Of a stretch of 64,000 bases of DNA, positions 1 through 64,000 are shown one piece after another. The stretch lies in contig NZ_CP081958.1 in NCBI RefSeq assembly GCF_019823105.1, forward strand, positions 1,364,001 through 1,428,000. The letters are read 5' to 3'. Source of the DNA: Halobaculum magnesiiphilum. Its GTDB lineage: Archaea > Halobacteriota > Halobacteria > Halobacteriales > Haloferacaceae. Below the pieces are notes generated by a model, which had not been told where the DNA came from, ran no database searches, and saw nothing but the letters and a program-made list of their open reading frames with translations. The first letter of the stretch is position 1, and each line of letters starts with the position of its first letter. The position numbers and the translations under genes are program-made.

Positions 1-884
1 GCGCCGACGAGTTCATGGACGTGTGCTACGCGCTGTGGGAAGAGTCGTGGGACGACGAAGCCGTCGTCCGCGACCGCGAGTCGGGCGTCTTCACCGACCC
101 CGCGGGGGTTCACGAGATCGACCACGAGGGCGAGTTCTTCGACGTGCCCGGCCCCCACGGCTGCGAGCCGTCGCCCCAGCGCACGCCCGTGATCTTCCAG
201 GCGGGCTCCTCCGACCGAGGACGCGACTTCGCCGCCGCCAACTCGGAGGCGGTGTTCTGCTCGCAGCCGACCGAGCGCGGCGTCCGCGAGTACATGGACG
301 ACCTGCGCGAGCGGGCCGCCGCGCTCGGACGCGACCCCGACGAGCTGGCGTTCTTCCCGGGCGTCGTCCCCGTCGTCGCCGAGGCCGAGGAGGCGGCAGA
401 GGCGAAGTACGAGCGCCTGCTGGAGACGGTCGACGTGGAGGCGACGCTCGCGCTGCTGTCGGGGTTCCTCGACATGGACCTCTCCGAGCTCGACCCGGAT
501 CAGAAGATCGAACACATCGAGACCGACGCGATCCAGGGGACGATGAACGCGTTCACGAAGTCCGACCCCGACCGCGAGTGGACGGTCCGCGAGGTGGCGC
601 AGTTCTCCGGGCTCGGGACCACCTCGCCGGTCGTCGTCGGCACCCCCGAGCAGGTGGCCGACGAACTGCAGTACTGGCACGAGGAGGTCGGCGTCGACGG
701 CTTCAACGTGAAGGAGGTGCTGCGCACCGGGAGCCTCGACGACGTTGTCGACCTCCTCGTGCCCGAGTTGCGCGCACGCGACCTGCTCGCGGAGCCGACC
801 CCCGGCGAGACCCTCCGGGAGCGACTGCTGGGCGACGGTCCCCGGCTGTCGGCGACCCACCCCGCGCGGCAGGAGCTAAAATGA
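1..884 (+). CDS. LLM-class flavin-dependent monooxygenase (NtaA/SnaA/DszA type), 5'-truncated
   Basis: This is the C-terminal part (about 290 residues) of an FMN-dependent monooxygenase of the bacterial luciferase-like superfamily; the N-terminus lies upstream of the window. The stretch QRTPVIFQAGSS followed by GRDFAA is characteristic of the NtaA/SnaA/DszA branch, which uses reduced FMN from a partner reductase to oxidise small substrates. The C-terminal GTPEQVADEL segment and the VDGFNV motif also fit the family fold. The substrate cannot be inferred from sequence. The frame is open from base 3 to the TGA at 882-884. No reductase partner is visible in the window. Confidence 0.85.
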   Translation, partial: ADEFMDVCYALWEESWDDEAVVRDRESGVFTDPAGVHEIDHEGEFFDVPGPHGCEPSPQRTPVIFQAGSSDRGRDFAAANSEAVFCSQPTERGVREYMDDLRERAAALGRDPDELAFFPGVVPVVAEAEEAAEAKYERLLETVDVEATLALLSGFLDMDLSELDPDQKIEHIETDAIQGTMNAFTKSDPDREWTVREVAQFSGLGTTSPVVVGTPEQVADELQYWHEEVGVDGFNVKEVLRTGSLDDVVDLLVPELRARDLLAEPTPGETLRERLLGDGPRLSATHPARQELK

Positions 885-1189
885 ACGGCGCGGAAGTCGC
901 AACGATCGCGGATCGCCTCGCTGGGGCGCGAGGCTCGCACGACCGTCGGTTTCGGTCGGGGACGGTACGGCCGACGCCAACATCATTAAGTAGTCGCACC
1001 CGTTTGTGACAGGTGACGCTTCGTCTGGAGGGCCGAAGCGTCAGCGGGGACCAATTCAGGGCGGAACGCGCGCCGCTCTTTTCACCGGCGCGCGTTCGGC
1101 CCACGTTTCACACTCGCGAGCCGCCGGTTCGTTCGTCGTTGTGTGTCCGTGAGCGTGTCACATCCGTGAGCCGTCGAGCCGCCGGCTCC
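885..1189. other. intergenic region without a recognisable gene
   Basis: About 300 bases between convergent genes. Reading frames here are arginine-rich shadow frames without family features. An AT-rich patch (catcattaag, near 981-990) could be a weak promoter, and a perfect 9-bp inverted repeat lies at 1015-1042 (separate entry). Nothing else is supported. Confidence 0.5.
1015..1042. other. 9-bp inverted repeat (hairpin)
   Basis: GACGCTTCG (1015-1023) and CGAAGCGTC (1034-1042) are perfect inverted copies separated by 10 bases. It sits between the end of the flavin monooxygenase and the convergent small membrane gene, so a transcription-termination role is possible. No T-run follows it, so this is only a structural observation. 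Confidence 0.35.
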
Positions 1190-1378
1190 TTACCCGTCAG
1201 TGGGCGGGTTGCGGAACACGCCGTCGGCGATGGCGAGGCCGCCGACGGCCGAGCCGGCGGGCGCCGTCAGCCGGAACGGCACGCCGAGGCCGACCGTCGC
1301 GACGACGGCCGCGAGCAGGCTCACGCCGATGAGCGCGAGGAGCACGTCCGCACGCGACGGACCGTCGACCGGGAGCAC
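1190..1378 (-). CDS. small two-helix membrane protein
   Basis: A 62-residue protein with a GTG start; an in-frame stop lies 15 bases upstream of it, so the start is well bounded. Residues about 9-32 (DVLLALIGVSLLAAVVATVGL) form a hydrophobic helix and about 37-54 a second, weaker one, with a short charged N-terminus and a polar tail. The codon pattern is haloarchaeal. It resembles many small uncharacterised haloarchaeal membrane proteins, but I cannot name a family. An AT-rich sequence just upstream (TAATTA at about 1381-1386) is consistent with a promoter or 5' end. It stands alone, convergent with the gene to its left. Confidence 0.55.
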   Translation of the reverse strand: MLPVDGPSRADVLLALIGVSLLAAVVATVGLGVPFRLTAPAGSAVGGLAIADGVFRNPPTDG

Positions 1379-1468
1379 GGTAATTACATCTCATTAGAGA
1401 CGGAAACCCCTTGGGGTCGTTTTCCGACCCGTCGGAACAGGTAGGTCGGTCGGGGGCCACCTCCGAAC

Positions 1469-1840
1469 GTGCCACACCTCCAGTTCGACACGGACGCCGA
1501 CCCGACGGCCGCCGAGAAGGAGGCGCTCGCCGCCGTCGTCACGGACCTGTACACCGATCACATGGAGACGACTGCCGGCCACGTCGCCGTGACGATCCGC
1601 GACCGCGGGCCGGCGGACCTCCAGCTCGGTCGCGCGGTCGACGGTCCGCTCGTGTTCCTCGACGCGGACGTCCGCGAGGGGCGCCCGTTCGAGTTGAAGC
1701 GGGCGTTCGCGCTCGCGACGATGGAGTACCTGATGGACGAGTGGGGCGTCCCCGAGGAGAACCTCAAGGTGACCTTCACCGAGCACGCCGGCGAGGCGAT
1801 GATGGGCTACGACCGCGTCGGCGGCGACTGGGAGGGGTAG
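1469..1840 (+). CDS. 4-oxalocrotonate tautomerase-family protein
   Basis: A 123-residue tautomerase-superfamily protein. After removal of the initiator Met (GTG codon), Pro becomes residue 1, which is the catalytic base of this superfamily (MPHLQF start). The length corresponds to two beta-alpha-beta units, as in MIF or cis-CaaD-sized proteins rather than the 62-residue 4-OT. Members isomerise or dehalogenate small carbonyl compounds; the true substrate is unknown. The start is chosen because only this GTG places Pro at position 2. It is monocistronic, with an unrelated membrane gene 65 bases downstream. Confidence 0.75.
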   Translation: MPHLQFDTDADPTAAEKEALAAVVTDLYTDHMETTAGHVAVTIRDRGPADLQLGRAVDGPLVFLDADVREGRPFELKRAFALATMEYLMDEWGVPEENLKVTFTEHAGEAMMGYDRVGGDWEG

Positions 1841-1905
1841 CTCGCGGCGGCGGGAACTGCGAGCGACCGTAACCGATACCGGGAGCGCGAACGAACGGGG
1901 CGACG

Positions 1906-2418
1906 ATGCCCTCCAACGTCTCACGCGACGGTACAGTCGTCGCACTCGAAACGGCGCTGCTCGCGGTCGTCGCCGCGGCGGTGGCGACCGACCTCGTCCT
2001 GTTCGCCCGGCTCACGCCGCAGTCGCTCGCGGAACCGATCCGGCTCCTGCTGGCCGCCGGCGCCGGGATCGCCGCGTCGCTCGGGGTCGCCGCCGGCGTC
2101 GCCGACGGGCGACCCCTCGTCGCCGTCGGGGCCGTCGCCGCCGTTCCGATCGCAGGACTGTACGCCTACACCGGGCTGTTGCTCCCGTGGACGCAGCTGT
2201 CGTTCTTTCTCGGGCAGATCGGCGTCGAACTGACGCTCTCGGTTCCGGTGATCGGAGGTGTGCTGGCTGACGTCCTGTTCGGAGGATTCACCCTCTCGCA
2301 GGCGACGCTGGAGCGCGCGTATCGGGTCCACTACGGGCTCGTCGTCGCCGTCGCGGTCGTCGTCGTCGGACGGACGACGATGCTGCTTCGCGGTCGGATC
2401 GATTCGAGTCCGGCCTGA
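1906..2418 (+). CDS. degenerate cytochrome b/b6-like membrane protein
   Basis: A 170-residue integral membrane protein with about four hydrophobic helices (residues about 15-35, 45-65, 72-92, 140-162). Residues 88-164 follow the helix C to helix D region of cytochrome b6: YTGLLLPWTQ (88-97), then VPVIGG, LFGGFTLSQATLERAYRVHYG and a hydrophobic helix ending in a basic LRGR. In real cytochrome b/b6 two His pairs in helices B and D bind the hemes. Here only one candidate (H142) remains: helix B has no His and the second helix-D position is occupied by a non-His residue. It is therefore probably not a diheme cytochrome. Function unknown. No Rieske or c-type subunit lies next to it. Confidence 0.65.
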   Translation: MPSNVSRDGTVVALETALLAVVAAAVATDLVLFARLTPQSLAEPIRLLLAAGAGIAASLGVAAGVADGRPLVAVGAVAAVPIAGLYAYTGLLLPWTQLSFFLGQIGVELTLSVPVIGGVLADVLFGGFTLSQATLERAYRVHYGLVVAVAVVVVGRTTMLLRGRIDSSPA

Positions 2419-2448
2419 GAAAGCGGTCGTCGCTACGCTCCTCGTGAC

Positions 2449-2525
2449 TGCGAGGGAAGGGATTTGAACCACGCCGAGACGTGCTCACTCCGCTGCGCGC
2501 GTCTCGTCTACTTCAAATCCCTTCC
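2449..2525. repeat. duplicated tRNA-Leu 3' end with inverted copy
   Basis: Bases 2449-2470 are identical over 22 bp to the 3' end of the tRNA-Leu gene at 2557-2578 (acceptor strand and half of the T arm). The inner 14 bases recur inverted at 2512-2525 (TTCAAATCCCTTCC), and a further 7-bp inverted pair (CGAGACG at 2475-2481 and CGTCTCG at 2500-2506) makes a long hairpin. A direct copy of a tRNA 3' end is the usual footprint of integrase-mediated insertion, but only about 90 bases separate the two copies and no integrase is present. Confidence 0.7.
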
Positions 2526-2556
2526 GTGACGATTCGGGGGGCTTCGCCTCCACTCA

Positions 2557-2641
2557 TGCGAGGGAAGGGATTTGAACCCTCGAACCCCTACGGGAGCGGA
2601 TCTTAAGTCCGCCGCTTTTGGCCTGGCTCAGCCACCCTCGC
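2557..2641 (-). tRNA. tRNA-Leu (anticodon UAA)
   Basis: Read on the minus strand, the 7-bp acceptor stem GCGAGGG pairs with CCCTCGC plus discriminator A. The D arm begins TGGCTGAGCC-AGGCC, the anticodon stem-loop is GCGGA-CTTAAGA-TCCGC with anticodon TAA, there is a class II long variable arm, and the T arm contains GGTTCAAATCC. The length of 85 bases fits a leucine tRNA. CCA is not encoded, as is usual in haloarchaea. No intron is visible in the anticodon loop. Confidence 0.95.
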
Positions 2642-2775
2642 GCGGGTCGTCGTTTCGCCGGACGGCGGAAGTGGATTTCGGTCGCCCGCCGGGGTCGCTT
2701 GCTGGTGCTCCGAGATTCAGGACAGCTCTGCGGCGACCGACGGATGAAAACGTGCGTAGGAACACCGTCAGTGTC

Positions 2776-4440
2776 GTGAGCGACAACACCGACGGAACGC
2801 TCGATGCGGTCACGCGGCGGCGAGTCCTCGCGGGCGCCGGTACCGCGGGCGCGCTCGGCCTCGCCGGCTGCACCGGCGGATCGGATGACGGCGCCGCCGG
2901 GAGCGATACGAGCGATACGACCGAGACGACCGGGACGGGCGGGGACGGGACGAGCACCGCGACGGCGGGCGGCGGGACGCTGAACTTCGCGCAGTCGAAG
3001 TCGCCGCTGGATTTCGACCCGCTGAAGGCCAACGACGTTCCCTCGCTGCAGGTCGTCGAACGGCTCTTCGACAGCCTCTACACGTACGGCGAGGGGACCG
3101 AGCTCGTTCCGAAGCTGGCGGCCGCCGAGCCGGAGGTCAACGAGGACGCCACCGAGTACGTCGTCGAGCTTCGCGACGGTGTCACCTTCCACAACGACGA
3201 GCCGATCACCGCCGAGGACGTGAAGTACTCCTTCCTCGCGCCGGGACGCGAGGAGACGGCGAACGGCTCGGAGTTCACGATGATCGACTCCATCACCGTC
3301 GTCGACGAGCGGACGGTCCGGTTCGACCTGTCGTACCCCTTCGGGCCGTTCCGCCACAAGCTCGCGTGGTCGCCGGTGCCGAAGGCGTACCGCGAGGAGA
3401 ACAAGCAGTCGTTCAACCGCGACCCCGTCGGCTCCGGGCCGTTCACGCTGGAGTCGGCTACCGAGGGCGACGAGGTCGTCATGGAGCGCTGGGATGAGTA
3501 CCACGGGAGCGCGCCGAGCGTCGAGGAGGTCGTCTTCGGCGTCGTCGAGGAGCCGACGACGCGGGTGACGACGCTGAAGAACGGCGAGTTCGACATCGTC
3601 CAGACGGTGCCGCCGAAGCTGTACTCGACCGTGAAGAACCAGGCGGGCTCCTCGGTCGCGGAACGCCAGGGGCTGGGCTACTACTACCTCTCCTTCAACT
3701 GTAACGAGGGGCCCACGGCCGACCCGAAGGTCCGCGAGGCCATCGACTACGCGGTCTCGATGGACGACGCCGTCGCGAACTACATCGATCCCGCCGGCAC
3801 GCGCCTGACCGCGCCGATGCCCGAGACGGTCACCGACGCCTGGGACTTCCCGACCGACGAGTGGGCGGACATCCCCCACGACAAGGACACGGACATGGCC
3901 GCCCAGCTGCTGGAGGAGGCCGGGGTTTCCAAGGACTACTCCTGGAAGATCATCGTCCCGCCGGACGACAAGCGCGAACAGATCGGTATCTCCGTCGGCA
4001 ACGGGCTTCAGGAGGCCGGCTTCAGCAACGTCGAGATTCAGCGGCTCGACTGGGGCGCGTTCCTCGACCAGTACTCCACCGGCAACGAGGACGACTACAA
4101 CATGTACACGCTCGGGTGGGTCGACGAGTTCGACCCCGACGGCTACCTCTACTACATGTTCCACCCGGACGTGGAAGGCGAGACAAACGGCTGTTACTAC
4201 CGCAACGAGGCGGTCGCAGACAAGCTGACTCAAGCACGGCAGTCGGCCGACCGCGAGGAACGGAATCGGCTCTACACCGAGGCGACGACGACGATCCTGG
4301 AGGACCGCGCGCACCTGCCCGCGTACAACCTCAAGAACAGTTTCGGGGTGCGGGACGCCGTCGAGGGGTTCCGCCCCCACACGGTCTCGGGCATCAATCC
4401 GCGGCTGGCCGGCGAGGAAACCGTCAGTCTGAACGACTGA
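2776..4440 (+). CDS. ABC transporter substrate-binding lipoprotein, family 5 (peptide/nickel type)
   Basis: A 554-residue solute-binding protein. The N-terminus (GTG start) carries a twin-arginine signal TRRRVLAGAG and a lipobox LAGC at about residue 33, followed by a Thr/Gly/Asp-rich linker, as in haloarchaeal Tat lipoproteins anchored outside the membrane. The mature part shows family-5 hallmarks, including ITAEDVKYSF in the N-terminal lobe, the P(V)GSGPF segment, and a C-terminal lobe ending with the LPAYNL region. These proteins bind oligopeptides, sugars or metal chelates for an ABC importer. No permease or ATPase gene is adjacent, so its transporter must be encoded elsewhere. The start is set by the GTG immediately before the SDNTDG sequence and the Tat motif. 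Confidence 0.88.
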   Translation: MSDNTDGTLDAVTRRRVLAGAGTAGALGLAGCTGGSDDGAAGSDTSDTTETTGTGGDGTSTATAGGGTLNFAQSKSPLDFDPLKANDVPSLQVVERLFDSLYTYGEGTELVPKLAAAEPEVNEDATEYVVELRDGVTFHNDEPITAEDVKYSFLAPGREETANGSEFTMIDSITVVDERTVRFDLSYPFGPFRHKLAWSPVPKAYREENKQSFNRDPVGSGPFTLESATEGDEVVMERWDEYHGSAPSVEEVVFGVVEEPTTRVTTLKNGEFDIVQTVPPKLYSTVKNQAGSSVAERQGLGYYYLSFNCNEGPTADPKVREAIDYAVSMDDAVANYIDPAGTRLTAPMPETVTDAWDFPTDEWADIPHDKDTDMAAQLLEEAGVSKDYSWKIIVPPDDKREQIGISVGNGLQEAGFSNVEIQRLDWGAFLDQYSTGNEDDYNMYTLGWVDEFDPDGYLYYMFHPDVEGETNGCYYRNEAVADKLTQARQSADREERNRLYTEATTTILEDRAHLPAYNLKNSFGVRDAVEGFRPHTVSGINPRLAGEETVSLND

Positions 4441-4446
4441 CGACCC

Positions 4447-4788
4447 TCACCAGTCGACGCTGAGAGTGCCGTCGCCGTGGGGATCCGGCGACAACTCCTC
4501 GTCGGTCCGGCGGTCGACGACGTGGATACAGCCGACGTCCTTCTTCGCGGGGCACACCTCCGCAGCGCGGATGTTCTCCTCTAACTCGTCCTCGCCGATG
4601 TAGTACGACTTCGGCTTCGCCATCCCGCTGGCGATGTCCATCTCCCAGTTGTCCGCGACCTCCGCGCACTTGCCCGCGCCGAAGCAGGCGTTCGCCTCGA
4701 AGATGATCTTGTACGGCTTCTCCTCCACCGGCGGCCCGTCGCCGCCGACGTCGCTGGCGGTCTGTACCTCCGCGTCGAGGTCGCTCAT
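4447..4788 (-). CDS. single-cluster ferredoxin
   Basis: A 113-residue soluble ferredoxin-like protein. ACFGAGKC (C-x5-C) followed by the AAEVCPAKK motif about 50 residues later matches the single 3Fe-4S/4Fe-4S cluster ferredoxins that donate electrons to cytochromes P450 and other oxidoreductases. An acidic N-terminal extension (DLDAEVQTASDVGGDG) and a further Cys (VGCIHVV) are present. It ends 6 bases from the end of the upstream convergent substrate-binding protein. The start is the ATG at 4788, chosen because the frame further upstream is Arg-rich shadow sequence. The electron acceptor is unknown; the gene stands alone. Confidence 0.8.
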   Translation of the reverse strand: MSDLDAEVQTASDVGGDGPPVEEKPYKIIFEANACFGAGKCAEVADNWEMDIASGMAKPKSYYIGEDELEENIRAAEVCPAKKDVGCIHVVDRRTDEELSPDPHGDGTLSVDW

Positions 4789-4979
4789 ACCCGACGTTCC
4801 GCCCCGGGCGACTTTCGTCTGTCGGTGCCCGGACCCATGCGTCGTCGCCGGCGGCGACGATGCACGGTCGGTTGCGTCGACGATCCACGGGCGAGAACGT
4901 CGACGACTCCGGTGGGGAGGTCCCATTCGCGCGGGAACGGCCGACGCGTTTTTTCGCTCGGCCCGCAAGCGACGCGGTA

Positions 4980-5984
4980 GTGAGCGACGCCCCCGACGAC
5001 ACGATGCGCGAACGGGCCGGGACGAACCGGCTGAAACTGTGGCTCCTCGTCGACGCCGACCGGTGGCTCGTCGCCGCCGGCTTCCTCGCGGCGGTGTTCG
5101 TGCTGCTGTTCGCCACCGGCGTCCTCGTCCCCGGCGCGGCGACGCTGCTCGCCGACGGCGACCCCATCGAGACCACGTTCCAGCCGCTCATCGGGGGGAC
5201 GATCACCGTCGTCACGCTCGTGCTCACGCTGAACCAGCTCGTGCTCTCCCAGGAGTTGGGCGCCGTCGGCGACCAGCGCGAGCGCATGGAGGGCGCGACG
5301 GAGTTCCGCCGCGACGTTGCCGACACGCTCGGCCGCGACGTGATGCCGCCCGAGCCGGCGGCGTTCCTCCGCGAGCTGGTGATCGCCGCCGGCCAGCGCG
5401 CCGACGACGTGGACGAGGCGCTGGCGGACGACGAGGAGCTGGCAGACGACGCCGCGCGGCTCGTCGACAGCGTCCGCGGCAACGCCGAGACCGTCGGCGA
5501 CAACCTCGACGACGCGCAGTTCGGCACCTTCGCCGTCGTCTCGGCGGCGCTGAACTTCAACTACTCGTGGAAGCTGTACGAGTCCCGGCGCCTGCGCGCC
5601 AGCCACGACCTCACCGACGAGCAGGACGAGGCGCTGTCGGCGCTGGGGGACGTGTTGGAGCTGTTCGGCCCCGCCCGCGAGCACTTCAAGACGCTGTACT
5701 TCCAGTGGGAGCTGGTCGACCTCTCGCGGTCGGTGCTGTGGGCGGCGGTGCCGTCGCTCGTCATCGCGTTCGGGTCGGTGCTGTACCTCAGCGCGCTCGT
5801 CCCCGGCGCGCCCGCGACGGGGGTGTACCTCGCGGGTCCGCTCGTCGTCAGCCTCGTCGCCGCGGTCGGGCTGCTCCCGTTCGCCATCCTGCTGTCGTAC
5901 GTGCTCCGCATCGCGACGGTGACGAAACGGACGCTCTCGATCGGCCCGTTCACGCTCCGCGAGACGACCCCGAACGACGACTGA
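4980..5984 (+). CDS. haloarchaeal four-helix membrane protein, paralog of 21655-22656
   Basis: A 334-residue membrane protein of unknown function. Two N-terminal helices (about residues 27-55 and 70-88) are followed by a long acidic cytoplasmic-type segment (about 90-235), then two C-terminal helices (about 245-270 and 280-310). Conserved blocks shared with the paralog at 21655-22656 are GGTITVVTLVLTLNQLVLSQ, a HFKTLYFQWELVDLSR block before the third helix, and the ending LRIATVTKRTLSIGPF. The architecture resembles a channel or mechanosensing protein only superficially. GTG 4980 was chosen; ATG 5004 is a possible alternative. It is divergent from the ferredoxin gene. Confidence 0.7.
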   Translation: MSDAPDDTMRERAGTNRLKLWLLVDADRWLVAAGFLAAVFVLLFATGVLVPGAATLLADGDPIETTFQPLIGGTITVVTLVLTLNQLVLSQELGAVGDQRERMEGATEFRRDVADTLGRDVMPPEPAAFLRELVIAAGQRADDVDEALADDEELADDAARLVDSVRGNAETVGDNLDDAQFGTFAVVSAALNFNYSWKLYESRRLRASHDLTDEQDEALSALGDVLELFGPAREHFKTLYFQWELVDLSRSVLWAAVPSLVIAFGSVLYLSALVPGAPATGVYLAGPLVVSLVAAVGLLPFAILLSYVLRIATVTKRTLSIGPFTLRETTPNDD

Positions 5985-6081
5985 ACCGGATCGACGACCG
6001 ACGGGAGACGGAGAGACGGGGAGGAGAAAACGGGGAACAAAGAAGGGAAGCAGAGGGAGCGATCGGGGGAGCGAGAGCGCG

Positions 6082-6945
6082 CTACTTCGAGTTGTCCGAC
6101 TCCTCCTGCTGGAGCTCCTCGAGCTCCGCCTCGACCTCCTCGTCGGACACGTCCTCGGCATCGACCGCGGGGTCGGCGTCAGCGTCGGCCTCGACATCGG
6201 CGTCGGCATCGACCGCCGCGTCGCCGCCGTCGTCCGACTCCGCGGACTCCTTGCCCAGCTCCGCGCGCAGCGTTTCAAGCTCGGCGTCGACCTCGCGGTC
6301 GGTGCGCCCGGACTGCAGCTCGCGGTCGATCTCGTCCTCGTCGGAGAGCGCGTCGTCGAAGGCGCCGGAGTCCTGCAGCTCGTCCATCGCCTGCGAGCGC
6401 GCCTCCATCTCCTCGGTGCGCTCCTCGGCGCGCTCGATCGACCGGCTCACGTCGGCCATCTCGTCGCCGACGCCCGACATCGCCTCCGACACCCGGGTCG
6501 ACGCCTCGGCGGCCTCGTAGCGCGCCTTCATCGTCTCCTTCTTGGTCTTGAACTCGTCGATGCGGCTCTGGAGCTCGTCCTTCTTGTCGACCAGCTGGTC
6601 CTGGGTGTTCTGCAGTTCGGCGATCTGCGTCTCCAGGTCCTCGATCTGGTTCATCTTCGACTTCTTCTTCTCCAGCGCCTTGCGCGCGAGGTCGTCGCGG
6701 TCCTGCTGGACGGCCTCCCGCGCCTGCTCGTTGTGCTTCTCGACGTTCTCCTCCAGCCGGCGCTTCTGGATCTCCAGGCGCTTCTTCTGGGTCGTCAGGT
6801 CGGCGATACCCTGCTTCACGTCCTGCAGCTCGTCGCGCATCTGTTCGTAGCTGTAATCGAGCGTCTCCGTCGGGTCCTCCGCCCGGTTGAGGATCGAGTT
6901 GATCTTCGAGCGGATGACGTAGGAGGTGCGCGAGAGGATACCCAT
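6082..6945 (-). CDS. PspA/IM30-family coiled-coil protein
   Basis: A 287-residue protein. It starts MGILSRTSYVIRSKIN, the amphipathic membrane-binding helix typical of PspA/Vipp1, followed by the family signature ILNRAEDPTETLDYSYEQM and then about 170 residues of heptad-rich coiled coil (residues 40-210). The C-terminal about 60 residues are an Asp/Ala/Glu-rich acidic tail (DADADVEADADAD), a haloarchaeal elaboration. PspA/ESCRT-III-like proteins polymerise on membranes to maintain or remodel them under stress. The start is ATG 6945, required by the amphipathic helix. It is divergent from a hydrolase gene and likely monocistronic. Confidence 0.9.
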   Translation of the reverse strand: MGILSRTSYVIRSKINSILNRAEDPTETLDYSYEQMRDELQDVKQGIADLTTQKKRLEIQKRRLEENVEKHNEQAREAVQQDRDDLARKALEKKKSKMNQIEDLETQIAELQNTQDQLVDKKDELQSRIDEFKTKKETMKARYEAAEASTRVSEAMSGVGDEMADVSRSIERAEERTEEMEARSQAMDELQDSGAFDDALSDEDEIDRELQSGRTDREVDAELETLRAELGKESAESDDGGDAAVDADADVEADADADPAVDAEDVSDEEVEAELEELQQEESDNSK

Positions 6946-7038
6946 AGCCCGCAGTAAGTGAACTGGCCGTATAAATCTCACCCGAACGAGAGGACACCAC
7001 CCGCTACCGTTTTCACCGGCGCGGGCGGAGCCGCGAGC

Positions 7039-7665
7039 GTGACCGACGTACTCGTTCCCGGGGGCCGCGACGTTCGGGGGTCGCTCGACCGCGCGAGCGA
7101 CGCCGAGCGAGGCGACGCCGACGCGGAAGTCGACCCCGACACCGACGCCTGCGTCGTGGCGTGTCCGCCCCACCCGCAGCACCGGGGCCACCGCGGCGAC
7201 GAGCGCCTCCGTGCGGTCTCCGACGTGCTGACCGCCGGCGGCGTCGACTGCCTCCGGTTCGACTACGGCGACTGGGACGAGGGGTACGGCGAGCGCGCCG
7301 ACGCGCGCAACGCAGTCGCCTGGGCCGGGGAGCGCTACGAGCGCGTCGGGCTGTTCGGCTTCAGTTTCGGGGGGTGTCTGGCGCTGGTGGTGGCCTCGGA
7401 TGACGGCGTCGACGCCGTCTCCGCACTCGCGCCCACGGCCCGGCTCGCGCCCGACCTCGACGCAGTCGCGGGGATGGACGACATCGACTGCCCCGCGCAG
7501 GTGGTGTACGGCACCCGCGACGACACCGCCGACTGGGAGCCGGTGGTCGAACGCGCGCGGGAACTCGGGGTCGACCTGCGGGAGTTCTCCGCCGACCACT
7601 TCTTCGTCGGGCAGGCGGGCAAGGTGGGCGACGCGGTCGGGGAGTGGCTACTCGGCGAGTTGTGA
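7039..7665 (+). CDS. alpha/beta hydrolase, dienelactone-hydrolase-like
   Basis: A 208-residue alpha/beta-hydrolase. It has an early CPPHPQHRGHRGD segment (oxyanion region), LRFDYGDWDEG, the nucleophile elbow GFSFGG, a late acidic region GTRDDTADW and the His-containing SADHFF, giving a complete Ser-Asp-His triad. This layout is common in small archaeal hydrolases annotated as dienelactone hydrolase or as YpfH/KANL3-like. The substrate is unknown. The GTG start follows a BRE/TATA-poor spacer shared with the divergent PspA gene. Its 3' end overlaps the next, convergent gene by 18 bases. Confidence 0.8.
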   Translation: MTDVLVPGGRDVRGSLDRASDAERGDADAEVDPDTDACVVACPPHPQHRGHRGDERLRAVSDVLTAGGVDCLRFDYGDWDEGYGERADARNAVAWAGERYERVGLFGFSFGGCLALVVASDDGVDAVSALAPTARLAPDLDAVAGMDDIDCPAQVVYGTRDDTADWEPVVERARELGVDLREFSADHFFVGQAGKVGDAVGEWLLGEL

Positions 7666-8067
7666 GCCGTCGGCGTCCGGGTCGCCCTCGCGGTAGCCGA
7701 CGAGGAGGTTCACCACGACGGCGGTGACCGCGGTCGCGGCGACGAACACCCAGAACGCCGCGCTCGCCGCGGCCCCGAGGTTCCGGCTGACGGCGTACAG
7801 CGTGGCGCCCGCGAGGAAGGCGACCGCGAACGGCGCGACGAACGCGGCGTCCCCCCAGTCGCCGCCGGCGTTGCGGTACTCGACGGCGTAGCCCCAGACG
7901 TTGCCGACGGTGAACTGGAAGATCACGAGCCAAAACAGGCCGACGAGGACGGCGAAGAGCGGGCGAGCACCGTCCATGAGTCGGGTGCCGGCGCCCGCGA
8001 GGAACACCGCGAGCATGAGGCCATGCCACGGGCGGAGGCGGTCGCGGAGGCGCGTACGGAGGGACAC
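7648..8067 (-). CDS. conserved membrane protein
   Basis: A 139-residue protein with four predicted helices (about residues 14-30, 35-58, 72-92, 98-122) and a basic N-terminus RTRLRDRLRPWHG consistent with a cytoplasmic start. The central loop YAVEYRNAGGDWGDA is hydrophilic. It starts with GTG. I do not recognise a functional family. The 3' end overlaps the convergent alpha/beta hydrolase by 18 bases, so the two transcripts must run into each other. Confidence 0.65.
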   Translation of the reverse strand: MSLRTRLRDRLRPWHGLMLAVFLAGAGTRLMDGARPLFAVLVGLFWLVIFQFTVGNVWGYAVEYRNAGGDWGDAAFVAPFAVAFLAGATLYAVSRNLGAAASAAFWVFVAATAVTAVVVNLLVGYREGDPDADGSQLAE

Positions 8068-8103
8068 ACGCCGCGGTCACGCCGGGTCCGTAAAACTCCG
8101 TCG

Positions 8104-8427
8104 TCAGTTGTACTCCCGCCACCGATAGCCGCACTCCTTACACTTGAAGAAGCGCGTCGGCGGCTCGTCGGCGGCGCCGGTCTGTTTGATCGTGTACCAC
8201 GCGACGGTGTGGCCGCACTCGTCGCAGATCACGTCGTCGGAGGTGGGCTTCCCCTCGAAGTTCGCGCCCTCCTCGGTCTCGATCACGTCGTCGTCGGTCT
8301 GGGCCTCGGTGGAGACGAACTGCGCGGCCAGGTCCTCGTCGCGGTCGGCGGTCGCGCCGCACGAGGAGCACACCATCACCCCGTCCTCGGTGCGCATCAT
8401 CGAGCCGCAGTCGTCACAGAACTGCAT
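8104..8427 (-). CDS. tfs: transcription factor S (TFIIS/RPB9-like)
   Basis: A 107-residue archaeal transcript cleavage factor. The N-terminal zinc ribbon has CDDCGSMM and CSSCGA (C4), a linker follows, and the C-terminal zinc ribbon has CDECGHTVAWY and CKECGYRW, with the acidic pair in ADEPPTRFFKC that enters the RNA polymerase active site to stimulate cleavage of backtracked RNA. Length and domain order match archaeal TFS. The ATG at 8427 is the only start that keeps the first Cys pair near the N-terminus. Two minus-strand genes lie upstream, the nearest 32 bases away, so it could be cotranscribed with them. Confidence 0.93.
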   Translation of the reverse strand: MQFCDDCGSMMRTEDGVMVCSSCGATADRDEDLAAQFVSTEAQTDDDVIETEEGANFEGKPTSDDVICDECGHTVAWYTIKQTGAADEPPTRFFKCKECGYRWREYN

Positions 8428-8459
8428 ACTCCGTCCTACCCGGTCCGCACCGGTATGAC

Positions 8460-9209
8460 TTACGCGTCGTCCGGGGCGGAGATGTTGTCGGCAGCGGCGG
8501 TGTCGCCGTCGCCGGTCGACGCCCCGGCGTCGGCCGTTCCGCCGCCCGCGGAGTCGGCGTCGGCAGCCGCGACGGCGGCGAAGTCCGGCCGGCCCTCGCC
8601 GGTCACCATCGGGCACCCGCGGACGCGGAAGCGATCGCCGTCGACGACCTCGACGATGTCGGTATCGTCGTGGCCGCACGTGACCTCCGGCGGCGCCGAG
8701 AGGTACGGACAGCGCTGGCAGTACTCCCGTTTGTCGAGGACGTGTTCGGGGCGGGTGTCGCGGTCACGCGTGGCGGACTCGTCGACGCGCTCGGCGGCCC
8801 CCTCGGGCGGGTCGTACGCGCCGAGCCCGTCCGGGTCGGACGACGCCGCGTCGTCGGCGTCGAGCGACTCCCACAGCGCCTCGGTGTCGATGTCGCCCAC
8901 GTCGACCTCCTCGAACGGGTCGCGCTCGCCGGGTGCCGCGTCGCGGCTCCGGTTCTCGCCGACCCGCCTGGCGAGGTCCCCCAGCGGGGCGCTCCCGCCG
9001 CGGTCGCGGGGGGCATCGGTCGCGTCGGCGGAGTCGCCCGCGATCGGGTCGTCGCTTCGGTCCGGATCGCCGTGTTTCGGGTCGTCGGACGCGAACGGGT
9101 TCCGCACCCGCGGCGTCCCCTCCCCGTCGGTCTCCGGCTCGTCGCGAGGATCGCCGTCGGCCTCGGCGTCGCGGTCGCCGTCGCCGTCGCGGTCGCGGTC
9201 GTCGGGCAT
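8460..9209 (-). CDS. acidic haloarchaeal protein with a CxxC zinc motif
   Basis: A 249-residue very acidic protein. Residues 1-60 are low-complexity Asp/Gly/Arg. The central part is moderately ordered, and residues about 160-210 contain the conserved core KREYCQRCPYLSAPPEVTCGH and a later GCPMVTGEGRPD, together four Cys that could form one metal site. The C-terminus is again low complexity. No family is recognised. It starts at the base after the stop of the upstream gene (9210), so the two form an operon and are probably translated in series. The ordered core resembles a small zinc-binding module carried on disordered acidic tails. Confidence 0.65.
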   Translation of the reverse strand: MPDDRDRDGDGDRDAEADGDPRDEPETDGEGTPRVRNPFASDDPKHGDPDRSDDPIAGDSADATDAPRDRGGSAPLGDLARRVGENRSRDAAPGERDPFEEVDVGDIDTEALWESLDADDAASSDPDGLGAYDPPEGAAERVDESATRDRDTRPEHVLDKREYCQRCPYLSAPPEVTCGHDDTDIVEVVDGDRFRVRGCPMVTGEGRPDFAAVAAADADSAGGGTADAGASTGDGDTAAADNISAPDDA

Positions 9210-10022
9210 CTACTCCTCCTCGAAGATGTCCCGCGTCTCCCGTTCGTCGACCGTCTCCCCCTCCAGCGCGGGGCGTGTGCCGACCACGAGCGACGGCGAC
9301 CCGAAGAAGCCGGCGGCCGGTTCGACCGTCTCGAACGTGCTCCCGCAGTGGGGACACTCCGGGCTCGATAACAGCCCGAGCCGGACGCTCCCGCCGCAGC
9401 CGTCGCAGTCGGCCGTCGCGATCCCCAGGCGGTTGGCCTCCGCTTTCAGGTCGGCCGCCGCGCGGCGGTGCGCCTCGCGGGACTCCAGCGTCGAGACGCG
9501 AGCGCGGACGTCGGAGAGCACGGCGGCGAGCCTGGAGAGCTTCTCGTCGTGCTCGTCGGCGGCGTCCGTGAGGTACTCCAGCACCTCCTCGTAGTTCGCA
9601 AAGCCGCTCTCGAACGTCTCCTCCAGGTCCGACAGGTCCCCGCGGAGCGAGTCGACATCGTCGGCCAGATCCTCGACCGACTCGGCGCCCGCGAGCTCCG
9701 GGTGGTCGTGGTCGGCCTCGGCCTTCGCGTCGGTCTCGCGTTTGACCTGGATCACCCGCGAGCGCACGTCGTCGATCTTTTCGTCGAGTTCCCGGTCCAA
9801 CTCGTCGATTCGGGTCTCGATCACGTCGAGTCGCGAGGCGGCCTCCCCGGCGTCGCCGACCGTCGACGGGTCCGGAAGCTCCTCCTCGTGCTCGTCGAGC
9901 AGTTTGGCGACCGTGACCGCCCGAGCCAGCACCTCCTCGCGCGATCGGCCCGTCTCCCCTGCGCGGACCTCGATCCACTCGCGGAGGACGCCCGGCAGCC
10001 CCTCGACCTGCTCACCGTCCAT
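9210..10022 (-). CDS. coiled-coil protein with C-terminal zinc ribbon
   Basis: A 270-residue protein. The N-terminal about 45 residues (VLREWIEVRAGETGRSREEVLARAV) look like a ribbon-helix-helix or short helical domain; residues about 55-190 are heptad coiled coil with VIETRIDELDRELDEKIDDV and later helices. Residues about 200-235 form a zinc ribbon (CDGCGGSVRLG ... CPHCGSTF), and an acidic tail follows. A TATA-like sequence (CTATTTAC, minus strand, near 10048) sits about 26 bases upstream of ATG 10022, predicting a leaderless transcript that includes the next gene. Function unknown; a DNA- or RNA-associated scaffold is one possibility. Confidence 0.7.
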   Translation of the reverse strand: MDGEQVEGLPGVLREWIEVRAGETGRSREEVLARAVTVAKLLDEHEEELPDPSTVGDAGEAASRLDVIETRIDELDRELDEKIDDVRSRVIQVKRETDAKAEADHDHPELAGAESVEDLADDVDSLRGDLSDLEETFESGFANYEEVLEYLTDAADEHDEKLSRLAAVLSDVRARVSTLESREAHRRAAADLKAEANRLGIATADCDGCGGSVRLGLLSSPECPHCGSTFETVEPAAGFFGSPSLVVGTRPALEGETVDERETRDIFEEE

Positions 10023-10211
10023 CTACCGGGCCGTTGGGAGTGTGCAGGTAAATAGTACCGGCCCAACTATCGGGGATAGTATCGAGAGATGACATCCTCG
10101 TCGCCGGACGGTGGCGTCGAGTTCGGCGTCGGTCGTGTCTCCGGCGGGGGCACATCCGTTATCCTCCCGATCGGCGCGGGACCTCGACGCGACCGCGCGC
10201 GGTGCGGGCCG

Positions 10212-11048
10212 TCACCGGATCTTCCGCACGTCGCTGATGTCGAGGCCGCCGTCGTGGATCTCCGTCTCGAAGCGGACGATGTTCTCCGACTCGAGCTGCG
10301 AGAGCACGCCGCGGAACTCGCGGACGACCATCGTCCGGGCGCGCTTGGAGCCGCCCGACTCCCAGCTGAACTGGAGCGTGCCGCCGCTGCCGTCGACGAG
10401 CTGTCCCAGTTGCCGGTCGGTGATCGTGTCCGTGTTGACGAGCGCGAGCAGCAGCCCGCCCCACGAGTGGACGGCCTTCGCGAGCCCGCGGACCAGCATC
10501 GCCACGTCGGCCCACTCCACCTCGCCGCCGGAGGCGCCGACGAGGTCGGTGACCGAGTCGATCACGACGAGGTTGCCGGCCGCGTTGTTCGTCAGGTACT
10601 CGCCGAGCGCGGAGAGGACGCCGTCGCGGTTGCCGGCCCTCCCGAGGTCGTGGATGGTGCTGGTGGCGCCCATGTACCACTCGCGCGGGATGGCCGACAG
10701 CTGGAAGTACTCCGGCGAGAGGTCGGCGAACTCGATCCCCTCGAGGGCGGCGTCGACGATCTCGTCGGCCATCGTGTAGCGCAGCTCGCGTTCGATGTAG
10801 TCGGCGTCGGTGGTAAACGAGAGGTAGTGCACCTCCGGCGGGACCGCCGCCGCGTCGTCGAGATCGCCGTAGTAGAGGTCGAACGTCTCGTCGTCGACGC
10901 GGGCGAGCGCGTTCATCGCGGCGCTCGTGTAGGCGAACTCCCGGGCGCCGGCACCGGACTCGCCGGCGACGAGCACGACGCTGCCCTCGGGAGCGCCGCC
11001 GCCCAGCACGGAGTCGAGCTGGGCGACCCCGAACGGGATCCGGTCCAT
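10212..11048 (-). CDS. KaiC/RadA-superfamily HTR-like protein with degenerate Walker A
   Basis: A 278-residue RecA-fold protein of the group annotated in haloarchaea as HTR-like or RAD55-related. The N-terminus IPFGVAQLDSVLGGGAPEGSVVLVAG is typical of KaiC domains. The P-loop reads GESGAGAREF, so the invariant Lys-Thr/Ser of the Walker A motif is replaced by Ala-Arg, and ATP hydrolysis is doubtful. A Walker B-like strand LVVIDSVTDLVG is retained. It ends with a winged-helix-like segment VREFRGVLSQLESENIVRFET. The ATG at 11048 is the only start compatible with the fold. A signalling or regulatory rather than motor role is inferred. Confidence 0.78.
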   Translation of the reverse strand: MDRIPFGVAQLDSVLGGGAPEGSVVLVAGESGAGAREFAYTSAAMNALARVDDETFDLYYGDLDDAAAVPPEVHYLSFTTDADYIERELRYTMADEIVDAALEGIEFADLSPEYFQLSAIPREWYMGATSTIHDLGRAGNRDGVLSALGEYLTNNAAGNLVVIDSVTDLVGASGGEVEWADVAMLVRGLAKAVHSWGGLLLALVNTDTITDRQLGQLVDGSGGTLQFSWESGGSKRARTMVVREFRGVLSQLESENIVRFETEIHDGGLDISDVRKIR

Positions 11049-11249
11049 GGAGTGAGACAATCCGGGCGCGTGCTTAGTCGTTGTGCCGGCCGGGGCGGAG
11101 CGGGCGATCCGGTGTGAACGGAACAACCGTCGAGAACAAGCCGCATGAGCCGATCGGGCACAGGCACCGTCACGTGACAGCCACGACCTCCCCAGCCGAT
11201 TCACTCGACGCTCGCTCCGCTCGCGGTCTCGCTCATCCCTCGCACGCGT

Positions 11250-11273
11250 CCGGCGGGCCCGGAGGCCCGCCGG
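11250..11273. terminator. strong GC hairpin downstream of the GHMP-kinase-type gene
   Basis: CCGGCGGGCC (11250-11259) and GGCCCGCCGG (11264-11273) form a perfect 10-bp stem with a 4-base CGGA loop, 36-60 bases beyond the stop of the minus-strand gene ending at 11310 and between it and the next minus-strand start at 11048. It lacks a following T tract, so it is a possible but unproven terminator. Confidence 0.4.
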
Positions 11274-11309
11274 CGCGCGCCACCGCAGAGATCGTTCAGT
11301 CGTCGCCAG

Positions 11310-12338
11310 TCACTCCTCCGCCGGCCGGATCTCGGCGCCGCGGTTCCGCGGCCGAACGACCCGCACGTCCCCGGCGACGCCGGCGGCCGCGAGGGCGTCC
11401 TCCCCGGCTTCGCGCGCCTCTCCGGCCCGATCGGCGTCGGTGACGCCGTACACGACCGGCCCCCACGAGGACTGCCCCGCGCCGTAGACCCCGGGATCGT
11501 CGCCCACCTCGGCGACGATGTCGCCCACCGGCGGGCGGTAGACGCCGCCCTGCTCGTCGGCGAACCACGCGCCGTTGAGCCGGCCGATCTCCTCGACGGC
11601 GGCGCCGAAGCGCTCGGCCGACCCCTCCGCGACGGCGGGGAGCAGGCGGCGCTGGATCGCGCCCGCGACGCGGTCGGCCACGGCGGGGTCGGCGTCCTCG
11701 ACCGCGCGCCGGATGGCCGAGTCCTCGGCGTCGCCGGCGCGGCCCGGGTCCGCCTCCGGGATGACGAGGAGGAACCGCCAGTCGTCGGGCACGCGGTGGC
11801 GGGCGGCGACAGCCGGGACCGTCCAGTCGCCGTCGGCGGGGCGGTCGGTGGTGAACCGCCCGGTCGGGTGGCCCGCGTCGAGGACGAACCCGCCGGACTC
11901 GAACGTCGCGACGCCGATGCCCGAGCGGCCGCCCCGTCCCAGCGCCGGCGCGCGCTCGCGAACCCGGGGGTCCCGACCGTGCGCGCGGGCGACGCCGGCG
12001 AGCGTCGCGAGCGCCAGTTGCGTCCCGCTTCCGAGGCCCATGTGGCGCGGGAGTTCCGCCTCGACGGCGACGCGCGCGCCGTCGACGCCGAGCAGGTCGC
12101 ACGCGCGGGCTGTGTACTCGCGGACGGCGTCGTGGTCGCTCTCGACCGCGTCCGCCGGGGCGACGCGGAGCCGGACGCGGGGCGCGTCGAGGCCGATGCC
12201 GACGGCGCCGTACAGCCGTTCGTGCGCCAGCGAGAGGTTGCCGAAGCCGAAGTGCAGGCGCGCGCCGGACTCGACCGTGACCGTGGAGGCGGACGGGGCG
12301 GGGTCGTCCAAGCGGCGGTCGTCGGTGTCGTTCGGCAT
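11310..12338 (-). CDS. beta-ribofuranosylaminobenzene 5'-phosphate synthase-family protein (GHMP kinase fold)
   Basis: A 342-residue GHMP-superfamily protein related to MptG, the enzyme that condenses PRPP with 4-hydroxybenzoate in methanopterin synthesis. SGARLHFGFGNLS is the N-terminal family signature, and PRHMGLGSGTQLALA is the GHMP phosphate-binding loop. GGRSGIGVATFESGGFVLD and the C-terminal GAGQSSWGPVVYGV motif are also present. Haloarchaea are not known to make methanopterin, so the actual product, perhaps a folate-like or other C1 carrier or a different phospho-sugar derivative, is open. Length is normal. A hairpin lies downstream. The start ATG 12338 follows a long noncoding spacer. 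Confidence 0.8.
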   Translation of the reverse strand: MPNDTDDRRLDDPAPSASTVTVESGARLHFGFGNLSLAHERLYGAVGIGLDAPRVRLRVAPADAVESDHDAVREYTARACDLLGVDGARVAVEAELPRHMGLGSGTQLALATLAGVARAHGRDPRVRERAPALGRGGRSGIGVATFESGGFVLDAGHPTGRFTTDRPADGDWTVPAVAARHRVPDDWRFLLVIPEADPGRAGDAEDSAIRRAVEDADPAVADRVAGAIQRRLLPAVAEGSAERFGAAVEEIGRLNGAWFADEQGGVYRPPVGDIVAEVGDDPGVYGAGQSSWGPVVYGVTDADRAGEAREAGEDALAAAGVAGDVRVVRPRNRGAEIRPAEE

Positions 12339-12500
12339 CGCGTCTCTGGTCGGGATCCGGTCGACATCGTGGTGTCGGTTTCGACAGCGGACAATACGGA
12401 CGCCGTCTGGGGCGGCGGCAACGACGGAAACGACGGTGACGGCGACGACAACGATAGCACCCGCAACGGCGGCGGTGCGAGAATGTCGCGGACGGCCGCG

Positions 12501-13595
12501 CTACAGCCGTTCGGCGATCGACTCGCCGGCGTCGATCCCGTTCCACAGCGCCGCGGCGACGCGACCGCGTCCGGCGACCCAGTCGCCGGCGAGGAACAGT
12601 CCCGCATCGCGGGCGGCCGCAACCGCGGCGGCGACGGAGTCGCCGTCGGCGCTGGCGGCGCTGGCGTCGTCAGCGTCGCCGACGAGCCCGTCGTTCGGGA
12701 GCGCGTGGCGCCAGCCCTGGTCGTCGACCCAGTCGGGGTCGGTCAGGCGGTCGTCGCCGACGAGGTCGGCCGCCAGCGTCGCCGCCGCCTCGGCCGCCTC
12801 GTCGAGGGGTTCGTCGTAGTGTTCGCTCGACCACCTGGGACTCATCTGGACGACCAGAAGCCCCTCGCCGTCGGGGACGTGCCCGCGCTTGCACTCCTCC
12901 CGGGAGAGCCAGCCGATCCTGTGGGCCTTGTCCACGTCGACGAGCCCGTACCACGGCACGTCGAGCTCGAACGGGTAGTGCAATACGAGCGTCCGCACCG
13001 TGCGGAACTCGACCCCGTCGACGGCCGCCCGGAGGTCCGCGAGCGCGTCTTCCCCGCCCTCGCCGGGCCACTCGGTCGCCGCGAGCAGGTCGGCGGTCTG
13101 GGGCGCCGGCGGCGTGAGCACCAGCGCGTCGAAGGGGCCGTGGTCGGCGCCCTCGGTGTCGGTGACCGTCCACGCGTCGGCGCCGCCGTCGTGGGCGATC
13201 GACTCCGCGCGCGTCGTCTTTCGGACCTCGGCGTCGGTCTCGGCGAGCAGCCGTTTGGCGAACTGGGTGATCCCCGCCTCCCAGGTGTACTTGGGCTCGT
13301 CGTCGCCGTCGCCGGGGGCGATCTCGCCGTCGGCGCCGAACGTCCACACCGGCTCGGCGATGTCGACGAGGCCGTCCTCGCCGAGATCGCGGACCAGATC
13401 GCCGGTCCGGTCGTCGGGGAGCTTCACGTAGTTGGCGCCGTGGTCGTAGCGACAGCCGTCCTTCCGCCGCGTCGCCGCCCGTCCGCCGACGCCGCGGGAC
13501 TTCTCGAGGATCGTCACGTCGTGGTCGGTGTCGCGGAGGGCGTACGCCGCGCCGGCGCCCGCGAGCCCGGCGCCGACGATGCCGATATGTGCCAT
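12501..13595 (-). CDS. NAD(P)/FAD-dependent oxidoreductase, renalase/amine-oxidase-like
   Basis: A 364-residue flavoprotein. The N-terminal dinucleotide fold IGIVGAGLAGAGAAYAL with LEKSRGVGGRAATRR is the FAD-binding signature of the renalase/protoporphyrinogen-oxidase-like group. The C-terminal GLFLAGDWVAGRGRVAAALWNG closes the FAD site. The middle region (substrate domain) contains DVPWYGLVD and LVVQMSPRWS. Bacterial relatives oxidise dihydropyridine isomers of NAD(P); the archaeal substrate is not known. The start ATG 13595 places GxGxxG at residue 8. It faces the HAD gene divergently with a 110-base promoter region. Confidence 0.85.
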   Translation of the reverse strand: MAHIGIVGAGLAGAGAAYALRDTDHDVTILEKSRGVGGRAATRRKDGCRYDHGANYVKLPDDRTGDLVRDLGEDGLVDIAEPVWTFGADGEIAPGDGDDEPKYTWEAGITQFAKRLLAETDAEVRKTTRAESIAHDGGADAWTVTDTEGADHGPFDALVLTPPAPQTADLLAATEWPGEGGEDALADLRAAVDGVEFRTVRTLVLHYPFELDVPWYGLVDVDKAHRIGWLSREECKRGHVPDGEGLLVVQMSPRWSSEHYDEPLDEAAEAAATLAADLVGDDRLTDPDWVDDQGWRHALPNDGLVGDADDASAASADGDSVAAAVAAARDAGLFLAGDWVAGRGRVAAALWNGIDAGESIAERL

Positions 13596-13705
13596 CACCG
13601 CATGCAGGGGCGCCGGGTCCGTATCGCTTGCGGGCGCTCGGACGCCGTTCTCACGGCCGAGACCGTGTGTGAAAGCCTTATGGCGAACGACACGCCAGTA
13701 CCGCC

Positions 13706-14359
13706 ATGTACGACGCGATCGTCTTCGACAACGACGGGGTGCTCGTGGGGCGCACCCACTACGACGTGCTCCACGAGGCCGCCTGGGACGCCTTCGAGGC
13801 GCTCTCGGTGGCCGATCCCGACCCCGAGCACGTCGAGTCGATGGTCGTCGGCGTCTCCCCCGAACAGGTCGAGGAGGTGTGTGACACCTACGACCTGACG
13901 CCCCGGGAGTTCTGGGCGATGCGCGACCGGACGGCGTTCGAGGCCCAGCGCCGCGAGGTTCGCGCGGGCAACAAGCGCCTCTACGACGACGTCGACGTGC
14001 TCCGGGACCTCTCGGCGCCGCTCGGCATCGTCTCCTCGAACCAACACGAGACTGTGGAGTTCCTCCTCGATCACTTCGGCGTCGCCGACCTCTTCGACAC
14101 CGCCTACGGCCGCGAGCCGACCGTCGAGAGCCTCCGCCGCAAGAAGCCCAACAGCCACTACATCGACCGCGCGCTCGCGGACCTGGAGGCCGAGACGGCG
14201 CTGTTCGTCGGCGACAACGAGTCCGACATCGAGGCCGCCGACAACGCCGGCATCGACTCGGCATTCATCCGCCGACCCCACCGCGAGGACTGGACGCTCT
14301 CGGTCACCCCGACGTACGACATCGACGGGCTGGCAGACCTGCAGGCGATCTGTAACTGA
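13706..14359 (+). CDS. HAD-family hydrolase, phosphoglycolate-phosphatase-like
   Basis: A 217-residue HAD phosphatase. Motif I FDNDGVLVG supplies nucleophile D8 and acid D10; motif II is LGIVSSNQ, the motif III Lys lies in RRKKPNSHY, and motif IV is LFVGDNESDIEAADNAG. A helical cap of the small type sits between motifs I and II. The substrate is probably a small phosphomonoester. A TATA-like CCTTATGG lies 23-30 bases before ATG 13706, predicting a leaderless mRNA. Confidence 0.88.
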   Translation: MYDAIVFDNDGVLVGRTHYDVLHEAAWDAFEALSVADPDPEHVESMVVGVSPEQVEEVCDTYDLTPREFWAMRDRTAFEAQRREVRAGNKRLYDDVDVLRDLSAPLGIVSSNQHETVEFLLDHFGVADLFDTAYGREPTVESLRRKKPNSHYIDRALADLEAETALFVGDNESDIEAADNAGIDSAFIRRPHREDWTLSVTPTYDIDGLADLQAICN

Positions 14360-14468
14360 CCGCCGAACCCGCCCGCGACCGCTGACCGCCACACCCCCAC
14401 GCGACCGCCGACCCCTCTGCCCGCCCCACGACCGCCGACGCTTTCTCCCCGCCTCCCGATCCCCGCGT

Positions 14469-15266
14469 ATGAACACGGATCTCGATCTCCCGCCCGTCGG
14501 CCTCGGCACGATGGGCCTCGACGGCGACGAGGGCGCCCGCGCGGTCGAGACGGCGCTCCGCCTGGGCTACCGCCACCTCGACACCGCGCAGGTGTACGAG
14601 AACGAGGCGACCGTCGGCGCCGGCCTCGCGGCGGCCCTCGACGACGGGGTCGTCGCCCGCGAGGACGTGACCGTCGCGACGAAGACCTGGATCGACCGCC
14701 TCGCGCCCCAGGACGTGCGCCCCTCGACGGAGGCGAGCCTGGACCGACTCGGCCTCGACGGGGTCGACCTGCTGTACGTCCACCGACCGAAGGGCGGCTA
14801 CGACCCCGCCGGCACGCTCGCGGCGTTCGACGAGATGGTCGACGACGGCCTCGTCGGCCACGTCGGCGTCTCGAACTTCCAACTCGACGAGCTCGACGAG
14901 GCGATCGACCTGCTCGACGCCCCGCTTTCGGCCCACCAGACCGAGTATCATCCCCTGTTCCGGCGGCCCGCGCTCCGTGAACACGCGGTCGACCACGGCT
15001 ACGCGCTGGTCGCGTACTCGCCGCTGGCCGGCGGCCGAGTCCGGGAGATCGAGGCGGTCCGCGCGGTCGCCGAGAAGCACGACGCGACGCCGGAGGCGGT
15101 GAGCATCGCGTGGATCACGGACAAGGCGGGCGTCGTCACGGTCCCGAAGGCGACGAGCGAGCGCCACCTGCGCGCGAACCTCGCGGCCGCCGGCCTCGAC
15201 CTCGATCCCGAGGACGAGGCCCGGATCGACGCAGTCGAGCGTGAGGAGGAGCTGTTCCCCGAGTGA
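14469..15266 (+). CDS. aldo/keto reductase
   Basis: A 265-residue NADPH-dependent aldo/keto reductase. The catalytic tetrad is visible as Asp38 and Tyr43 in LDTAQVYENE, Lys in VATKTWID and His in YVHRPKGG. GVSNFQLDEL and the cofactor-binding VPKATSERHLRAN are the family signatures. The length is slightly short for the AKR5 group, as is common in archaea. It reduces aldehydes or ketones; the substrate is unknown. It is downstream of, and codirectional with, the HAD gene but separated by about 110 bases of GC-rich spacer. Confidence 0.92.
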   Translation: MNTDLDLPPVGLGTMGLDGDEGARAVETALRLGYRHLDTAQVYENEATVGAGLAAALDDGVVAREDVTVATKTWIDRLAPQDVRPSTEASLDRLGLDGVDLLYVHRPKGGYDPAGTLAAFDEMVDDGLVGHVGVSNFQLDELDEAIDLLDAPLSAHQTEYHPLFRRPALREHAVDHGYALVAYSPLAGGRVREIEAVRAVAEKHDATPEAVSIAWITDKAGVVTVPKATSERHLRANLAAAGLDLDPEDEARIDAVEREEELFPE

Positions 15267-15400
15267 GTCGACGCACGGCGGGCCCCCGCCGTCTCCAACG
15301 GACCGCCCGCCGGCGCGTTCGGCCGCCGGTTCGTGCGATCCCCGGCAGCGTCGTCCGCCGTCGACCGTGGGTTCATGCCGCTGTAGCCCCCAGATCGGGT

Positions 15401-15820
15401 ATGAGCGATTCGGCCGAGCGGGCGCCCGAGGAGGACATCCCCGAGACCGACGAGGAGTGGCGCGAGCGACTGACCGACGAGGAGTACGAGATCCTCCGCG
15501 AACGCGGCACGGAGGCGCGGTTCTCCGGCGAGCACGTCGACCGCGACGAGGACGGCGTCTACACGTGCGCGGGCTGTGGCACCGTGATCTTCGAGTCGGA
15601 GACGAAGTACGACTCCGGCTGCGGCTGGCCCAGCTTCTACGCCGCCGACGAGTCCAAGGTGACGCTGGAGGACGACGACCGCCACGGGATGTCCCGCGTC
15701 GAGGTGAAGTGCGCCGTCTGCGACGGCCACCTCGGCCACGTCTTCCAGGACGGCCCCGAGCCGACCGGCGAGCGCTTCTGCATCAACTCGGTCGCGCTCG
15801 ACTTCGAGCCCGACGAGTAG
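15401..15820 (+). CDS. msrB: peptide-methionine (R)-S-oxide reductase
   Basis: A 139-residue MsrB. YTCAGCG and VKCAVCDGHLGHVF supply the four structural zinc cysteines, SGCGWPSFY is the substrate-binding signature, and ERFCINSVALDF contains the catalytic Cys near the C-terminus. It repairs oxidised methionine in proteins using thioredoxin or glutaredoxin-like donors. The acidic N-terminal extension is a halophilic feature. The start is the ATG at 15401, and the gene is monocistronic. Confidence 0.95.
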   Translation: MSDSAERAPEEDIPETDEEWRERLTDEEYEILRERGTEARFSGEHVDRDEDGVYTCAGCGTVIFESETKYDSGCGWPSFYAADESKVTLEDDDRHGMSRVEVKCAVCDGHLGHVFQDGPEPTGERFCINSVALDFEPDE

Positions 15821-15887
15821 TCCGACCTCGTCGGCGACGTGCGGTCGCCGGCCGCACGCGGGGCGACCGCCGACGCCCGGCGGCGAC

Positions 15888-16133
15888 TCAGTGCGTCATG
15901 ACGAGCAGCCGGTCGTCGGTGCGCGCCAGACAGATCGGCCCGTTCGGCGCCGACGCGAACGTTACCGTCTCGTCGTCGCCCACGAACAGGCGCTCGAAGG
16001 CGTCGCCGCAGGCTGGGCAGCCCAGCCCCTCGCGGTTCGCGAGCGTCATCGACCCGCCGTCCTGTTCGAGGAGCTTCAGCTTGCTCCGGTAATCGTGCAC
16101 GTCGAAGCCGTCGGCGATGTCGAGGCGCGCCAT
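15888..16133 (-). CDS. small haloarchaeal CPxC protein
   Basis: An 81-residue protein conserved in haloarchaea, where relatives have been loosely annotated as flagella-cluster protein. MARLDIADGFDVHDYRSKLKLLEQDGGSM is followed by GLGCPACGDAFERL, a single CxxC motif, and NGPICLARTDDRLLVMTH with a third Cys. The short Cys-poor fold could bind one metal with His or a partner. It ends 67 bases from the end of the convergent msrB. No function is established from sequence. Confidence 0.7.
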   Translation of the reverse strand: MARLDIADGFDVHDYRSKLKLLEQDGGSMTLANREGLGCPACGDAFERLFVGDDETVTFASAPNGPICLARTDDRLLVMTH

Positions 16134-16224
16134 ACCGCGGGAGCGTCGCCGCGAGGAAAGTAGGTTGCGTCCCGGCTGTCAGCGCTGAAACTGCGGGTCG
16201 ACCGACGCGCCGGTCCGGGCGCGG

Positions 16225-16836
16225 TTACGTCGGGCGGGCGAACGCGAGGTTGCCCGAGACGTTGTGGACGTACGCCTGGACCGTCTGGCCCTCCTGGGCG
16301 CCGGAGACGAAGACCGTGAACTTCCCCTTCTCGGCGACGCCGTCGCCCTTGCGGCCGGTGCCGGTGATCTCCAGCTCGTACGTCTTGCCCTCCTCGATGT
16401 CGGGGCCGGAGTCGTGACTCGTCGCCGCCGACCGCTTCTGGACCGGGCGAAACGCACCACACGCCTGACAGCGCAGCATCCGGACGCCGTCCTCCGTCTT
16501 GAGGATCGTGTCGGGGAGACCACACTCCGAGCAGGTAACGAACTCGGCGACGTACTCGTCGATGGCGCCGTCGAAGTCCGCGATGGAGAACGAGCCGTTG
16601 TAGCGGGCGACGCCGTCCTCGAACTGGCCGTTCGTCCCGAGCTGGCGCTGGATGGCGCTGTGGAGGTGCTCGGCGTCTCGCGAGAGCGCGTCGGCGATGT
16701 CCGAGAGGTTCGTCAGGCGCGTGAACGCCCCGTCGGTCTGTCCCTCGGGGTCGGGGACCTGCAGTCGCTCGCCGGCGTCGGCGGGCGTGTCGGGCAGCTC
16801 GTCGTAGGCGCGGTCGAGCGCGTCGGCGTAGTTCAT
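16225..16836 (-). CDS. eif2b: translation initiation factor aIF2 subunit beta with TRAM domain
   Basis: A 203-residue aIF2-beta. The N-terminal helical and alpha/beta core (residues 1-100) carries the RYNGSFSIADFDGAIDEYV signature. The zinc ribbon CSECGLPDTIL ... MLRCQACGA is complete, and a C-terminal TRAM/OB domain (about 145-203, EGKTYELEITGTGRKGDGVAEKGKF) extends the usual about 140-residue subunit, as is common in haloarchaea. aIF2 delivers Met-tRNAi to the small ribosomal subunit. The TATA-like CCTATACG lies about 21-28 bases upstream of ATG 16836, so the message is nearly leaderless. It is divergent from ychF. Confidence 0.95.
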   Translation of the reverse strand: MNYADALDRAYDELPDTPADAGERLQVPDPEGQTDGAFTRLTNLSDIADALSRDAEHLHSAIQRQLGTNGQFEDGVARYNGSFSIADFDGAIDEYVAEFVTCSECGLPDTILKTEDGVRMLRCQACGAFRPVQKRSAATSHDSGPDIEEGKTYELEITGTGRKGDGVAEKGKFTVFVSGAQEGQTVQAYVHNVSGNLAFARPT

Positions 16837-17063
16837 AGGCGTTGGAGGGCAGTTTCACGTATAGGGCTTCCGAGAGAGTCCGTGCCGTGGTTCCCGCGGA
16901 ATCGGGAGACTGCGACGGCCCGGCGCCGGTTCGCCGTCGGAGCCGTCGAACGGCCGGATCGCGGGTTCCAGTCGAAGCGATCCCGTCCGGATCCCATGTG
17001 AACGGGCGACACAGAGGCCCTCCGGTAGAAACGCGTTTCAGTCGGCGCGGCCCAGCGCTCGTA

Positions 17064-18263
17064 ATGAGCTACACGATCGGTCTCGTCGGCAAGCCGTCCG
17101 TCGGGAAATCGAGCTTCTTCAACGCGGCGACGATGAACGACGTACCCGAAGGGGCGTATCCCTTCACCACCATCGACCCCAGCGTCGGCGAGGCGTACGT
17201 CGGCGTCGACTGCCCGGCCCCGGAGTTCGAGGAGACGTGCGAGCCGAACCACGGCTTCTGCCGCGAGGGCACCCGGTTCGTCCCGGTGAAGCTCGTCGAC
17301 GTGGCCGGCCTCATCCCCGGGGCCCACGAGGGGAAGGGCCTCGGAAACCAGTTCCTCTCGGACCTCAACGAGGCGGACGTGCTCGTCCACGTCGTCGACT
17401 TCTCCGGGGAGACGGACATCGAGGGCGAGCCGACCGAGGGACACGACCCCCGCGAGGACATCGACTTCCTGGAGAACGAACTCGACCAGTGGTACCTCGA
17501 CATCCTGGAGAAGGGCATCGAGAAGTTCGAGTCGATGTACCAAGGCCCGAACCCCGGCGACGAGGTCGGCGTCGAGGAGGTGCTCGCCGAGCAGATGAGC
17601 GCGTTCCGGACGAACAAAGACGAGATCAAGCAGGTCGTCCTGTCGCTCGATCTCGAGCTTGCCCCCGAGACGTGGGACGACGAGAACCGGTTCGATCTGG
17701 CCCGCGAGATCCGCAAGCGCACGAAGCCGATGGTGATCGCGGCCAACAAGATGGACACGCCCGCCGCCCGCGGCAACTACGAGGCGATCACGAGCGACCC
17801 CGAGTACGAACACCTCACGGTCGTCCCCGCCAGCGCGCACGCGGAGGGGTCGCTGAAGAAGGCCGACGAGGCCGGGGTCGTCGACTACACCCCCGGCGAC
17901 GACGACTTCGAGATCGTCGGCGACGTGAGCGACGAGCAGGCGCGGGGGTTGGAGACCATCCGCGAGTTCGTCGCCGAGTACGGCGGCACCGGCGTCCAGG
18001 CGGTGATCGAGGCGGCGCTGTTCGACGAACTCGACGCGAAGGCCGTCTTCCCCGGCAGCGCCAGCGGTAGCTGGAGCAAGGGCCCCTTCCGCGACTGCTT
18101 CGTCCTGCCGGACCACGCGACTGCCGAGGACTTCGCGTACACGCTCCACTCGGACATCGGCGACGGCTTCCTCCACGGGATCGACTGCCGGAGCGGCCGC
18201 CAGGTCGGCGCCGACTCGGTGCTGGAGCACCGCGACGTGGTCGAGATCGTCACGACCGGGTGA
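17064..18263 (+). CDS. ychF: redox-regulated OBG/YchF-family GTPase/ATPase
   Basis: A 399-residue archaeal YchF/OBG-like P-loop NTPase. The G1 loop is GKPSVGKS (9-16), switch II is VDVAGLIPGAHEGKGLGNQF and G4 is NKMD. A coiled or helical insert (about 130-200) includes LENELDQWYLDIL, and a C-terminal TGS domain (FRDCFVLPDHATAEDFAYTLHSD) follows. YchF proteins associate with ribosomes and hydrolyse ATP as well as GTP. The TATA-like AAACGCGTTT lies about 27 bases before ATG 17064. Length and domain order are canonical for archaea. Confidence 0.93.
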   Translation: MSYTIGLVGKPSVGKSSFFNAATMNDVPEGAYPFTTIDPSVGEAYVGVDCPAPEFEETCEPNHGFCREGTRFVPVKLVDVAGLIPGAHEGKGLGNQFLSDLNEADVLVHVVDFSGETDIEGEPTEGHDPREDIDFLENELDQWYLDILEKGIEKFESMYQGPNPGDEVGVEEVLAEQMSAFRTNKDEIKQVVLSLDLELAPETWDDENRFDLAREIRKRTKPMVIAANKMDTPAARGNYEAITSDPEYEHLTVVPASAHAEGSLKKADEAGVVDYTPGDDDFEIVGDVSDEQARGLETIREFVAEYGGTGVQAVIEAALFDELDAKAVFPGSASGSWSKGPFRDCFVLPDHATAEDFAYTLHSDIGDGFLHGIDCRSGRQVGADSVLEHRDVVEIVTTG

Positions 18264-18493
18264 GGCCGGACCGCCGGACCGCCGGACCTCGCACGCTCGA
18301 CTGCCGGGGAGAAGGCCGAGGAGACGAGCGTGCGTACGATCGGCTTACTCGGCGTTCGCCGCGATCGATCGAGGATCGACCGAGCTTACCGAGCGCACGC
18401 GTGCGGACGCGTGTGCACGGGCGGACGCCGAACGGCCGTGCTCGGGCTCGGGGACGCCGCTCGCGTAATCGCGGCGTGTGTGTTCTGCTCCGC

Positions 18494-18504
18494 TCCATAA
18501 CAAA
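18494..18504 (+). promoter_or_regulatory. TCCATAACAAA promoter element of the first DUF4397 gene
   Basis: TCCATAACAAA starts 39 bases upstream of ATG 18533. The identical 11-mer lies 40 bases upstream of the second DUF4397 gene (19883-19893). The AT-rich core could be the TATA box, with transcription starting about 10 bases before the ATG. Confidence 0.55.
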
Positions 18505-18532
18505 GCGACAGCCGGCGGACGTGTCGGCCTGC

Positions 18533-19696
18533 ATGACTCGACGAACGGTGTCACGACGACAGCTCACAGCGGCGCTCGGCGCGGCGGTCGGCGTCGGACT
18601 CGCCGGCTGCGGCGCGGGCACGAACAACACGACGAACGCGACCGACGGGACGGTGGGCACGGTCGAGGAGGGAACCGACGAGGAGACGCCGGCGGAGGAA
18701 ACCGAGGCCGAGGAAACCGAGACTGCCGAGCCGCCGGAGGAAGTCGACGACCCGGCCGGCGCGGTCGAGGAGGGGATGGCGGTCGTCCGCATCGCGCATC
18801 TCTCGCCGGACGCGCCGAACGTCGACGTGTCCGTGGCGGGGTCGGAGATCCTCGCCGACGTGGCCTACGGCTCCGTGAGCGGCTACTACGCGCTCGAGCC
18901 GGGGACGTACCCGGTGTCGGTGACCGCCGCCGGCGAGGAGGAGGCGGTGTTCGAGCAGGAGGTCGAGTTCGACAACGGCGCGTTCACAGTCGCCGCCTTC
19001 GGCGAAGTCTCCGGGCAGAACCAGGAGTTCTCGGTGACGCCGCTGGAGGACCGCATCGAGGCGCCCGGCGACGACACCGCCGCGGTGCGCGTGGTCCACG
19101 CCTCGCCCGACGCGCCGCCCGTCAGCGTCGGCGTCGCCGACGGGGACACGCTCGTCGAGCGCGTCGCGTTCGGCGAGGCCAGCGACTACGCGGAGGTGCC
19201 CGCGGGATCGTATTCCCTCGAGGTCGCCGCCGCGGAGGGCGCCGGGGCCGAAACGGAAACCGGGACCGAGGACGGCACCGAGACGGGAACCGAGAACGGC
19301 ACCGAGACGGAGACCGAAACCGCGACCGGCACGCCTGCCGACACGGTGACGGAATCGGCGGAAACCGAAACGGAATCCGCGGCCACCGGAACGGCGACCG
19401 ACGACGGACCGGTCGCGACCGTCGACGTGTCGCTCACGGGCGGAACGGTGTCCTCGGCGTTCGCGACCGGGTATCTGACCCCGGACGGCGAGGCGGCCGA
19501 CGCCCCGTTCGAGGTGCTGCTCACGGTCGACGCAGGCGCCGTCGAGACGGAACCGGGAACGCCCGAGGGAACGGAGAACGGAACGGAAACAGGAACGGAG
19601 ACCGGCACCGAGGTCGGAACGGAGACCGGCACCGAAACGGGCGCCGGAACGGACACGGAGGCGGGCACCGAAACCGGTACCGAGGACCCTGCCTGA
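18533..19696 (+). CDS. Tat-exported DUF4397 lipoprotein with Gly-Thr-Glu repeat linkers
   Basis: A 387-residue cell-surface protein. The N-terminus TRRTVSRRQLTAALGAAVGVGLAGC is a Tat signal with lipobox, then a Glu/Thr-rich spacer follows. Two DUF4397 domains follow: the first (about 82-170) begins VRIAHLSPDAPNVDVSV, and the second (about 180-310) begins VRVVHASPDAPPVSVGV and is interrupted by a long GTE/TET linker (about 240-290). The C-terminus is another Gly-Thr-Glu tandem repeat. DUF4397 domains are beta-sandwich modules of surface proteins. The protein has a paralog immediately downstream with the same promoter motif. The function is unknown, probably adhesion or cell-envelope structure. 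Confidence 0.85.
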   Translation: MTRRTVSRRQLTAALGAAVGVGLAGCGAGTNNTTNATDGTVGTVEEGTDEETPAEETEAEETETAEPPEEVDDPAGAVEEGMAVVRIAHLSPDAPNVDVSVAGSEILADVAYGSVSGYYALEPGTYPVSVTAAGEEEAVFEQEVEFDNGAFTVAAFGEVSGQNQEFSVTPLEDRIEAPGDDTAAVRVVHASPDAPPVSVGVADGDTLVERVAFGEASDYAEVPAGSYSLEVAAAEGAGAETETGTEDGTETGTENGTETETETATGTPADTVTESAETETESAATGTATDDGPVATVDVSLTGGTVSSAFATGYLTPDGEAADAPFEVLLTVDAGAVETEPGTPEGTENGTETGTETGTEVGTETGTETGAGTDTEAGTETGTEDPA

Positions 19697-19882
19697 CCCC
19701 GGAAACGGAACGCCGGCTGACGCCCTCGCTCCTCGAAACGACTCGTTTCCTCTCGAACGTCGAGCGTACCCGTAGCCGTCGATACGGCCGTCGCCGGCGA
19801 CCGCCGTTCCGGCCCTCAAGAGTACGACGCCGTTACACGGCGACGGCGAACACCGGCGGATCGAGCGGCTCGTTCGCGTCGG

Positions 19883-19893
19883 TCCATAACAAA
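19883..19893 (+). promoter_or_regulatory. TCCATAACAAA promoter element of the second DUF4397 gene
   Basis: An identical copy of the element at 18494-18504, 40 bases upstream of ATG 19923, suggesting coordinated expression of the two paralogs rather than simple readthrough. Confidence 0.55.
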
Positions 19894-19922
19894 CCACCAT
19901 ACCGACGTGTCACCCGAACGCG

Positions 19923-20831
19923 ATGCGCGACCCACCAACCAAAACACTCGCGGTAGCGTTCGTGATACTTCTCGCCGGGAGCGTCGTCGTCAGCGGGGCG
20001 ACCTTCGGCGGACCGGCCGCCGCGGCGCCGGCGTTGCAACAACAGCAACTACAGGCCGACGGGCCGTCGACGCAGGAGACCTCGTACCTCCGCGTCGTCC
20101 ACGCCTCGGCCGACGCGCCCGCCGTCGACGTGGCGCTCGACAACGAGACCGTCGTCAGCGGAATCGAACTCGGCGAAGCAAGCGACTACCTCGCGATCGC
20201 CGCCGGCGACCACCGGCTGACGATCACCGCCGCCGAAACCGGCGACGTGGTGTACGACGCGAACGTCAGCGTCGAGGCGCGGTCGGTGACGACGATCGCC
20301 GCAAGCGGCGAGATCGGCGAGAACGCGAGCCAGCCGTTCGCGCCGCTGTTCATCCGCGACGACGCGCTCCAGCCCGCGGAGGGTGAGGCGGCCGTCGCGG
20401 TGGCACACCTCTCGCCCGACGCGCCGGCCGTCGACATCACCGTCGAGGGGAGCGACACCGTCATCGCCGACAACGTCTCCTACGCGGGCGTGTCCGACTA
20501 CGTGAGCGTCCCCGCGGGCGACTACACGCTCGAGATCCGTGAGGCGACCGCCGACAACGACGGGGACGTCGTCACAACCGTCGACGTGTCGCTGGAGAAC
20601 GGCTCGGCGTACACCGGCTACGCGGTCGGCTACCTCGAGGCGGAGAACGACAGCGAGCCGGAGTTCCAGGTCTCGCTCGTCGAGGACGCGACGAAGTCGG
20701 TGACACTCCCGAGCGTCGCCAACGAGGAGGACGAGGAGATCAACGAGACGGAGACGCCGATGAACGAGACGGAAACGCCGACGGACGAGACTGAGACGCC
20801 GGAGGCGACCCCGACGGAGGCACCCGAGTAA
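19923..20831 (+). CDS. secreted DUF4397 protein
   Basis: A 302-residue paralog of the upstream gene. It has a Sec-type signal (hydrophobic TLAVAFVILLAGSVVVSGA at residues 8-26) rather than Tat and no lipobox. Two DUF4397 domains start at LRVVHASADAPAVDVAL (about 56) and VAVAHLSPDAPAVDITV (about 158). The C-terminus is a Glu-Thr-Pro tandem repeat (INETETPMNETETPTDETETP) without a transmembrane anchor, so it is probably released or attached through glycosylation. A gap of 226 bases and its own promoter element separate it from the first paralog. The different export routes suggest complementary locations. Confidence 0.85.
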   Translation: MRDPPTKTLAVAFVILLAGSVVVSGATFGGPAAAAPALQQQQLQADGPSTQETSYLRVVHASADAPAVDVALDNETVVSGIELGEASDYLAIAAGDHRLTITAAETGDVVYDANVSVEARSVTTIAASGEIGENASQPFAPLFIRDDALQPAEGEAAVAVAHLSPDAPAVDITVEGSDTVIADNVSYAGVSDYVSVPAGDYTLEIREATADNDGDVVTTVDVSLENGSAYTGYAVGYLEAENDSEPEFQVSLVEDATKSVTLPSVANEEDEEINETETPMNETETPTDETETPEATPTEAPE

Positions 20832-21042
20832 CGCACGGACCGTTCGCGGCGCTCAGTAGTACACAGCGGGACGAACGAGAACGAGAGCGACGGCGGCACC
20901 GTCGAACGCCGCACGCCGGTCGCTCTCGACGCTTCCGTTCTCCGATAAGTTACCGGAACGGAGGCGTCGCTGTGGAGTCAGTTGCGTCGGTGAAGAATCG
21001 GAATCACAGTGATGTCGCCGTCAGGCGACGGTGTGAACCTAA

Positions 21043-21237
21043 TTATGCGCGGACGACGTTCGTCGCGCGCGGGCCCTTGGGGGCCTGTTCGATGTCGAAC
21101 TCGATCTCGGTCCCTTCCGTCAGATCCTCGCCGCCGACATCCTCCATGTGGAAGAACACGTCGTCGTCGGAGTCCTCAGTCGTAATGAAACCGTAGCCGC
21201 CAGTGTCGTTGAAGAAATCAACCTTACCGTTTGCCAT
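21043..21237 (-). CDS. cspA: cold-shock domain protein
   Basis: A 64-residue CspA-type protein. RNP-1 appears as GGYGFITTED, RNP-2 as DVFFHMEDV, and the OB-fold ends with APKGPRATNVVRA. It binds single-stranded nucleic acid as an RNA chaperone. The ATG at 21237 has a TATA-like CTTATCC about 27-33 bases upstream, so the mRNA is nearly leaderless. The upstream 417-base region is unusually AT-rich for this window and holds a perfect 18-bp palindrome. Confidence 0.95.
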   Translation of the reverse strand: MANGKVDFFNDTGGYGFITTEDSDDDVFFHMEDVGGEDLTEGTEIEFDIEQAPKGPRATNVVRA

Positions 21238-21654
21238 TGCAACTAAACGAATGACCGTCGACCGGATAAGGGTTCCGCATTTGTCCTCCGAATAGATTTC
21301 TTTCCGGACAATTATTCTGCGACAACCGATTTCTGTGGTCATTCGACCATGCATGGTCGATTGTGTGGGAGTACGGTGCCCGATCCGTCACAACGAGGAA
21401 TCGATCCCCGTGATCCGGAGGTATCGAGGTCGTGTGGGTCGGTACCGCCCGATCCGTGGTTTCGTGTCTCACAGTTTTTGTCGTCGGATCCGTGGTCCAG
21501 CCGTGTGGTATGAGCGGGAAGCCCGCAGTTCGGATATGTCGTCTCGGCTTGCGAGTCCGTGGATGGGGATATGTCTTTGAAGCCACATCTCGAAGTGGGA
21601 ACGAACGCGTGTTTCGACCAACGATATCTCCGATAGCGGCCACCCCCGTCAGCC
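21238..21654. other. AT-richer intergenic region between cspA and a membrane gene
   Basis: This 417-base spacer is clearly poorer in GC than its neighbours and carries no coding pattern that I trust. It contains the cspA promoter (about 21264-21270) and the 18-bp palindrome at 21343-21360. The downstream membrane gene's promoter should lie near 21625. Confidence 0.5.
21343..21360. promoter_or_regulatory. 18-bp perfect palindrome upstream of cspA
   Basis: TCGACCATGCATGGTCGA is self-complementary over 18 bases with no spacer, about 105 bases upstream of the cspA start. A dimeric regulator site is the simplest reading; a chance palindrome of this length is unlikely. Confidence 0.4.
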
Positions 21655-22656
21655 ATGAGTGACGACGTGAGTACGGCGAGTTCGGTTCGGAGCATCGACG
21701 GGCCCGTGGAACGGGCGATGCACTGGCTCGTTCTCGGAGGCAATCGCATCGCAGTGTCGGGAGTTCTCGTCGCGGCTATCGTGGCCTTCTTTTTCCCGTT
21801 GGCCCAGTTCGGGGTTCTGGCCATCGGTCCAGGTAGCGCCGCAGCGTCGGCCTTCGCGAGCGGACTCATCTCCGGAACGGTGACGCTCGTGACGATCGCC
21901 TTGTCCATCAATCAGCTCGTCCTCTCGCGCGTGTTCGGCTCCCCGAACGAACTGTCCGACCAGTTGAGCGGCACGCGCGACCTCCGCCGCCGCGTCCGTG
22001 ACCACGCCGGCGAATCGTCCGCTCCGAACGACCCGGCGGAGTTCCTCGAGCTGGTGGCCGAGACGCTCACCGAGCGCGCGAACCGCCTCGGTTCGGCGTT
22101 CGAACACTCCGGCGGCGACCGACCGCACGAGGTGGAAGCGTACGCCGAGGGGATCGCCGCCTACGGGGAGAGCATCACCGCGAAGATCGAGAGCCAGACG
22201 GCCATCGTGAACGTACTGGAGGTCGTTCTGGGGACCGAATACGCACAGAACATGACCGCGACGGAGCACCTCCGGAACGAGCACGGCGACCGTCTCTCCG
22301 ACGAGGCCGAGGCGGAACTCGACGCGATCGACGACCTGCTGGGTGCCATCGCGATCACGCGCCAGTTCTTCAAGACGCTCTCGCTCCAGCAGGACTTCGC
22401 TCGACTCTCCCGCGTGGTCGCCTACAGCGGTCTCGTCGCCCTCGCTGCCAGCATCGCGATGGCGCTCATTTACCTCCCCGACTCCGTCACCGTTCCGGCC
22501 CAGTATCTGCCGCTCGTGTTCAGTCTCGGTATCGGGGTCATCGTCACCCCGCTCGCCGTGTTCATCGCGTACGTGTTCCGGGCGGCCACGATCGCTCGCC
22601 ATACCGTGTCGGTCGGGCCCTTCGTCCCGCCCGAGGAACGATCCGACACCGGGTGA
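21655..22656 (+). CDS. haloarchaeal four-helix membrane protein, paralog of 4980-5984
   Basis: A 333-residue membrane protein with helices at about 32-55, 65-90, 255-280 and 290-312 and a large soluble segment between. It shares with the first copy the blocks SGTVTLVTIALSINQLVLSR, QFFKTLSLQQDFARLSRVVAY and FRAATIARHTVSVGPF. The middle segment is divergent. GC content is lower than in neighbouring genes, which may reflect acquisition or relaxed codon choice. The function is unknown. An ATG start is used; TATA signals upstream are not obvious. Confidence 0.7.
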   Translation: MSDDVSTASSVRSIDGPVERAMHWLVLGGNRIAVSGVLVAAIVAFFFPLAQFGVLAIGPGSAAASAFASGLISGTVTLVTIALSINQLVLSRVFGSPNELSDQLSGTRDLRRRVRDHAGESSAPNDPAEFLELVAETLTERANRLGSAFEHSGGDRPHEVEAYAEGIAAYGESITAKIESQTAIVNVLEVVLGTEYAQNMTATEHLRNEHGDRLSDEAEAELDAIDDLLGAIAITRQFFKTLSLQQDFARLSRVVAYSGLVALAASIAMALIYLPDSVTVPAQYLPLVFSLGIGVIVTPLAVFIAYVFRAATIARHTVSVGPFVPPEERSDTG

Positions 22657-22943
22657 CGCAGTCCGTCGGTGCGGGACCGGTGTTCGGCGATCCCATTTCC
22701 CTCTCGAAAGGCGGGTCGATCGAGAGCCCGTTCGACGCACTCGCGCGTCGATACCGGTTCGTGCGGGTAGAACACCCTGGTGCGTCCCTGTCTACTGTGG
22801 CAGCTCGGCTCTCTCCGAGAACGTCTCTACCGTCAAAGACGGCGGCCTCGGCACTCAAGACACACAATCTATCCATAGTGAATGTGTCTAGCGGCTCTAT
22901 CGAGGCCGCTCGTTCCGCAATCGATGAATCCGACGCAAGCCGG

Positions 22944-23057
22944 TCACGCGTGAAACCGCTCTCCACAGCTTCGACACGTGACCCAGCCACCCGAAACCTT
23001 CTGCTCCTCCTCGCAGTGTGGACACGTCGTCCAAGATGAACCAGCGTGATGGGACAT
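22944..23057 (-). CDS. 37-residue micro zinc-ribbon protein
   Basis: An ATG-initiated 37-codon reading frame (minus strand) encoding two CxxC knuckles: TTCPHCEEE, a 13-residue span containing VSGGWVTCRSC, and a terminal GERFHA. Four Cys spaced as in rubredoxin-like zinc ribbons in so short a protein argue that it is real. A TATA-like TTTATCA (23081-23087 on the opposite strand) lies 24-30 bases upstream of the start, giving a leaderless message. Similar small zinc-finger proteins are known in Haloferax. The function here is unknown. The 287 bases to its left hold nothing that I recognise. Confidence 0.7.
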   Translation of the reverse strand: MSHHAGSSWTTCPHCEEEQKVSGGWVTCRSCGERFHA

Positions 23058-23156
23058 AGGAGAACCGACGTTCTATTGAATGATAAACGACATCCAACCG
23101 GATCGGAAGTGAAGCGTGGCGACCGAGAAGTTACGCATCAGAGAATCGGCATGCAA

Positions 23157-23626
23157 TCAAGTTTCGTCCAGTAGTTCGATGCCACGTTCGACGACAGCTT
23201 CGGTCACGAAGAGACTCGTCTCACGCTGGAGTGCTCGCATCCGCGATGCCGCTTCGTCTCTGTCGAACAACCCGCGTCCGTAACCGAGCGCGATGACGCC
23301 GAGAGAACCGCGTACTTCGACGCCCGCGTCGGATGCCGCCTTTCGGGCGGCGAAGTCGTCGGTCAGGAGAACGATTCCCCGCTCATCAGCGACCGCGATC
23401 GCGGCGCGTTCTCCGGCGTCCAGTTCTTCAGTGCCGACTCGGCGTTCATCGGCTTCGACGAGGTCGTACGGGAGGTCGGCCAATCCGTCCGGAAACCACC
23501 GGCGTCAACCTCCTCGTACACCGTCTCTGGAACGAGGAGTACGTCGAACGTCGCGAGCAGTTCGAGCGAATCGATCTCGGCGAGGTGGATGAGCGGTCCC
23601 GCGTCCGATACGGCCGCAAGCGTCAC
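23157..23626 (-). pseudogene. PIN-domain toxin (DUF3368-type VapC), frameshifted
   Basis: The N-terminal part (GTG 23626; VSDAGPLIHLAEIDSLELLA with the first catalytic Asp, then VPETVYEEVDAGGF) and the C-terminal part (LADLPYDLVEADE, ELDAGERAAIAVADE, VLLTDDFAARKAA, GSLGVIALGYGRGLFD) lie in different frames. Adding one base within 23491-23495 joins them into a complete DUF3368 PIN domain. The residues for the acidic active site are preserved on both sides, so the break is recent or a sequencing error. The start overlaps the stop of the antitoxin gene (GTGA), the classic TA operon arrangement. Confidence 0.75.
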
Positions 23627-23874
23627 GCGTTCAGGCCCCAGTCGACGTCTTCCTCGACGACCTCACGCTCGCGCTCCGCTCGCTCCACTTTCGTCCGGCC
23701 GACGTGCTCGATGGCTTCCTCGCGGTCGATCTCGCCGTCGAGGTACTGTGCGAGGATGAGGTCTTCCCACAGGTCTCCGAGCCCTCGTTCGAGAGCCCGC
23801 TCGAACACCTCGGACTCGGGAAGGCCCCGGGCTTCGGCGATCGCTCGAACCCGGTCGGAAATTTCGGCGGCCAT
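23623..23874 (-). CDS. UPF0175-type antitoxin
   Basis: An 83-residue helical protein: EISDRVRAIAEARGLPESEVFERALERGLGDLWEDL, then an EIDREEAIEHVGRTKVERAEREREVVEEDVDWGL tail. UPF0175 proteins are DNA-binding antitoxins paired with DUF3368 PIN toxins. An earlier ATG at 23901 is open, but a TATA-like GGATTTATGG ends around 23898-23907, about 27 bases before ATG 23874, so the shorter leaderless form is preferred. It overlaps the toxin start by 4 bases. Confidence 0.75.
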   Translation of the reverse strand: MAAEISDRVRAIAEARGLPESEVFERALERGLGDLWEDLILAQYLDGEIDREEAIEHVGRTKVERAEREREVVEEDVDWGLNA

Positions 23875-24188
23875 AGCGTGGTATCTCTCGGCGACGCCCA
23901 TAAATCCGTATCCGACCGACCGGTCGAAGCGGGTTCGGAACCGTCCGGGGACGCTGTCCATCCAACCGTAGTCCGGGTACCCCTGAAGAACGCAGTCCCG
24001 TCGAGTTCGAAGGCCTCGGCACTCATAGGGCTCGTCGTCGCGCCGGTGCCACCCGGGCTCGGAGCGGTCGCCTCGTCATCGGCCACCCGCCACTACCCCG
24101 TCGCGACGCAAGTGCGTTTCTCCTGCCGGCCGACGAGCCGCTCCCGCGACGACGCCGCGGCCGTCGAACAGTTATCCCCCTCGAACCC

Positions 24189-25907
24189 GTGGCACCGATG
24201 ATGAGTTCGACCCGCCCCGTCGACGCCCTCCGGTTGAACCGGCCGGAGATCGCCGTGTTCGTCTCGGGGGTCGCGAGCATGGGCCTGGAGATCCTCGCCG
24301 GGCGGATGATCGCCCCGCAGTTCGGCAGCAGCATCTACACCTGGGGCACGATCATCGGGGTGTTCCTCGCAGCGCTCAGCTACGGCTACCACCGCGGGGG
24401 CAAACTGGCCGCCGAGCGCGCGACGAACGACCGGATGGCGCGGGTGTTCCTCCTGACGGCGGTGTACGTCGCGGGGCTGATCCTCGTCGGCGACGTGTTC
24501 TTGCGCGCCACCGCCGGCTTCCCGCTGCCGAGCCGGATCGCGTCGCTGCCGGCGGTGACGCTGCTGTTCGGCCCGCCGACGTACCTGCTGGGGTACGTCA
24601 GCCCGTACGCCGCCGAGCTGTCGGCGAAGGAGGGGCTCGGCGAGGCGTCGGGCCACGTGTACATGCTCGGGACCGTCGGCAGCATCGTCGGCGCGTTCGC
24701 GACCACCTACCTCCTGATCCCCTCGCTCGGCATCGACCAGATCGCGCTGGTGTTCGGCGCGCTCTCGATCGCGGCGGCGGTGGCGGTCGGCCGACCGTTC
24801 GGCCGCGAGCGTGCGACCGTCACCGGCTTCGTCGCGCTGCTGCTCGTCGTGTCGGCCGCGACCGGCGCCGCCGGCTACAGCGTCCAGGGCGAGGTTGTGT
24901 ACGAGACACAGACGCCGTACCAGAGCCTGCGGGTCGTCGATCTCGGCGAGACACGGACGCTGTATCTCGGCGGGCAGCGCCACAGCGCGATGGATATCGA
25001 GGAGCCGAACCGACACGTGTTCGAGTACACGCGCTACTTCCATCTCCCGTATCTCTTCGCGGACGATCCCGACGAGATCGATCGGGTGTTGTTCATCGGC
25101 GGCGGCGGCTTCACCGGCCCCAAGCGGTTCGTCCACGAGTACGAGAACGTCACCGTCGACGTGGCCGAGATCGATCCCGCGGTGATCGACGCGGCGAGGG
25201 AGTACTTCCGCGTCGAGGAGTCCGAGCGGCTCAACATCTACAACGAGGGCGGCCGGCAGTTCCTGCGGGAGACGAACCGTACGTACGACCTGATCGTCCT
25301 CGACGCCTACCAGAAGGACAAGGTGCCGTTCGAGCTGACGACGCGGGAGTTCATGTCGCTGGCGAACGACCGCCTCGACGACGACGGGATCCTCTTCGCG
25401 AACGTCATCTCCGCCCCCCGAGGGCCGGCCTCGAAGTTCTACCGCGCGAAGTATCGAACCGTCTCGCGGGAGTTCCCGCAGGTGTACGGCTTCCCGACCG
25501 CCGGGGGCGGCGTGGTCCAGAACATCGAGCTGATCGCGACGAAGAACGACACGAGACTCTCGGAGGAGCGGCTGCTCGCGCGCAACGAGCGTCGCGACAT
25601 CGGGATCGACCTCGAGGCGGAGATCCGGACGTACGCCGACGCGCCGCCGACGGACGACGTGCCGGTCCTGCGCGACGACCGGGCGCCCGTCGACAGCCTG
25701 CTGGATCCGATGGTCGGCCAACGCTACGTCATCCAGGAATCGAACGCGAGCGAGTCGACCGCCGACCCCGGGCAGGAATCCGAGCGGCTCACCGCCGACC
25801 CGGCGACCGTTCGGGAGGTGAACGCACGCCCCGCGGCGGGGCTGGAGCCGCCGCCCCGCGGATCGGGCGTTCGCGCGACCGAACCCGACCGAGTAACCGC
25901 ACCGTAG
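24189..25907 (+). CDS. membrane-anchored spermidine-synthase-like fusion protein
   Basis: A 572-residue two-part protein. Residues about 20-225 form seven or so membrane helices, opening with EIAVFVSGVASMGLEILAGRMIAPQFGSSIYTWG, the signature of the spermidine-synthase-associated membrane domain. Residues about 240-470 are a Rossmann methyltransferase-like domain with IDRVLFIGGGGFTGPKRFV, VDVAEIDPAVIDAAREYF and YDLIVLDAYQKDKVPFELTT. The 'GGGGFTGPK' loop deviates from the GGGDG(E/G) of true spermidine synthases, so polyamine synthesis is not assured. The remaining tail is acidic and disordered. GTG 24189 is used; ATG 24198 or 24201 is possible. Confidence 0.82.
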   Translation: MAPMMSSTRPVDALRLNRPEIAVFVSGVASMGLEILAGRMIAPQFGSSIYTWGTIIGVFLAALSYGYHRGGKLAAERATNDRMARVFLLTAVYVAGLILVGDVFLRATAGFPLPSRIASLPAVTLLFGPPTYLLGYVSPYAAELSAKEGLGEASGHVYMLGTVGSIVGAFATTYLLIPSLGIDQIALVFGALSIAAAVAVGRPFGRERATVTGFVALLLVVSAATGAAGYSVQGEVVYETQTPYQSLRVVDLGETRTLYLGGQRHSAMDIEEPNRHVFEYTRYFHLPYLFADDPDEIDRVLFIGGGGFTGPKRFVHEYENVTVDVAEIDPAVIDAAREYFRVEESERLNIYNEGGRQFLRETNRTYDLIVLDAYQKDKVPFELTTREFMSLANDRLDDDGILFANVISAPRGPASKFYRAKYRTVSREFPQVYGFPTAGGGVVQNIELIATKNDTRLSEERLLARNERRDIGIDLEAEIRTYADAPPTDDVPVLRDDRAPVDSLLDPMVGQRYVIQESNASESTADPGQESERLTADPATVREVNARPAAGLEPPPRGSGVRATEPDRVTAP

Positions 25908-26055
25908 TCGACGTCGGATCGGGCGTGGGGCGTCGGTTGGGCAACGGGGCGGGCGACGCGGTCGTCCGCGTGAGTGGGAATCCGGTTATTCGCGTCGTAC
26001 TCGCGGATCCACGCCGCATACTAATCGTGGACGCCAGCTAACGCGGGGAGTACGA

Positions 26056-27315
26056 ATGGACACCGCGAACGACGAGCGCGAGCGGGCGTTGATCCCGACG
26101 GGGTACGACGGGGCGACATGTACGTGCGTCCGGTCGCTCGCCCGTCAGGGCGTCGGGACGGTCGTCGCCTCGGAGAAGCCGAACGTCCCGGCGGCGGCGT
26201 CGCGCTACTGTGACGAGGCAGTCACGCTGCCGCGGCCGCGAGAGGGGTTGGTGCCGTATCGCGACGCGCTCCTGGCGCTTGCCGAACGCGAGGACGTGCG
26301 GACGATCGTCCCGGTCCGACCGGAGGACACCTACCTGCTGTCGCGATACGAGTCGTCGTTCGCCGAGCACGTGTCGCTCGTCGTTCCGTCGATGGCGCAA
26401 CTGGAGCGGGTGTTCGACCGCCTCCGGCTCGTGGCGGCCGCGGAGGCGGCCGGGGTCCCGGTTCCGGAGACCCGCCGTCTCTCCGATGTCGACGACTGGA
26501 CCCCGGAGTTACTGATCAAATCGCGGTACAACGTCCTCACCGACGCGTACCTCGACGAGCTGGGGCCGGACGACGCGAACGTCGTGAAGGGGATCCACCA
26601 CGTCGGCCGCGGCGAGACGCCCGACATCGAGGGGATCCGCACCGAGATGTGTCACGACCCCATCGTCCAGGAGTTCGTCCGGACGGACGGGGAGTTCATG
26701 TTCACCGGGCTGTACGACCACGGCGAACCGCTCGCGACCTTCCAGCACCGACAGATCCGGGGGAACTCCTACACCGGCGGCGGCGGCGTCTACCGCCGGT
26801 CGATCGCCGACCCCGAGCTGGAGGAGGTCGGGCGGGCGCTCCTGGCGGAGCTCGACTGGCACGGGCTCGCGTGCATCGAGTACATGCGCGACGCCGCGAC
26901 CGGCGAGTACGTCCTGACCGAGATCAACCCGCGGATGTGGCAGTCGCTCCCGTCGACGGTCCACGCGGGCGCCGACTTCCCCTGGTACTACTGGCTGGCC
27001 GCGACCGGACGGGCGGACGCGATCGACGACGGCTACGACGTGGGAGTCGGGACGCACATGCTCTACGGCGAACTCGGCTACCTCCTGAGCGTCCTGACCG
27101 AGGACTCCCCGCACGTCGAGCGACCCTCGTTGCCCGGCACCCTTCGGGAGATCTGTGCCTCGATCGTCCGCGAACCGCGGTTCGATTACCTCAAACTCGA
27201 CGACCCCGGCCCGTTCGTCGCCGGCGCCCGCAGGGTCCTCCCCGACCGTGTCGCCGACGGGCGGTGGATGTCGTGGCTGACCCGCACGGACGACCGCGCG
27301 CCCCCACACTCCTGA
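26056..27315 (+). CDS. ATP-grasp carboxylate-amine ligase family protein
   Basis: A 419-residue ATP-grasp enzyme. A Rossmann-like N-terminal domain (LIPTGYDGATCTCVRSLARQGVGTVVAS) is followed by the ATP-grasp fold with LLIKSRYNVL, IVQEFVRTDGEFMF and metal-binding ACIEYMRDAATGEYVLTEINPRMW, near the end of the conserved core. This subfamily ligates a carboxylate to an amine or thiol; the product is not predictable. The gene follows the membrane spermidine-synthase fusion by about 150 bases on the same strand, and a functional link is possible but unproven. No phosphate-glycan neighbours are seen. Confidence 0.83.
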   Translation: MDTANDERERALIPTGYDGATCTCVRSLARQGVGTVVASEKPNVPAAASRYCDEAVTLPRPREGLVPYRDALLALAEREDVRTIVPVRPEDTYLLSRYESSFAEHVSLVVPSMAQLERVFDRLRLVAAAEAAGVPVPETRRLSDVDDWTPELLIKSRYNVLTDAYLDELGPDDANVVKGIHHVGRGETPDIEGIRTEMCHDPIVQEFVRTDGEFMFTGLYDHGEPLATFQHRQIRGNSYTGGGGVYRRSIADPELEEVGRALLAELDWHGLACIEYMRDAATGEYVLTEINPRMWQSLPSTVHAGADFPWYYWLAATGRADAIDDGYDVGVGTHMLYGELGYLLSVLTEDSPHVERPSLPGTLREICASIVREPRFDYLKLDDPGPFVAGARRVLPDRVADGRWMSWLTRTDDRAPPHS

Positions 27316-27429
27316 TCGACGCCGCCCTCGGCGACGACGACGTACACATCAGCTATTCAATACGATATGGCAACCATTGACGAGAGCCGTCGCTTTCAAC
27401 ACGGTTCCGGGAGTATGTGACTGTCACCC

Positions 27430-27537
27430 ATGAGTCTCACCGGATCCGACCGCGTCTTCTGTCACGACTGTGGCAGGGGATTCGACTCCGAAGCGGAACT
27501 CGAACGACACGTACGCGGGGAGCAGGTCGACGAGTAG
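27430..27537 (+). CDS. 35-residue micro zinc-finger protein
   Basis: A 35-codon frame with ATG 27430. The core FCHDCGRGFDSEAELERHV has the C-x2-C, Phe, Leu and first His of a C2H2 zinc finger, but the final His is absent: the residues after HV are RGEQVDE. A short acidic N-terminus precedes it. It lies between two convergent genes, 12 bases from the end of the deoxyhypusine synthase gene, with haloarchaeal codon usage. The C2H pattern is typical of archaeal micro-proteins with unknown roles, perhaps transcription or RNA binding. Confidence 0.6.
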   Translation: MSLTGSDRVFCHDCGRGFDSEAELERHVRGEQVDE

Positions 27538-27549
27538 CGGCTACCAGTC

Positions 27550-28599
27550 CTACTCGGCCTCGACGCGTTCGCGCGCCGCCGCGACGAGCAGCGGGAGGAA
27601 CACCGTCGCGTCCCCGTAGACGGAGGCGTTCTCCGCGTCCGTCTCCAGTTTCCCCCACGATCGAGCCTCCTCCAGCGTCGCCCCCGAGAGTCCGCCGGTC
27701 GCCTCCGGATCCATCGTGATCTGGACGGCGTAGTCGTACGCCCGCGGCGTCACGAGCATCGTCTGGAGGGTGAAGTTCTTCGGGACGCCGCCGCCGATCA
27801 GCAGACAGCCCGCGGTGTCGGCCTCGAACGCCAGATCCGTCAGCGGCGTCATGTCCGCCAGCGCGTCGAGCGTCAGGTCCGACGTCTGGGCGTACATCCA
27901 CGCCTGGAGTCCGAGCACGGAGTCCTGCACGGCCGGACAGTAGATCGGCACGTCGTGTTCGTAGGCGGCGGCGGCGACGCCGGGGCCCTCCGAGACGGCC
28001 TCGCGCTCGTTGACCTCGGCGTTCGCCCGGCCCAACTCCCCGGTCAACTCGGCGATCGAGACCGCACCGTCGCGCTCGGCCAACGGCGGGAACACCTCAT
28101 CGCGGAGGTGCGCCTCGAACTCCGCGAAGTGCTCCTGCGGGAGATAGACGTTGTAGATGCGGTCGACCTCCTCGTCGCGCAGCTGCTCGTCGTGTTCGCG
28201 GAGGCTCTTGCCCGCCTGGCGCTCCTCGCCGTGATGGTGTTTCCCGCCGATCGCCTCGATCGCGTCGTGGGTGAGGTTCGCCCCCGTCGTCACGAGCGCG
28301 TCGACGTAGCCGTCGCGGATGAGGTCCGCGACGATCCGCCGCATGCCGGTGGGAACCATCGCGCCCGCCAGCGAGACGAAGACGGTGCAGTCGTCGTCGG
28401 CCCACATCTCCGAGAGCACGTCCGCGGCGCCGTGGACCGACTCCGCGCCGATGCCCGCGTGGCCGTACTGCTCGACCAGCTCGGCGACAGTCATGCCGCC
28501 GCGGACCCGCGCGTGTCCGAGCGGGTCGTGGTCGAACGCCTCGCGCTGGGGCGGCTCCCACTTCCCGCCGTCGTCGCCGCCGGTGTCCTCGTCGCTCAT
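27550..28599 (-). CDS. dys: deoxyhypusine synthase
   Basis: A 349-residue DHS-family enzyme. Signature segments are SLAGAMVPTGMRRIVADLI, LVTTGANLTHDAIEAIGGKH, YCPAVQDSVLGLQAWMY and the active-site-containing LIGGGVPKNFTLQTM with the Lys that forms the enzyme-substrate imine. It transfers the aminobutyl group to Lys of aIF5A, the first step of hypusination. It is the last of four minus-strand genes aIF5A-agmatinase-Nif3-DHS. In haloarchaea the aminobutyl donor is believed to come through agmatine rather than free spermidine, which makes the neighbours meaningful. Confidence 0.95.
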   Translation of the reverse strand: MSDEDTGGDDGGKWEPPQREAFDHDPLGHARVRGGMTVAELVEQYGHAGIGAESVHGAADVLSEMWADDDCTVFVSLAGAMVPTGMRRIVADLIRDGYVDALVTTGANLTHDAIEAIGGKHHHGEERQAGKSLREHDEQLRDEEVDRIYNVYLPQEHFAEFEAHLRDEVFPPLAERDGAVSIAELTGELGRANAEVNEREAVSEGPGVAAAAYEHDVPIYCPAVQDSVLGLQAWMYAQTSDLTLDALADMTPLTDLAFEADTAGCLLIGGGVPKNFTLQTMLVTPRAYDYAVQITMDPEATGGLSGATLEEARSWGKLETDAENASVYGDATVFLPLLVAAARERVEAE

Positions 28600-28695
28600 T
28601 GTCGGGCGTGCGTCCGGGGGACGCTTGAAGCGCGTGGTTCACGGCGGCGAGCGTGCCGCGACGCTGGGTCCGCCGTCGGCGCCACCGGTGCCGAG

Positions 28696-29463
28696 TTACA
28701 ATCCGGTCGGGTGGTCGATGTAGTGCGTCTCAAGCCCCCACTCCTCGGCGAGCGACTGCAGCGCGCGCACGCCGAACGTCTCGGTCGCGTAGTGGCCCGC
28801 GAGGAACACGGAGACGCCCGCCTCGCGCGCCTCGTGGTACACCTTTCCCTTCCCCTCGCCGGTGACGAGCGCGTCGAGGCCGAGCGCCTCGGCCTCGCGC
28901 AGCCAGTCGCTCCCGCTGCCGGTGACGATCCCCACGTCCTCGATCCTGTCGGGGCCGAAGTCGAGCACCTGGACGCCCTCGCCGGCGTGGGCCAGCGACG
29001 CCTCCAGCGTCCCCGCGAGTTCGTCGGCCGCGTAGCCGTCGGGGGCGACGCCGCGCTGGCCGACGTACTCGGGACCCGTCTCGCCGAACGGCTCGCGGTC
29101 GACGAGGTCGAGCACGTCGGCGACGCCGGCGGCGTTCCCCAGCTCCCGGTGGCCGTCGAGCGGGAGATGCGAGACGTACAGCGCCACGTCGTTCGCGACG
29201 AGCGGCTCGATACGGTCGTACTCGCGACCCGTCACGCGGTCGAGGCCGCCCCAGATCATCCCGTGGTGGGTCACGAGCGCGTCGGCGCCGGTGTCGACGG
29301 CGGCCGCGGCGGTCGCCTCGACGGCGTCGACGGCGAACGCGACGGTCTCCACCTCGCCGGCGCGCGAGCCGACCTGCAGGCCGTTGGGGGAGGCGTCGAG
29401 ATCGGCGTACGCGTCGGTGTCCAGTTCCGCGTCGAGTCGGTCGACGAACTCCGAACGCTCCAT
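28696..29463 (-). CDS. Nif3-like dinuclear metal center protein
   Basis: A 255-residue Nif3/YbgI-family protein. It has the dinuclear metal ligands in DALVTHHGMIWGG and the late GHYATETFGVRALQ; the intermediate segment includes YVSHLPLDGHRELGN and GIVTGSGSDWLREAE. The family fold resembles GTP cyclohydrolase I type 2; biochemical roles remain poorly defined. Its placement between agmatinase and deoxyhypusine synthase on the same strand suggests cotranscription with the hypusination genes. The ATG at 29463 is 76 bases downstream of the agmatinase stop. Confidence 0.9.
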   Translation of the reverse strand: MERSEFVDRLDAELDTDAYADLDASPNGLQVGSRAGEVETVAFAVDAVEATAAAAVDTGADALVTHHGMIWGGLDRVTGREYDRIEPLVANDVALYVSHLPLDGHRELGNAAGVADVLDLVDREPFGETGPEYVGQRGVAPDGYAADELAGTLEASLAHAGEGVQVLDFGPDRIEDVGIVTGSGSDWLREAEALGLDALVTGEGKGKVYHEAREAGVSVFLAGHYATETFGVRALQSLAEEWGLETHYIDHPTGL

Positions 29464-29539
29464 GCCCGGGCGGACGGGCGGGGGCCGCTTGTAGCCACCG
29501 CGTCGGCGACGTGGATCGGTTCGGAACGGCGAGAAGACG

Positions 29540-30394
29540 TCAGCGCGCGTCCGCGTGCGAGTACACCGCCTCGCGCAGGAGCTTCCCGGCCAGCGCCGCC
29601 GCCTGGCCGTCGTCGCGGTCGTTCACCTCGACGGCGTCGATCCCGACGCAGTGGGGTGCCACCGCCCGCACGGCGTCGCGGATCTCGCGGGGCGAGAGGC
29701 CGAACGGCTCCATCGTGCCCGTGCCCGGCGCGAAACCGGGATCGGCGCCGTCGATGTCGATCGAGAGGTACGCCTCACGGCCGCCGAAGCCGTCGAACTC
29801 GCGGACCCAGTCGGTCACGTCCTCGGGCGCGACGACGGTCACGTCGGGGGCGTCGGCGCGCTCCCACTCCTCGGGGGAGCCGGTGCGCGCGCCGAGCACG
29901 ACCACCTCGTCGACGGTTGGGTGGTCGCCTCCCGAGCTCTCGTCGCTCTCGTATCCGTCGAGACACCGTCGGACGACACACGCGTGGCTCAGCGGGTTGC
30001 CGTCGTAGGCGTCGCGCAGATCGAGGTGTGCGTCGACCGTGACGAGCACGTCGGGGTCGCTGGCGCGCACCCCCGCCCAAGTGACGGTGTGTTCGCCGCC
30101 CAGGAGGAACGGGACGGCGTCGTCGATGACGGCCGCGCGCAGCTCGGCGGTCAGGTGATCGAGGTACTCGTCGAGTGCGTCCCACGCGGGCACGTCGCCC
30201 GCGTCGTGGACGCGGAGATCGGAGAAGAACGAATCCGTCCGTCGGTCGTAGTCGTCGTAGGTCGCGGCGAACTTGCGGACCCGCTCGGGTCCGAAGCGGG
30301 TCCCCGGCTGGAACGTCGTCGTCGCGTCGAGCGGCGCGCCCGTGAGGACGTACGCCGCCTCGTCGCGATCGGCGTTCGCGCCGGGGAAGCGCAT
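29540..30394 (-). CDS. speB: agmatinase-family ureohydrolase
   Basis: A 284-residue ureohydrolase. The three Mn motifs are GGEHTVTW (Asp of the usual GGDHS replaced by Glu), VTVDAHLDLRD, and YLSIDIDGADPGFAPGTG. The N-terminal RFGPERVRKF is the arginase-family signature. It hydrolyses a guanidino group, probably of agmatine or of agmatine attached to aIF5A. The gene starts 4 bases after the aIF5A stop, so the two are one operon. In Haloferax this neighbourhood has been linked experimentally to hypusine formation, as I recall from published work. Confidence 0.9.
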   Translation of the reverse strand: MRFPGANADRDEAAYVLTGAPLDATTTFQPGTRFGPERVRKFAATYDDYDRRTDSFFSDLRVHDAGDVPAWDALDEYLDHLTAELRAAVIDDAVPFLLGGEHTVTWAGVRASDPDVLVTVDAHLDLRDAYDGNPLSHACVVRRCLDGYESDESSGGDHPTVDEVVVLGARTGSPEEWERADAPDVTVVAPEDVTDWVREFDGFGGREAYLSIDIDGADPGFAPGTGTMEPFGLSPREIRDAVRAVAPHCVGIDAVEVNDRDDGQAAALAGKLLREAVYSHADAR

Positions 30395-30398
30395 GGGA

Positions 30399-30776
30399 CT
30401 ATCCGACGACCTTCCGCTGTCCCTCGTACTCGAGGTACTCGATGTTCTGGTCGGGCGTGAAGTCCTCGTCCTCGGGTACGCGCATCGTGAACGTCTCGTA
30501 GGTGTCGAGGTCCATGACCTGGGCGTCGTTGCCGGAGACGGAGACGACCTGGCCCTGCTTGCGCTGGATGATCGGCACCCACACCTTCGCGTCGACGGGC
30601 TGGGAGAGCGATCGCTTCTTGTCGTCGAACACGCCCTTGCCCTCGATCCGGGCCTTCGCGCTCCCGTGCTTGCCGGGCTTCGCGGTGCTGTAGGCGTTGA
30701 TCTTGCAGGGGGAGTCCTCCATCATCACGTAGCTCCCCTCTTGCAGCTCGCGGACCTGCTTCTGCTCTCTCGGCAT
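30399..30776 (-). CDS. eif5a: translation initiation factor aIF5A
   Basis: A 125-residue aIF5A. Residues 30-43 ([14 protein letters not shown]) carry the hypusine-acceptor Lys36 in PGKHG. The N-terminal SH3-like domain and a C-terminal OB domain follow. aIF5A promotes peptide bond formation at difficult sequences and needs hypusine modification. The ATG at 30776 has TATAAA (opposite-strand coordinates 30801-30806) 25-30 bases upstream, so the transcript is leaderless. It heads the aIF5A-speB-nif3-dys unit. Confidence 0.96.
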
Positions 30777-30800
30777 ACCACGCGGTTCCCGTCGGACCGG

Positions 30801-30806
30801 TATAAA
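30801..30806 (-). promoter_or_regulatory. TATA box of the aIF5A operon
   Basis: TTTATA on the minus strand (TATAAA on plus) within CCGTTTATACC, 25-30 bases upstream of ATG 30776. The GTTTATA core and purine-rich flank fit a haloarchaeal TATA and BRE, implying a leaderless transcript. Confidence 0.7.
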
Positions 30807-30906
30807 CGGTTTGATAGCGCCGGAGGCGCGGGAGATCCGTCACGCGCTGCGCCGAGTGAGCACGGCTCACTACGTGATTATCTCCCGTCACGGCGAACGG
30901 GATCCT

Positions 30907-31314
30907 ATGACCGACGACACGGGGAGGCCGACCCGCGACGGACGAACCCGACCCGAAGACGGCGACGAGACCGCCAGGGACGACAGCGAGGCCGTCCCGG
31001 GAACGATCGGCGAGGCGAGCGCGGCGGCCTCCGACACGTCGCCCGACGACGAGACGCCGATGGCGAAGGTGTACTACGAGGACGGGGATCCGGTGGTGCT
31101 CGCGGCGGCGTTCGTCATCGAGGACTGGCCGTGGGTCGTCGGCTTCGACCAGGCCGGCACCGACGGCTACGACTACGTCTCGATCCCGATCGACCGGATC
31201 GTCGGCGTTCGCAGCCCGCGGTACGCCGCCTTCTCGCACAACGGCCGTCGCGTCACCGCCTACGGCGTCATGGACGGGGAGACACGGGAGTTCCGCGATC
31301 TGCTCCCGTTGTAA
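30907..31314 (+). CDS. acidic haloarchaeal protein of unknown function
   Basis: A 135-residue protein. The first about 50 residues are low-complexity Asp/Glu/Thr. The conserved part (about 50-135) includes AKVYYEDGDPVVLAAAFVIEDWPWVVGFDQ, YVSIPIDRIVGVRSPRYAAFSHNGRRVTAYGVMDGETREFRDLLPL, a compact beta-rich domain. The family is unknown. It is divergent from the aIF5A operon; the intervening 130 bases hold promoters for both. No partner is seen. Confidence 0.65.
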   Translation: MTDDTGRPTRDGRTRPEDGDETARDDSEAVPGTIGEASAAASDTSPDDETPMAKVYYEDGDPVVLAAAFVIEDWPWVVGFDQAGTDGYDYVSIPIDRIVGVRSPRYAAFSHNGRRVTAYGVMDGETREFRDLLPL

Positions 31315-31341
31315 GGCACAGCATCGTCGCTGGCTACGCCG

Positions 31342-32073
31342 TCACCAGTCGATGACCTCGCGGTTCCGCCAGAACCGCCCGCCGGGACCGTCGCGAAAGC
31401 GCGCGAGCCACGTCGGCGTCGCCGCGCCCTCGGCGGGCGTCCGCGGCGCCTCCTCGCCGCCCATCTCGGTGTGGGCCCAGCCGGGACACGCCGAATTGGC
31501 GATCAGCCCCTCGTCGGCGTACTCGCCGTGGAGGTACTTCGTGAGCCCGTTGAGGCCAGTCTTCGTCACGCGGTAGGCCGGCGACCCGCCGGACTGCTCC
31601 TCGCCGAGCGCGCCCATCCCCGAGGAGACGTTGACGATCCGCGGGGAGTCGGTGTTCAACATCGGCGGGAGCGCGTACTTGCACAGCAGCATGGGGCCGC
31701 GGAGGTTCACCGAGATGGAGTGGTCGATGTGGTGCGTCTGCTCCTCGTGTAGCGGCTCCCCGAAGTGACCGACGCCGGCGTTGTTGACGAGGATGTCGAG
31801 CCCGTCCTCGGACTCGCCGATCCGGTTCAGCGCGTCCTGGATGTCGCCCTCCTGGCTCACGTCGAGTGTCACGCGCTCGTACTCCTCGGGGAGGTCGTAG
31901 GTGACGCTGCGCACGCCCGCGTAGACGGTCGCGCCCAGCTCGGCGAGGTTGCTCGCGATCTCGGCGCCGATGCCGCGGTTGGCGCCCGTGACGAGCGCGG
32001 CCTGCCCCGAGAGGTCGTCGTACAGGTCCGGCTCGGCGGCGGGCGTGCCCGCGTCGGCGTCGCTGTCGGTCAT
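31342..32073 (-). CDS. short-chain dehydrogenase/reductase
   Basis: A 243-residue classical SDR. The nucleotide motif ALVTGANRGIGAEIA, DILVNNAGVGHFG, the catalytic Ser in VNVSSGMGALG and the Tyr-x3-Lys pair in SPAYRVTKTGLNGL are all present; the C-terminal ACPGWAHTEMGGEEAPRT provides the lid. It oxidises or reduces an unidentified alcohol or ketone. The ATG at 32073 is used because it is the first Met before the acidic leader. It ends near the convergent gene at 31314. Confidence 0.9.
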   Translation of the reverse strand: MTDSDADAGTPAAEPDLYDDLSGQAALVTGANRGIGAEIASNLAELGATVYAGVRSVTYDLPEEYERVTLDVSQEGDIQDALNRIGESEDGLDILVNNAGVGHFGEPLHEEQTHHIDHSISVNLRGPMLLCKYALPPMLNTDSPRIVNVSSGMGALGEEQSGGSPAYRVTKTGLNGLTKYLHGEYADEGLIANSACPGWAHTEMGGEEAPRTPAEGAATPTWLARFRDGPGGRFWRNREVIDW

Positions 32074-32096
32074 ACCCGGCGTTGGGAGCCGGGACA

Positions 32097-32543
32097 TTAC
32101 GGCGTTTCGACCCGGAGCCGCCGGAACGACTCGCCGGTCCAGCGGTACGCGACGACCGCCTCGGGGGCGACGATCGCGTAGACGTAGCCCGTCCACGTCG
32201 CGCGATCGCGGTCGGTGTCGGAGGGCGCGGCCGGGCCGCGGGGATGGCTGTGGTAGAAACCGACCACGTCGCGGTCGCGGGCCTCGGCGTCCTCGATCAC
32301 GGCGACCGTCTCCGCGGGGTCGAGCTCGTAGCGGCGCTCGGGGTCGGCGGCGACGTTGTCGACGGGGACCGCCTCGGCGACGCGGTCGGCCGTGCCCGCG
32401 TCTTGCTCCTCGCGTTCCGCGTCAGCGTCGCCCGCGCGGTCGCCGAGGAGGATCCCGCACACTTCGGCGGGCGCGCCGGCGACGCGGCGCTCGTGCAGGG
32501 TGTCGCGCACGTCGGCCGGGAGCAGGAGGCGGTCGGCGGTCAC
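32097..32543 (-). CDS. JAMM/MPN+ metalloprotease, desampylase-like
   Basis: A 148-residue JAB1/MPN+ domain protein with a complete zinc motif: Glu27 in PAEVCGILLGD, then H98-S-H100-P and S108/D111 in PRGPAAPSDTD, matching E-x-HxHx7Sx2D. Such archaeal proteins (HvJAMM1 in Haloferax) cleave ubiquitin-like SAMP modifiers from targets or process SAMP precursors. It has a GTG start. It lies 19 bases upstream of the IPP isomerase-like gene's stop on the same strand. The ubiquitin-like gene at 46209 is a possible client, though not adjacent. Confidence 0.88.
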   Translation of the reverse strand: MTADRLLLPADVRDTLHERRVAGAPAEVCGILLGDRAGDADAEREEQDAGTADRVAEAVPVDNVAADPERRYELDPAETVAVIEDAEARDRDVVGFYHSHPRGPAAPSDTDRDRATWTGYVYAIVAPEAVVAYRWTGESFRRLRVETP

Positions 32544-32562
32544 GGGAGCGGGCGTCGCCGGG

Positions 32563-33156
32563 TTACTCGAAGTCGCGCCGCATGGCGATCTCGAACCACG
32601 GGCATAGACGGAGTTGGCGGTACCACTCGGGGTGCTCGTGGAGGTGTTCGTAGTCGACCCACAGCAGGCCCGCGATCTCCTCCTCGTCGGGGTCGAGCGC
32701 GTCGTCCTCCAGCGTGACCTTCAGGACGGCACACACCTCCCACTCCAGCCCCGCGTTCTCGAAGTAGCGCTTGTACTCGAAGCGGTCGGTGAGGGTCACC
32801 TCGTCGTACTGGTCGGGGGTGATGCCGAGTTCCTCCTCCAGTCGCTCGCGGGTGGCCTCCTTCTGCGTCTGGCCCTCGACGGGGTGGGATGCGACCGTGC
32901 CGTCCCAGTAGGTGCCCCACAGGCGCTTTCCGGGCGCGCGTTGGCCCAGGAGAAGGCGGCCGTTCGAGTCGAAGACGAGGCAGGTGAACGCCCGGTGGCG
33001 GATGCCGTCCCCGGTGTGGGCGTCCAGCCGGTTCACGGTCCCCTGCGGGGTGTCGTCGCCGTCGACGGCGATCACGTCCTGGAGGGCGTTCTCGTGTTCC
33101 GGCTCCTCGTTCGCGGTCGCCGCGGCGTCGCTCGCGCCGGCGTCCTCTGTGCTCAT
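32563..33156 (-). CDS. idi: type 1 isopentenyl-diphosphate isomerase homolog (Nudix) lacking the catalytic Cys
   Basis: A 197-residue Nudix protein of the IDI1 group. TCLVFDSNGRLLLGQRAPGKRLWG and the Nudix-type helix QTQKEATRERLEEELGI are clear. In biochemically studied IDI1, a Cys of NSVCGHP is the acid/base; here the position is Ala89 in TVASHP, while the second catalytic residue Glu140 (EWEVCAV) is kept. The enzyme may therefore be altered or may act as a Nudix hydrolase. ATG 33156 is used; an upstream in-frame start at 33183 is also open. It may be cotranscribed with the JAMM gene downstream. Confidence 0.8.
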   Translation of the reverse strand: MSTEDAGASDAAATANEEPEHENALQDVIAVDGDDTPQGTVNRLDAHTGDGIRHRAFTCLVFDSNGRLLLGQRAPGKRLWGTYWDGTVASHPVEGQTQKEATRERLEEELGITPDQYDEVTLTDRFEYKRYFENAGLEWEVCAVLKVTLEDDALDPDEEEIAGLLWVDYEHLHEHPEWYRQLRLCPWFEIAMRRDFE

Positions 33157-33282
33157 GGCGCGTTCTGCGTGAGGGCGCACCATGACCGCTTCGGTGTCGG
33201 TTCGGTGTGGGATCCGGTTCGTCGGGAGTGGTGGAAATCGAGGCGGCGATCGCCGAAACCGCGACAGCGACGACGGACCACA

Positions 33283-33405
33283 CCGCGAAAGCCCCCGAGC
33301 GTCTGCGGTCGCGCGGAACGCGCTGCGCTCCTCGCTCCCTCCGGTCGCTCCGGTGCTTGCGGTCCCGAGCTTCCCGCAGACGCTCGGCCCCTTTCAGTCC
33401 CACCC
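33283..33405. repeat. dispersed intergenic repeat, copy 1
   Basis: A 123-bp non-coding element bounded by CCGCGAAAGCCCCCG at the left and CGGCCCCTTTCAGTCCCACC at the right. The same ends recur in reverse orientation at 62169-62298 (130 bp). The interior is variable and rich in GCGCTCCTCGCTC-type sequence with small inverted repeats. It occupies most of the 337-base gap between the idi-like and Lrp genes. Confidence 0.7.
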
Positions 33406-33493
33406 GGCGGAGTCTCCGTCCAGCGTCGCCGCCCCTCCCACGGTGTGCACGAACCGCACCGGGCTGTGCGGGACCGGACCCGACGGCGGCGAC

Positions 33494-33907
33494 CTACCCG
33501 AGCCGCTCGTCCAGAATGAGCCGCGTCTTCGTCCCCTCGATCTCGTCGAGCTCGCGGGCGCGCGTGATGAGCTCGTTCACCGCGCGGGTGTCCACGCAGT
33601 CGACGATGAGCACGATGTCCTCCTGACCCGAAACCTGCCAGACGAAGTCGACCTCCTCCCAGTCGGCCAGCCGCTCGGAAACGGCGCTGGTGTTGACGTT
33701 CATGTCGACGCTGATCTCCACCATCGCCTTCACGTTCCCCGTGCGCGTGGTGACGGTGAAGCGCTCGATGACGCCCTCGCTGGTCATCCGGTCCACCCGG
33801 TTTCGCACCGTCCCCTCGCTCGTGCCGACCTCCTCGGCGATCTCCGTGTACGGCGTCCGCGCGTCCCGTCGCAGGAGGTTGAGGATGCGCCGGTCCAGGT
33901 CGTCCAT
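33494..33907 (-). CDS. Lrp/AsnC-family transcriptional regulator
   Basis: A 137-residue regulator. The N-terminal HTH (DLDRRILNLLRRDARTPYTEIAEEVGTSEGTVRNRVDRM) is followed by a RAM/ACT effector domain with VKAMVEISVDMN and VSGQEDIVLIVDCVD. It probably senses an amino acid or nucleotide precursor. It is divergent from carA, sharing a 97-base promoter region with a perfect 17-bp palindrome (33938-33954) near its own TATA position, suggesting autoregulation and control of carA. ATG 33907 is used. Confidence 0.92.
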   Translation of the reverse strand: MDDLDRRILNLLRRDARTPYTEIAEEVGTSEGTVRNRVDRMTSEGVIERFTVTTRTGNVKAMVEISVDMNVNTSAVSERLADWEEVDFVWQVSGQEDIVLIVDCVDTRAVNELITRARELDEIEGTKTRLILDERLG

Positions 33908-33937
33908 GCACGCCCTTGCCGGAGGTGGCGCATAGTG

Positions 33938-33954
33938 GTTACGAATTTCGTAAC
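33938..33954. promoter_or_regulatory. palindromic operator between Lrp gene and carA
   Basis: GTTACGAATTTCGTAAC is a perfect 8+1+8 palindrome 31-47 bases upstream of the Lrp gene start and 51-67 bases upstream of carA. Dyad symmetry, AT-rich centre and position on the regulator's promoter fit an Lrp-type operator. Confidence 0.6.
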
Positions 33955-34004
33955 GAATCTTCGAACGACGCACTTATGTGCCGTCCGATGATGTGTATCT
34001 CGTA

Positions 34005-35072
34005 ATGGCGGACGCCTACGTCGCCCTGGCCGACGGCCGTGTCTTCGAGGCACGCGCCCGCGCGCCGGGCCGGACACGTGGTGAACTGGTGTTCACGACC
34101 GCGTACACCGGGTACGAGGAGTCGCTCACGGACCCCTCCTACGAGGAGCAGGTCCTCACGTTCTCCTACCCGTTGATCGGAAACTACGGCGTCCGAGCGG
34201 AGCGATTCGAGTCCGATCGCGTCCACCCGAACGCCGCGATCGCCCGCGAGTTCACCGACGACGTGGCCGAGTGGCTCGAGTCCGAGGGCGTGCCCGCGGT
34301 CGACCACCTCGACACCCGCGACATCGTCACGAGCGTGCGCGAGGAGGGCGCGATGGCCTGCGGCATCGCCGCCGGACCGGACGCGACCCCCGAGGCCGCG
34401 AAGGAGGAGCTGGAGCAGTGCGTCGAGATGTCCGACCACCTCGATATCGGCAAGCAGGTGTCGACGGACGAGCCGTACACCGTCGAGGGCGACGGCGAGT
34501 ACGACGTGGCGCTCGTCGACTGCGGCATGAAGGGCTCCATCCCCTCCTCGCTGACCGAGCGCGGCGCCGACGTGCACGTGCTGCCGTACGACGTGGACGC
34601 CGAGACGGTCGCGGAGCTGGACCCGGACGTGCTGTTCGTCTCGAACGGCCCCGGCGACCCCGCGAACTTCGAGTCCGCGCAGGCGCTCGTCGAGGAGTTC
34701 GCCGGCGAGGTCCCGCTGGCGGGCATCTGTCTCGGCCAGCAGATCGTCGCCCGCGCGTTCGGCGGCGACACCGAGAAGATGGCCTTCGGCCACCACGGCG
34801 TCAACCAGCCCGTGCGCGACGTGGAGACGGGACAGGTCGTCATGACGACCCAGAACCACGGCTACTCCGTCGCCGACCCCGGCGACTTGGAGGTGACGCA
34901 GTTGAACGTCAACGACGACACCGCCGAGGGGCTCAAAAGCGACGAGTGCGCGGTCATCACCCGGCAGTACCATCCCGAGGCGAACCCCGGCCCGCACGAC
35001 TCGCTGGGCTTCTTCGACGAGGTGCTCGAGATGGCCGAGGGCGGGTCGCGGACGCCGGTTACGGCGGACTGA
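34005..35072 (+). CDS. carA: carbamoyl-phosphate synthase small (glutaminase) subunit
   Basis: A 355-residue CarA. It has the N-terminal CPSase small-subunit domain (TGYEESLTDPSY, HLDTRDIVTSVREEGAM), then a class I glutamine amidotransferase domain with the nucleophile loop LAGICLGQQIVARAFGG and the His/Glu pair in QYHPEANPGP. It releases ammonia for carbamoyl phosphate in arginine and pyrimidine synthesis. The large subunit carB is not in the next stretch; VapBC genes follow. The TATA-like CTTATGTG lies about 27-34 bases before ATG 34005. Probably regulated by the divergent Lrp protein. Confidence 0.96.
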   Translation: MADAYVALADGRVFEARARAPGRTRGELVFTTAYTGYEESLTDPSYEEQVLTFSYPLIGNYGVRAERFESDRVHPNAAIAREFTDDVAEWLESEGVPAVDHLDTRDIVTSVREEGAMACGIAAGPDATPEAAKEELEQCVEMSDHLDIGKQVSTDEPYTVEGDGEYDVALVDCGMKGSIPSSLTERGADVHVLPYDVDAETVAELDPDVLFVSNGPGDPANFESAQALVEEFAGEVPLAGICLGQQIVARAFGGDTEKMAFGHHGVNQPVRDVETGQVVMTTQNHGYSVADPGDLEVTQLNVNDDTAEGLKSDECAVITRQYHPEANPGPHDSLGFFDEVLEMAEGGSRTPVTAD

Positions 35073-35154
35073 CGCTCGGTCGAGCAAGTGGGACGCCCGA
35101 GAACCGTGGCGCATTCGAGGCGCCGTTCCATCGCGGGCGGAACGACTGGGCGAT

Positions 35155-35616
35155 CTACTTGTTCGCGGTCGCGAACTGCTGTAACACGTCCTCGGGTACT
35201 GGGTTCCGGTACGACACCGGCTCTTCGGAACAGAGCCGCTCGAAGTCCCTGTCGGTGGTGACGAGTTCGTCTGCATCCCTCTCGCGTGCCAGCGCGAGGT
35301 AGAAACAGTCGTACACGTCGTGGTTCTTTTCGGCGCTCAGTTCGTACGCGAGCCGGATCGTGTCGGCGTCGGCGTTCGCGAACTCCATCGGGTACTCGAG
35401 AAGCGAGGAGACCGCGTTGCGAGCGTCGACGGTGTCGAACCCCAGGTCCTCCAGAATCCACTGAACTCGGAGCGGGAGATAGCCGAACGTGATCAGTGTG
35501 TCCGTACCGGAGAGGGCGGGAACGAGCGTATCGGCCACGTAGCGGTGTCCGGGATGGTCGTCGACCAACTGGATCGCGAGAGCGTTAACGTCCGCGAGCA
35601 GCCGACGGCCGCTCAC
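35155..35616 (-). CDS. vapC: PIN-domain toxin (VapC family)
   Basis: A 153-residue PIN-domain ribonuclease. RRLLADVNALAI supplies the first acidic residue (Asp9) and YDCFYLALARERDADELVTTDRDFERL the later acidic residues of the Mg-dependent site. The GTG start at 35616 overlaps the stop of the AbrB-type antitoxin by 4 bases (GTGA), the standard operon layout. No frameshift or truncation. VapC toxins usually cleave tRNA or rRNA; the target is unknown. Confidence 0.88.
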   Translation of the reverse strand: MSGRRLLADVNALAIQLVDDHPGHRYVADTLVPALSGTDTLITFGYLPLRVQWILEDLGFDTVDARNAVSSLLEYPMEFANADADTIRLAYELSAEKNHDVYDCFYLALARERDADELVTTDRDFERLCSEEPVSYRNPVPEDVLQQFATANK

Positions 35617-35882
35617 TGGCGACCCCCAAACGTGCCCGACCCGGCATCGCGGAACGCTTCCGGACCCCAATCGCTGCCCCGAGTCAGGGTGTCGAGGTCG
35701 GGGAGGTTCCGGACGAGCCGAATGTCCCCGTTCTCGCGAACGACGGTGAACTCGGTCCCGTCCTCCAGGTTGAGTTCGTCACGGAGGCGTTTCGGGATCG
35801 TCAACCGCCCGCGCTCGTTCAACGTCGCCGTTCCGTACGCCTCGCCGTTCGTCGCCTCGTCGACTACATCGTTCAGACTCAT
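35613..35882 (-). CDS. vapB: AbrB/SpoVT-type antitoxin (VapB family)
   Basis: An 89-residue antitoxin. GTATLNERGRLTIPKRLRDELNLEDGTEFTVVRENGDIRLV is the swapped-hairpin AbrB/MazE DNA-binding domain. The C-terminal half (DLDTLTRGSDWGPEAFRDAGSG) should bind and block the toxin. It overlaps vapC by 4 bases. A 7-bp inverted repeat upstream (35895-35915) is a plausible autoregulatory operator over its promoter. Confidence 0.9.
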   Translation of the reverse strand: MSLNDVVDEATNGEAYGTATLNERGRLTIPKRLRDELNLEDGTEFTVVRENGDIRLVRNLPDLDTLTRGSDWGPEAFRDAGSGTFGGRQ

Positions 35883-35894
35883 TCAATCACCACA

Positions 35895-35915
35895 ATTCGA
35901 TCAAACCAATCGAAT
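35895..35915. promoter_or_regulatory. inverted repeat over vapBC promoter
   Basis: ATTCGAT (35895-35901) and ATCGAAT (35909-35915) flank a 7-base spacer 13-33 bases upstream of the vapB start, overlapping the expected TATA. Both dyad and position fit AbrB-family autorepression; no protein data. Confidence 0.45.
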
Positions 35916-36004
35916 CACAATAGTCATTGGGGTAATAGTGACAGACAGAATACAAAACTCCACTTCCGAGAAGCTACTTCCCCGTTCGTGTCGTCTCGGC
36001 GAGT

Positions 36005-37816
36005 ATGGCAGTCGATGACACGGAACCCGACGGGTACAGCGAGGCGGTCGACCTCGACGAGCTCCGAGCCGAGGGGCGCGCGCTGACGGCCGTCGACGGG
36101 ACGCCGATCGCGTTGTTCTACCACGAGGGCGAGGTACGGGCGGTGAACAACCGCTGTCCGCACATGGGCTTTCCCCTGACGGAGGGCAGCGTCGACGAGG
36201 GCGTGCTCACCTGTCACTGGCACCACGCCCGCTTCGAGCTCTCCTGCGGCGACACGTTCGACCCATGGGCCGACGACGTCGACACCTATCCGACCGAGAT
36301 CCGGGAGGGGACGGTGTACGTCTCGCCGGCGCCGCGGCGCTCGGACCCGCCGGCGATCCACTGGCGCGAGCGCCTCGACGACGGCCTCGAACAGAACCTC
36401 CGGCTCGTGCTGGCGAAGTCGGCGGTCGCGCTCGTCGACGCGGGCGTCGACCCGGCCGAGGTCGTCGAGCGCGGCGTCACCTTCGGCGTGCGCAACCGCG
36501 CCGACGGGTGGAGCTCCGGGCTCACCATCCTCGTCGCGCTGGCGAACCGACTCTCCGATCTGGACGAGCAGGACCGCAAGCGCGCGCTGTACCAGGGGCT
36601 CACGGAGGTCGCCGGCGACTGCGACGGCGAGGCGCCGAAGTTCGAGCAGGAGGCGTTCGCGGCGACGGATGTGCCCTTCGAGCGCCTGCGGTCGTGGTTC
36701 CGCGAGAACGTCGAGGTGCGCGACGCCGACGGCGCCGAGCGCGTGCTGCGCACCGCCGTCGCCGCCGGCTACGGCCCGGAGAAGCTGACCGAGCTGCTCG
36801 TCGTCGCGGCGACGGACCACCGCTATCTCGACACGGGCCACACGTTCGACTACGTGAACAAGGCGACCGAGGCGCTGGACCTGGTCGGCTGGGACGACGA
36901 GGAGCGCACCGCCGAGGTCCTCTCGTCGCTCGTGCGGGGGCTCGCGACCGCCGACCGCGCCGAGGAGACCTCCTCGTGGCGCCAGCCCGACGACCTCGCG
37001 GCGATGTGCGAGGAGTCGTTCGCCCGCCTCGACGACCTCGTCGCCGCCGGCGAGGGGGAGACGTGGACCGAGCCCGACGACTTCACCGAGCGCCTGCACG
37101 CGGCCGACCCCGAGACGGTGTTCGACGCGGTGGAGGGAGCGATCGAGAACGGGGCGACCGTCGAGCAGCTCGCGAGCGCGGTGTCGTTCGCGGCCGCAAA
37201 GCGCGTGGCGCTGTTCGCCACGAGCAACGAGTTCAACGACTGGAACACGGTCCATCACACGTTCACCTTCGCGAACGCGGTCCACCGGGCGGCCGAGCGG
37301 ACGGACGCGACCGCGCTGTATCGCGGCGTGTTCGACGCCGCGGTGAACGTCTACCTCGACCGGTTCCTCAACACGCCGCCGGCGCCGGAGGCGACGGGCG
37401 ACCCCGACGCCGATCCGGATGCCGCGTTAGAGTCGCTCCGGGGGGCATTCGAGCAGCAGGGGAAGGTGCAACGGGCCGGCGACGCGGTCGCCGACTACCT
37501 CGCCGCCGGCGGCGACCCCGACCGCCTGAAGGCCGAGCTGGGGAACGCGCTGCTGGTCGAGGACACCGGCTTCCACACCTTCCAGGCGTACGAGGCCGCC
37601 TGCCGGCAGTTCGACGCACGGGAGGACCCGGAGGAGCGCCGGGACTGTCTCGTGGCCGCCGCGCGCTACATGGCCGCGCACTACCCGACGCGCCGCTCGC
37701 GCGAGCAGACGTTCTCCATCGCCGCGCGGCTGCTGCGCGGCGAGCGGGTCCACGGCGACGCGGACGGCGACGCCGGCGCGGACGAGTCGAGCCCCGAGGC
37801 GAGCGCGGACGACTGA
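36005..37816 (+). CDS. Rieske [2Fe-2S] protein fused to a large helical domain
   Basis: A 603-residue fusion. Residues 12-112 form a Rieske domain with the full ligand set C51-P-H53 and C70-HW-H73 (NNRCPHMGFPL, TCHWHHARFEL). Residues about 125-600 are an all-helical domain rich in Ala, with conserved-looking His-containing stretches GHTFDYVNKATEALDL, DWNTVHHTFTFANAVHRA and TGFHTFQAYEA. Repeated HxF motifs could be a metal or substrate site; a questin-oxidase-like relationship is conceivable but unverified. No membrane helix or signal peptide. A TATA candidate is not obvious. It is not next to a bc1-type complex. Confidence 0.75.
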   Translation: MAVDDTEPDGYSEAVDLDELRAEGRALTAVDGTPIALFYHEGEVRAVNNRCPHMGFPLTEGSVDEGVLTCHWHHARFELSCGDTFDPWADDVDTYPTEIREGTVYVSPAPRRSDPPAIHWRERLDDGLEQNLRLVLAKSAVALVDAGVDPAEVVERGVTFGVRNRADGWSSGLTILVALANRLSDLDEQDRKRALYQGLTEVAGDCDGEAPKFEQEAFAATDVPFERLRSWFRENVEVRDADGAERVLRTAVAAGYGPEKLTELLVVAATDHRYLDTGHTFDYVNKATEALDLVGWDDEERTAEVLSSLVRGLATADRAEETSSWRQPDDLAAMCEESFARLDDLVAAGEGETWTEPDDFTERLHAADPETVFDAVEGAIENGATVEQLASAVSFAAAKRVALFATSNEFNDWNTVHHTFTFANAVHRAAERTDATALYRGVFDAAVNVYLDRFLNTPPAPEATGDPDADPDAALESLRGAFEQQGKVQRAGDAVADYLAAGGDPDRLKAELGNALLVEDTGFHTFQAYEAACRQFDAREDPEERRDCLVAAARYMAAHYPTRRSREQTFSIAARLLRGERVHGDADGDAGADESSPEASADD

Positions 37817-37904
37817 CCGAGGCCTCGGGGCTCGACCCGGTTTGACCGGCCGGAGACTCGGGGGCGACCCGGTGGACCGACCGGATGCTCGGCGACGCGC
37901 CGGA

Positions 37905-38660
37905 TCAGTCCGTTCGGTCGCCGTCGAAGCCGGACCCGTCGGCGCGGGTGAGTCCCGTTCCCCACGCGACGCCCGAGGCGGGTCCAGCGGTGCCCGCGGC
38001 GCCGGCCGAGCCCGTTCGCGGCAGGTCGTCGAAGCTCCACACCCGGTGGTCCGCCCGGACGCAGCGCCCGCGCTCCTCGTGCCCGTGGCGTTCGACGTGG
38101 ACGGCGTCGAGGCCGGCGTTCCAGGCGGCGCCCACGTCGCTGGCACCGTCGCCGAGGTAGACGCCCCGCTGGGCCGTCGGGTCGACGCCGATGTCGTTCA
38201 TCGCGGCGTGGAGGGGGTCGGGGGCGGGTTTCCACCCGGTCTCGTCGGAACACGCGAGGAACGTATCGAAGCGGTCGGTCAGCCCGAGCCGGTCGGTGAC
38301 CGGGCGCGCCAGGAACTCGGCGCAGTGGGTGACGAGCCCCAGCGGCACGTCCCGCTCGTGGAGATCGCCGAGCAGGCGCGCGGCGTCGTCGTGGAGGTAC
38401 GTCGCGTCGGCGCGCGCCTGCGGGTCCTCGACGGCGTGAAACGCCGGCCAGAACTCCGCGGGCTCGAGCCCCCATTCGCGCAGGAGAGGGTCGCGCGCGC
38501 CGGTCAGGCCGTGCCACAGCACCTCGGCCTGCCGGTCGGAGAAGTCGTAGTCGATGCGGGATCCGACCCGGTCGAACACCTCGCGGGTGTACGACCACTC
38601 GGCGTCGACGAGCGTGCCGTCGAGGTCGAACAGCCAGAAGTCGTACGTGTCGGGGACCAT
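37905..38660 (-). CDS. HAD-family hydrolase
   Basis: A 251-residue HAD phosphatase. Motif I WLFDLDGTLVD gives D12/D14 as nucleophile and acid, motif II is LGLVTHC, the motif III Lys lies in GWKPAPDP, and motif IV is VYLGDGASDVGAAWNAG. The C-terminal about 45 residues (SAGAAGTAGPASG) are a Gly/Ala-rich tail not needed for catalysis. It may dephosphorylate a sugar phosphate or phosphoglycolate. The ATG at 38660 was chosen. Confidence 0.87.
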   Translation of the reverse strand: MVPDTYDFWLFDLDGTLVDAEWSYTREVFDRVGSRIDYDFSDRQAEVLWHGLTGARDPLLREWGLEPAEFWPAFHAVEDPQARADATYLHDDAARLLGDLHERDVPLGLVTHCAEFLARPVTDRLGLTDRFDTFLACSDETGWKPAPDPLHAAMNDIGVDPTAQRGVYLGDGASDVGAAWNAGLDAVHVERHGHEERGRCVRADHRVWSFDDLPRTGSAGAAGTAGPASGVAWGTGLTRADGSGFDGDRTD

Positions 38661-38789
38661 CGCGGAGTTTCGGATAGGTCGTTCCCGCTGTTATATCTTC
38701 GCCCCCTACCAACGGCGTTTGTCGCCGCCTACCCCGCTTCGGGCGGCCGGATCTCCGGTCGGAATCGCGGACAGGTGCCGGGGACGGCG

Positions 38790-39239
38790 TTAGCCCTCCT
38801 CTGTCTCCTCGTCATCTCTCCTGGACTCCCCGTCTCTCTCCCCGGACCTCTCGGTTGCCGGGTCGCCGTCCGCGTCGACGCGGATCGAGGAGCCGAAGTA
38901 CTTGTGCAGCGCCTCCCGCACCGAGTCGGCGCGAAACGCCGCGAGGTCGTCGCCGACGGCCTCGCGCAGCGCCGCGAGGTACGCCTCGTCGGTCTCGAAC
39001 TCCGCGAACGTCGCGGACAGCACCTCGACGCCCTCCGGGAGCCGGTCGCCACAGAGCCGTCGCGCGTGCTCGTCGTCGTTCGCCTCGCCGCGCCACAGCG
39101 TGTCCCGAAACAGCAGCCATCCCTCCTCGCCCGGCGGCGGCGCGGGGATCCGAAGCACCGTCTCGAAGGCGTCCGGGTCGATCCGCGCGCGCCGCGGCGA
39201 GAGCGTGAAGCGCACCCGGAAGACGTACGACGCGTCCAC
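38790..39239 (-). CDS. LWR-salt family protein
   Basis: A 149-residue haloarchaeal protein carrying the LFRDTLWRGEAND motif that gives the LWR-salt family its name, followed by ATFAEFETDEAYLAALREAVGDDLAAFR. The beta-strand start is VDASYVFRVRFTLSP. The C-terminal tail is acidic and disordered. Function unknown; the family is limited to halophilic archaea. It begins 14 bases after the stop of the pterin-carbinolamine dehydratase gene and probably shares its promoter. GTG 39239 was chosen because the upstream codon in frame is not an accepted start. Confidence 0.75.
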   Translation of the reverse strand: MDASYVFRVRFTLSPRRARIDPDAFETVLRIPAPPPGEEGWLLFRDTLWRGEANDDEHARRLCGDRLPEGVEVLSATFAEFETDEAYLAALREAVGDDLAAFRADSVREALHKYFGSSIRVDADGDPATERSGERDGESRRDDEETEEG

Positions 39240-39253
39240 GGCCTCCGCCCCGG

Positions 39254-39538
39254 TTACCCCGCGAGTTCGTTCAGCCGTTCGGCCAGGTCGATGTCCTTCC
39301 CGGTGACGCCGCCGGCGTCGTGGGTGGTGAGGCGGACCTCGACCTCGCGCCACTCGACGGTCATCGACGGGTGGTGGAACGCCTCCTCGGCGAGCCCGCC
39401 CGCGCCGGCCGCGAAGCCGACCCCCTCGAGATACGAGTCGAACTCGAAGGTGCGGGCGATCTCGTCGGCGTCGGCGTCGTGGTGCCAGCCGTCGGGCAGT
39501 GCCCCCGCGATCTCGTCGGCGTCGAGTACGTCGCTCAC
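39254..39538 (-). CDS. pterin-4a-carbinolamine dehydratase-like protein
   Basis: A 94-residue PCD/DCoH-type protein. The core GWHHDADADEIARTFEF, the family's HHP motif in AFHHPSMTVEWREVEVRLTTHDAGGVTGKDIDLAERLN are canonical; the catalytic His residues are present. It dehydrates 4a-hydroxytetrahydropterin or acts in a moonlighting role in archaea. GTG 39538 is preferred: the TATA-like CTTTTGG sits about 25-30 bases upstream on this strand, predicting a leaderless transcript. Earlier starts at 39544 or 39565 are open. Followed by the LWR-salt gene. Confidence 0.85.
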   Translation of the reverse strand: MSDVLDADEIAGALPDGWHHDADADEIARTFEFDSYLEGVGFAAGAGGLAEEAFHHPSMTVEWREVEVRLTTHDAGGVTGKDIDLAERLNELAG

Positions 39539-39693
39539 ATACACCGGGACGGTCGCCCGGGCCAAAAGCGTACCTCGAGTTGTGGCCCGCGGGAACGGTT
39601 CGGACGCGTTCGGCGGCTACGGGATGTGCTCGTCGCTACGTGACGCGCTCGTCGGGTTCAGAACTCGTTCGAAACGAAACGCGCCGGGACGCC

Positions 39694-40614
39694 TCAGCGG
39701 TCGCCCGCGGCGGACGCCAGCGCGGACTTCGCGTCGTCGATCAGCGAGAGCGTTCCCGCGCCCGCCGACAGCACCGGGTACGGCGACGCCAGCGAGCGAT
39801 AGAGGTAGTCGAACCAGTGGCGACGGTCGCCCTCCTCGTCGTGGATCCGGGCCTGTCGGTCCGACAACAGCGACTCGACGCGCCCCTCGTGCCACTCGAG
39901 GCGCTCGTAGTCGGCGACGATGTCGGTGTAGGTCGCGCGCGACAGGTCGCGATCGACGACTCCCTCGCTCGTGTCGACCGCGGGCGAGAGCGTCGACTCG
40001 GCCGCCTCGATCGACGACCGCTCGGTCTCCAGCTTCGAGAGCAGCTCCGCGCGCTCCTCGCTGGCGTGTCGGGCGCCGCTCGCGAGCGTCGTCCGCAGCG
40101 ACGGGGTCAACGCCCCGCCGTCCTCGACGAGCGCGCTCGCGACCGGCGCGGAGAACTCCTCGGCGACGTTCGTCGCGAGCGTCTCGTCGTACTCCTCCTC
40201 GTAGTGGGCCGTCGCCATCACCGTCTCGCGGTAGGCCCGACGGGCGTCAGCCAGTCCGTCCTCGTCGACGGTCGCCCCCCCGGCCGGCACCGTCAGCACG
40301 TTGGTTCCCCCGCCGGTCGGCGTCGGACGCGCGCGCTCGCTCGACTCGAGCTTCGCGACGCGGCGCCGGAACTGTTCGAACGCGTCCCGTTCCGCGCGCG
40401 TTCGAGTCACCTCCCGCGCGAGCGCCTCGCGTGCGCCGTCGAGCCGCGACAGCACCGCTCCCGCGATCAGGAGGAACACGGCCGTCATCCCCAGGACGGC
40501 GAGCCCCACCGCGATGTCCGGGTGCTCACACGCCGCGGCCCGGCACATCGACTCCACCCCCAGTTCGACGGGCTCGGTCGAGAGCCGACCGACCCCGCGA
40601 CTCGCTCCGTTCAT
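39694..40614 (-). CDS. membrane-anchored coiled-coil protein
   Basis: A 306-residue protein with one N-terminal transmembrane helix (about 33-55, DIAVGLAVLGMTAVFLLIAGAV) and a long coiled coil around it (ALAREVTRTRAERDAFEQFRRRVAKLE), then a helical domain to the C-terminus containing YRETVMATAHYEEEYDETLATNVAEEF. This arrangement is found in haloarchaeal proteins of unassigned function. A possible signal anchor leaves the coiled coil outside or inside. ATG 40614 is chosen, with a perfect CACACGTGTG palindrome just upstream. Confidence 0.7.
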   Translation of the reverse strand: MNGASRGVGRLSTEPVELGVESMCRAAACEHPDIAVGLAVLGMTAVFLLIAGAVLSRLDGAREALAREVTRTRAERDAFEQFRRRVAKLESSERARPTPTGGGTNVLTVPAGGATVDEDGLADARRAYRETVMATAHYEEEYDETLATNVAEEFSAPVASALVEDGGALTPSLRTTLASGARHASEERAELLSKLETERSSIEAAESTLSPAVDTSEGVVDRDLSRATYTDIVADYERLEWHEGRVESLLSDRQARIHDEEGDRRHWFDYLYRSLASPYPVLSAGAGTLSLIDDAKSALASAAGDR

Positions 40615-40713
40615 ACACACACGTGTGACGGCATCGCACATCACAGTTTCCCCTAGAACCCATCGGGTCGAAATTTTCTCCCGGGCGTCGCCCGGAAACT
40701 GAGCGACAGGCCG

Positions 40714-42045
40714 CTACTCCTCGGAGAGTCGTTCGAGCACGCCGTCGGGGGGATCCGCGCTGCCGTCGGGCGATCGGGCTCCCCCGGGCGTCGACGGCGG
40801 CCCGTCGAACTCGGGGTCGAACAGCTGCATCGCCGTGTGGATCGTCTCCCAGTCGTCCTCGGCGGCCGCCTCGCGGAGGCTCTTCGTCGGCGCCGCGAGG
40901 AGCTGCCCGACGAGCGCGTCCGCGAGGGCGGCGACGGTCTCGCGCTGGTCGTCGGTGAGCTCGCCGTGCGCCTCCAGCTTCGCCATCGCCTCGCGCAGCT
41001 CGCGCTGTTTCGTCCGCTCGGCCGACTCGTACATCGCGGAGACGGCGTCGTCGGCGCGCTTTCGCTTGAACTCCTCGAGGAGCCGGTCGAACTCGGCGTC
41101 GATCATCCCCTCGACGGCCTCCGCGGCGCTCGCGCGGCGCTCGCGCGCCTCGTCGGTGACGGTCTCGAGGTCGTCGATGTCGCGGACGGCGACGCGCTCG
41201 TCCCCGGCGTCCGGGACGACGTCGCGGGGTTGACCCAGATCGATACACAGCGTCTCGCCCGCGTCGGCGACGGTCTCGTCGCGGACGGTCGGGTCGGTGG
41301 CGCCGGTGGCCGCGATGACGACGTCGGCCGCCGCCGCCTCCGCGGGGAGGGCGTCGATGCCGACCGCCGCCGACTCGGTGTCGAGATCGGACGCGACGTG
41401 TTCGGCGGTGCGGAGGGTCCTGTTGGCGACGACGATCCGGGAGACCGGCGAGGCGTCCAGCGCCCGCGCCGAGAGCAGTCCCATCTCGCCGGCGCCGACG
41501 ACCAGCGCCGAGGCGTCCGCGAGGTCGGTCTCGCGGGCGGCGAGTTCGACCGCCGCCGAGCCGAGCGACAGCGACCCCTCGTTGATCGCCGTCTCCGCGC
41601 GTGCGCGCTTGCCCACCTGTCGTGCCTTCGAGAGCGCGTCGTCGAGCACGCCGCCGGACAGCCCCCCGACGCCGCGGGCGGCCTCCGCGGCGTCGCGCAG
41701 TTGCCCGAGGATCTGGTCCTCGCCGAGCACGAGCGACTCCAGCCCCGCGGCGACGCGCATGAGGTGCCGCAGGCTGTCCTCGTGGTCGAGGTGGACGACG
41801 GCGCCCTCGCGAACGTCGGGCGCGAACCGCTCGACGGCCGTCCGCGCGACGGCGGCGTCGTCGGCCGCGACGTACGCCTCGGCGCGGTTGCACGTCTGGA
41901 TGGCGAACGCCTCCTCGACTCCCTCGCGGGCGAGCAGCTCGGACACGAGCGCCGTCGGGTCCGCGACGTGCGCGGACTCGATCTCGTCGACGGACGCGTT
42001 CGCGTGGCTCACGCTCACGCCCGCGACGACGCCGGTGTCAATCAT
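40714..42045 (-). CDS. hemA: glutamyl-tRNA reductase
   Basis: A 443-residue HemA, converting glutamyl-tRNA(Glu) to glutamate-1-semialdehyde in tetrapyrrole synthesis. The N-terminal catalytic domain has Cys52 in AIQTCNRAEAY. The NADPH domain carries ALVVGAGEMGLLSARAL, and a C-terminal dimerisation helix follows. The final acidic tail (SPDGSADPPDGV) is variable. It overlaps the precorrin-2 dehydrogenase gene by 8 bases, so the two are one transcription unit, with the dehydrogenase upstream. Confidence 0.95.
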   Translation of the reverse strand: MIDTGVVAGVSVSHANASVDEIESAHVADPTALVSELLAREGVEEAFAIQTCNRAEAYVAADDAAVARTAVERFAPDVREGAVVHLDHEDSLRHLMRVAAGLESLVLGEDQILGQLRDAAEAARGVGGLSGGVLDDALSKARQVGKRARAETAINEGSLSLGSAAVELAARETDLADASALVVGAGEMGLLSARALDASPVSRIVVANRTLRTAEHVASDLDTESAAVGIDALPAEAAAADVVIAATGATDPTVRDETVADAGETLCIDLGQPRDVVPDAGDERVAVRDIDDLETVTDEARERRASAAEAVEGMIDAEFDRLLEEFKRKRADDAVSAMYESAERTKQRELREAMAKLEAHGELTDDQRETVAALADALVGQLLAAPTKSLREAAAEDDWETIHTAMQLFDPEFDGPPSTPGGARSPDGSADPPDGVLERLSEE

Positions 42046-42676
42046 CGGTCGCCTCCATGACTCGATTCGCTTCCTGTCGTGCGTTGGAGAGTCCGTCTTG
42101 TAAAGCCTTCCAAACCGCCGACGATCCGACCACCGCCCGAACCGCCTCCCGTCGGTCGGTCGGCTCCACCCCGGCCGCCTTCAGATCCGCCCGGATCTCC
42201 GCCACAAGGTCGGCCATCGGGCCCGCGCCCTCGATCTCCGACTCGATGCGCCGGCGGAGCTCCGTCGAGAGCGCGGGCGCGGCCCCGCCCGTCGCGACGG
42301 CGGCGACGACGGGGTCGTCGCGGACGGTCGCCGGCACGACGACGCTGCCCGCCTCGCGCCCGCCCGACCGGTCCGCCCGGTTCACGAGCGCCCCCGCCGC
42401 GCGGGCGGCGCGCTCGGCGGCCTCGTTCACCGCGTCGTCGTCCGTCGCGGCGACGACCAGCGCCGGGGCGAGTCGGTCGACCCAGTCGGGCACCTCCTCG
42501 GGCGCGGGCGCCGCGCGCACCAGCTCCGCGTCGCCGAAGTCGCGCTCGGCGAACGCGGGGCTGACGACGACCGTGCGCGCCTCCCGCGCGAACGTGCGGG
42601 CCTTGCGCGCGCCGACCGGCCCGCCGCCGACGACGAGCACCGTCTCGTCCGTGAAGTCGTGCAGCAGCGGGATCAC
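42038..42676 (-). CDS. precorrin-2 dehydrogenase/sirohydrochlorin ferrochelatase
   Basis: A 212-residue Met8/CysG N-terminal-domain protein. The NAD-binding loop is VLVVGGGPVGARKARTF; GSVVVPATVRDDPVVAAVATGGAAPALSTELRRRIE is the family's second signature. It oxidises precorrin-2 to sirohydrochlorin, and may insert iron, feeding both siroheme and, in haloarchaea, the Ahb heme branch. The start is GTG 42676 with ACTATATG about 40 bases upstream. It overlaps hemA. Confidence 0.9.
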   Translation of the reverse strand: MIPLLHDFTDETVLVVGGGPVGARKARTFAREARTVVVSPAFAERDFGDAELVRAAPAPEEVPDWVDRLAPALVVAATDDDAVNEAAERAARAAGALVNRADRSGGREAGSVVVPATVRDDPVVAAVATGGAAPALSTELRRRIESEIEGAGPMADLVAEIRADLKAAGVEPTDRREAVRAVVGSSAVWKALQDGLSNARQEANRVMEATDD

Positions 42677-42837
42677 GGTATCACCACGTCGTTGCCCGTC
42701 GGTTTCGCTCGCCGCATATAGTTCTGGGCCCCGGGACCGAGAGCCGTGGATCCCGGGCGAACGCGTTCGGGTCGGACGGGCGGCCGTGCTCGCACGGGTC
42801 CGGTCGGCCGCCGCGCCGGCGGCGTCCTCGGCGTCGC

Positions 42838-42912
42838 TCGTGTCGTCGGCGTCGCCCGTGTCCTCAGCATCCCTCGTCTCCTCGGTGTCTCTCGTGTCGT
42901 CGGCGTCGCCCG
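42838..42912. repeat. tandem low-complexity repeat in a 256-base gap
   Basis: A 21-bp sequence beginning TCGTGTCGTCGGCGTCGCC recurs 54 bases apart (42838-42858, 42892-42912) with related copies between. Read in one minus-strand frame it would encode Asp-Ala-Asp-Asp-Thr repeats, a frame different from the decarboxylase ending at 42933. It may be the remnant of an acidic tail lost by frameshift. Confidence 0.4.
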
Positions 42913-42932
42913 CGGCCCGGCGTCGGCGTCTA

Positions 42933-44027
42933 TCACGCGTCCGTGGGCTCCGGGTCGTCGCTTCGGACCTGTGCGTCGGCGCGCTCGTCCAGCCGAATGC
43001 CCGTCTTCTTCAGGATGCGCGTCGAGAACAGCGAGTCCCACTCGTCCTCGTCCACGTCCCAGAACTCCGCCATCACCTCGCGAACCTGTTCGATGCGGCG
43101 GTCGGATTCCGCCTCGTCCCGGCCGTGGGTCATCGCGAAGAAGTTGTACGGCCACACGCCCTCGTGGCGCGGCCGGTGGTAGCAGTGGGTGACGAACCCC
43201 AGCGACGCGACCGCCGGGCCGACCTCCGAGAGCAGCTCGTCCGGCACGTCCCAGACGGTCATGCCGTTCTCGGTGTAGCCGAGCGCGTAGTGGTTCGGGA
43301 TGACGCCGACGCGGCGCACCTTCCCCTCCTCGTTGAACCGCTTGATCGTCTCGACGACCCACTCGACGGGCTGGCCGACCGCGTCGGCCACGTCCGCGTA
43401 GGGCGTCTCCGTCACCGGCAGGCCGCCCTGTATCTCGACGACGAGGTCGCGCTCGCGGGCGGTGATCCCGCGCTCCTCGGAGGGCTCGACCTCGGGACCC
43501 AGCTGCGACAGGTCGAGGTCGCCGTCGCTCACGGGGCCCTCCAGCAGGAACTTCGCGCCGACGTGAAACTCCTCGCGCTTCGGGAGGTTGTACGTCTCCT
43601 GCCCCGTCGCCTCCTCGATGTCGGCGAGGACGCGATCGACTTCGGCCTCGCTGGCGACGGAAACGACGAACCACATGTTGAGGTGGGGGTGTTCGCGCTC
43701 GTAGTTGTGCGCGACCTCGCGAAAGTCGTTGACCGTCTCGGCCACCTCCTCGTACTCCTCCTCGGGCGCGTGCATCGCCACGAGCGTCGCGGTGCCGCCG
43801 ATCTCCTCGGCGTTGACGAGCGCGCCGAACCGCGAGAGCACGCCGCGGTCGTCGAGGTCGCGCACCGTCGCGAGCAGTTCGTCGGCGTCGACCTCGACGC
43901 CACGCTCGGACAGCGCCGCCGCGGCCGGCTCCCACGGTCGTTCGACGACCGGGAACCCGCCCTGAAACGCGTTGACGACGGCGCGTTCGAGCGTCGAGAG
44001 GTCCGTGTCCGTCCCGACGTGATCCAT
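42933..44027 (-). CDS. ahbAB: fused siroheme decarboxylase (AhbA-AhbB)
   Basis: A 364-residue protein comprising two Lrp/AsnC-like halves. The N-terminal half (about 1-180) includes LERAVVNAFQGGFPVVERP and HPHLNMWFVVSVAS; the C-terminal half (about 200-340) includes VVETIKRFNEEGKVRRVG and HCYHRPRHEGVWPYNFFAMTHGR, the site that binds siroheme. In other organisms AhbA and AhbB are separate subunits of about 150 residues each. It decarboxylates siroheme to 12,18-didecarboxysiroheme in the alternative heme pathway. Same direction as the precorrin-2 dehydrogenase and hemA genes, 256 bases upstream. ATG 44027. Confidence 0.9.
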   Translation of the reverse strand: MDHVGTDTDLSTLERAVVNAFQGGFPVVERPWEPAAAALSERGVEVDADELLATVRDLDDRGVLSRFGALVNAEEIGGTATLVAMHAPEEEYEEVAETVNDFREVAHNYEREHPHLNMWFVVSVASEAEVDRVLADIEEATGQETYNLPKREEFHVGAKFLLEGPVSDGDLDLSQLGPEVEPSEERGITARERDLVVEIQGGLPVTETPYADVADAVGQPVEWVVETIKRFNEEGKVRRVGVIPNHYALGYTENGMTVWDVPDELLSEVGPAVASLGFVTHCYHRPRHEGVWPYNFFAMTHGRDEAESDRRIEQVREVMAEFWDVDEDEWDSLFSTRILKKTGIRLDERADAQVRSDDPEPTDA

Positions 44028-44228
44028 ACCCGTGCTCGGGACGCCGCGAGGATAAGCGTCGCGTTCGCGGGCGTCACAGATCCGACTACGCGACGAGCGC
44101 CACACAGCGCGCGACGAACGGGTACACGAAACGGGAGCGACGGGTCGGCCGATCTCGATCACCTCGCGACCCGTCGCGTTTGGCAGTCGCTACTAATGCC
44201 CATCGAGAACGTATCATCCACGATATCA

Positions 44229-45575
44229 ATGGATCGACGACGGTTCCTACGGGCGACTGCGGCGGCGGGAGTTGCTGCGGTCACCGCCGGATGCGGAGGA
44301 CTCCGGGAGGACTCAGACCAGCCACCGCCCGCTGATACCGCCGCGACCCCGTCAGGCACCGTCTCCACGTCGACCTCCGGACGAGCGACCGACACGGATC
44401 GATTCGACTCGGTCGTCGACCTCGCCGAGGCCGGCGCCGACGCGGACCGATCGCTCGTGCCGTACCTCGAACGACACCTGGCCGACGACACGATGGTCTA
44501 CCTCCCCGCCGGCCGGTACCGCATGGACGACACCGTTCGCCTCCTGTCGTTCGACAACGTCGGTATCGTCGGCGACGGCGCCGTCATCGTTCCGCCTGAC
44601 GGGTTCGACTCCACGCTCTTCGATCTCGGTCGGCCCGGCCGGGCGTCGAACCTGTTGATCGAGGGAATCACGTTCGACTTCCGTGCGCCGGACACCGGGT
44701 CGCGTCCCGTCTCCGCGCTCGTCGACGACGGCCTCGTCATCCGCGACCTCGCGGTGGTCGGCAAGCAGGACGCCGGCAGAGCGATGCTTCGAGCCGACGT
44801 CACCGACCCGGACGGAACCGGCCTCGTCGAACGGCTCCGACTCCCGGACGGCGCCGCGTACGAGACGCAGTCGACCGCCTTTCTCGTCGGCGACCGTCAC
44901 CGCGGCGAACTTCGCTTCGAGGACTGTCGGATCGTCGGCTTTCCCGACAACGGGCTGTACGCCGATCCCGACCACGGACGCGTCGAAGTCGTCGGCGGCT
45001 ACTACGCGAACTGCGACATCTCGAACGTCCGCGTCGGCAACGACAGCGTCGTCCGCGGCGTTCACGTCAGGAACGACACCGCGCCGTCGGGGTACGAGAA
45101 CATGCGCGGCATCCGAGCCACACACGGCGACGGCGTCCTGGTCGAGGACTGCACCGTCGAGCTCGAGAGGGTTCCCGCGAGCGAGGGCGGAATCGTGATG
45201 AGCAGCCAACTGACCGCCGGAACGGTCCGGAACACTCGGATCGAGGTCGACGCCGACGGGGTCAGCGCGATCAGGGCGAAGTCGCCCGACGACGCCTTGG
45301 CCGACGGGGAACTGGTGTTCGAGGACATCACGGTGCGAGGGACCGCCGCGAACGGGGCGGCGATCGAGATGCTGAATCGAGAAGACTGTACGTTCGATCG
45401 GGCCACTGTCGTCCAATCGGGTGCGTCCCGCGACGGGTTTCTGTTCGACTACGTCTCGAGCGGGATCATCCGGGACTCGCACATCGACGTGACTGGCCGT
45501 CCGGTCGTGTCCGCCGACCGGGCGACTGTCGAGGTGTTCGATTCGCACCCTCTGGAGGTGAATACCTCCCGTTAG
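44229..45575 (+). CDS. Tat lipoprotein with right-handed beta-helix domain
   Basis: A 448-residue surface protein. The signal DRRRFLRATAAAGVAAVTAGC combines Tat and lipobox elements. Residues about 70-440 show parallel beta-helix character: a pectate-lyase-like start (DDTMVYLPAGRYRMDDTVRLLSFDNVGIVGDG) and repeated short strands with GDGVLVEDCTVELE and AEIEMLNREDC-type turns. Such folds bind or cleave polysaccharides; a catalytic set cannot be assigned. ATG 44229 is preferred (TATA-like TACTAAT about 32-38 bases upstream); ATG 44196 is the alternative and would add 11 residues. It is monocistronic. Confidence 0.8.
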   Translation: MDRRRFLRATAAAGVAAVTAGCGGLREDSDQPPPADTAATPSGTVSTSTSGRATDTDRFDSVVDLAEAGADADRSLVPYLERHLADDTMVYLPAGRYRMDDTVRLLSFDNVGIVGDGAVIVPPDGFDSTLFDLGRPGRASNLLIEGITFDFRAPDTGSRPVSALVDDGLVIRDLAVVGKQDAGRAMLRADVTDPDGTGLVERLRLPDGAAYETQSTAFLVGDRHRGELRFEDCRIVGFPDNGLYADPDHGRVEVVGGYYANCDISNVRVGNDSVVRGVHVRNDTAPSGYENMRGIRATHGDGVLVEDCTVELERVPASEGGIVMSSQLTAGTVRNTRIEVDADGVSAIRAKSPDDALADGELVFEDITVRGTAANGAAIEMLNREDCTFDRATVVQSGASRDGFLFDYVSSGIIRDSHIDVTGRPVVSADRATVEVFDSHPLEVNTSR

Positions 45576-45612
45576 GATACTCGTACTGTCACCGCTCGGC
45601 GCCGCGGCGCTC

Positions 45613-46011
45613 TCAGGGAACGAGCGTCACGTCGGTGACGCCGTCGAGCGCGCGGACGTCCTCGCCGAGCGTCTCCTGGTCGACGCCGGCCTCGTAGTAG
45701 AACACGATGTCGAACGTGCCGTCGCGAAGGAGCTGTTGGCACTCCCAAACGAACTCCTCGTCCTCGAGGGTGAGCCCCTGGAACTGGTTCGAGGAGAAGT
45801 CGGTGTCGTCGTTGCCGGCGTAGATGTACGACTCGCCCTTGCCCGCGTGCTCGGCGATGGCCTCGTTGAGGTCGACGGTGAGCTCGTGCATCTCCAGGTC
45901 CTCCTGTCCGCCCAGGTCGGTGTGGACGACCATCCCGAGGAGCTCGATCTCTCCGGGCTCCAGCAGCGCCTTCGTCCGCTCGTAGAGGTCCCGGTCGATG
46001 GCGTCGGTCAT
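45613..46011 (-). CDS. DUF5778-like haloarchaeal protein
   Basis: A 132-residue protein resembling the haloarchaeal family DUF5778: it starts DAIDRDLYERTKALLEPGEIELLG and contains TLEDEEFVWECQQLLRDGTFDIVFYYEA, both strongly conserved as I recall. The function is unknown. It is a small acidic alpha/beta protein without signals. The ATG at 46011 is shared with no other gene. It is divergent from the ubiquitin-like gene, and the 197 bases between them include a dispersed repeat (46106-46165). Confidence 0.7.
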   Translation of the reverse strand: MTDAIDRDLYERTKALLEPGEIELLGMVVHTDLGGQEDLEMHELTVDLNEAIAEHAGKGESYIYAGNDDTDFSSNQFQGLTLEDEEFVWECQQLLRDGTFDIVFYYEAGVDQETLGEDVRALDGVTDVTLVP

Positions 46012-46105
46012 ACCGAACGCTCGGACCACCGCAGGGATACGAATGACGGTTTCCGCGTCGAAACCGCCTCGCTCGCGGGTCACGTTGCTCGCACTGCTCG
46101 CGTCT

Positions 46106-46165
46106 CGCTCGCGGGTCGTCCCTCCCCGTTCGCGTCTCCGAGGCCTCGCTATCGCTCGGCCTCGC
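46106..46165. repeat. second dispersed repeat family, copy B
   Basis: Reverse complement carries GCGAGGCCGAGCGA, GAGGCCTCG and GAACGGGGAGGGACGACCCG in the same order and spacing as 61944-62001. It fills the gap between two divergent genes, so it may bear on their promoters. Confidence 0.65.
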
Positions 46166-46208
46166 ACTCCCCGCGCATCTTTTTACGCGCCTCCCCTCAC
46201 GTATCCGC

Positions 46209-46880
46209 ATGGAGCTCACGCTGAAGTTCTTCGCCACCTTCCGGGAGGCGGTCGGCTCGAAGATCGTCGACCGGTCGTTCCCCGACGCGAGCACCGTGGG
46301 GGACGTGCTCGCGGCGCTGGAGTCCGAGTACGACGGGCTCGCCGGCAACCTGCTGGAGGACGGGGACCTCAAGCCCCAGATCAACGTCCTGCTCAACGGG
46401 CGCGAGGTCCTCCACATGGACGGGATCGACACCGCGGTCTCCGACGGCGATACGATCGCGGTGTTCCCGCCGGTCGCCGGCGGCGCCGTCGACTGCGACC
46501 GCGCCGGCGACGACGGAGACCCGTCCGACGTGCGAGCCGACGGCGGCGACAGTCGCGACCGGGGCGACGGCGAAGCCGACGACCGGGGCGACGTGGCGGA
46601 CGCCGACGAGACCGAAACCCGGGTCGAGGCGTACCGCGGGATCTCCCGACGACTCGCCGTTCGCTATCTCCGGAACCTCGGCGGCGACGCCGACGGCCCC
46701 GACGAGGCGGCCACGGAGGTCGCCGGCGACGGCTGGCGTGCGTCCGTCGCCGCCGACGAGGTCGCCGCCGCGGGCGCCATCACCCTCACCGAGGTGACCG
46801 TCACCTTCGAGGGCGACCCCGCGGTGCTCGACGACCTGATCGAGCGGTTCGGACGGAAGGCGATGCGCGCCGGCGGGTGA
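46209..46880 (+). CDS. ubiquitin-like/MoaD (SAMP-type) protein with C-terminal extension domain
   Basis: A 223-residue two-domain protein. Residues 1-92 are a MoaD/SAMP1-like beta-grasp domain that ends in VFPPVAGG (Gly91-Gly92), exactly where a free SAMP1 ends. It continues through a 45-residue acidic Asp/Arg linker to a second domain (about 137-223) starting YRGISRRLAVRYLRNLGG and ending AMRAGG, a second C-terminal Gly-Gly. The second domain resembles the DUF1952-type domain found after some MoaD-like proteins. Activation by an E1-like enzyme could use either tail. The TATA-like TCTTTTTACG lies 23-31 bases before ATG 46209. Confidence 0.8.
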   Translation: MELTLKFFATFREAVGSKIVDRSFPDASTVGDVLAALESEYDGLAGNLLEDGDLKPQINVLLNGREVLHMDGIDTAVSDGDTIAVFPPVAGGAVDCDRAGDDGDPSDVRADGGDSRDRGDGEADDRGDVADADETETRVEAYRGISRRLAVRYLRNLGGDADGPDEAATEVAGDGWRASVAADEVAAAGAITLTEVTVTFEGDPAVLDDLIERFGRKAMRAGG

Positions 46881-47356
46881 TGCCCGGCCGCGACGACGGC
46901 GACGGCGACAGCACCGGCGACGAGCCCGACTCCGGCCGCGACGGGCCCGAGCCCGACGACGCGGCCGATCCGTCGTACGACCCCGACACGCGGGCGATGG
47001 GCCACCCGATCGACCCCAACGCGCTCATGATCGCGGCGGCGACCGCGAGCGTCGGCCCCGGTCGGCTCCCGGAGCTCCTCCGGACGGCCGACGAACACCT
47101 CCGCGAGCGACTCGACGAGTACGACCGCACCTACGAGTGCGTCGACGAGGACGCCGACGCCGGCACCACGACGTTTCTCGTCCCCGACGGTCACTGGGAC
47201 GAGATCGGCGACGAACTCGGCGTGAACAGCCGCGAGGCCGACGCGCTCCGGCGCGCCCACGAGCAGCACCTCCTGCGGGTCGGAACGGAACGACGCCGAC
47301 GGCGGGAGTTCGAGTCGGCCTTGGAACTCCGGGAGGCGGTGGTCATCGGGGAGTGA
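46880..47356 (+). CDS. haloarchaeal protein of unknown function, overlapping the ubiquitin-like gene
   Basis: A 158-residue protein. Residues 1-40 are disordered and acidic; the conserved part includes GHPIDPNALMIAAATASVGPGRLPELLRTADEHLRERLDEY and a C-terminal helical region RREFESALELREAVVIGE. ATG 46880 shares its A with the stop codon of the upstream gene (TGATG), indicating translational coupling and a functional link with the ubiquitin-like protein. No catalytic motif is seen. Confidence 0.65.
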   Translation: MPGRDDGDGDSTGDEPDSGRDGPEPDDAADPSYDPDTRAMGHPIDPNALMIAAATASVGPGRLPELLRTADEHLRERLDEYDRTYECVDEDADAGTTTFLVPDGHWDEIGDELGVNSREADALRRAHEQHLLRVGTERRRRREFESALELREAVVIGE

Positions 47357-47430
47357 GCCCCCGTGGCGGCGGTCGCCGTCCCCCGCATCGAGACCGGTGA
47401 CCCCTTGAGTGCGCGCGTCGCCGCACACAC

Positions 47431-48201
47431 ATGGACAGCCGCCTTCCACCGGACCTACGCGAGGGGGTCCGCGACACGCTCCCGCTGTTGCTCGGGATCG
47501 TGCCGTTCGCGCTCGTCGCCGGCGTCGCCGGCGTCGAGGCGGGCCTCTCGCCGCTGCAGACGGTCGGGCTCTCCGTCGTCGTCTTCGCCGGCGCCTCCCA
47601 GCTCGCGGCGATCGAGCTGCTGGGACAGGACGCCGCCCTCGGCGTCGTCGTGCTCACGGTCGTCGTGATCAACCTCCGGATGGTGATGTACTCGGCGTCG
47701 ATCGCGCCGTACTTCCGCGAGCTGTCGGCGCGCGTACGCGCCGGCTGTGCGTACGTGCTCACCGACCAGGCGTACGCGCTGGCGCTCGCACGCTACGCCG
47801 GCGAGCTGGACAGCGAGCGCGGGTCGAGGACCCGACGCCCGTATTACTACCTCGGCGTCGCGCTCACGCTGTGGGTCGTCTGGCAGGCCGGGACGATCGT
47901 CGGCGTCGTCTTCGGCGCCGCCGTCCCCGACGGCTGGCGCCTGGGCTTCGCCGTCCCGCTCGTGTTCCTCGCGCTGCTCGTGCCCGCGGTCTCCGACGTA
48001 CCGAGCCTCGCGGCCGCCCTCGTCGCCGCCGCGGTCGCGGTGGCGGGCGCCGGCCTCCCGTTCAACGCCGGGCTGATCGTCGGCGCCGTCGTCGGCGTCG
48101 TCACCGGGATCGCCGTCGAGGAGTCGGGCAGCAGGGGTGCCAGCGGTAGCGGTGGCGGCGGCGACGGCAGCGGCGAAACCGACCGGACGGGGGGACACTG
48201 A
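47431..48201 (+). CDS. azlC: AzlC-family branched-chain amino acid exporter subunit
   Basis: A 256-residue membrane protein. The AzlC signature DTLPLLLGIVPFALVAGVAGVEAGLSPLQT and GASQLAAIELLGQDA begin the first helices; there are about seven membrane segments in total, and NLRMVMYSASIAPYF is the conserved loop. With AzlD it exports branched-chain amino acids. The gene overlaps azlD by one base (TGATG). The C-terminal tail is Gly/Ser-rich. Confidence 0.92.
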   Translation: MDSRLPPDLREGVRDTLPLLLGIVPFALVAGVAGVEAGLSPLQTVGLSVVVFAGASQLAAIELLGQDAALGVVVLTVVVINLRMVMYSASIAPYFRELSARVRAGCAYVLTDQAYALALARYAGELDSERGSRTRRPYYYLGVALTLWVVWQAGTIVGVVFGAAVPDGWRLGFAVPLVFLALLVPAVSDVPSLAAALVAAAVAVAGAGLPFNAGLIVGAVVGVVTGIAVEESGSRGASGSGGGGDGSGETDRTGGH

Positions 48202-48536
48202 TGGCGACCAGCTACGGCCCGCTGTCGGTCTGGGCGGTCATCGTCACCGGCGGGCTGGCGACGTTCGCCATTCGGCTGTCGTTCATCCACCTGTTCGGCC
48301 GCGTCGACACGGTGCCCCCGTGGCTGGAGCGCGCGCTCGTGTACGTCCCCGCGGCGGTGCTCGCGGCGCTGGTCGCGCCCGATTTCGTCCCCGAGAGCGT
48401 GACCCTCGCGGGGCTCGTCTCCCCGGAGATCGTCGGCGGCGTCGCCGCGGTCGCGGCGGCGTGGCGGACCGAAGACGTGCTGTGGACGGTCGCCGCCGGG
48501 ATGGCGGGGCTCCACCTCGCGCGGTTCCTCCTGTGA
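48201..48536 (+). CDS. azlD: AzlD-family exporter subunit
   Basis: A 111-residue, four-helix partner of AzlC. GLATFAIRLSFIHLFGRVDTVPPWLERALVYVPAAVLAALVAPD carries the family's characteristic sequence. The start overlaps the azlC stop by one base. No regulator is adjacent. Confidence 0.92.
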   Translation: MATSYGPLSVWAVIVTGGLATFAIRLSFIHLFGRVDTVPPWLERALVYVPAAVLAALVAPDFVPESVTLAGLVSPEIVGGVAAVAAAWRTEDVLWTVAAGMAGLHLARFLL

Positions 48537-48645
48537 GTCGCCCGACGGCGACCCGTCGAACCGACTCGACGTGTCGAGCCGAGCGGAGACGGCGGCGCTT
48601 GCCGGAGGGCGCGCGTACACCTCCCTCGCCGCGGAACGCCCGGCG

Positions 48646-49920
48646 ATGACCGAGTCGCTGCTGTCGGCCGCCCGGCGGACGCCCCGGGAGACGTGGGTGG
48701 TCGTCGGCGCCGTCTCCGCCTCGCAGTACCTCAACCACGCGTATCTCGTGTTGTTCCCGCCGATCCTGGCGGTGCTGTCGGGCGAGTTCACCGTCGGGCT
48801 GGCGGCACTGGGCGTGGCGCTCGGCGTTCAGGGCGCGACGAACACGGCGTTCCAGCTCCCGTTCGGCCGGCTGGCGGACCGCCACGACCGGACGCTCGCG
48901 TTCGGGCTCTCGTCGGTCCTCGGCGCCGTCGGCGTGCTCGCGGCCGCCGCGGCGCCCACCTACGAGTGGCTGCTCGTCGCGCAGGCGGTCATCGGCGTCG
49001 GCGTCGCGGGCCACCACCCGGCACACTACCCGCTCATCTCCGATTCGACGCCCGACGACCTGATGGGCCGGGCGTACAGCCTCTACGGCTTCGGCGGGTC
49101 GGTCGGGTTCGCCACCCCGCCGGTGCTCATCGCGGGGATCGTCTCGGCGGGCTACTCCTGGCGGATCGGCGTCGGCATCATCGGCGTCGTCGGCCTCGTC
49201 GCCGCCGTCGCGCTCACCTGGCTGTTCGCCGTCCGCGTCGACGACGCGATCACCGCGCCGAACGCCGCGGAGGGCGATCCCGACGCCGCCGGTCGCGTCG
49301 GCCCCGGCGAGCGCGGCTCGTGGGTCGCACGGACGCGAGCGTACCTCCGCGAGCTCGCGGCCGCGCCGGGCGTGCTCGCGCTGGCGCTGTTGGCGCTCGT
49401 CACCTCCACCTCGGGGTGGGGATTCACCAGCTACATCGTCGTGTTCCTACAGGACGGCTACGAGCTGTCGCTGTCGCGGGCGAACCTCGCGCTCACCGGA
49501 TCGTACCTCGTCGGCGCCGTCGCGGTGTTCGTCGGCGGCGACCTCTCCGACCGGGTGAGCGCCGGGCCGGTGATGATCGCCAGCTTCGCCGCCGTCGCGG
49601 GACTCGTCGCCGTGCTCGCGCTGGGCGCCGTCGGTCCGCTGGCGGCCGTCGGGCTCGTGTTGCTCGTCGGCGGCGCGCGCTCGATCGCGGGGCCGGCGCG
49701 CTCGAAGCTCACCGACGCGTTCGCGCCCGACGGGACGACCGGCACCAGCTTCGCGATCACCACGATCGGCGTCATGCTCGGCAACGCCGTCGCGCCGCCG
49801 GCGTTCGGCTACCTCATCGAGACGGCCGGGCGCCGGGCGGCGTTTCTCGCGGTCGCCGGCGTCTCACTCCTCGCGGTCGTCCTCACCGTCGGCCTCATCG
49901 CCCGGTTCGGCGACACCTGA
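48646..49920 (+). CDS. major facilitator superfamily transporter
   Basis: A 424-residue MFS protein with 12 predicted helices and the between-helix motif GRLADRHDRTLAFGLS (motif A type, residues about 75-90). A long central loop separates the two halves (about 205-235). No substrate-specific motif is recognised; the family includes fosmidomycin-resistance-like and other exporters. ATG 48646 is preferred over GTG 48571 because it begins just before the first helix. The C-terminus overlaps the convergent gene by 57 bases. Confidence 0.88.
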   Translation: MTESLLSAARRTPRETWVVVGAVSASQYLNHAYLVLFPPILAVLSGEFTVGLAALGVALGVQGATNTAFQLPFGRLADRHDRTLAFGLSSVLGAVGVLAAAAAPTYEWLLVAQAVIGVGVAGHHPAHYPLISDSTPDDLMGRAYSLYGFGGSVGFATPPVLIAGIVSAGYSWRIGVGIIGVVGLVAAVALTWLFAVRVDDAITAPNAAEGDPDAAGRVGPGERGSWVARTRAYLRELAAAPGVLALALLALVTSTSGWGFTSYIVVFLQDGYELSLSRANLALTGSYLVGAVAVFVGGDLSDRVSAGPVMIASFAAVAGLVAVLALGAVGPLAAVGLVLLVGGARSIAGPARSKLTDAFAPDGTTGTSFAITTIGVMLGNAVAPPAFGYLIETAGRRAAFLAVAGVSLLAVVLTVGLIARFGDT

Positions 49921-50220
49921 GGCCGGGCGGTCGACGCCGTCGGCGTCGGTCGGGACCGAGTCCTCGGCCGCGTCGTCCCGGCGGTCGCCGGCGGCGGCCG
50001 CGGCGCGGCGCTCCTGCGCGACCGCGATGCGCTCGTGCGCGCGGACGAAGCGATACAGCAGCCACAGCAGCAGCGCGACCGAGGCGAAGTAGACGACCGC
50101 GAGGAACTGCGCCATGAACAGGATCGCGTAGAGGCTGACGAGGACGAACAGCACGACGACCGCGATCCCGGTTCGGGAATTGAGCGACTCTCGGAGGGAC
50201 GGCGGGGACTCGCTGGACAC
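49864..50220 (-). CDS. small membrane protein with acidic tail
   Basis: A 118-residue protein. Hydrophobic stretches at about 18-36 and 38-57 (IAVVVLFVLVSLYAILFMAQ, AVVYFASVALLLWLLYRFV) form two helices; the remainder is a charged, Ala/Asp/Glu-rich tail. GTG start. Its last 19 codons overlap the 3' end of the convergent transporter. No family is recognised. Confidence 0.6.
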   Translation of the reverse strand: MSSESPPSLRESLNSRTGIAVVVLFVLVSLYAILFMAQFLAVVYFASVALLLWLLYRFVRAHERIAVAQERRAAAAAGDRRDDAAEDSVPTDADGVDRPASGVAEPGDEADGEDDREE

Positions 50221-50583
50221 GGACCGCGATCCGCCCGGAGGGGTGATAAATCGGGGCGGTAGGAGCGTGAAGCCGCGGGTCCACAGATCACCAGCGGGTT
50301 TACCGCGAGCGAGGCCGGAGGCCGAGCGAGCGGCCTTTTGAGCATCATCAGAACCGCTCCGCGATTCTGATTAGCAGTCAGAGCGCGTCGCGCTCTGACA
50401 GCATCGACGGGTTTTGGCGGGGTTCGACGAGCGAGCGCGGCGAAGCCTCACGAGCGAGGAGAACCCCGTGAAAAGTGGTCGTTCGTGGGCGGCTCGGGCC
50501 ACGCGGCCTCACTCCGTTCGGCCGCGCACACCTCGCCGCCGGACCGCCGAGGTCTCGCTCGCTCCGCTCGCTTCGACCTCGCC
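50221..50583. other. intergenic region rich in inverted repeats
   Basis: 363 bases between two minus-strand genes. It contains two adjacent palindromic hairpins (50348-50370 and 50377-50399) and GCGAGCGAGGCCGGAGG-type segments reminiscent of the dispersed repeats elsewhere. No coding sequence is supported. Confidence 0.5.
50348..50399. repeat. paired palindromic hairpins
   Basis: 50348-50370 begins TCAGAA and ends TTCTGA around a CGCTCCGCG-type centre; 50377-50399 is a 23-bp palindrome with arms GTCAGAGCGCG and CGCGCTCTGAC around one base. The pair is 6 bases apart, 182 bases downstream of the aldehyde oxidoreductase stop, and could act as a transcription terminator or an intergenic repeat. 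Confidence 0.55.
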
Positions 50584-52512
50584 TCAGTCGTCAGCGGGCG
50601 CGACGCCCGAGTCGCCCGAGGAGACGCCGGTTCCCGGCCCGATGTCGATGTCGAGCTCGTCGAGCTTCTCGTCGGGGACGACGCCGTCGACCCAGCCGCG
50701 GACCTCGTAGTACTCCTCCTTCATCTCGGGGAGCTCGCAGTACTCGCCCTCGGAGGCACCCTGGCCGGGGATGCCGTCCGCGAGGAACCGGTCCGGCAGG
50801 GAGTCGTCGCTCCCGTCGAAGCCGGCGAGGTTGTTGTAGTAGCGCTCGAGCGTGTAGACGCGCTCGCCCGCCTCCAGCAGCTCGTCCTCTGACACGTCGC
50901 GGCCCGTCATGCCGTTGTACTGCATGACGTACTCCTCGATGCCCTCCGCGAACGCGTTGAACTTGCAGATGTCGAACGAGTCCGAGATGGCGTGCATGTC
51001 CTGGAACGTCGCGGTCAGCTCGCCCTTGCCCTCGTACTCGTAGGGATCGACCTTCTGGGGCAGGCCGAGGATCTCCGCCGACGGCGTGTACGCGCGCAGG
51101 TGGCACGCGCCGCGGTTGGAGGTCGCGTACGCGATGCCCATGCCCTTCATGCAGCGCGGGTCGTACGCCGGGATCGTCTGGCCCTTGACCGCCAGGGAGT
51201 TGTCGTGGGCGTCGAAGCGCTCGGCGATGCCGTTGGCGCCCTCCGCGAGCGCGTCCGCCAGCTCGCCGTCGCGGTTGGCGACGTCCTCGATGAGGTCGAT
51301 CATGCGCTCGGTGTCGCCCCAGTCGAGCTGCTCGTCGAGGCCGTCGAGTTTGCCCTCCTCGGACATCTCCATCGCCATCGCCATCATGTTCCCCATCTCG
51401 ATGGTGTCGACGCCCATGTCGTTGCACCGCTGGATCATGACGGCGATCTCGTCGCGCTCGGTGTGTCCGGAGTTCGGGCCCAGCGCGAACGCGGACTCGT
51501 ACTCGTACGACTCCGTGCGCACGTTCATCTCCTCGCCCTTGTGGAGCACGTCGACCTCGACCTCCTTCTTGCAGGCGACCGGGCAGGAGTGACACGTCGG
51601 CTCGTCGACGAGGATGTTCTCGCGGACGTTCTCCCCGGAGACGCGCTCGGCGTCGATGTCGTCGCCCTCGGCGTCGTGCATGGCGGCCGTGGAGGTGTAC
51701 TTCGCGTTCTTCGTGGGGAGCCCGTCCATCTCCTCGGTCGCGTTCATCAGGACGTTCGTGCCGTACAGCGAGAGGCCGCCCTCGTTGGGCGCGGTCACGT
51801 CGGACTCCTGGATGACCTGCATCGCCTGCTGGTACCCCTCCTGGAACGTCTCTGGCTCGGCCGGCTTGGGCATCCTCGTGCCCGATTTAACGACGACCGC
51901 CTTGAGGTTCTTCGAGCCCATCACCGCGCCGGTGCCGCCCCGGCCCGAGGCGCGGTCGTCCTCGTTGACGATGCAGGCGTACTTCACGCCGTTCTCGCCG
52001 GCGGGGCCGATCGCCATCACCGAGACGTTGCGGCCGACGGTGCCGTCGACCTCGTCGTCGAGCGTGTCGATGGTGTCGTGGACGCCGTACCCCGCGATGT
52101 GTCGCGCGTCGCGCAGCTCCACCTCGCCGTCCTCGACGACCGCGTACACCGGGTGGTCGCTCGCGCCGTCGAAGACGAGGCCGTCGAAGCCCGCCCACTT
52201 CAGGCGCGCGCCCGACCAGCCGCCGTGGTGGCTGTCGGTGACGGTCCCCGTCAGCGGGGACTTCGTCGTCACCGCGATCCGACCGCTCATCACGGTCTGC
52301 GTGCCCGTGAGCGGGCCGTTCATGAAGCACAGCCGGTTCTCCGGCCCCATCGGGTCCACGTCCGGCCCCGCATCGAAGACGTACTTCACGCCGAGCCCGC
52401 GCGCGCCGATGTACTTCCTCGCGTCCTCGTCGTCGACGCCCGCGTACGATACGTCACCGTCCGTGAGATCCACGTGGGCGACGTGGTCCCTGAATCCGCC
52501 GAGGTCTGTCAT
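50584..52512 (-). CDS. aldehyde ferredoxin oxidoreductase family protein
   Basis: A 642-residue tungsten/molybdenum-pterin enzyme. The N-terminal domain shows KYIGARGLGVKYVF, NRLCFMNGPLTGTQTVMSGR and GGWSGARLKWAGFDG (pterin binding). The [4Fe-4S] cysteines are in CHSCPVACKK, with the fourth in FDICKFN near the C-terminus. AOR enzymes oxidise aldehydes to carboxylates with ferredoxin as acceptor. TATA-like CCTAAACAAC is upstream (about 18-28 bases). A ferredoxin gene at 4447 and a MoaD-like gene at 46209 are conceivable partners but not adjacent. Confidence 0.93.
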   Translation of the reverse strand: MTDLGGFRDHVAHVDLTDGDVSYAGVDDEDARKYIGARGLGVKYVFDAGPDVDPMGPENRLCFMNGPLTGTQTVMSGRIAVTTKSPLTGTVTDSHHGGWSGARLKWAGFDGLVFDGASDHPVYAVVEDGEVELRDARHIAGYGVHDTIDTLDDEVDGTVGRNVSVMAIGPAGENGVKYACIVNEDDRASGRGGTGAVMGSKNLKAVVVKSGTRMPKPAEPETFQEGYQQAMQVIQESDVTAPNEGGLSLYGTNVLMNATEEMDGLPTKNAKYTSTAAMHDAEGDDIDAERVSGENVRENILVDEPTCHSCPVACKKEVEVDVLHKGEEMNVRTESYEYESAFALGPNSGHTERDEIAVMIQRCNDMGVDTIEMGNMMAMAMEMSEEGKLDGLDEQLDWGDTERMIDLIEDVANRDGELADALAEGANGIAERFDAHDNSLAVKGQTIPAYDPRCMKGMGIAYATSNRGACHLRAYTPSAEILGLPQKVDPYEYEGKGELTATFQDMHAISDSFDICKFNAFAEGIEEYVMQYNGMTGRDVSEDELLEAGERVYTLERYYNNLAGFDGSDDSLPDRFLADGIPGQGASEGEYCELPEMKEEYYEVRGWVDGVVPDEKLDELDIDIGPGTGVSSGDSGVAPADD

Positions 52513-52652
52513 GGTTAATCTACATTAGTTGTTTAGGTCCGAATTCTGTTAGCAGTTGCCACGGAGATGTAACCACATCCGGTTCCGCCATCGGGCCGCG
52601 GTCCGCGACGCGACGATCAAGACTTTTCCGACGCAGTCCCCGGATCGGATCG

Positions 52653-53075
52653 ATGGACGCCGACACGCGACGCCTCGCCATATTTGCCGCGGTGACGGTT
52701 CTCGTCGTTACCTCGTCGCTCGTGCCGGATCCGACGACGACCGATCGGGCGTCCCCGGCCGACGTGCTGCCGCCGGGGACCGACAAACTGCTGCACGGCG
52801 TCGGCTACGCCGCCGTCGCGTACACGCTGGGGCGGGCGCTTCCGGCCCCGCTCCGGCGCGGCGGGGAGGGGTCCCACCCCGACAAGAGCGGTCCGTCGAC
52901 CGTCATGCTGGTCGGCGTCGTCGCCGTCGCGACGGCGCTCGGCGCGGGCGTCGAGGTCGCCCAGGGCAGCGTCCCCGGGCGCGACCCGTCGCTGCTCGAC
53001 GGCGTCGCCAACGCGATCGGCGCCGTCGTCGGGGCGGCGTTGTGGCGTCGACGCGACCGCGACAGCGACGCGTAG
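52653..53075 (+). CDS. VanZ-like family membrane protein
   Basis: A 140-residue membrane protein of the VanZ-like group. GTDKLLHGVGYAAVAYTLG is the family's conserved helix start with the DKxxHxxxY pattern; TALGAGVEVAQGSVPGRDPSLLDGVANAIGAVVGAALW supplies the second signature. Four helices are predicted. The function is unclear in archaea, possibly envelope related. It is divergent from the oxidoreductase. Confidence 0.85.
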   Translation: MDADTRRLAIFAAVTVLVVTSSLVPDPTTTDRASPADVLPPGTDKLLHGVGYAAVAYTLGRALPAPLRRGGEGSHPDKSGPSTVMLVGVVAVATALGAGVEVAQGSVPGRDPSLLDGVANAIGAVVGAALWRRRDRDSDA

Positions 53076-53202
53076 CGACGACCCCCCGACCGCGACGGCG
53101 TCCCGTACCGACGACGACCGCGGCGGCGACCGCGAGGGGACGCTCGCGCGGCCCCGTCGCGTGAGCGAAGCGGTTTTCCGCGGGAGTCGCCCACTCCCGG
53201 TA

Positions 53203-54279
53203 ATGAGCCAGCCGAGCCCCGAGGTCTACGAGCGCGACCGCGGGATGGACGCCCACAACGCGGTCATGCGCGACATCCGGTCCGAGCGCGACGAGACGTA
53301 CGACGCCCACGAGCCCACCCGGGTGTGGCTCGACGAGGACAACACGCCCGACGGCGTCAAGACCAGCCTCACGATCATCCTCAACACCGGCGGCTGTCGG
53401 TGGGCCCGCGCGGGCGGCTGCACGATGTGCGGCTACGTCGCCGAGTCCGTCGAGGGCGGCAGCGTCTCCCACGAGGCGCTCATGGACCAGATCGACGTGT
53501 GTCTGGAGCATGAAGCCGAGAACGCCGACGAGCCCGCCGACCTGATCAAGATCTACACCTCCGGCTCCTTCCTCGACGAGCGCGAGGTGCCCGCCGAGAG
53601 CCGCCGGGCCGTCGCCGAGACGTTCGCCGACCGCGAGCGCATGGTCGTCGAGTCGCTCCCCGACTTCGTCTCCGCGGAGAAGCTCTCCGAGTTCACCGAC
53701 CGCGGCCTCGAAACCGACGTGGCGGTCGGGCTCGAAACCGCCACCGACCGCGTCCGCCACGACTGCGTGAACAAGTACTTCGCCTTCGCCGACTTCGAGG
53801 ACGCCTGCGCGGAGGCCGCCGAGGCGGAGGCGGGCGTGAAGGCGTACCTCCTGATGAAGCCGCCGTTCCTCTCGGAGTCCGAAGCCCTCGACGACATGGT
53901 CTCGTCGGTCGAACGCTGTGCCGCAGTCGACAACTGCCACACCGTCTCGATGAACCCCTGCAACGTCCAGCGGTACACGATGGTCGACGAGCTCCACTTC
54001 CGCGGGGGCTACCGCCCGCCGTGGCTGTGGTCGGTTGCGGCCGTACTGGAGCGCACCGTCGACGCCGACGCCATCGTCGTCTCGGACCCGGTCGGCGCCG
54101 GCTCCGACCGCGGCGCGCACAACTGCGGCGAGTGCGACGACCGCGTCCAGACCGCGATCAAGGACTTCGACCTCCGACAGGACCCGTCGGTGTTCGATCA
54201 GGTGTCCTGTGCGTGCGAGCGGACCTGGGAGCTGGTGCTGGAGGAGGAGGCGAGCTACGCCCAGCCGCTGGCGCGGTGA
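53203..54279 (+). CDS. archaeosine biosynthesis radical SAM protein (RaSEA)
   Basis: A 358-residue radical SAM enzyme. The cluster motif is GGCRWARAGGCTMCGY with C-x7-C-x2-C spacing; the later LIKIYTSGSFLD, KAYLLMKPPFLSESEAL and VSMNPCNVQRYTMVDELHFRGGYRPPWLWS are the RaSEA signatures, and GECDDRVQTAIKDFDL is near the end. RaSEA works with ArcS to convert preQ0-lysine tRNA to archaeosine (G+15). ArcS is not in the window. The start is ATG 53203, after CGGTTTTCCG. Confidence 0.92.
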   Translation: MSQPSPEVYERDRGMDAHNAVMRDIRSERDETYDAHEPTRVWLDEDNTPDGVKTSLTIILNTGGCRWARAGGCTMCGYVAESVEGGSVSHEALMDQIDVCLEHEAENADEPADLIKIYTSGSFLDEREVPAESRRAVAETFADRERMVVESLPDFVSAEKLSEFTDRGLETDVAVGLETATDRVRHDCVNKYFAFADFEDACAEAAEAEAGVKAYLLMKPPFLSESEALDDMVSSVERCAAVDNCHTVSMNPCNVQRYTMVDELHFRGGYRPPWLWSVAAVLERTVDADAIVVSDPVGAGSDRGAHNCGECDDRVQTAIKDFDLRQDPSVFDQVSCACERTWELVLEEEASYAQPLAR

Positions 54280-54429
54280 GGAGCCCCGCCGACCGGGCGG
54301 CGCCGACGAGGGGCGAAGGATCGATCCGATAGCCATTTCTGGTCAAAGAACGCCTCACACAGCTGTTTTCGACCGAAACGCGTCCGTCAGACGCCCGGCA
54401 TACAATTATGTATCTTGACAACGTATGAC

Positions 54430-54615
54430 ATGAATATGGAGACAGTCGACCGAGCGATCTTCACCTGTGACGACTGCGGCGCGTCGGCACCGTCGTTCGG
54501 GATCGAGTACGACAGCCTCGGCTACCCCGTGTGTCCGGGCTGTGAGACGGCGGCGGGACCGCTGGAACGTCGGCGTGTCGGCGGCGGCTCGGCCGCCACG
54601 GAGCCCGCGCAGTAG
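54430..54615 (+). CDS. 61-residue zinc-ribbon micro-protein
   Basis: A short protein with TCDDCGASAPSFGIEYDSLGYPVCPGCETAA, a four-Cys zinc ribbon, and a Gly/Arg tail. ATG 54430 or ATG 54436 may serve as start; the TATA-like ACAATTATG at 54402-54410 is about 25 bases away and predicts a leaderless transcript. Relatives are common in haloarchaea but uncharacterised. It lies alone between a radical SAM gene and a lipoprotein gene. Confidence 0.7.
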   Translation: MNMETVDRAIFTCDDCGASAPSFGIEYDSLGYPVCPGCETAAGPLERRRVGGGSAATEPAQ

Positions 54616-54740
54616 TCGGAGCGGCTCACCACGGCGGGACGGCGCCCGTGGCGGAAGGGATCGGCGATGGGCGGCGTCCGAGAACGGACCGTGGGTTGGC
54701 TGCGAGAGCGCGGGTTGGCTGCGAGAGACGACTCAGGCGT

Positions 54741-55040
54741 TCAGGTGTCCAAAGACACGTCGCTTCCCACGTCACCGGCTTCACAGGGGGAGCCGCTCCC
54801 GTCGGCGTCGGCCGTCCCGTCGGTCACCGTCACGTTCCGACGGTCGAACCGCGACTCGGTGAGGACGAACGGGTCGCCGGTCACGGACAGTCGCGAGTCG
54901 ACGAACTCGCCGTCGACGTAGTCCGCACGCAGCCCGTCGTCGCGCGGCCCGGGGTCGGTCACCGATCCGCAGCCGGCGAGACCGACGCCGGCCGAGACGG
55001 CGGCGAGTCGGCGGAGGAGGGTCCGTCGGTCGTCGTTCAC
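54741..55040 (-). CDS. small Tat-type lipoprotein
   Basis: A 99-residue exported protein. The N-terminus DRRTLLRRLAAVSAGVGLAGCG contains twin-Arg and a lipobox Cys at residue 24, then a short mature domain with DYVDGEFVDSRLSVTGDPFVLTESRFD and a second Cys near the C-terminus. The mature part is too short to classify. GTG start. It resembles a surface accessory protein. Nothing in the neighbourhood suggests a partner. Confidence 0.65.
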   Translation of the reverse strand: MNDDRRTLLRRLAAVSAGVGLAGCGSVTDPGPRDDGLRADYVDGEFVDSRLSVTGDPFVLTESRFDRRNVTVTDGTADADGSGSPCEAGDVGSDVSLDT

Positions 55041-55219
55041 GGGATATCACCGGACCCGTACTCGGATTGGTATACGGTCGTCAGCGAGGGTAAGCGACGG
55101 TTGACGGCCGCCGTCCGGGGAGGCGGTCCGCGGCACCGACGAACGCCGCCGTCGGGCGGTTCGATCGGCGGTACGGACAGCCTACCGAGCGACGCCGTCG
55201 GCGGTGGCGGTGGCGGTAG

Positions 55220-55897
55220 CTACCCCGAGAACGCGCGGAGCACGCCCTGCCCGTCGGTCCCGCCCACGTCGGGGAGCGTCGCGCGCTCGGGATGTGGCAT
55301 CATCACCGCGACCGTTTCGCGAGCGCCGAGCACCCCAGCGACGTTGGCGGTCGAGCCGTTCGGGTTCGCCGCGTCGGTGGCGACCCCGTCGGCGTCGCAG
55401 TAGCGGAAGAGCACGCGGTCCTCGTCCTCCAGCTCCGCCAGGCGGTCCTCGCGGATCTCGAAGCGCCCCTCGCCGTGGGCGATGGGCACCTCGATCACGT
55501 CGCCCTCGTCGTAGGCGGCCGTCCACGGCGTGTCCGCCCGCTCGACGCGCAGGTGGACGTGCTCACACTGGAACCGGGCCGAGCGGTTCGTCGTGAACGC
55601 GCCGTCGGTAAGCCCGGCCTCACAGCCGATCTGGGCGCCGTTGCAGACGCCGAGCACCGGAACGCCCTCCTCGGCGGCCTCGCGCACGTCGGCCATGATC
55701 GGCTGGCGCGCGGCCATCGCGCCGGCGCGGAGGTAGTCGCCGTAGGAGAAGCCGCCGGGGACGACGATCCCGTCGGCGTCGGCGGGGAGGCCGTCCTCGT
55801 GCCAGACGCGCTCGGCGTCGACGCCGAGGTGTGCGAGCGCGCGGACGGCGTCACGGTCGCAGTTCGAGCCGCCGAACTGGACGACTGCGACCGTCAT
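55220..55897 (-). CDS. purQ: phosphoribosylformylglycinamidine synthase subunit PurQ
   Basis: A 225-residue glutaminase subunit. The nucleophile Cys lies in VPVLGVCNGAQIG; the His/Glu partners are in VAVMMPHPERAT. It supplies ammonia for FGAR amidation in purine synthesis. It overlaps purS by 4 bases (ATGA), so the two are cotranscribed, and PurL (the large subunit) is not in the window. The C-terminus GTDGQGVLRAFSG is typical. Confidence 0.96.
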   Translation of the reverse strand: MTVAVVQFGGSNCDRDAVRALAHLGVDAERVWHEDGLPADADGIVVPGGFSYGDYLRAGAMAARQPIMADVREAAEEGVPVLGVCNGAQIGCEAGLTDGAFTTNRSARFQCEHVHLRVERADTPWTAAYDEGDVIEVPIAHGEGRFEIREDRLAELEDEDRVLFRYCDADGVATDAANPNGSTANVAGVLGARETVAVMMPHPERATLPDVGGTDGQGVLRAFSG

Positions 55898-56148
55898 TCG
55901 CGCTCCTCGACCGCCACCTCGTAGTCGTGGATGGTCGGGTTCGCGAGCAGCCGGTCGGCCATCTCGCCGGCGCGCTCGCCGGCCTCGTCGGCGTCGGCGG
56001 CCTCCAGGTCGATCTCGAAGCGGTCGGCCGAGCGCAGGTCCTCCAGCTCGAAGCCGAGCCGTTCCAGCGCACGTTGGGTCGTCTCGGCCTCCGGGTCGAG
56101 CACGCCGTGCTTCAGGCGGACCGTCACCGTGGCGGTGTAGCCGGTCAT
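55894..56148 (-). CDS. purS: phosphoribosylformylglycinamidine synthase subunit PurS
   Basis: An 84-residue PurS. TATVTVRLKHGVLDPEAETTQRALERLGF is the conserved start, then LRSADRFEIDLEAADADEAGERAGEMADRLLANPTIHDYEV. It bridges PurQ and PurL. ATG 56148 is used; an upstream Met at about 56169 is less likely. It is divergent from purU, with a 121-base shared region. Confidence 0.94.
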   Translation of the reverse strand: MTGYTATVTVRLKHGVLDPEAETTQRALERLGFELEDLRSADRFEIDLEAADADEAGERAGEMADRLLANPTIHDYEVAVEERE

Positions 56149-56269
56149 CGATCGACTCTGCGAGTTCATGCGCAAAATCCGTTTCGGGACCGATTCGATA
56201 TCCACGTTCGTGGATGGCAGTCGTCGCGCGGAGCGACACCGGTTTACTCGCGGGAGAGAAAACGTGGGT

Positions 56270-57196
56270 ATGGCCGCGGCCGACCGTCCGAATCCGAGGC
56301 GCTGGGACACCGAAATCGTCGTCGTCGGGGACGACGCGACCGGACTGGTCGCCCGTGTCACCTCGCTGTTGTTCGAGCGGGGATGCAACATCGAGGACCT
56401 CGACCAGGACGTGCGCGACGGCGTGTTCCGGATGCGCCTGCACGCCGACACCGACGGGATGGTGTGCAAGCCGGCGACGCTGGAGGAGGACCTCACCGAC
56501 CTGGGCGACGAACTCGGCGTCGACATCCGGGTGCGCCGCGCCGACGACGGCGCGGCCCGGAAGGCGGCGCTGCTGGTCACGAAGGAGGAGCACGCCCCCC
56601 GCGCCGTGCTGGAGGCGTGTGCCGACGGCACCCTCGACGCGGAGGTGCCGGTGATGATCGGCAACCACAGCACCCTCTCGCCGCTGGCCGACGAGTACGA
56701 GGTGCCGTTCGTCGACGTGGGCGACGCCGGCGGCTCCCACGACGAGCGCGAGCTGCTGCGCGTGCTCGACGAGTACGACGTGGACTGTCTGGTGCTCGCG
56801 CGGTTCATGCGCATCCTCTCGCCGGAGATCGTCTTCCGCTACGAGGGGCGCATCATCAACGTCCACCCCTCGTTGCTGCCGGCGTACCCCGGCGCGGAGG
56901 CGTACCGCCAGGCCGTCGAGGGCGGCGCGCGCGTCCACGGCGCCACCGCCCACTACGTGACGACCGACCTCGACCAGGGGCCGATCATCGCCCAGCGGTC
57001 GTTCCCGGTCGCCCCCGACGACGGCCCCGAGGACCTGAAGGAACAGGGGCAACCCCTGGAGGCGGAGGCGCTCGTGGCCGGCCTGCAGGCGCACCTCGAC
57101 GACGCGATCGTCGTGCGCCGCGGGCGCACGCACTTCCGCGAGGGCGTCGACCCGGACGCGTACGAGCTGGGCGGGGTCGCGGCGGGAGCTGACTGA
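56270..57196 (+). CDS. purU: formyltetrahydrofolate deformylase
   Basis: A 308-residue PurU. An N-terminal ACT domain (EIVVVGDDATGLVARVTSLLFERGCNIEDL) is followed by a formyltransferase-fold domain with MIGNHSTLSPLADEYEVPF, the catalytic segment INVHPSLLPAYPGAEAYRQA and TTDLDQGPIIAQ. It hydrolyses 10-formyl-THF to release formate for purine synthesis. The TATA-like GTTTACTCG (about 56242-56250) is 20-28 bases before ATG 56270, so the mRNA is leaderless. It is divergent from purSQ. Confidence 0.93.
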   Translation: MAAADRPNPRRWDTEIVVVGDDATGLVARVTSLLFERGCNIEDLDQDVRDGVFRMRLHADTDGMVCKPATLEEDLTDLGDELGVDIRVRRADDGAARKAALLVTKEEHAPRAVLEACADGTLDAEVPVMIGNHSTLSPLADEYEVPFVDVGDAGGSHDERELLRVLDEYDVDCLVLARFMRILSPEIVFRYEGRIINVHPSLLPAYPGAEAYRQAVEGGARVHGATAHYVTTDLDQGPIIAQRSFPVAPDDGPEDLKEQGQPLEAEALVAGLQAHLDDAIVVRRGRTHFREGVDPDAYELGGVAAGAD

Positions 57197-57275
57197 GACT
57201 CTGGATTCTCAAGGACGTTCGACCGTCGTCGACGGCAACGATGTCGACCGCGTCGGCAACAGCGTCGGCGACGAA

Positions 57276-58295
57276 CTACAGGTCGCGGACGGCGTCGACC
57301 GCGTCCGCGACGGGCGGCGCGTCGAACCAGTCGGTTCCGGTGTAGGCGTTCGTCCCCGCGGCGTACATGTCGGCTATCGTCTCGACGACGGCGGGATCGA
57401 GCGGCGGCGGCGAGACCTCACACAGCGGCCGCCAGTCGGCGACGCCCTCGGCGTCGGCGCGCGCCTTCGCCTCGCTCACGGCCTCGACCCACTCGGGCGC
57501 GATGCCCTTGTAGTGCTGGCGGACGACCTCCTTCGAGACCTCCTGGCCGTCGTAGGCGAACCGGTTCTCGTCGAACGTGCCGACCACGTCGGCGACGCGG
57601 ACCTCGCCGTCGGCGTACACGCACTCGATCTTGCCGTCCTCGTGGACGAACCCCGCGTCGGCGGCGCGCTCGGTGACCAGGTCGTTGACCTCGCGGGCGA
57701 CGGACTCCAGCTCCGACAGCGGCGCCGCGCCGGCGATGCGGTCGGCCTCCTCGGCGTCGAGATAGCGGTCCTGTTCCTCGTACTTCGTCGAGAACTCCAC
57801 GACCGGTTCGGGGAGGTCCACGACCTCGGCGGGCCACTCGTCGCGGTCGAGGCCCACGTCGCGGGGCTCGGCGCGCGAGCGCAGGCTGGACCCGACGGGG
57901 ACCGTGTTGCGGAAGACGATCTCCAGTGGGACGACGTAGCCGGCCGCATCGCGAGCCTCCTCGTGGAAGGCGTCGTAGTCGTACGCGCCGTCGACGAAGG
58001 GGAGCGTCGGCACGGTCGCCAGGTCGATGGCGAGCTCGCGCGGCGGCTCGTCGACGGCGTCGAGCGGCTCGGCGTCCGGGCCGACCCCGCGGTAGTGCGT
58101 GGGGACGCCGGCGTCCTCCAGCAGCTCGAAGTTGTACGCGCCCATCGTGCAGAGGCTCGCCCCCTTGCCGGGGATGGGATCGGGCATCTTCCCCCAGTCG
58201 AAGACGGAGTAGTCGTCGGTGAAGGCGAACCGGCCGGCGCCGAGGCCGTCGGCGGTCGGCTCGCGCTCGACGACGAACTCCTTGACGCTCGTCAT
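57276..58295 (-). CDS. purC: phosphoribosylaminoimidazole-succinocarboxamide synthase
   Basis: A 339-residue PurC of the long archaeal type. ARF-like start ([22 protein letters not shown]), [18 protein letters not shown], the [27 protein letters not shown] segment and [12 protein letters not shown] are diagnostic. It condenses CAIR with aspartate. ATG 58295 is used. It is convergent with purU, so purS, purQ, purU and purC are close together but in three transcripts. Confidence 0.94.
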
Positions 58296-58409
58296 GGTCG
58301 GAGGGGCGGGCGCGGGGGGCAAGAATCCTTCCACTCTCGTGTGCATCTCCGCCGTATCACCCGGCACGATATACACGGACGTGGGTTGTCGCTCGCGGCC
58401 GGGCCGGCG

Positions 58410-59831
58410 CTACTCCTCGGGGACGATCTTCCCGGGGTTCAGCGTCCCGTTCGGATCGAGCGCCTCCTTGATCGCTCGCATCGCCCCGACCGCGTCGGCG
58501 CCGTGCTCCCGTTCGAGGTACGTCCGCTTGCCCGCGCCGATACCGTGCTCGCCGGTGGCGGTGCCGCCGAGTTCCAGGGCGCGCTCGACGAGGTCGCCGT
58601 AGGCGGCCTCCGCGCGGGCGAGTTCGTCGGGGTCGTCGGGGTCGCGGAGGACGAAGTAGTGGAGGTTGCCGTCGCCGGCGTGGCCGAAACAGGGGACGAA
58701 CAGGTCGTACTCGTCGGCCACGTCCTTCACCGCGCGGATCATTTCCGGGTAGGAGCCGATGGGGACGGTCACGTCGCCCGGCTGGCCCATCTCGCGACCG
58801 GGGTCGTACGCCTCGGCGGCGTAGGTGATGTCCTTGCGCGCCCGCCACAGCTCCTCCATGTGCTCGCCGCCGGCCATCTCGAACGCCGCCACGTCGTGCG
58901 CCTCGAAGACGGCCCGGCAGAAGTCGATCTCCTCGTCGATCCCGTGGTTCGCGTGGAACTCGACGAACACCATCGGACGCTCGGGGAGGGCGGCGTCGCT
59001 GTAGTCGTTGGCGAGCATCGCGGTCTCGGCGTCGAACAGCTCGATCTTCGCCACGTCGACGCCGGCGGTGACGGCGTCGGAGATCGCGGCGGTCGCGTCG
59101 TCAAGCGTCGGGAAGGTGGCGCGGCCGCCGCGGACCTGCTCGGGGCGGCCCGCCAGCTCCAGCGTCGCGCGCGTCACGATCCCGAGGGTTCCCTCGCTGC
59201 CGACGATCAGCTCCTTCAGGTTGTAGCCGGAGGAGGATTTCGCGGCCTTCGAGCCCACGGTCGTCACCGAACCGTCGGCGAGCACGACCTCCAGTTCCAG
59301 CACCCAGTCGGCCACCTCGCCGTACTTCACCGTCCGCATGCCCGAGGCATCGGTGGCGATCATCCCGCCGACGGTGGAGATGTCGCCCGAGGAAGGCAAC
59401 GGCGGGAAGAAGAGGCCGTGGCTCGCGACCGCCTCGTCCACGTCGGCGCCGACGGCGCCCGGCCCCACGTCGACCTGGAGGTCGTCGGGGCGGATCTCGT
59501 GGATCGCGTCCATGCGCGTCATATCGAGGCTGATCCCCGCGTGTGCCGGGACCGCGGCGTCCTCCAGCCCGGTTCCGGCCGCATAGGCGGTCACGGGAAC
59601 GCCGCGCTCGTCGGCCGCGGCGACGACGGCCGACACGTCCGCGGTCGACTCCGGGTAGACGACGGCGTCCGGACGCACGGCGTCGGCGTCGTCGGTGGCG
59701 TAATCGGTCGCGTGCTCCGCGCGGTCGGCGTCGCCGCGGCTCACCTCGCCGTCGAGTTCGAGGTCCGCGAGGAAGCCCACGTCGTGTCGCGGCGGGTCCG
59801 GCGGTCCGTCCGCCGTCCTCTCGCGTGTCAT
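58410..59831 (-). CDS. FAD-linked oxidase, glycolate-oxidase GlcD/D-lactate dehydrogenase type
   Basis: A 473-residue flavoprotein of the VAO/PCMH type. The N-terminal FAD domain shows VVYPESTADVSAVVAAADERGVPVTAYAAGTGLEDAAVP and STVGGMIATDASGMRTVKYG; the C-terminal domain ends TATGEHGIGAGKRTYLEREHG. It oxidises an alpha-hydroxyacid such as glycolate or D-lactate. The Fe-S partner subunit is missing nearby. ATG 59831 is preferred; GTG 59837 is also open. Confidence 0.9.
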   Translation of the reverse strand: MTRERTADGPPDPPRHDVGFLADLELDGEVSRGDADRAEHATDYATDDADAVRPDAVVYPESTADVSAVVAAADERGVPVTAYAAGTGLEDAAVPAHAGISLDMTRMDAIHEIRPDDLQVDVGPGAVGADVDEAVASHGLFFPPLPSSGDISTVGGMIATDASGMRTVKYGEVADWVLELEVVLADGSVTTVGSKAAKSSSGYNLKELIVGSEGTLGIVTRATLELAGRPEQVRGGRATFPTLDDATAAISDAVTAGVDVAKIELFDAETAMLANDYSDAALPERPMVFVEFHANHGIDEEIDFCRAVFEAHDVAAFEMAGGEHMEELWRARKDITYAAEAYDPGREMGQPGDVTVPIGSYPEMIRAVKDVADEYDLFVPCFGHAGDGNLHYFVLRDPDDPDELARAEAAYGDLVERALELGGTATGEHGIGAGKRTYLEREHGADAVGAMRAIKEALDPNGTLNPGKIVPEE

Positions 59832-59993
59832 TGTCACACCCGCGTACCCGGGCGGACATCAACGCGTCGGTGCGGGCGGTCCTCCGTCAGTCGGTCCACC
59901 GTCGACCGATGCATCGTCGACCCATCGGACCGTCGGATCCGCCGACACCCGAGTCGCCGCTACGTTTACCCCGGGAGCCGAGCGCGTTCGCAC

Positions 59994-60514
59994 ATGGCGA
60001 GTCAACCGCGGGCGGGCGAGATGCTGGTGGGCGCCTACCTCAAACTGATCGAGGAGTGCGAGGTCGTCGCGTACGGACAACACTCCCCGCTGGAGGGCGA
60101 ACAGATGGAGGTCGACGTGATCGGCATCCAACCGAGCGGCGAACGCGAGATCGTCACCTGTGAGGTCGCGACCCACCTCCGCGGCCTCGGCTACGGCACC
60201 GCCGAGGAGAACGGCGACCGGGTGGCGAAGAAGTTCGCGCGCGCGCGCAGCGATACGTCGACCGCGTGTTCGACCCCGCCGACACGCATCGGTTCCAGTT
60301 CTGGAGCCCGAACGTCCCGCCGGCGTCCGAGGAGGCCCTCCGGGAGGTCGCGGGCGAGTTCGGTTCCCGGAGCGGCTCCGAACTCGAGCTGGTCGTCAAC
60401 GACGAGTACGCCGACCGGATCGACGAGTTGCGGGCGGCGGCGGCCTCGACGTACGCACAGCGGAACGAACTCGCGTTCCGGTTCCTCCAGATACTGGAGC
60501 ACGTCCGGGACTGA
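59994..60514 (+). pseudogene. haloarchaeal unknown protein broken by a GC-repeat frameshift
   Basis: The N-terminal frame from ATG 59994 reads PRAGEMLVGAYLKLIEECE, VDVIGIQPSGEREIVTCEVATHLRGL and RVAKKFARA; the C-terminal half (from about 60249) resumes in another frame with RYVDRVFDPADTHRFQFWSPNV and LELVVNDEYADRIDELRAAA. The break is at the (GC)6 run 60237-60248; removing one GC pair restores a single 173-residue product. The family looks like a conserved restriction-endonuclease-like or unknown alpha/beta domain. The promoter (TACGTTTACC about 59961-59970) is intact, so it may be a recent or phase-variable break, or a sequencing error. Confidence 0.7.
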
Positions 60515-60570
60515 CCCCCCGAGTGGCCGCGACCGCCCCGTTTTTCACGTCGCACCGATACCCTCCGACG

Positions 60571-61962
60571 ATGACGCGATCGTCAGCCGCCGAGCTCGAC
60601 CCCGACGACCTCGGGTTCGAGCACGTCCCGGAAACCGACCAGTCGTTCGAGAACGCGCTGGCGAAGGCGCGCGACGGGACGCGGCTGACGGTCGACGACG
60701 CGGTCGAGCTGCTCACCACCGGCAGCGACGCCCCCGGCATCGACCGCGAGCGCAAGGAGGCGGTGCTGGAGGCGGCCGACCGCCGTCGCGCCGAGGTCGT
60801 CGGCGACGAGGTGACGTTCGTCGCGAACCTCAACAACAACGTCACCACCGCCTGCAACACGGGCTGTCTGTTCTGCAACTTCAAGGACACCGCCCACCAG
60901 TTCGAGGCCGACTACGGGGACGAGCACGCCGGCTTCACCAAGACACCCGCCGAGTCGCGCGCGGCGGTCCGCGAGGCCGTCGAGCGAGGGATCTACGAGG
61001 TCACCTCCGTCTCGGGCCTGCACCCCGCATTCGCCCTGAACGAGGAGCACCACGAGATCCTCCGCGGGTACGACGACGCCGCGAGCGCGGCGAACTACAA
61101 GCCGCCGGAGACGTACGCGACCAACCCCGGAACCTACGTCGAACAGATGGACGCGATGAGCGTCGACGGCGTCCACCTCCACTCGATGACGCCCGAGGAG
61201 GCGTACCACGCCCGCCGCGGCACCGACTGGGACTACGAGCAGGTCTACCGAACGCTCGCCGACGCCGGGCTCGATTCGGCCCCGGGAACCGCCGCCGAGA
61301 TCCTCGTCGACGAGGTCAGGGACGTGATCTGTCCGGGGAAGATCGACACCCGGGGATGGATCGACGCGATGGAGGGCGCGATGGCGGCCGGCCTCGACAC
61401 CACGGCGACGATCATGTACGGCCACGTCGACAACGAGATGCACCGCGCGATGCACCTGAAGCGGGTTCGCGACCTCCAGGACCGCACCGGCGGCATCACG
61501 GAGTTCGTCCCCCTCTCGTTCGTCCACGAGCGCACGCCGCTGTACGAGCACGGCGTGGTCTCCGGCGGCGCGAGCGACGCCGAGGACGAGCTGCTGATCG
61601 CCGTCTCCCGGCTCTTCCTCGACAACGTCGAGAACGTTCAGACCTCGTGGGTGAAATACGGCGACGAGAAGGCGCTGAAGACGCTCTCCTGCGGCGCCAA
61701 CGACTTCATGGGCACCATCCTCTCGGAGGAGATCACCAAGCGCGCCGGGGGCTCCTTCGGCGAGTTCCGCAGCTTCGACGACTACGTCGAGCTGATCACC
61801 TCCGTCGGCCGGACCCCCGTCGAGCGCTCGACCGACTACCGCGAACGCCGCCGGATCGACCCCGACGACGGCCCGCCGTTCGGCCCGAGACTCGGCCCGA
61901 AGGCCGACGGGACGCCGCTGCTCAGCGAGCGCGAGCGCGCGGAGCGAGGCCGAGCGAAGTGA
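60571..61962 (+). CDS. cofH: FO synthase subunit CofH
   Basis: A 463-residue radical SAM enzyme. The cluster motif is CNTGCLFCNF (C-x3-C-x2-C); ERGIYEVTSVSGLHPAFALNEEHHEILRGY and MDAMSVDGVHLHSMTPEEAYHARRG follow the CofH pattern, and TTATIMYGHVDNEMHRAMHLKRVRDLQD is strongly diagnostic. It joins tyrosine to 5-amino-6-ribitylamino-uracil in synthesis of FO, the F420 chromophore. Its partner CofG is not in the window. The last nine codons or so and the stop lie inside a dispersed repeat that starts at 61944. Confidence 0.93.
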   Translation: MTRSSAAELDPDDLGFEHVPETDQSFENALAKARDGTRLTVDDAVELLTTGSDAPGIDRERKEAVLEAADRRRAEVVGDEVTFVANLNNNVTTACNTGCLFCNFKDTAHQFEADYGDEHAGFTKTPAESRAAVREAVERGIYEVTSVSGLHPAFALNEEHHEILRGYDDAASAANYKPPETYATNPGTYVEQMDAMSVDGVHLHSMTPEEAYHARRGTDWDYEQVYRTLADAGLDSAPGTAAEILVDEVRDVICPGKIDTRGWIDAMEGAMAAGLDTTATIMYGHVDNEMHRAMHLKRVRDLQDRTGGITEFVPLSFVHERTPLYEHGVVSGGASDAEDELLIAVSRLFLDNVENVQTSWVKYGDEKALKTLSCGANDFMGTILSEEITKRAGGSFGEFRSFDDYVELITSVGRTPVERSTDYRERRRIDPDDGPPFGPRLGPKADGTPLLSERERAERGRAK

Positions 61963-62001
61963 GGCCTCGATGTGAACGGGGAGGGACGACCCGTGAGCGA
62001 G
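61944..62001. repeat. second dispersed repeat family, copy A (with partial copy at 62067-62102)
   Basis: A 58-base element with GCGAGGCCGAGCGA, GAGGCCTCG and GAACGGGGAGGGACGACCCG. It overlaps the end of cofH, so it supplies part of the C-terminus and the stop codon. A shorter relative lies at 62067-62102 and an inverted copy at 46106-46165. The gap 61963-62361 consists largely of this family and of the first repeat family's copy 2. Confidence 0.65.
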
Positions 62002-62168
62002 CGGGAGGGCGACGCGGCGATGGCTGACGATTGACTCGCCGTGCGTTTCCCGACTGACCGCGGCGCGCGAGGCCGAGCGTAGCGAGGCCGCGATACGAAC
62101 GGCGAACGCAGTGAGCCGTGAGTCGCACACGGGTCAGTCCGCTCGCGTCGATCGCTCGTCCGAGCCAC

Positions 62169-62298
62169 GGGTGGGACTGAAAGGGGCCGGCCGTGTCGCG
62201 AGCCGAGCCGACGCAAGCACCGCAGGTGAACGAGCGAAGCGAGTGAACCGAGGAGCGCAGCGAGGAGCAGGCCGCGACACGGCCGGGGGCTTTCGCGG
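62169..62298. repeat. dispersed intergenic repeat, copy 2
   Basis: The inverted partner of 33283-33405: it begins GGTGGGACTGAAAGGGGCCG and ends CGGGGGCTTTCGCGG. The variable interior contains AACGAGCGAAGCGAGTGAACC-type short inverted sequence. It is 130 bp long and lies between cofH and a minus-strand hypothetical gene, in a cluster with the second repeat family. Confidence 0.7.
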
Positions 62299-62361
62299 TC
62301 GATGCCGCGGTCGATGTCGCAGTAACCGCACCGCGGATGTCTCCACCAGCGAACCCGAGGA

Positions 62362-62751
62362 CTAGTCCTTCCCGAACCGGATCCCGTCGTCCACGAGCCG
62401 GTAGTTGCGCTCGCGGTCGATCCGCTCGGCCAGCCAATCGACCTCGTACACCTGCGCGGCCAGCTCGATGTACAGGTCGCGCCACGCGATCGCGTAGATG
62501 GGCGACTGCCCCCACGCGCGCAGTTCCGGGACGAACTCGTCGTAGATCTCCGCGCGCTCCTCGGCGTACTCCAGGAAGTCGACCGCGACCGAGGCGGCCT
62601 CCGACTCGGTGTCGGCGTCGCCGAAGCCGTCCTCCAGCGCCTGTCGGTAGCCCGCGACCGCGCGCCGGATGTCCTGCTCTGCGGCGCCGTCGTCGTCGGG
62701 GAGCGATTCGAGCACGCCGCGCGGAATGGCGAGATCCAGATCCACGTCCAT
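62362..62751 (-). CDS. conserved acidic protein of unknown function
   Basis: A 129-residue helical protein: DVDLDLAIPRGVLESLPDDDG, AVAGYRQALEDGFGDADTESEAASVAVDFLEYAEERAEIYDEF, then AIAWRDLYIELAAQVYEVDWLAERIDRERNYRLVDDGIRFGKD. It has no signal, membrane helix or metal motif. Its family is not recognised. Codon use is typical. ATG 62751. Confidence 0.65.
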   Translation of the reverse strand: MDVDLDLAIPRGVLESLPDDDGAAEQDIRRAVAGYRQALEDGFGDADTESEAASVAVDFLEYAEERAEIYDEFVPELRAWGQSPIYAIAWRDLYIELAAQVYEVDWLAERIDRERNYRLVDDGIRFGKD

Positions 62752-62827
62752 GCCCCGGCCTTCGGCGGGCGCGAGTAAAGGCTTCCGTCAAGTGATCCCT
62801 GGGCGAGCGACTCACCCGCTCGCTCAG

Positions 62828-62986
62828 TCACTCCCCGTCGAGAAATCGCGACAGCGCATCGGCGCAGGGGACACACAGCAGCACACGGAGGTCGCCGTCG
62901 GGGGTGACCCCGTCGACGGCGGCGTACTCCTCGCCCGGCCGGATCGGGTCGCCGCAGCGGTCACACGCGTGCTCGTCTCGCAGCAC
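62828..62986 (-). CDS. 52-residue zinc-ribbon micro-protein
   Basis: A frame beginning with GTG 62986. The first pair is ACDRCGDPIRPGEEYAAVDG, the second LLCVPCADALSRF, so four Cys in two CxxC knuckles with beta-rich spacing, as in double zinc-ribbon or FYVE-like small modules. A Shine-Dalgarno-like GGAGGTG is 9 bases upstream (reading GGAGGTGGTGATTCG then GTG), unusual in this mostly leaderless genome. It stands alone between two other minus-strand genes. Confidence 0.65.
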   Translation of the reverse strand: MLRDEHACDRCGDPIRPGEEYAAVDGVTPDGDLRVLLCVPCADALSRFLDGE

Positions 62987-63040
62987 CGAATCACCACCTC
63001 CGACGGCGCCGGCGCCGAGTGCGCCGCGTGAGGCTCCGGC

Positions 63041-63226
63041 TCAGAGATACCCCAGCGTGCTGGCGACGAGCCCGATGACGAACAGCGCCACCGCCACCGC
63101 GGTCAGCTCCATGCGCATCGACCCCTCCCCGCCGGTGCCGCCGATGCGCAAGACGATCGCCAGCCCGACGAGCGCCACGACGAGCACGACGACGCTGTAC
63201 ACCGTGTTCAGGAGTGCCGAGACCAT
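63041..63226 (-). CDS. small two-helix membrane protein
   Basis: A 61-residue protein: an N-terminal helix (about 7-27, NTVYSVVVLVVALVGLAIVL), a short loop GGTGGEGSMRME and a second helix (about 41-59, TAVAVALFVIGLVASTLG). ATG start. It belongs to the crowd of short haloarchaeal membrane proteins without known function. An AT-rich block upstream (CTAATAAAAG near 63249) may hold the promoter. Confidence 0.6.
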   Translation of the reverse strand: MVSALLNTVYSVVVLVVALVGLAIVLRIGGTGGEGSMRMELTAVAVALFVIGLVASTLGYL

Positions 63227-63393
63227 ATTTCACGGAACACTCCGGCAGCTAATAAAAGTCCGTACCGAGGCGGGTGCTGGTCGGCGACTGCGGCCGATCC
63301 ACGGAGACGGCGTTAGGGCCTCATCGGAACCGCGGGGGCGACGGCGGTGCCGCGGGGCGAATCTATATCCGACCGGGCCGCCGACGGCGGGGT

Positions 63394-63798
63394 ATGCGAA
63401 TGGAGCTGCGCGTCTGCAAGCACTGTCTCGCGGGCGAGCACGGGAACCCCTCGAAGACGGAGGTGTCGAAGGACATGGTCGAGTGCGCCGAGACGGTCCG
63501 CGAGTACAAGGACCTCATCGGACTCGATTCGATCTACATCACGAAGGTCAGCGAGGGCGACAGCGGCGCCGCACAGGCGCTCCCGGCGGTCGTCGCCAGC
63601 ATCGAGGGCAACCAGATCCAGCTGTCCGACACCCAACTCGTCATGGAGGACGACGACGGCAACATGCTGGTGTACCCCGAGCCGAAGGACATCCTCGAGG
63701 TGCTCACCCGGAACATCCAGCAGATCAACACCCACACGAGCAACGACGTGACCGTCGACCTCAGCGAGGAGGCGCTCAGCCTCGGCGTCGAGGCGTAA
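63394..63798 (+). CDS. conserved haloarchaeal protein
   Basis: A 134-residue protein with one CxxC (CKHCLAGEHG) near the N-terminus and a Cys in VECAETVREYKDLIGLDSIYITKVSEGDSG, then ALPAVVASIEGNQIQLSDTQLVMEDDDGNMLVYPEPKDILEVL, a compact alpha/beta fold. The TATA-like CTATATCC (63363-63370) lies about 25-31 bases before ATG 63394, so the transcript is leaderless. The function is unknown. Confidence 0.68.
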   Translation: MRMELRVCKHCLAGEHGNPSKTEVSKDMVECAETVREYKDLIGLDSIYITKVSEGDSGAAQALPAVVASIEGNQIQLSDTQLVMEDDDGNMLVYPEPKDILEVLTRNIQQINTHTSNDVTVDLSEEALSLGVEA

Positions 63799-63855
63799 AC
63801 GGCTCCGGCCCAGTCCGCCCCGGACGCAGCACGCTCCGACCGCTCGAACGGGCGC

Positions 63856-64000
63856 TCAGACCGGTATCGACACGTCCCGCTTCCCGATCCAGTACTCCCC
63901 GGCCGCAAGCAGCGCGTACGCGAGGACGTAGACGGGAGCGAACACGAACACGAAGAGAAACCCCGGCGAGTCGCCCTGTCCCGACCCGATCGGCGGGAAC
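63856..64000 (-). CDS. membrane protein, truncated at window end
   Basis: The last 47 codons of a minus-strand gene whose start is beyond the window. The readable part, GDSPGFLFVFVFAPVYVLAYALLAAGEYWIGKRDVSIPV, is one hydrophobic helix followed by a short polar end. The family is not recognisable from this piece. Confidence 0.45.
   Translation of the reverse strand, partial: FPPIGSGQGDSPGFLFVFVFAPVYVLAYALLAAGEYWIGKRDVSIPV

Follow-up and report, generated by a model that had tools for sequence, protein, structure and literature searches.

A fused ubiquitin-like and Gly-Gly-ending protein pair in haloarchaea as a candidate linear precursor for JAMM1 cleavage

Results

Organization of the locus

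The 64,000-nucleotide stretch of Halobaculum magnesiiphilum DNA analyzed here (contig NZ_CP081958.1, positions 1,364,001 to 1,428,000; hereafter the window) carries a reading frame for a protein composed of a ubiquitin-like (Ubl) domain, a linker and a second small domain. The same window encodes a JAMM metalloprotease and a tungsten aldehyde ferredoxin oxidoreductase (AOR) (Table 1).

Table 1. Features of the window discussed in the text (positions counted from the first nucleotide of the window)
Feature	Position	Strand	Basis or remarks
Ubl plus second-domain reading frame	46209-46880	+	Intact, 223 aa; ATG at 46209, TGA at 46878-46880
Ubl domain, SAMP3/MoaD type, residues 1-92, PPVAGG end	46209-46484	+	NF041918, TIGR01687, PF02597, 2m19
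Internal Gly91-Gly92, candidate cleavage site (after Gly92)	46479-46484	+	Conservation across genomes
Acidic linker, residues 93-136	46485-46616	+	Unconserved
Second domain, residues 137-223, KAMRAGG end	46617-46877	+	Profile, predicted fold
Terminal RAGG, residues 220-223	46866-46877	+	Exact C-terminus in homologues
Overlapping third cluster gene, 158-aa protein of no known family	46880-47356	+	Homologue downstream in most loci
Desampylase-family JAMM metalloprotease of HvJAMM1 type, candidate for the processing step	32097-32543	-	NF041370, PF14464, HSHPRGPAAPSDTD motif
AOR, convergent neighbour, candidate client	50584-52512	-	PF01314, 394 bits

Residues 1-92 match the SAMP1 equivalog model NF041918 (103.4 bits, cut-off 60), the MoaD_arch model TIGR01687 (72.6 bits, cut-off 49.5) and the ThiS family PF02597 (62.3 bits, cut-off 22.5), and all three matches stop precisely at residue 92. 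The best relative of this domain in the PDB is Haloferax volcanii HVO_2177 (2m19, E 4.8e-35), named SAMP3 in PMC4500146. Proteins of the MoaD/SAMP type are recognized by a free C-terminal Gly-Gly, whereas in the translated protein PPVAGG occupies residues 87-92 of 223 and its two glycines (91-92) are internal; a free Gly-Gly end of the Ubl arises only once the chain is cleaved. The full-length AlphaFold model is poor (pLDDT 53, from a 5-sequence alignment), and statements on fold below rest on a model of the second domain; the full-length model also matches 1v8c in Foldseek, which given its quality carries supporting weight only.

Both Gly-Gly motifs and the TGATG overlap that a preliminary description of this DNA had read from the letters are present, with the A at 46880 shared between the stop codon and the next start codon, and both motifs are invariant in homologues. 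The same description had left the downstream gene without a family, and its product indeed scored above the cut-off of no Pfam or NCBIfam model. A homologue of this third gene lies downstream on the same strand in 112/124 loci; the family has an acidic, variable N-terminus.

Fused, tailed and split forms

A search for the Ubl in 392 genomes of the Halobacteriales, followed by inspection of loci, showed that the two halves of the protein are separate genes in most relatives, usually adjacent or overlapping and on the same strand, the Ubl gene ending in PPVAGG and the second-domain gene in RAGG. The fused form occurs in the genus of the window and in parts of several other genera. An assembly error or an oddity of a single genome is ruled out as its origin, since the fusion recurs across 28 genomes. 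Among 166 genomes, the Ubl ends exactly at Gly-Gly in 73, is followed by a short tail in 65 and is fused to the second domain in 28, such that 93 have a blocked Gly-Gly. The tails comprise a single residue in 19 of the 65 genomes and reach 15 residues or more in others. Mere overlap with the next start codon was considered as their origin; it accounts for the one-residue tails (..A TGA) but not for longer tails or fusions. The tree of the 166 genomes requires at least 11 changes between fused and split and at least 20 between exposed and blocked. As far as the literature shows, the natural fusion is new, and so is the wide distribution of tails among SAMP3-type genes of haloarchaea.

Two individual loci illustrate the range of arrangements. 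In one member of the same genus (G355, locus L030) the halves lie in different frames: the Ubl carries AGDASRGPRS as its tail and the second domain is encoded separately, which makes fusion or fission within the genus a recent event. In another locus (L008, 6001-6345) a split Ubl bears a tail with two more Gly-Gly motifs (PPVAGGAGRAGGTDLVDDSDLAGGTH) and is followed by a separate second-domain gene.

Conservation at the internal Gly-Gly

The Ubl was located with a model lacking its last six residues, so that Gly-Gly itself was not selected for. Among 124 distinct loci, drawn mostly from the higher-scoring of the matches listed, the motif is PPVAGG in 123 and PPIAGG in one, and residues beyond Gly-Gly are encoded in 85. 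Over these 85 loci the per-position entropy is 0 bits at each residue of A-G-G and 2.85 bits at the position immediately after, while the codons of both glycines vary synonymously across loci. By genome, the Ubl Gly-Gly is kept in 166/166, including all 65 tailed genomes; the check proposed in the preliminary description, conservation of Gly91-Gly92 in homologues with the extension, thus returned the internal Gly-Gly in 28/28 fused genomes, a result that speaks for processing. The tail of MoaD-type proteins (MoaD, ThiS) is a flexible active end that lies outside the folded core; the observed pattern of constraint is therefore the one predicted for a processed precursor.

These data bear on the alternative, which we consider improbable, that the chain stays whole and works through its terminal RAGG, as a sulfur carrier or modifier of two domains in which the internal Gly-Gly is a relic. 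The invariance and terminal position of RAGG would suit such a protein, as would the presence of both domains in a single chain with a GGG end in Thermus thermophilus 1V8C. A relic should decay, however, and retention of the internal Gly-Gly in every fused and tailed genome, with synonymous variation of its codons, argues that it is not one. The Ubl of split genomes ends at the same Gly-Gly, and the linker, which among the 28 fusions is 0-56 aa long and mostly net negative, speaks against a fixed two-domain unit. Between the two outcomes raised earlier, a precursor or a whole chain active at its last glycines, the evidence favours the precursor, although the invariant final RAGG still needs explaining.

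The second domain and its terminal RAGG

A profile of the second domain matches 283/392 genomes of the order and gave no match outside it in a sample of the phylum. Searches of Pfam, NCBIfam and PDB sequences returned no reliable match; weak matches to 8d05 and DUF5376 were discarded as chance. AlphaFold predicts for it a b-a-b-b-b-a fold (pLDDT 89), for which Foldseek gave the C-terminal domain of 1v8c as the sole confident match (TM 0.71 by query, rmsd 1.9-2.1 A over 77 columns), TBP itself not being matched. The earlier suggestion of a DUF1952-type domain thus holds at the level of predicted structure and fails at that of the Pfam model (PF09189), which has no match in the H. magnesiiphilum genome. 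We have accordingly dropped DUF1952 as a sequence assignment and retained a modelled structural kinship with 1V8C.

According to Makarova and Koonin 2010 (PMC2948915), arCOG06308 is a halobacterial family with a TBP-like fold and a Gly-Gly end, whose genes neighbour those of a MoaD Ubl and of two small uncharacterized proteins; the authors propose a Ubl-type activity for TBP-like Gly-Gly proteins. The second domain shares the C-terminal Gly-Gly, the neighbourhood of a MoaD Ubl and a small unknown protein, and the restriction to the order within the phylum sample. It is probably a member of arCOG06308, to judge from its close fit to the published description.

The end of the second domain behaves differently from that of the Ubl. 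In 164/165 genomes the second domain terminates exactly at R[A/S]GG, and residues after it are not tolerated whether JAMM1 is present or absent. This suggests that RAGG must be encoded as a true C-terminus, and hence is used, and that it would not be a product of JAMM1. The contrast between a tolerant first and an intolerant second Gly-Gly is, as far as the literature shows, new. The sole case without a stop after RAGG, in a draft genome (G302, loci L007 and L031), continues in frame for dozens of low-complexity residues and could represent an assembly error or stop loss.

JAMM1 and blocked Ubl ends

The preliminary description had pointed to the JAMM gene at 32097 as a candidate processing enzyme. 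Its product scores 160.9 bits with the desampylase model NF041370, above the cut-off of 130, matches PF14464 with 71 bits and contains the JAMM motif HSHPRGPAAPSDTD. It is the one desampylase-family member of the two JAMM proteins encoded by the genome; the other (G000:C1:316540-316845; 42.7 bits to PF14464) is probably of the JAMM2 type. HvJAMM1 cuts a SAMP1-MoaE fusion precisely after Gly-Gly in vitro, and cleavage of this fusion in vivo is jamm1-dependent (PMC4443979). Related events are known elsewhere: in Caldiarchaeum, native SAMP precursors are substrates of CsJAMM (PMC6043591), and in mycobacteria MoaX undergoes cleavage after Gly82 (PMC4326299).

JAMM1, called present at a match of E 1e-20 or better, was found in 278/392 genomes. 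Where Ubl ends could be read, they are blocked in 91/133 JAMM1-positive genomes and in 0/30 JAMM1-less genomes that are at least 90% complete (naive Fisher 3e-13, by genome counts). Counted by genus, blocked ends occur in 28/44 with JAMM1 and 0/5 without (Fisher p 0.011). The two blocked loci lacking a detected JAMM1 gene, G008 and G016, come from incomplete MAGs (81% and 59% complete, respectively). Absence of JAMM1 clusters in five or six genera, which leaves the lineage-corrected support modest, and tree-independent pairs do not reach the number needed for significance (3 supported pairs; with complete genomes an average of 1.1 agreed and 0 opposed). The distribution is nevertheless suggestive of a requirement for JAMM1 where Ubl ends are blocked, a link that is new as far as the literature shows. 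In one genome a JAMM1 gene directly adjoins a Ubl gene in divergent orientation (G238:C2:922770-923525).

The modest support after lineage correction leaves some room, if little, for the view that the chain is cut after Gly92 by another protease (JAMM2 or one yet to be recognized), the association with JAMM1 being a phylogenetic coincidence. The genome does contain a second JAMM gene, and the protease that cuts MoaX in mycobacteria is unidentified (PMC4326299). Against this unlikely explanation stand the complete lack of blocked ends in the near-complete JAMM1-less genomes and the experimental cleavage of such a junction by HvJAMM1 (PMC4443979).

Association with a tungsten enzyme

The SAMP3-type Ubl and the second domain form a set, both being present in 283 and neither in 109 of the 392 genomes (Ubl classes split at a best E of ~1e-18; a script confirmed for the first 155 genomes that the Ubl and second-domain sets are identical). 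In these 155 genomes AOR is encoded in 103/103 with the second domain and 3/52 of the others. The AOR gene is mostly convergent to the cluster and a few kb away, with the same local order in loci L004-L007. AOR-linked MoaD genes are already known (PMC1779556, PMC2948915), and in Thermococcus Ubls support tungsten-cofactor enzymes (PMC11323500). In Hfx. volcanii, DMSO reductase activity does not need SAMP3, which is found attached to Lys240 of MoaE (PMC4443979). Since the set co-occurs with AOR and SAMP3 is dispensable for DMSO reductase, we propose that the role of SAMP3 and its partner may lie in supplying cofactor to AOR, or in controlling that supply, and not in general molybdopterin (MPT) synthesis. 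The separate-gene state of the second half in most haloarchaea, its probable place in a family published in 2010 and this tracking of AOR all go beyond the preliminary description.

Could the fusion then be a regulatory store, in which the second domain masks the Ubl until JAMM1 releases it upon demand for AOR cofactor? The SAMP1-MoaE and SAMP3-MoaE linkages of Hfx. volcanii are reversible switches controlled by JAMM1 (PMC4443979), which lends the idea a precedent. Ubls with just 1-3 extra residues are common, however, and masking by a folded domain is thus not a general theme; we regard this explanation as very improbable.

A further class of beta-grasp proteins was noted around these genes. 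In the H. magnesiiphilum genome a divergent member with a Cys-Cys end (YPFMYCC; G000:C3, locus L003, 1264-1620, + strand), resembling the halobacterial arCOG00539 described in 2010, is encoded between genes that by eye resemble a radical-SAM protein and a Tat-signal molybdopterin oxidoreductase. Many JAMM1-less genomes (L153-L158, L182-L200) have a Cys-Cys beta-grasp gene right beside the Ubl gene but oppositely oriented, and in L155 (5541-5939, - strand) such a gene lies between the Ubl and second-domain genes.

Discussion

The comparative evidence presented here makes it likely that the product of the fused gene is a linear precursor, cut by JAMM1 after Gly92 into two partner proteins, and that the freed pair serves the cofactor of AOR. 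What in most haloarchaea are the products of two genes would thus be made here as one chain. The window's own desampylase (32097-32543) would cut after Gly92, and the sole E1-like enzyme of the genome (UbaA type) would adenylate the exposed Gly-Gly of the freed Ubl, which could then take part in sulfur transfer or conjugation; single E1 and MoaE genes are present in the genome. The same cut would free the TBP-like second protein, which ends in RAGG from the outset, and the pair, along with the product of the third gene, would supply or control a molybdopterin-type cofactor for the AOR encoded nearby. The earlier idea of proteolytic processing gains comparative support from the retained Gly-Gly, from split homologues that end there or carry unrelated tails, and from the restriction of blocked ends, two incomplete MAGs aside, to genomes with JAMM1, while the cleavage event itself stays a prediction. 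Bearing against cleavage, Thermus 1V8C, of the same layout, was crystallised as a single chain of ~165 residues, which indicates that stability without cleavage is possible, at least in the crystal. A bolder extension of the precursor model, which we regard as doubtful yet worth bearing in mind, would have JAMM1 release two structurally unrelated proteins, the Ubl and the TBP-like protein, that are each activated at the terminal glycines. The TBP-like one would then be a sulfur carrier or modifier that lacks a ubiquitin fold and, along with the Ubl, is dedicated to AOR.

In the haloarchaeal ubiquitin-like proteins characterised so far, Gly-Gly is, to our knowledge, already exposed upon synthesis. 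That 93/166 of the SAMP3-type genes examined encode residues past Gly-Gly implies a maturation step, which would add a further task for the desampylase beside the removal of conjugates. The analysis also draws attention to a neglected family that ends in Gly-Gly, lacks the ubiquitin fold and is tied by near-perfect co-occurrence to a Ubl and a tungsten enzyme. The 2010 proposal that TBP-like Gly-Gly proteins act like ubiquitin thereby becomes testable in the genetic model Hfx. volcanii.

Several elements of this picture are already known, namely JAMM-cut Ubl precursors and fusions, both protein families, and the fused layout in Thermus. Hfx. volcanii SAMP3 resembles the Ubl domain in its 92 residues and PPVAGG end but stands alone, whereas here a linker and second domain follow. 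The arCOG06308 proteins share the Gly-Gly end, the halobacterial restriction, and the MoaD Ubl and two small unknown neighbours; the protein described here differs in being fused behind the Ubl, a comparison made with the family as described in the available portion of PMC2948915, which does not mention a Ubl-TBP fusion of the present kind. CsUb-pre with CsRpn11 and CsSAMP with CsJAMM (PMC6043591) provide examples of Gly-Gly followed by residues that require removal by a JAMM-type protease, although CsUb-pre has a nine-residue tail and the present protein a whole conserved partner. In MoaX (PMC4326299) and the engineered SAMP1-MoaE (PMC4443979), as here, a Ubl is joined to a partner, and those proteins are cut after Gly-Gly; their partner is the large subunit of MPT synthase, unlike the small Gly-Gly-ending protein found here. 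The closest counterpart is Thermus thermophilus 1V8C (Ubl plus DUF1952), which has the same domain order, PPVAGG junction, terminal Gly-Gly and second-domain fold. Its second domain is about 22% identical to the one described here, which the Pfam DUF1952 model does not match, and its short junction contrasts with the long acidic linker of the haloarchaeal protein.
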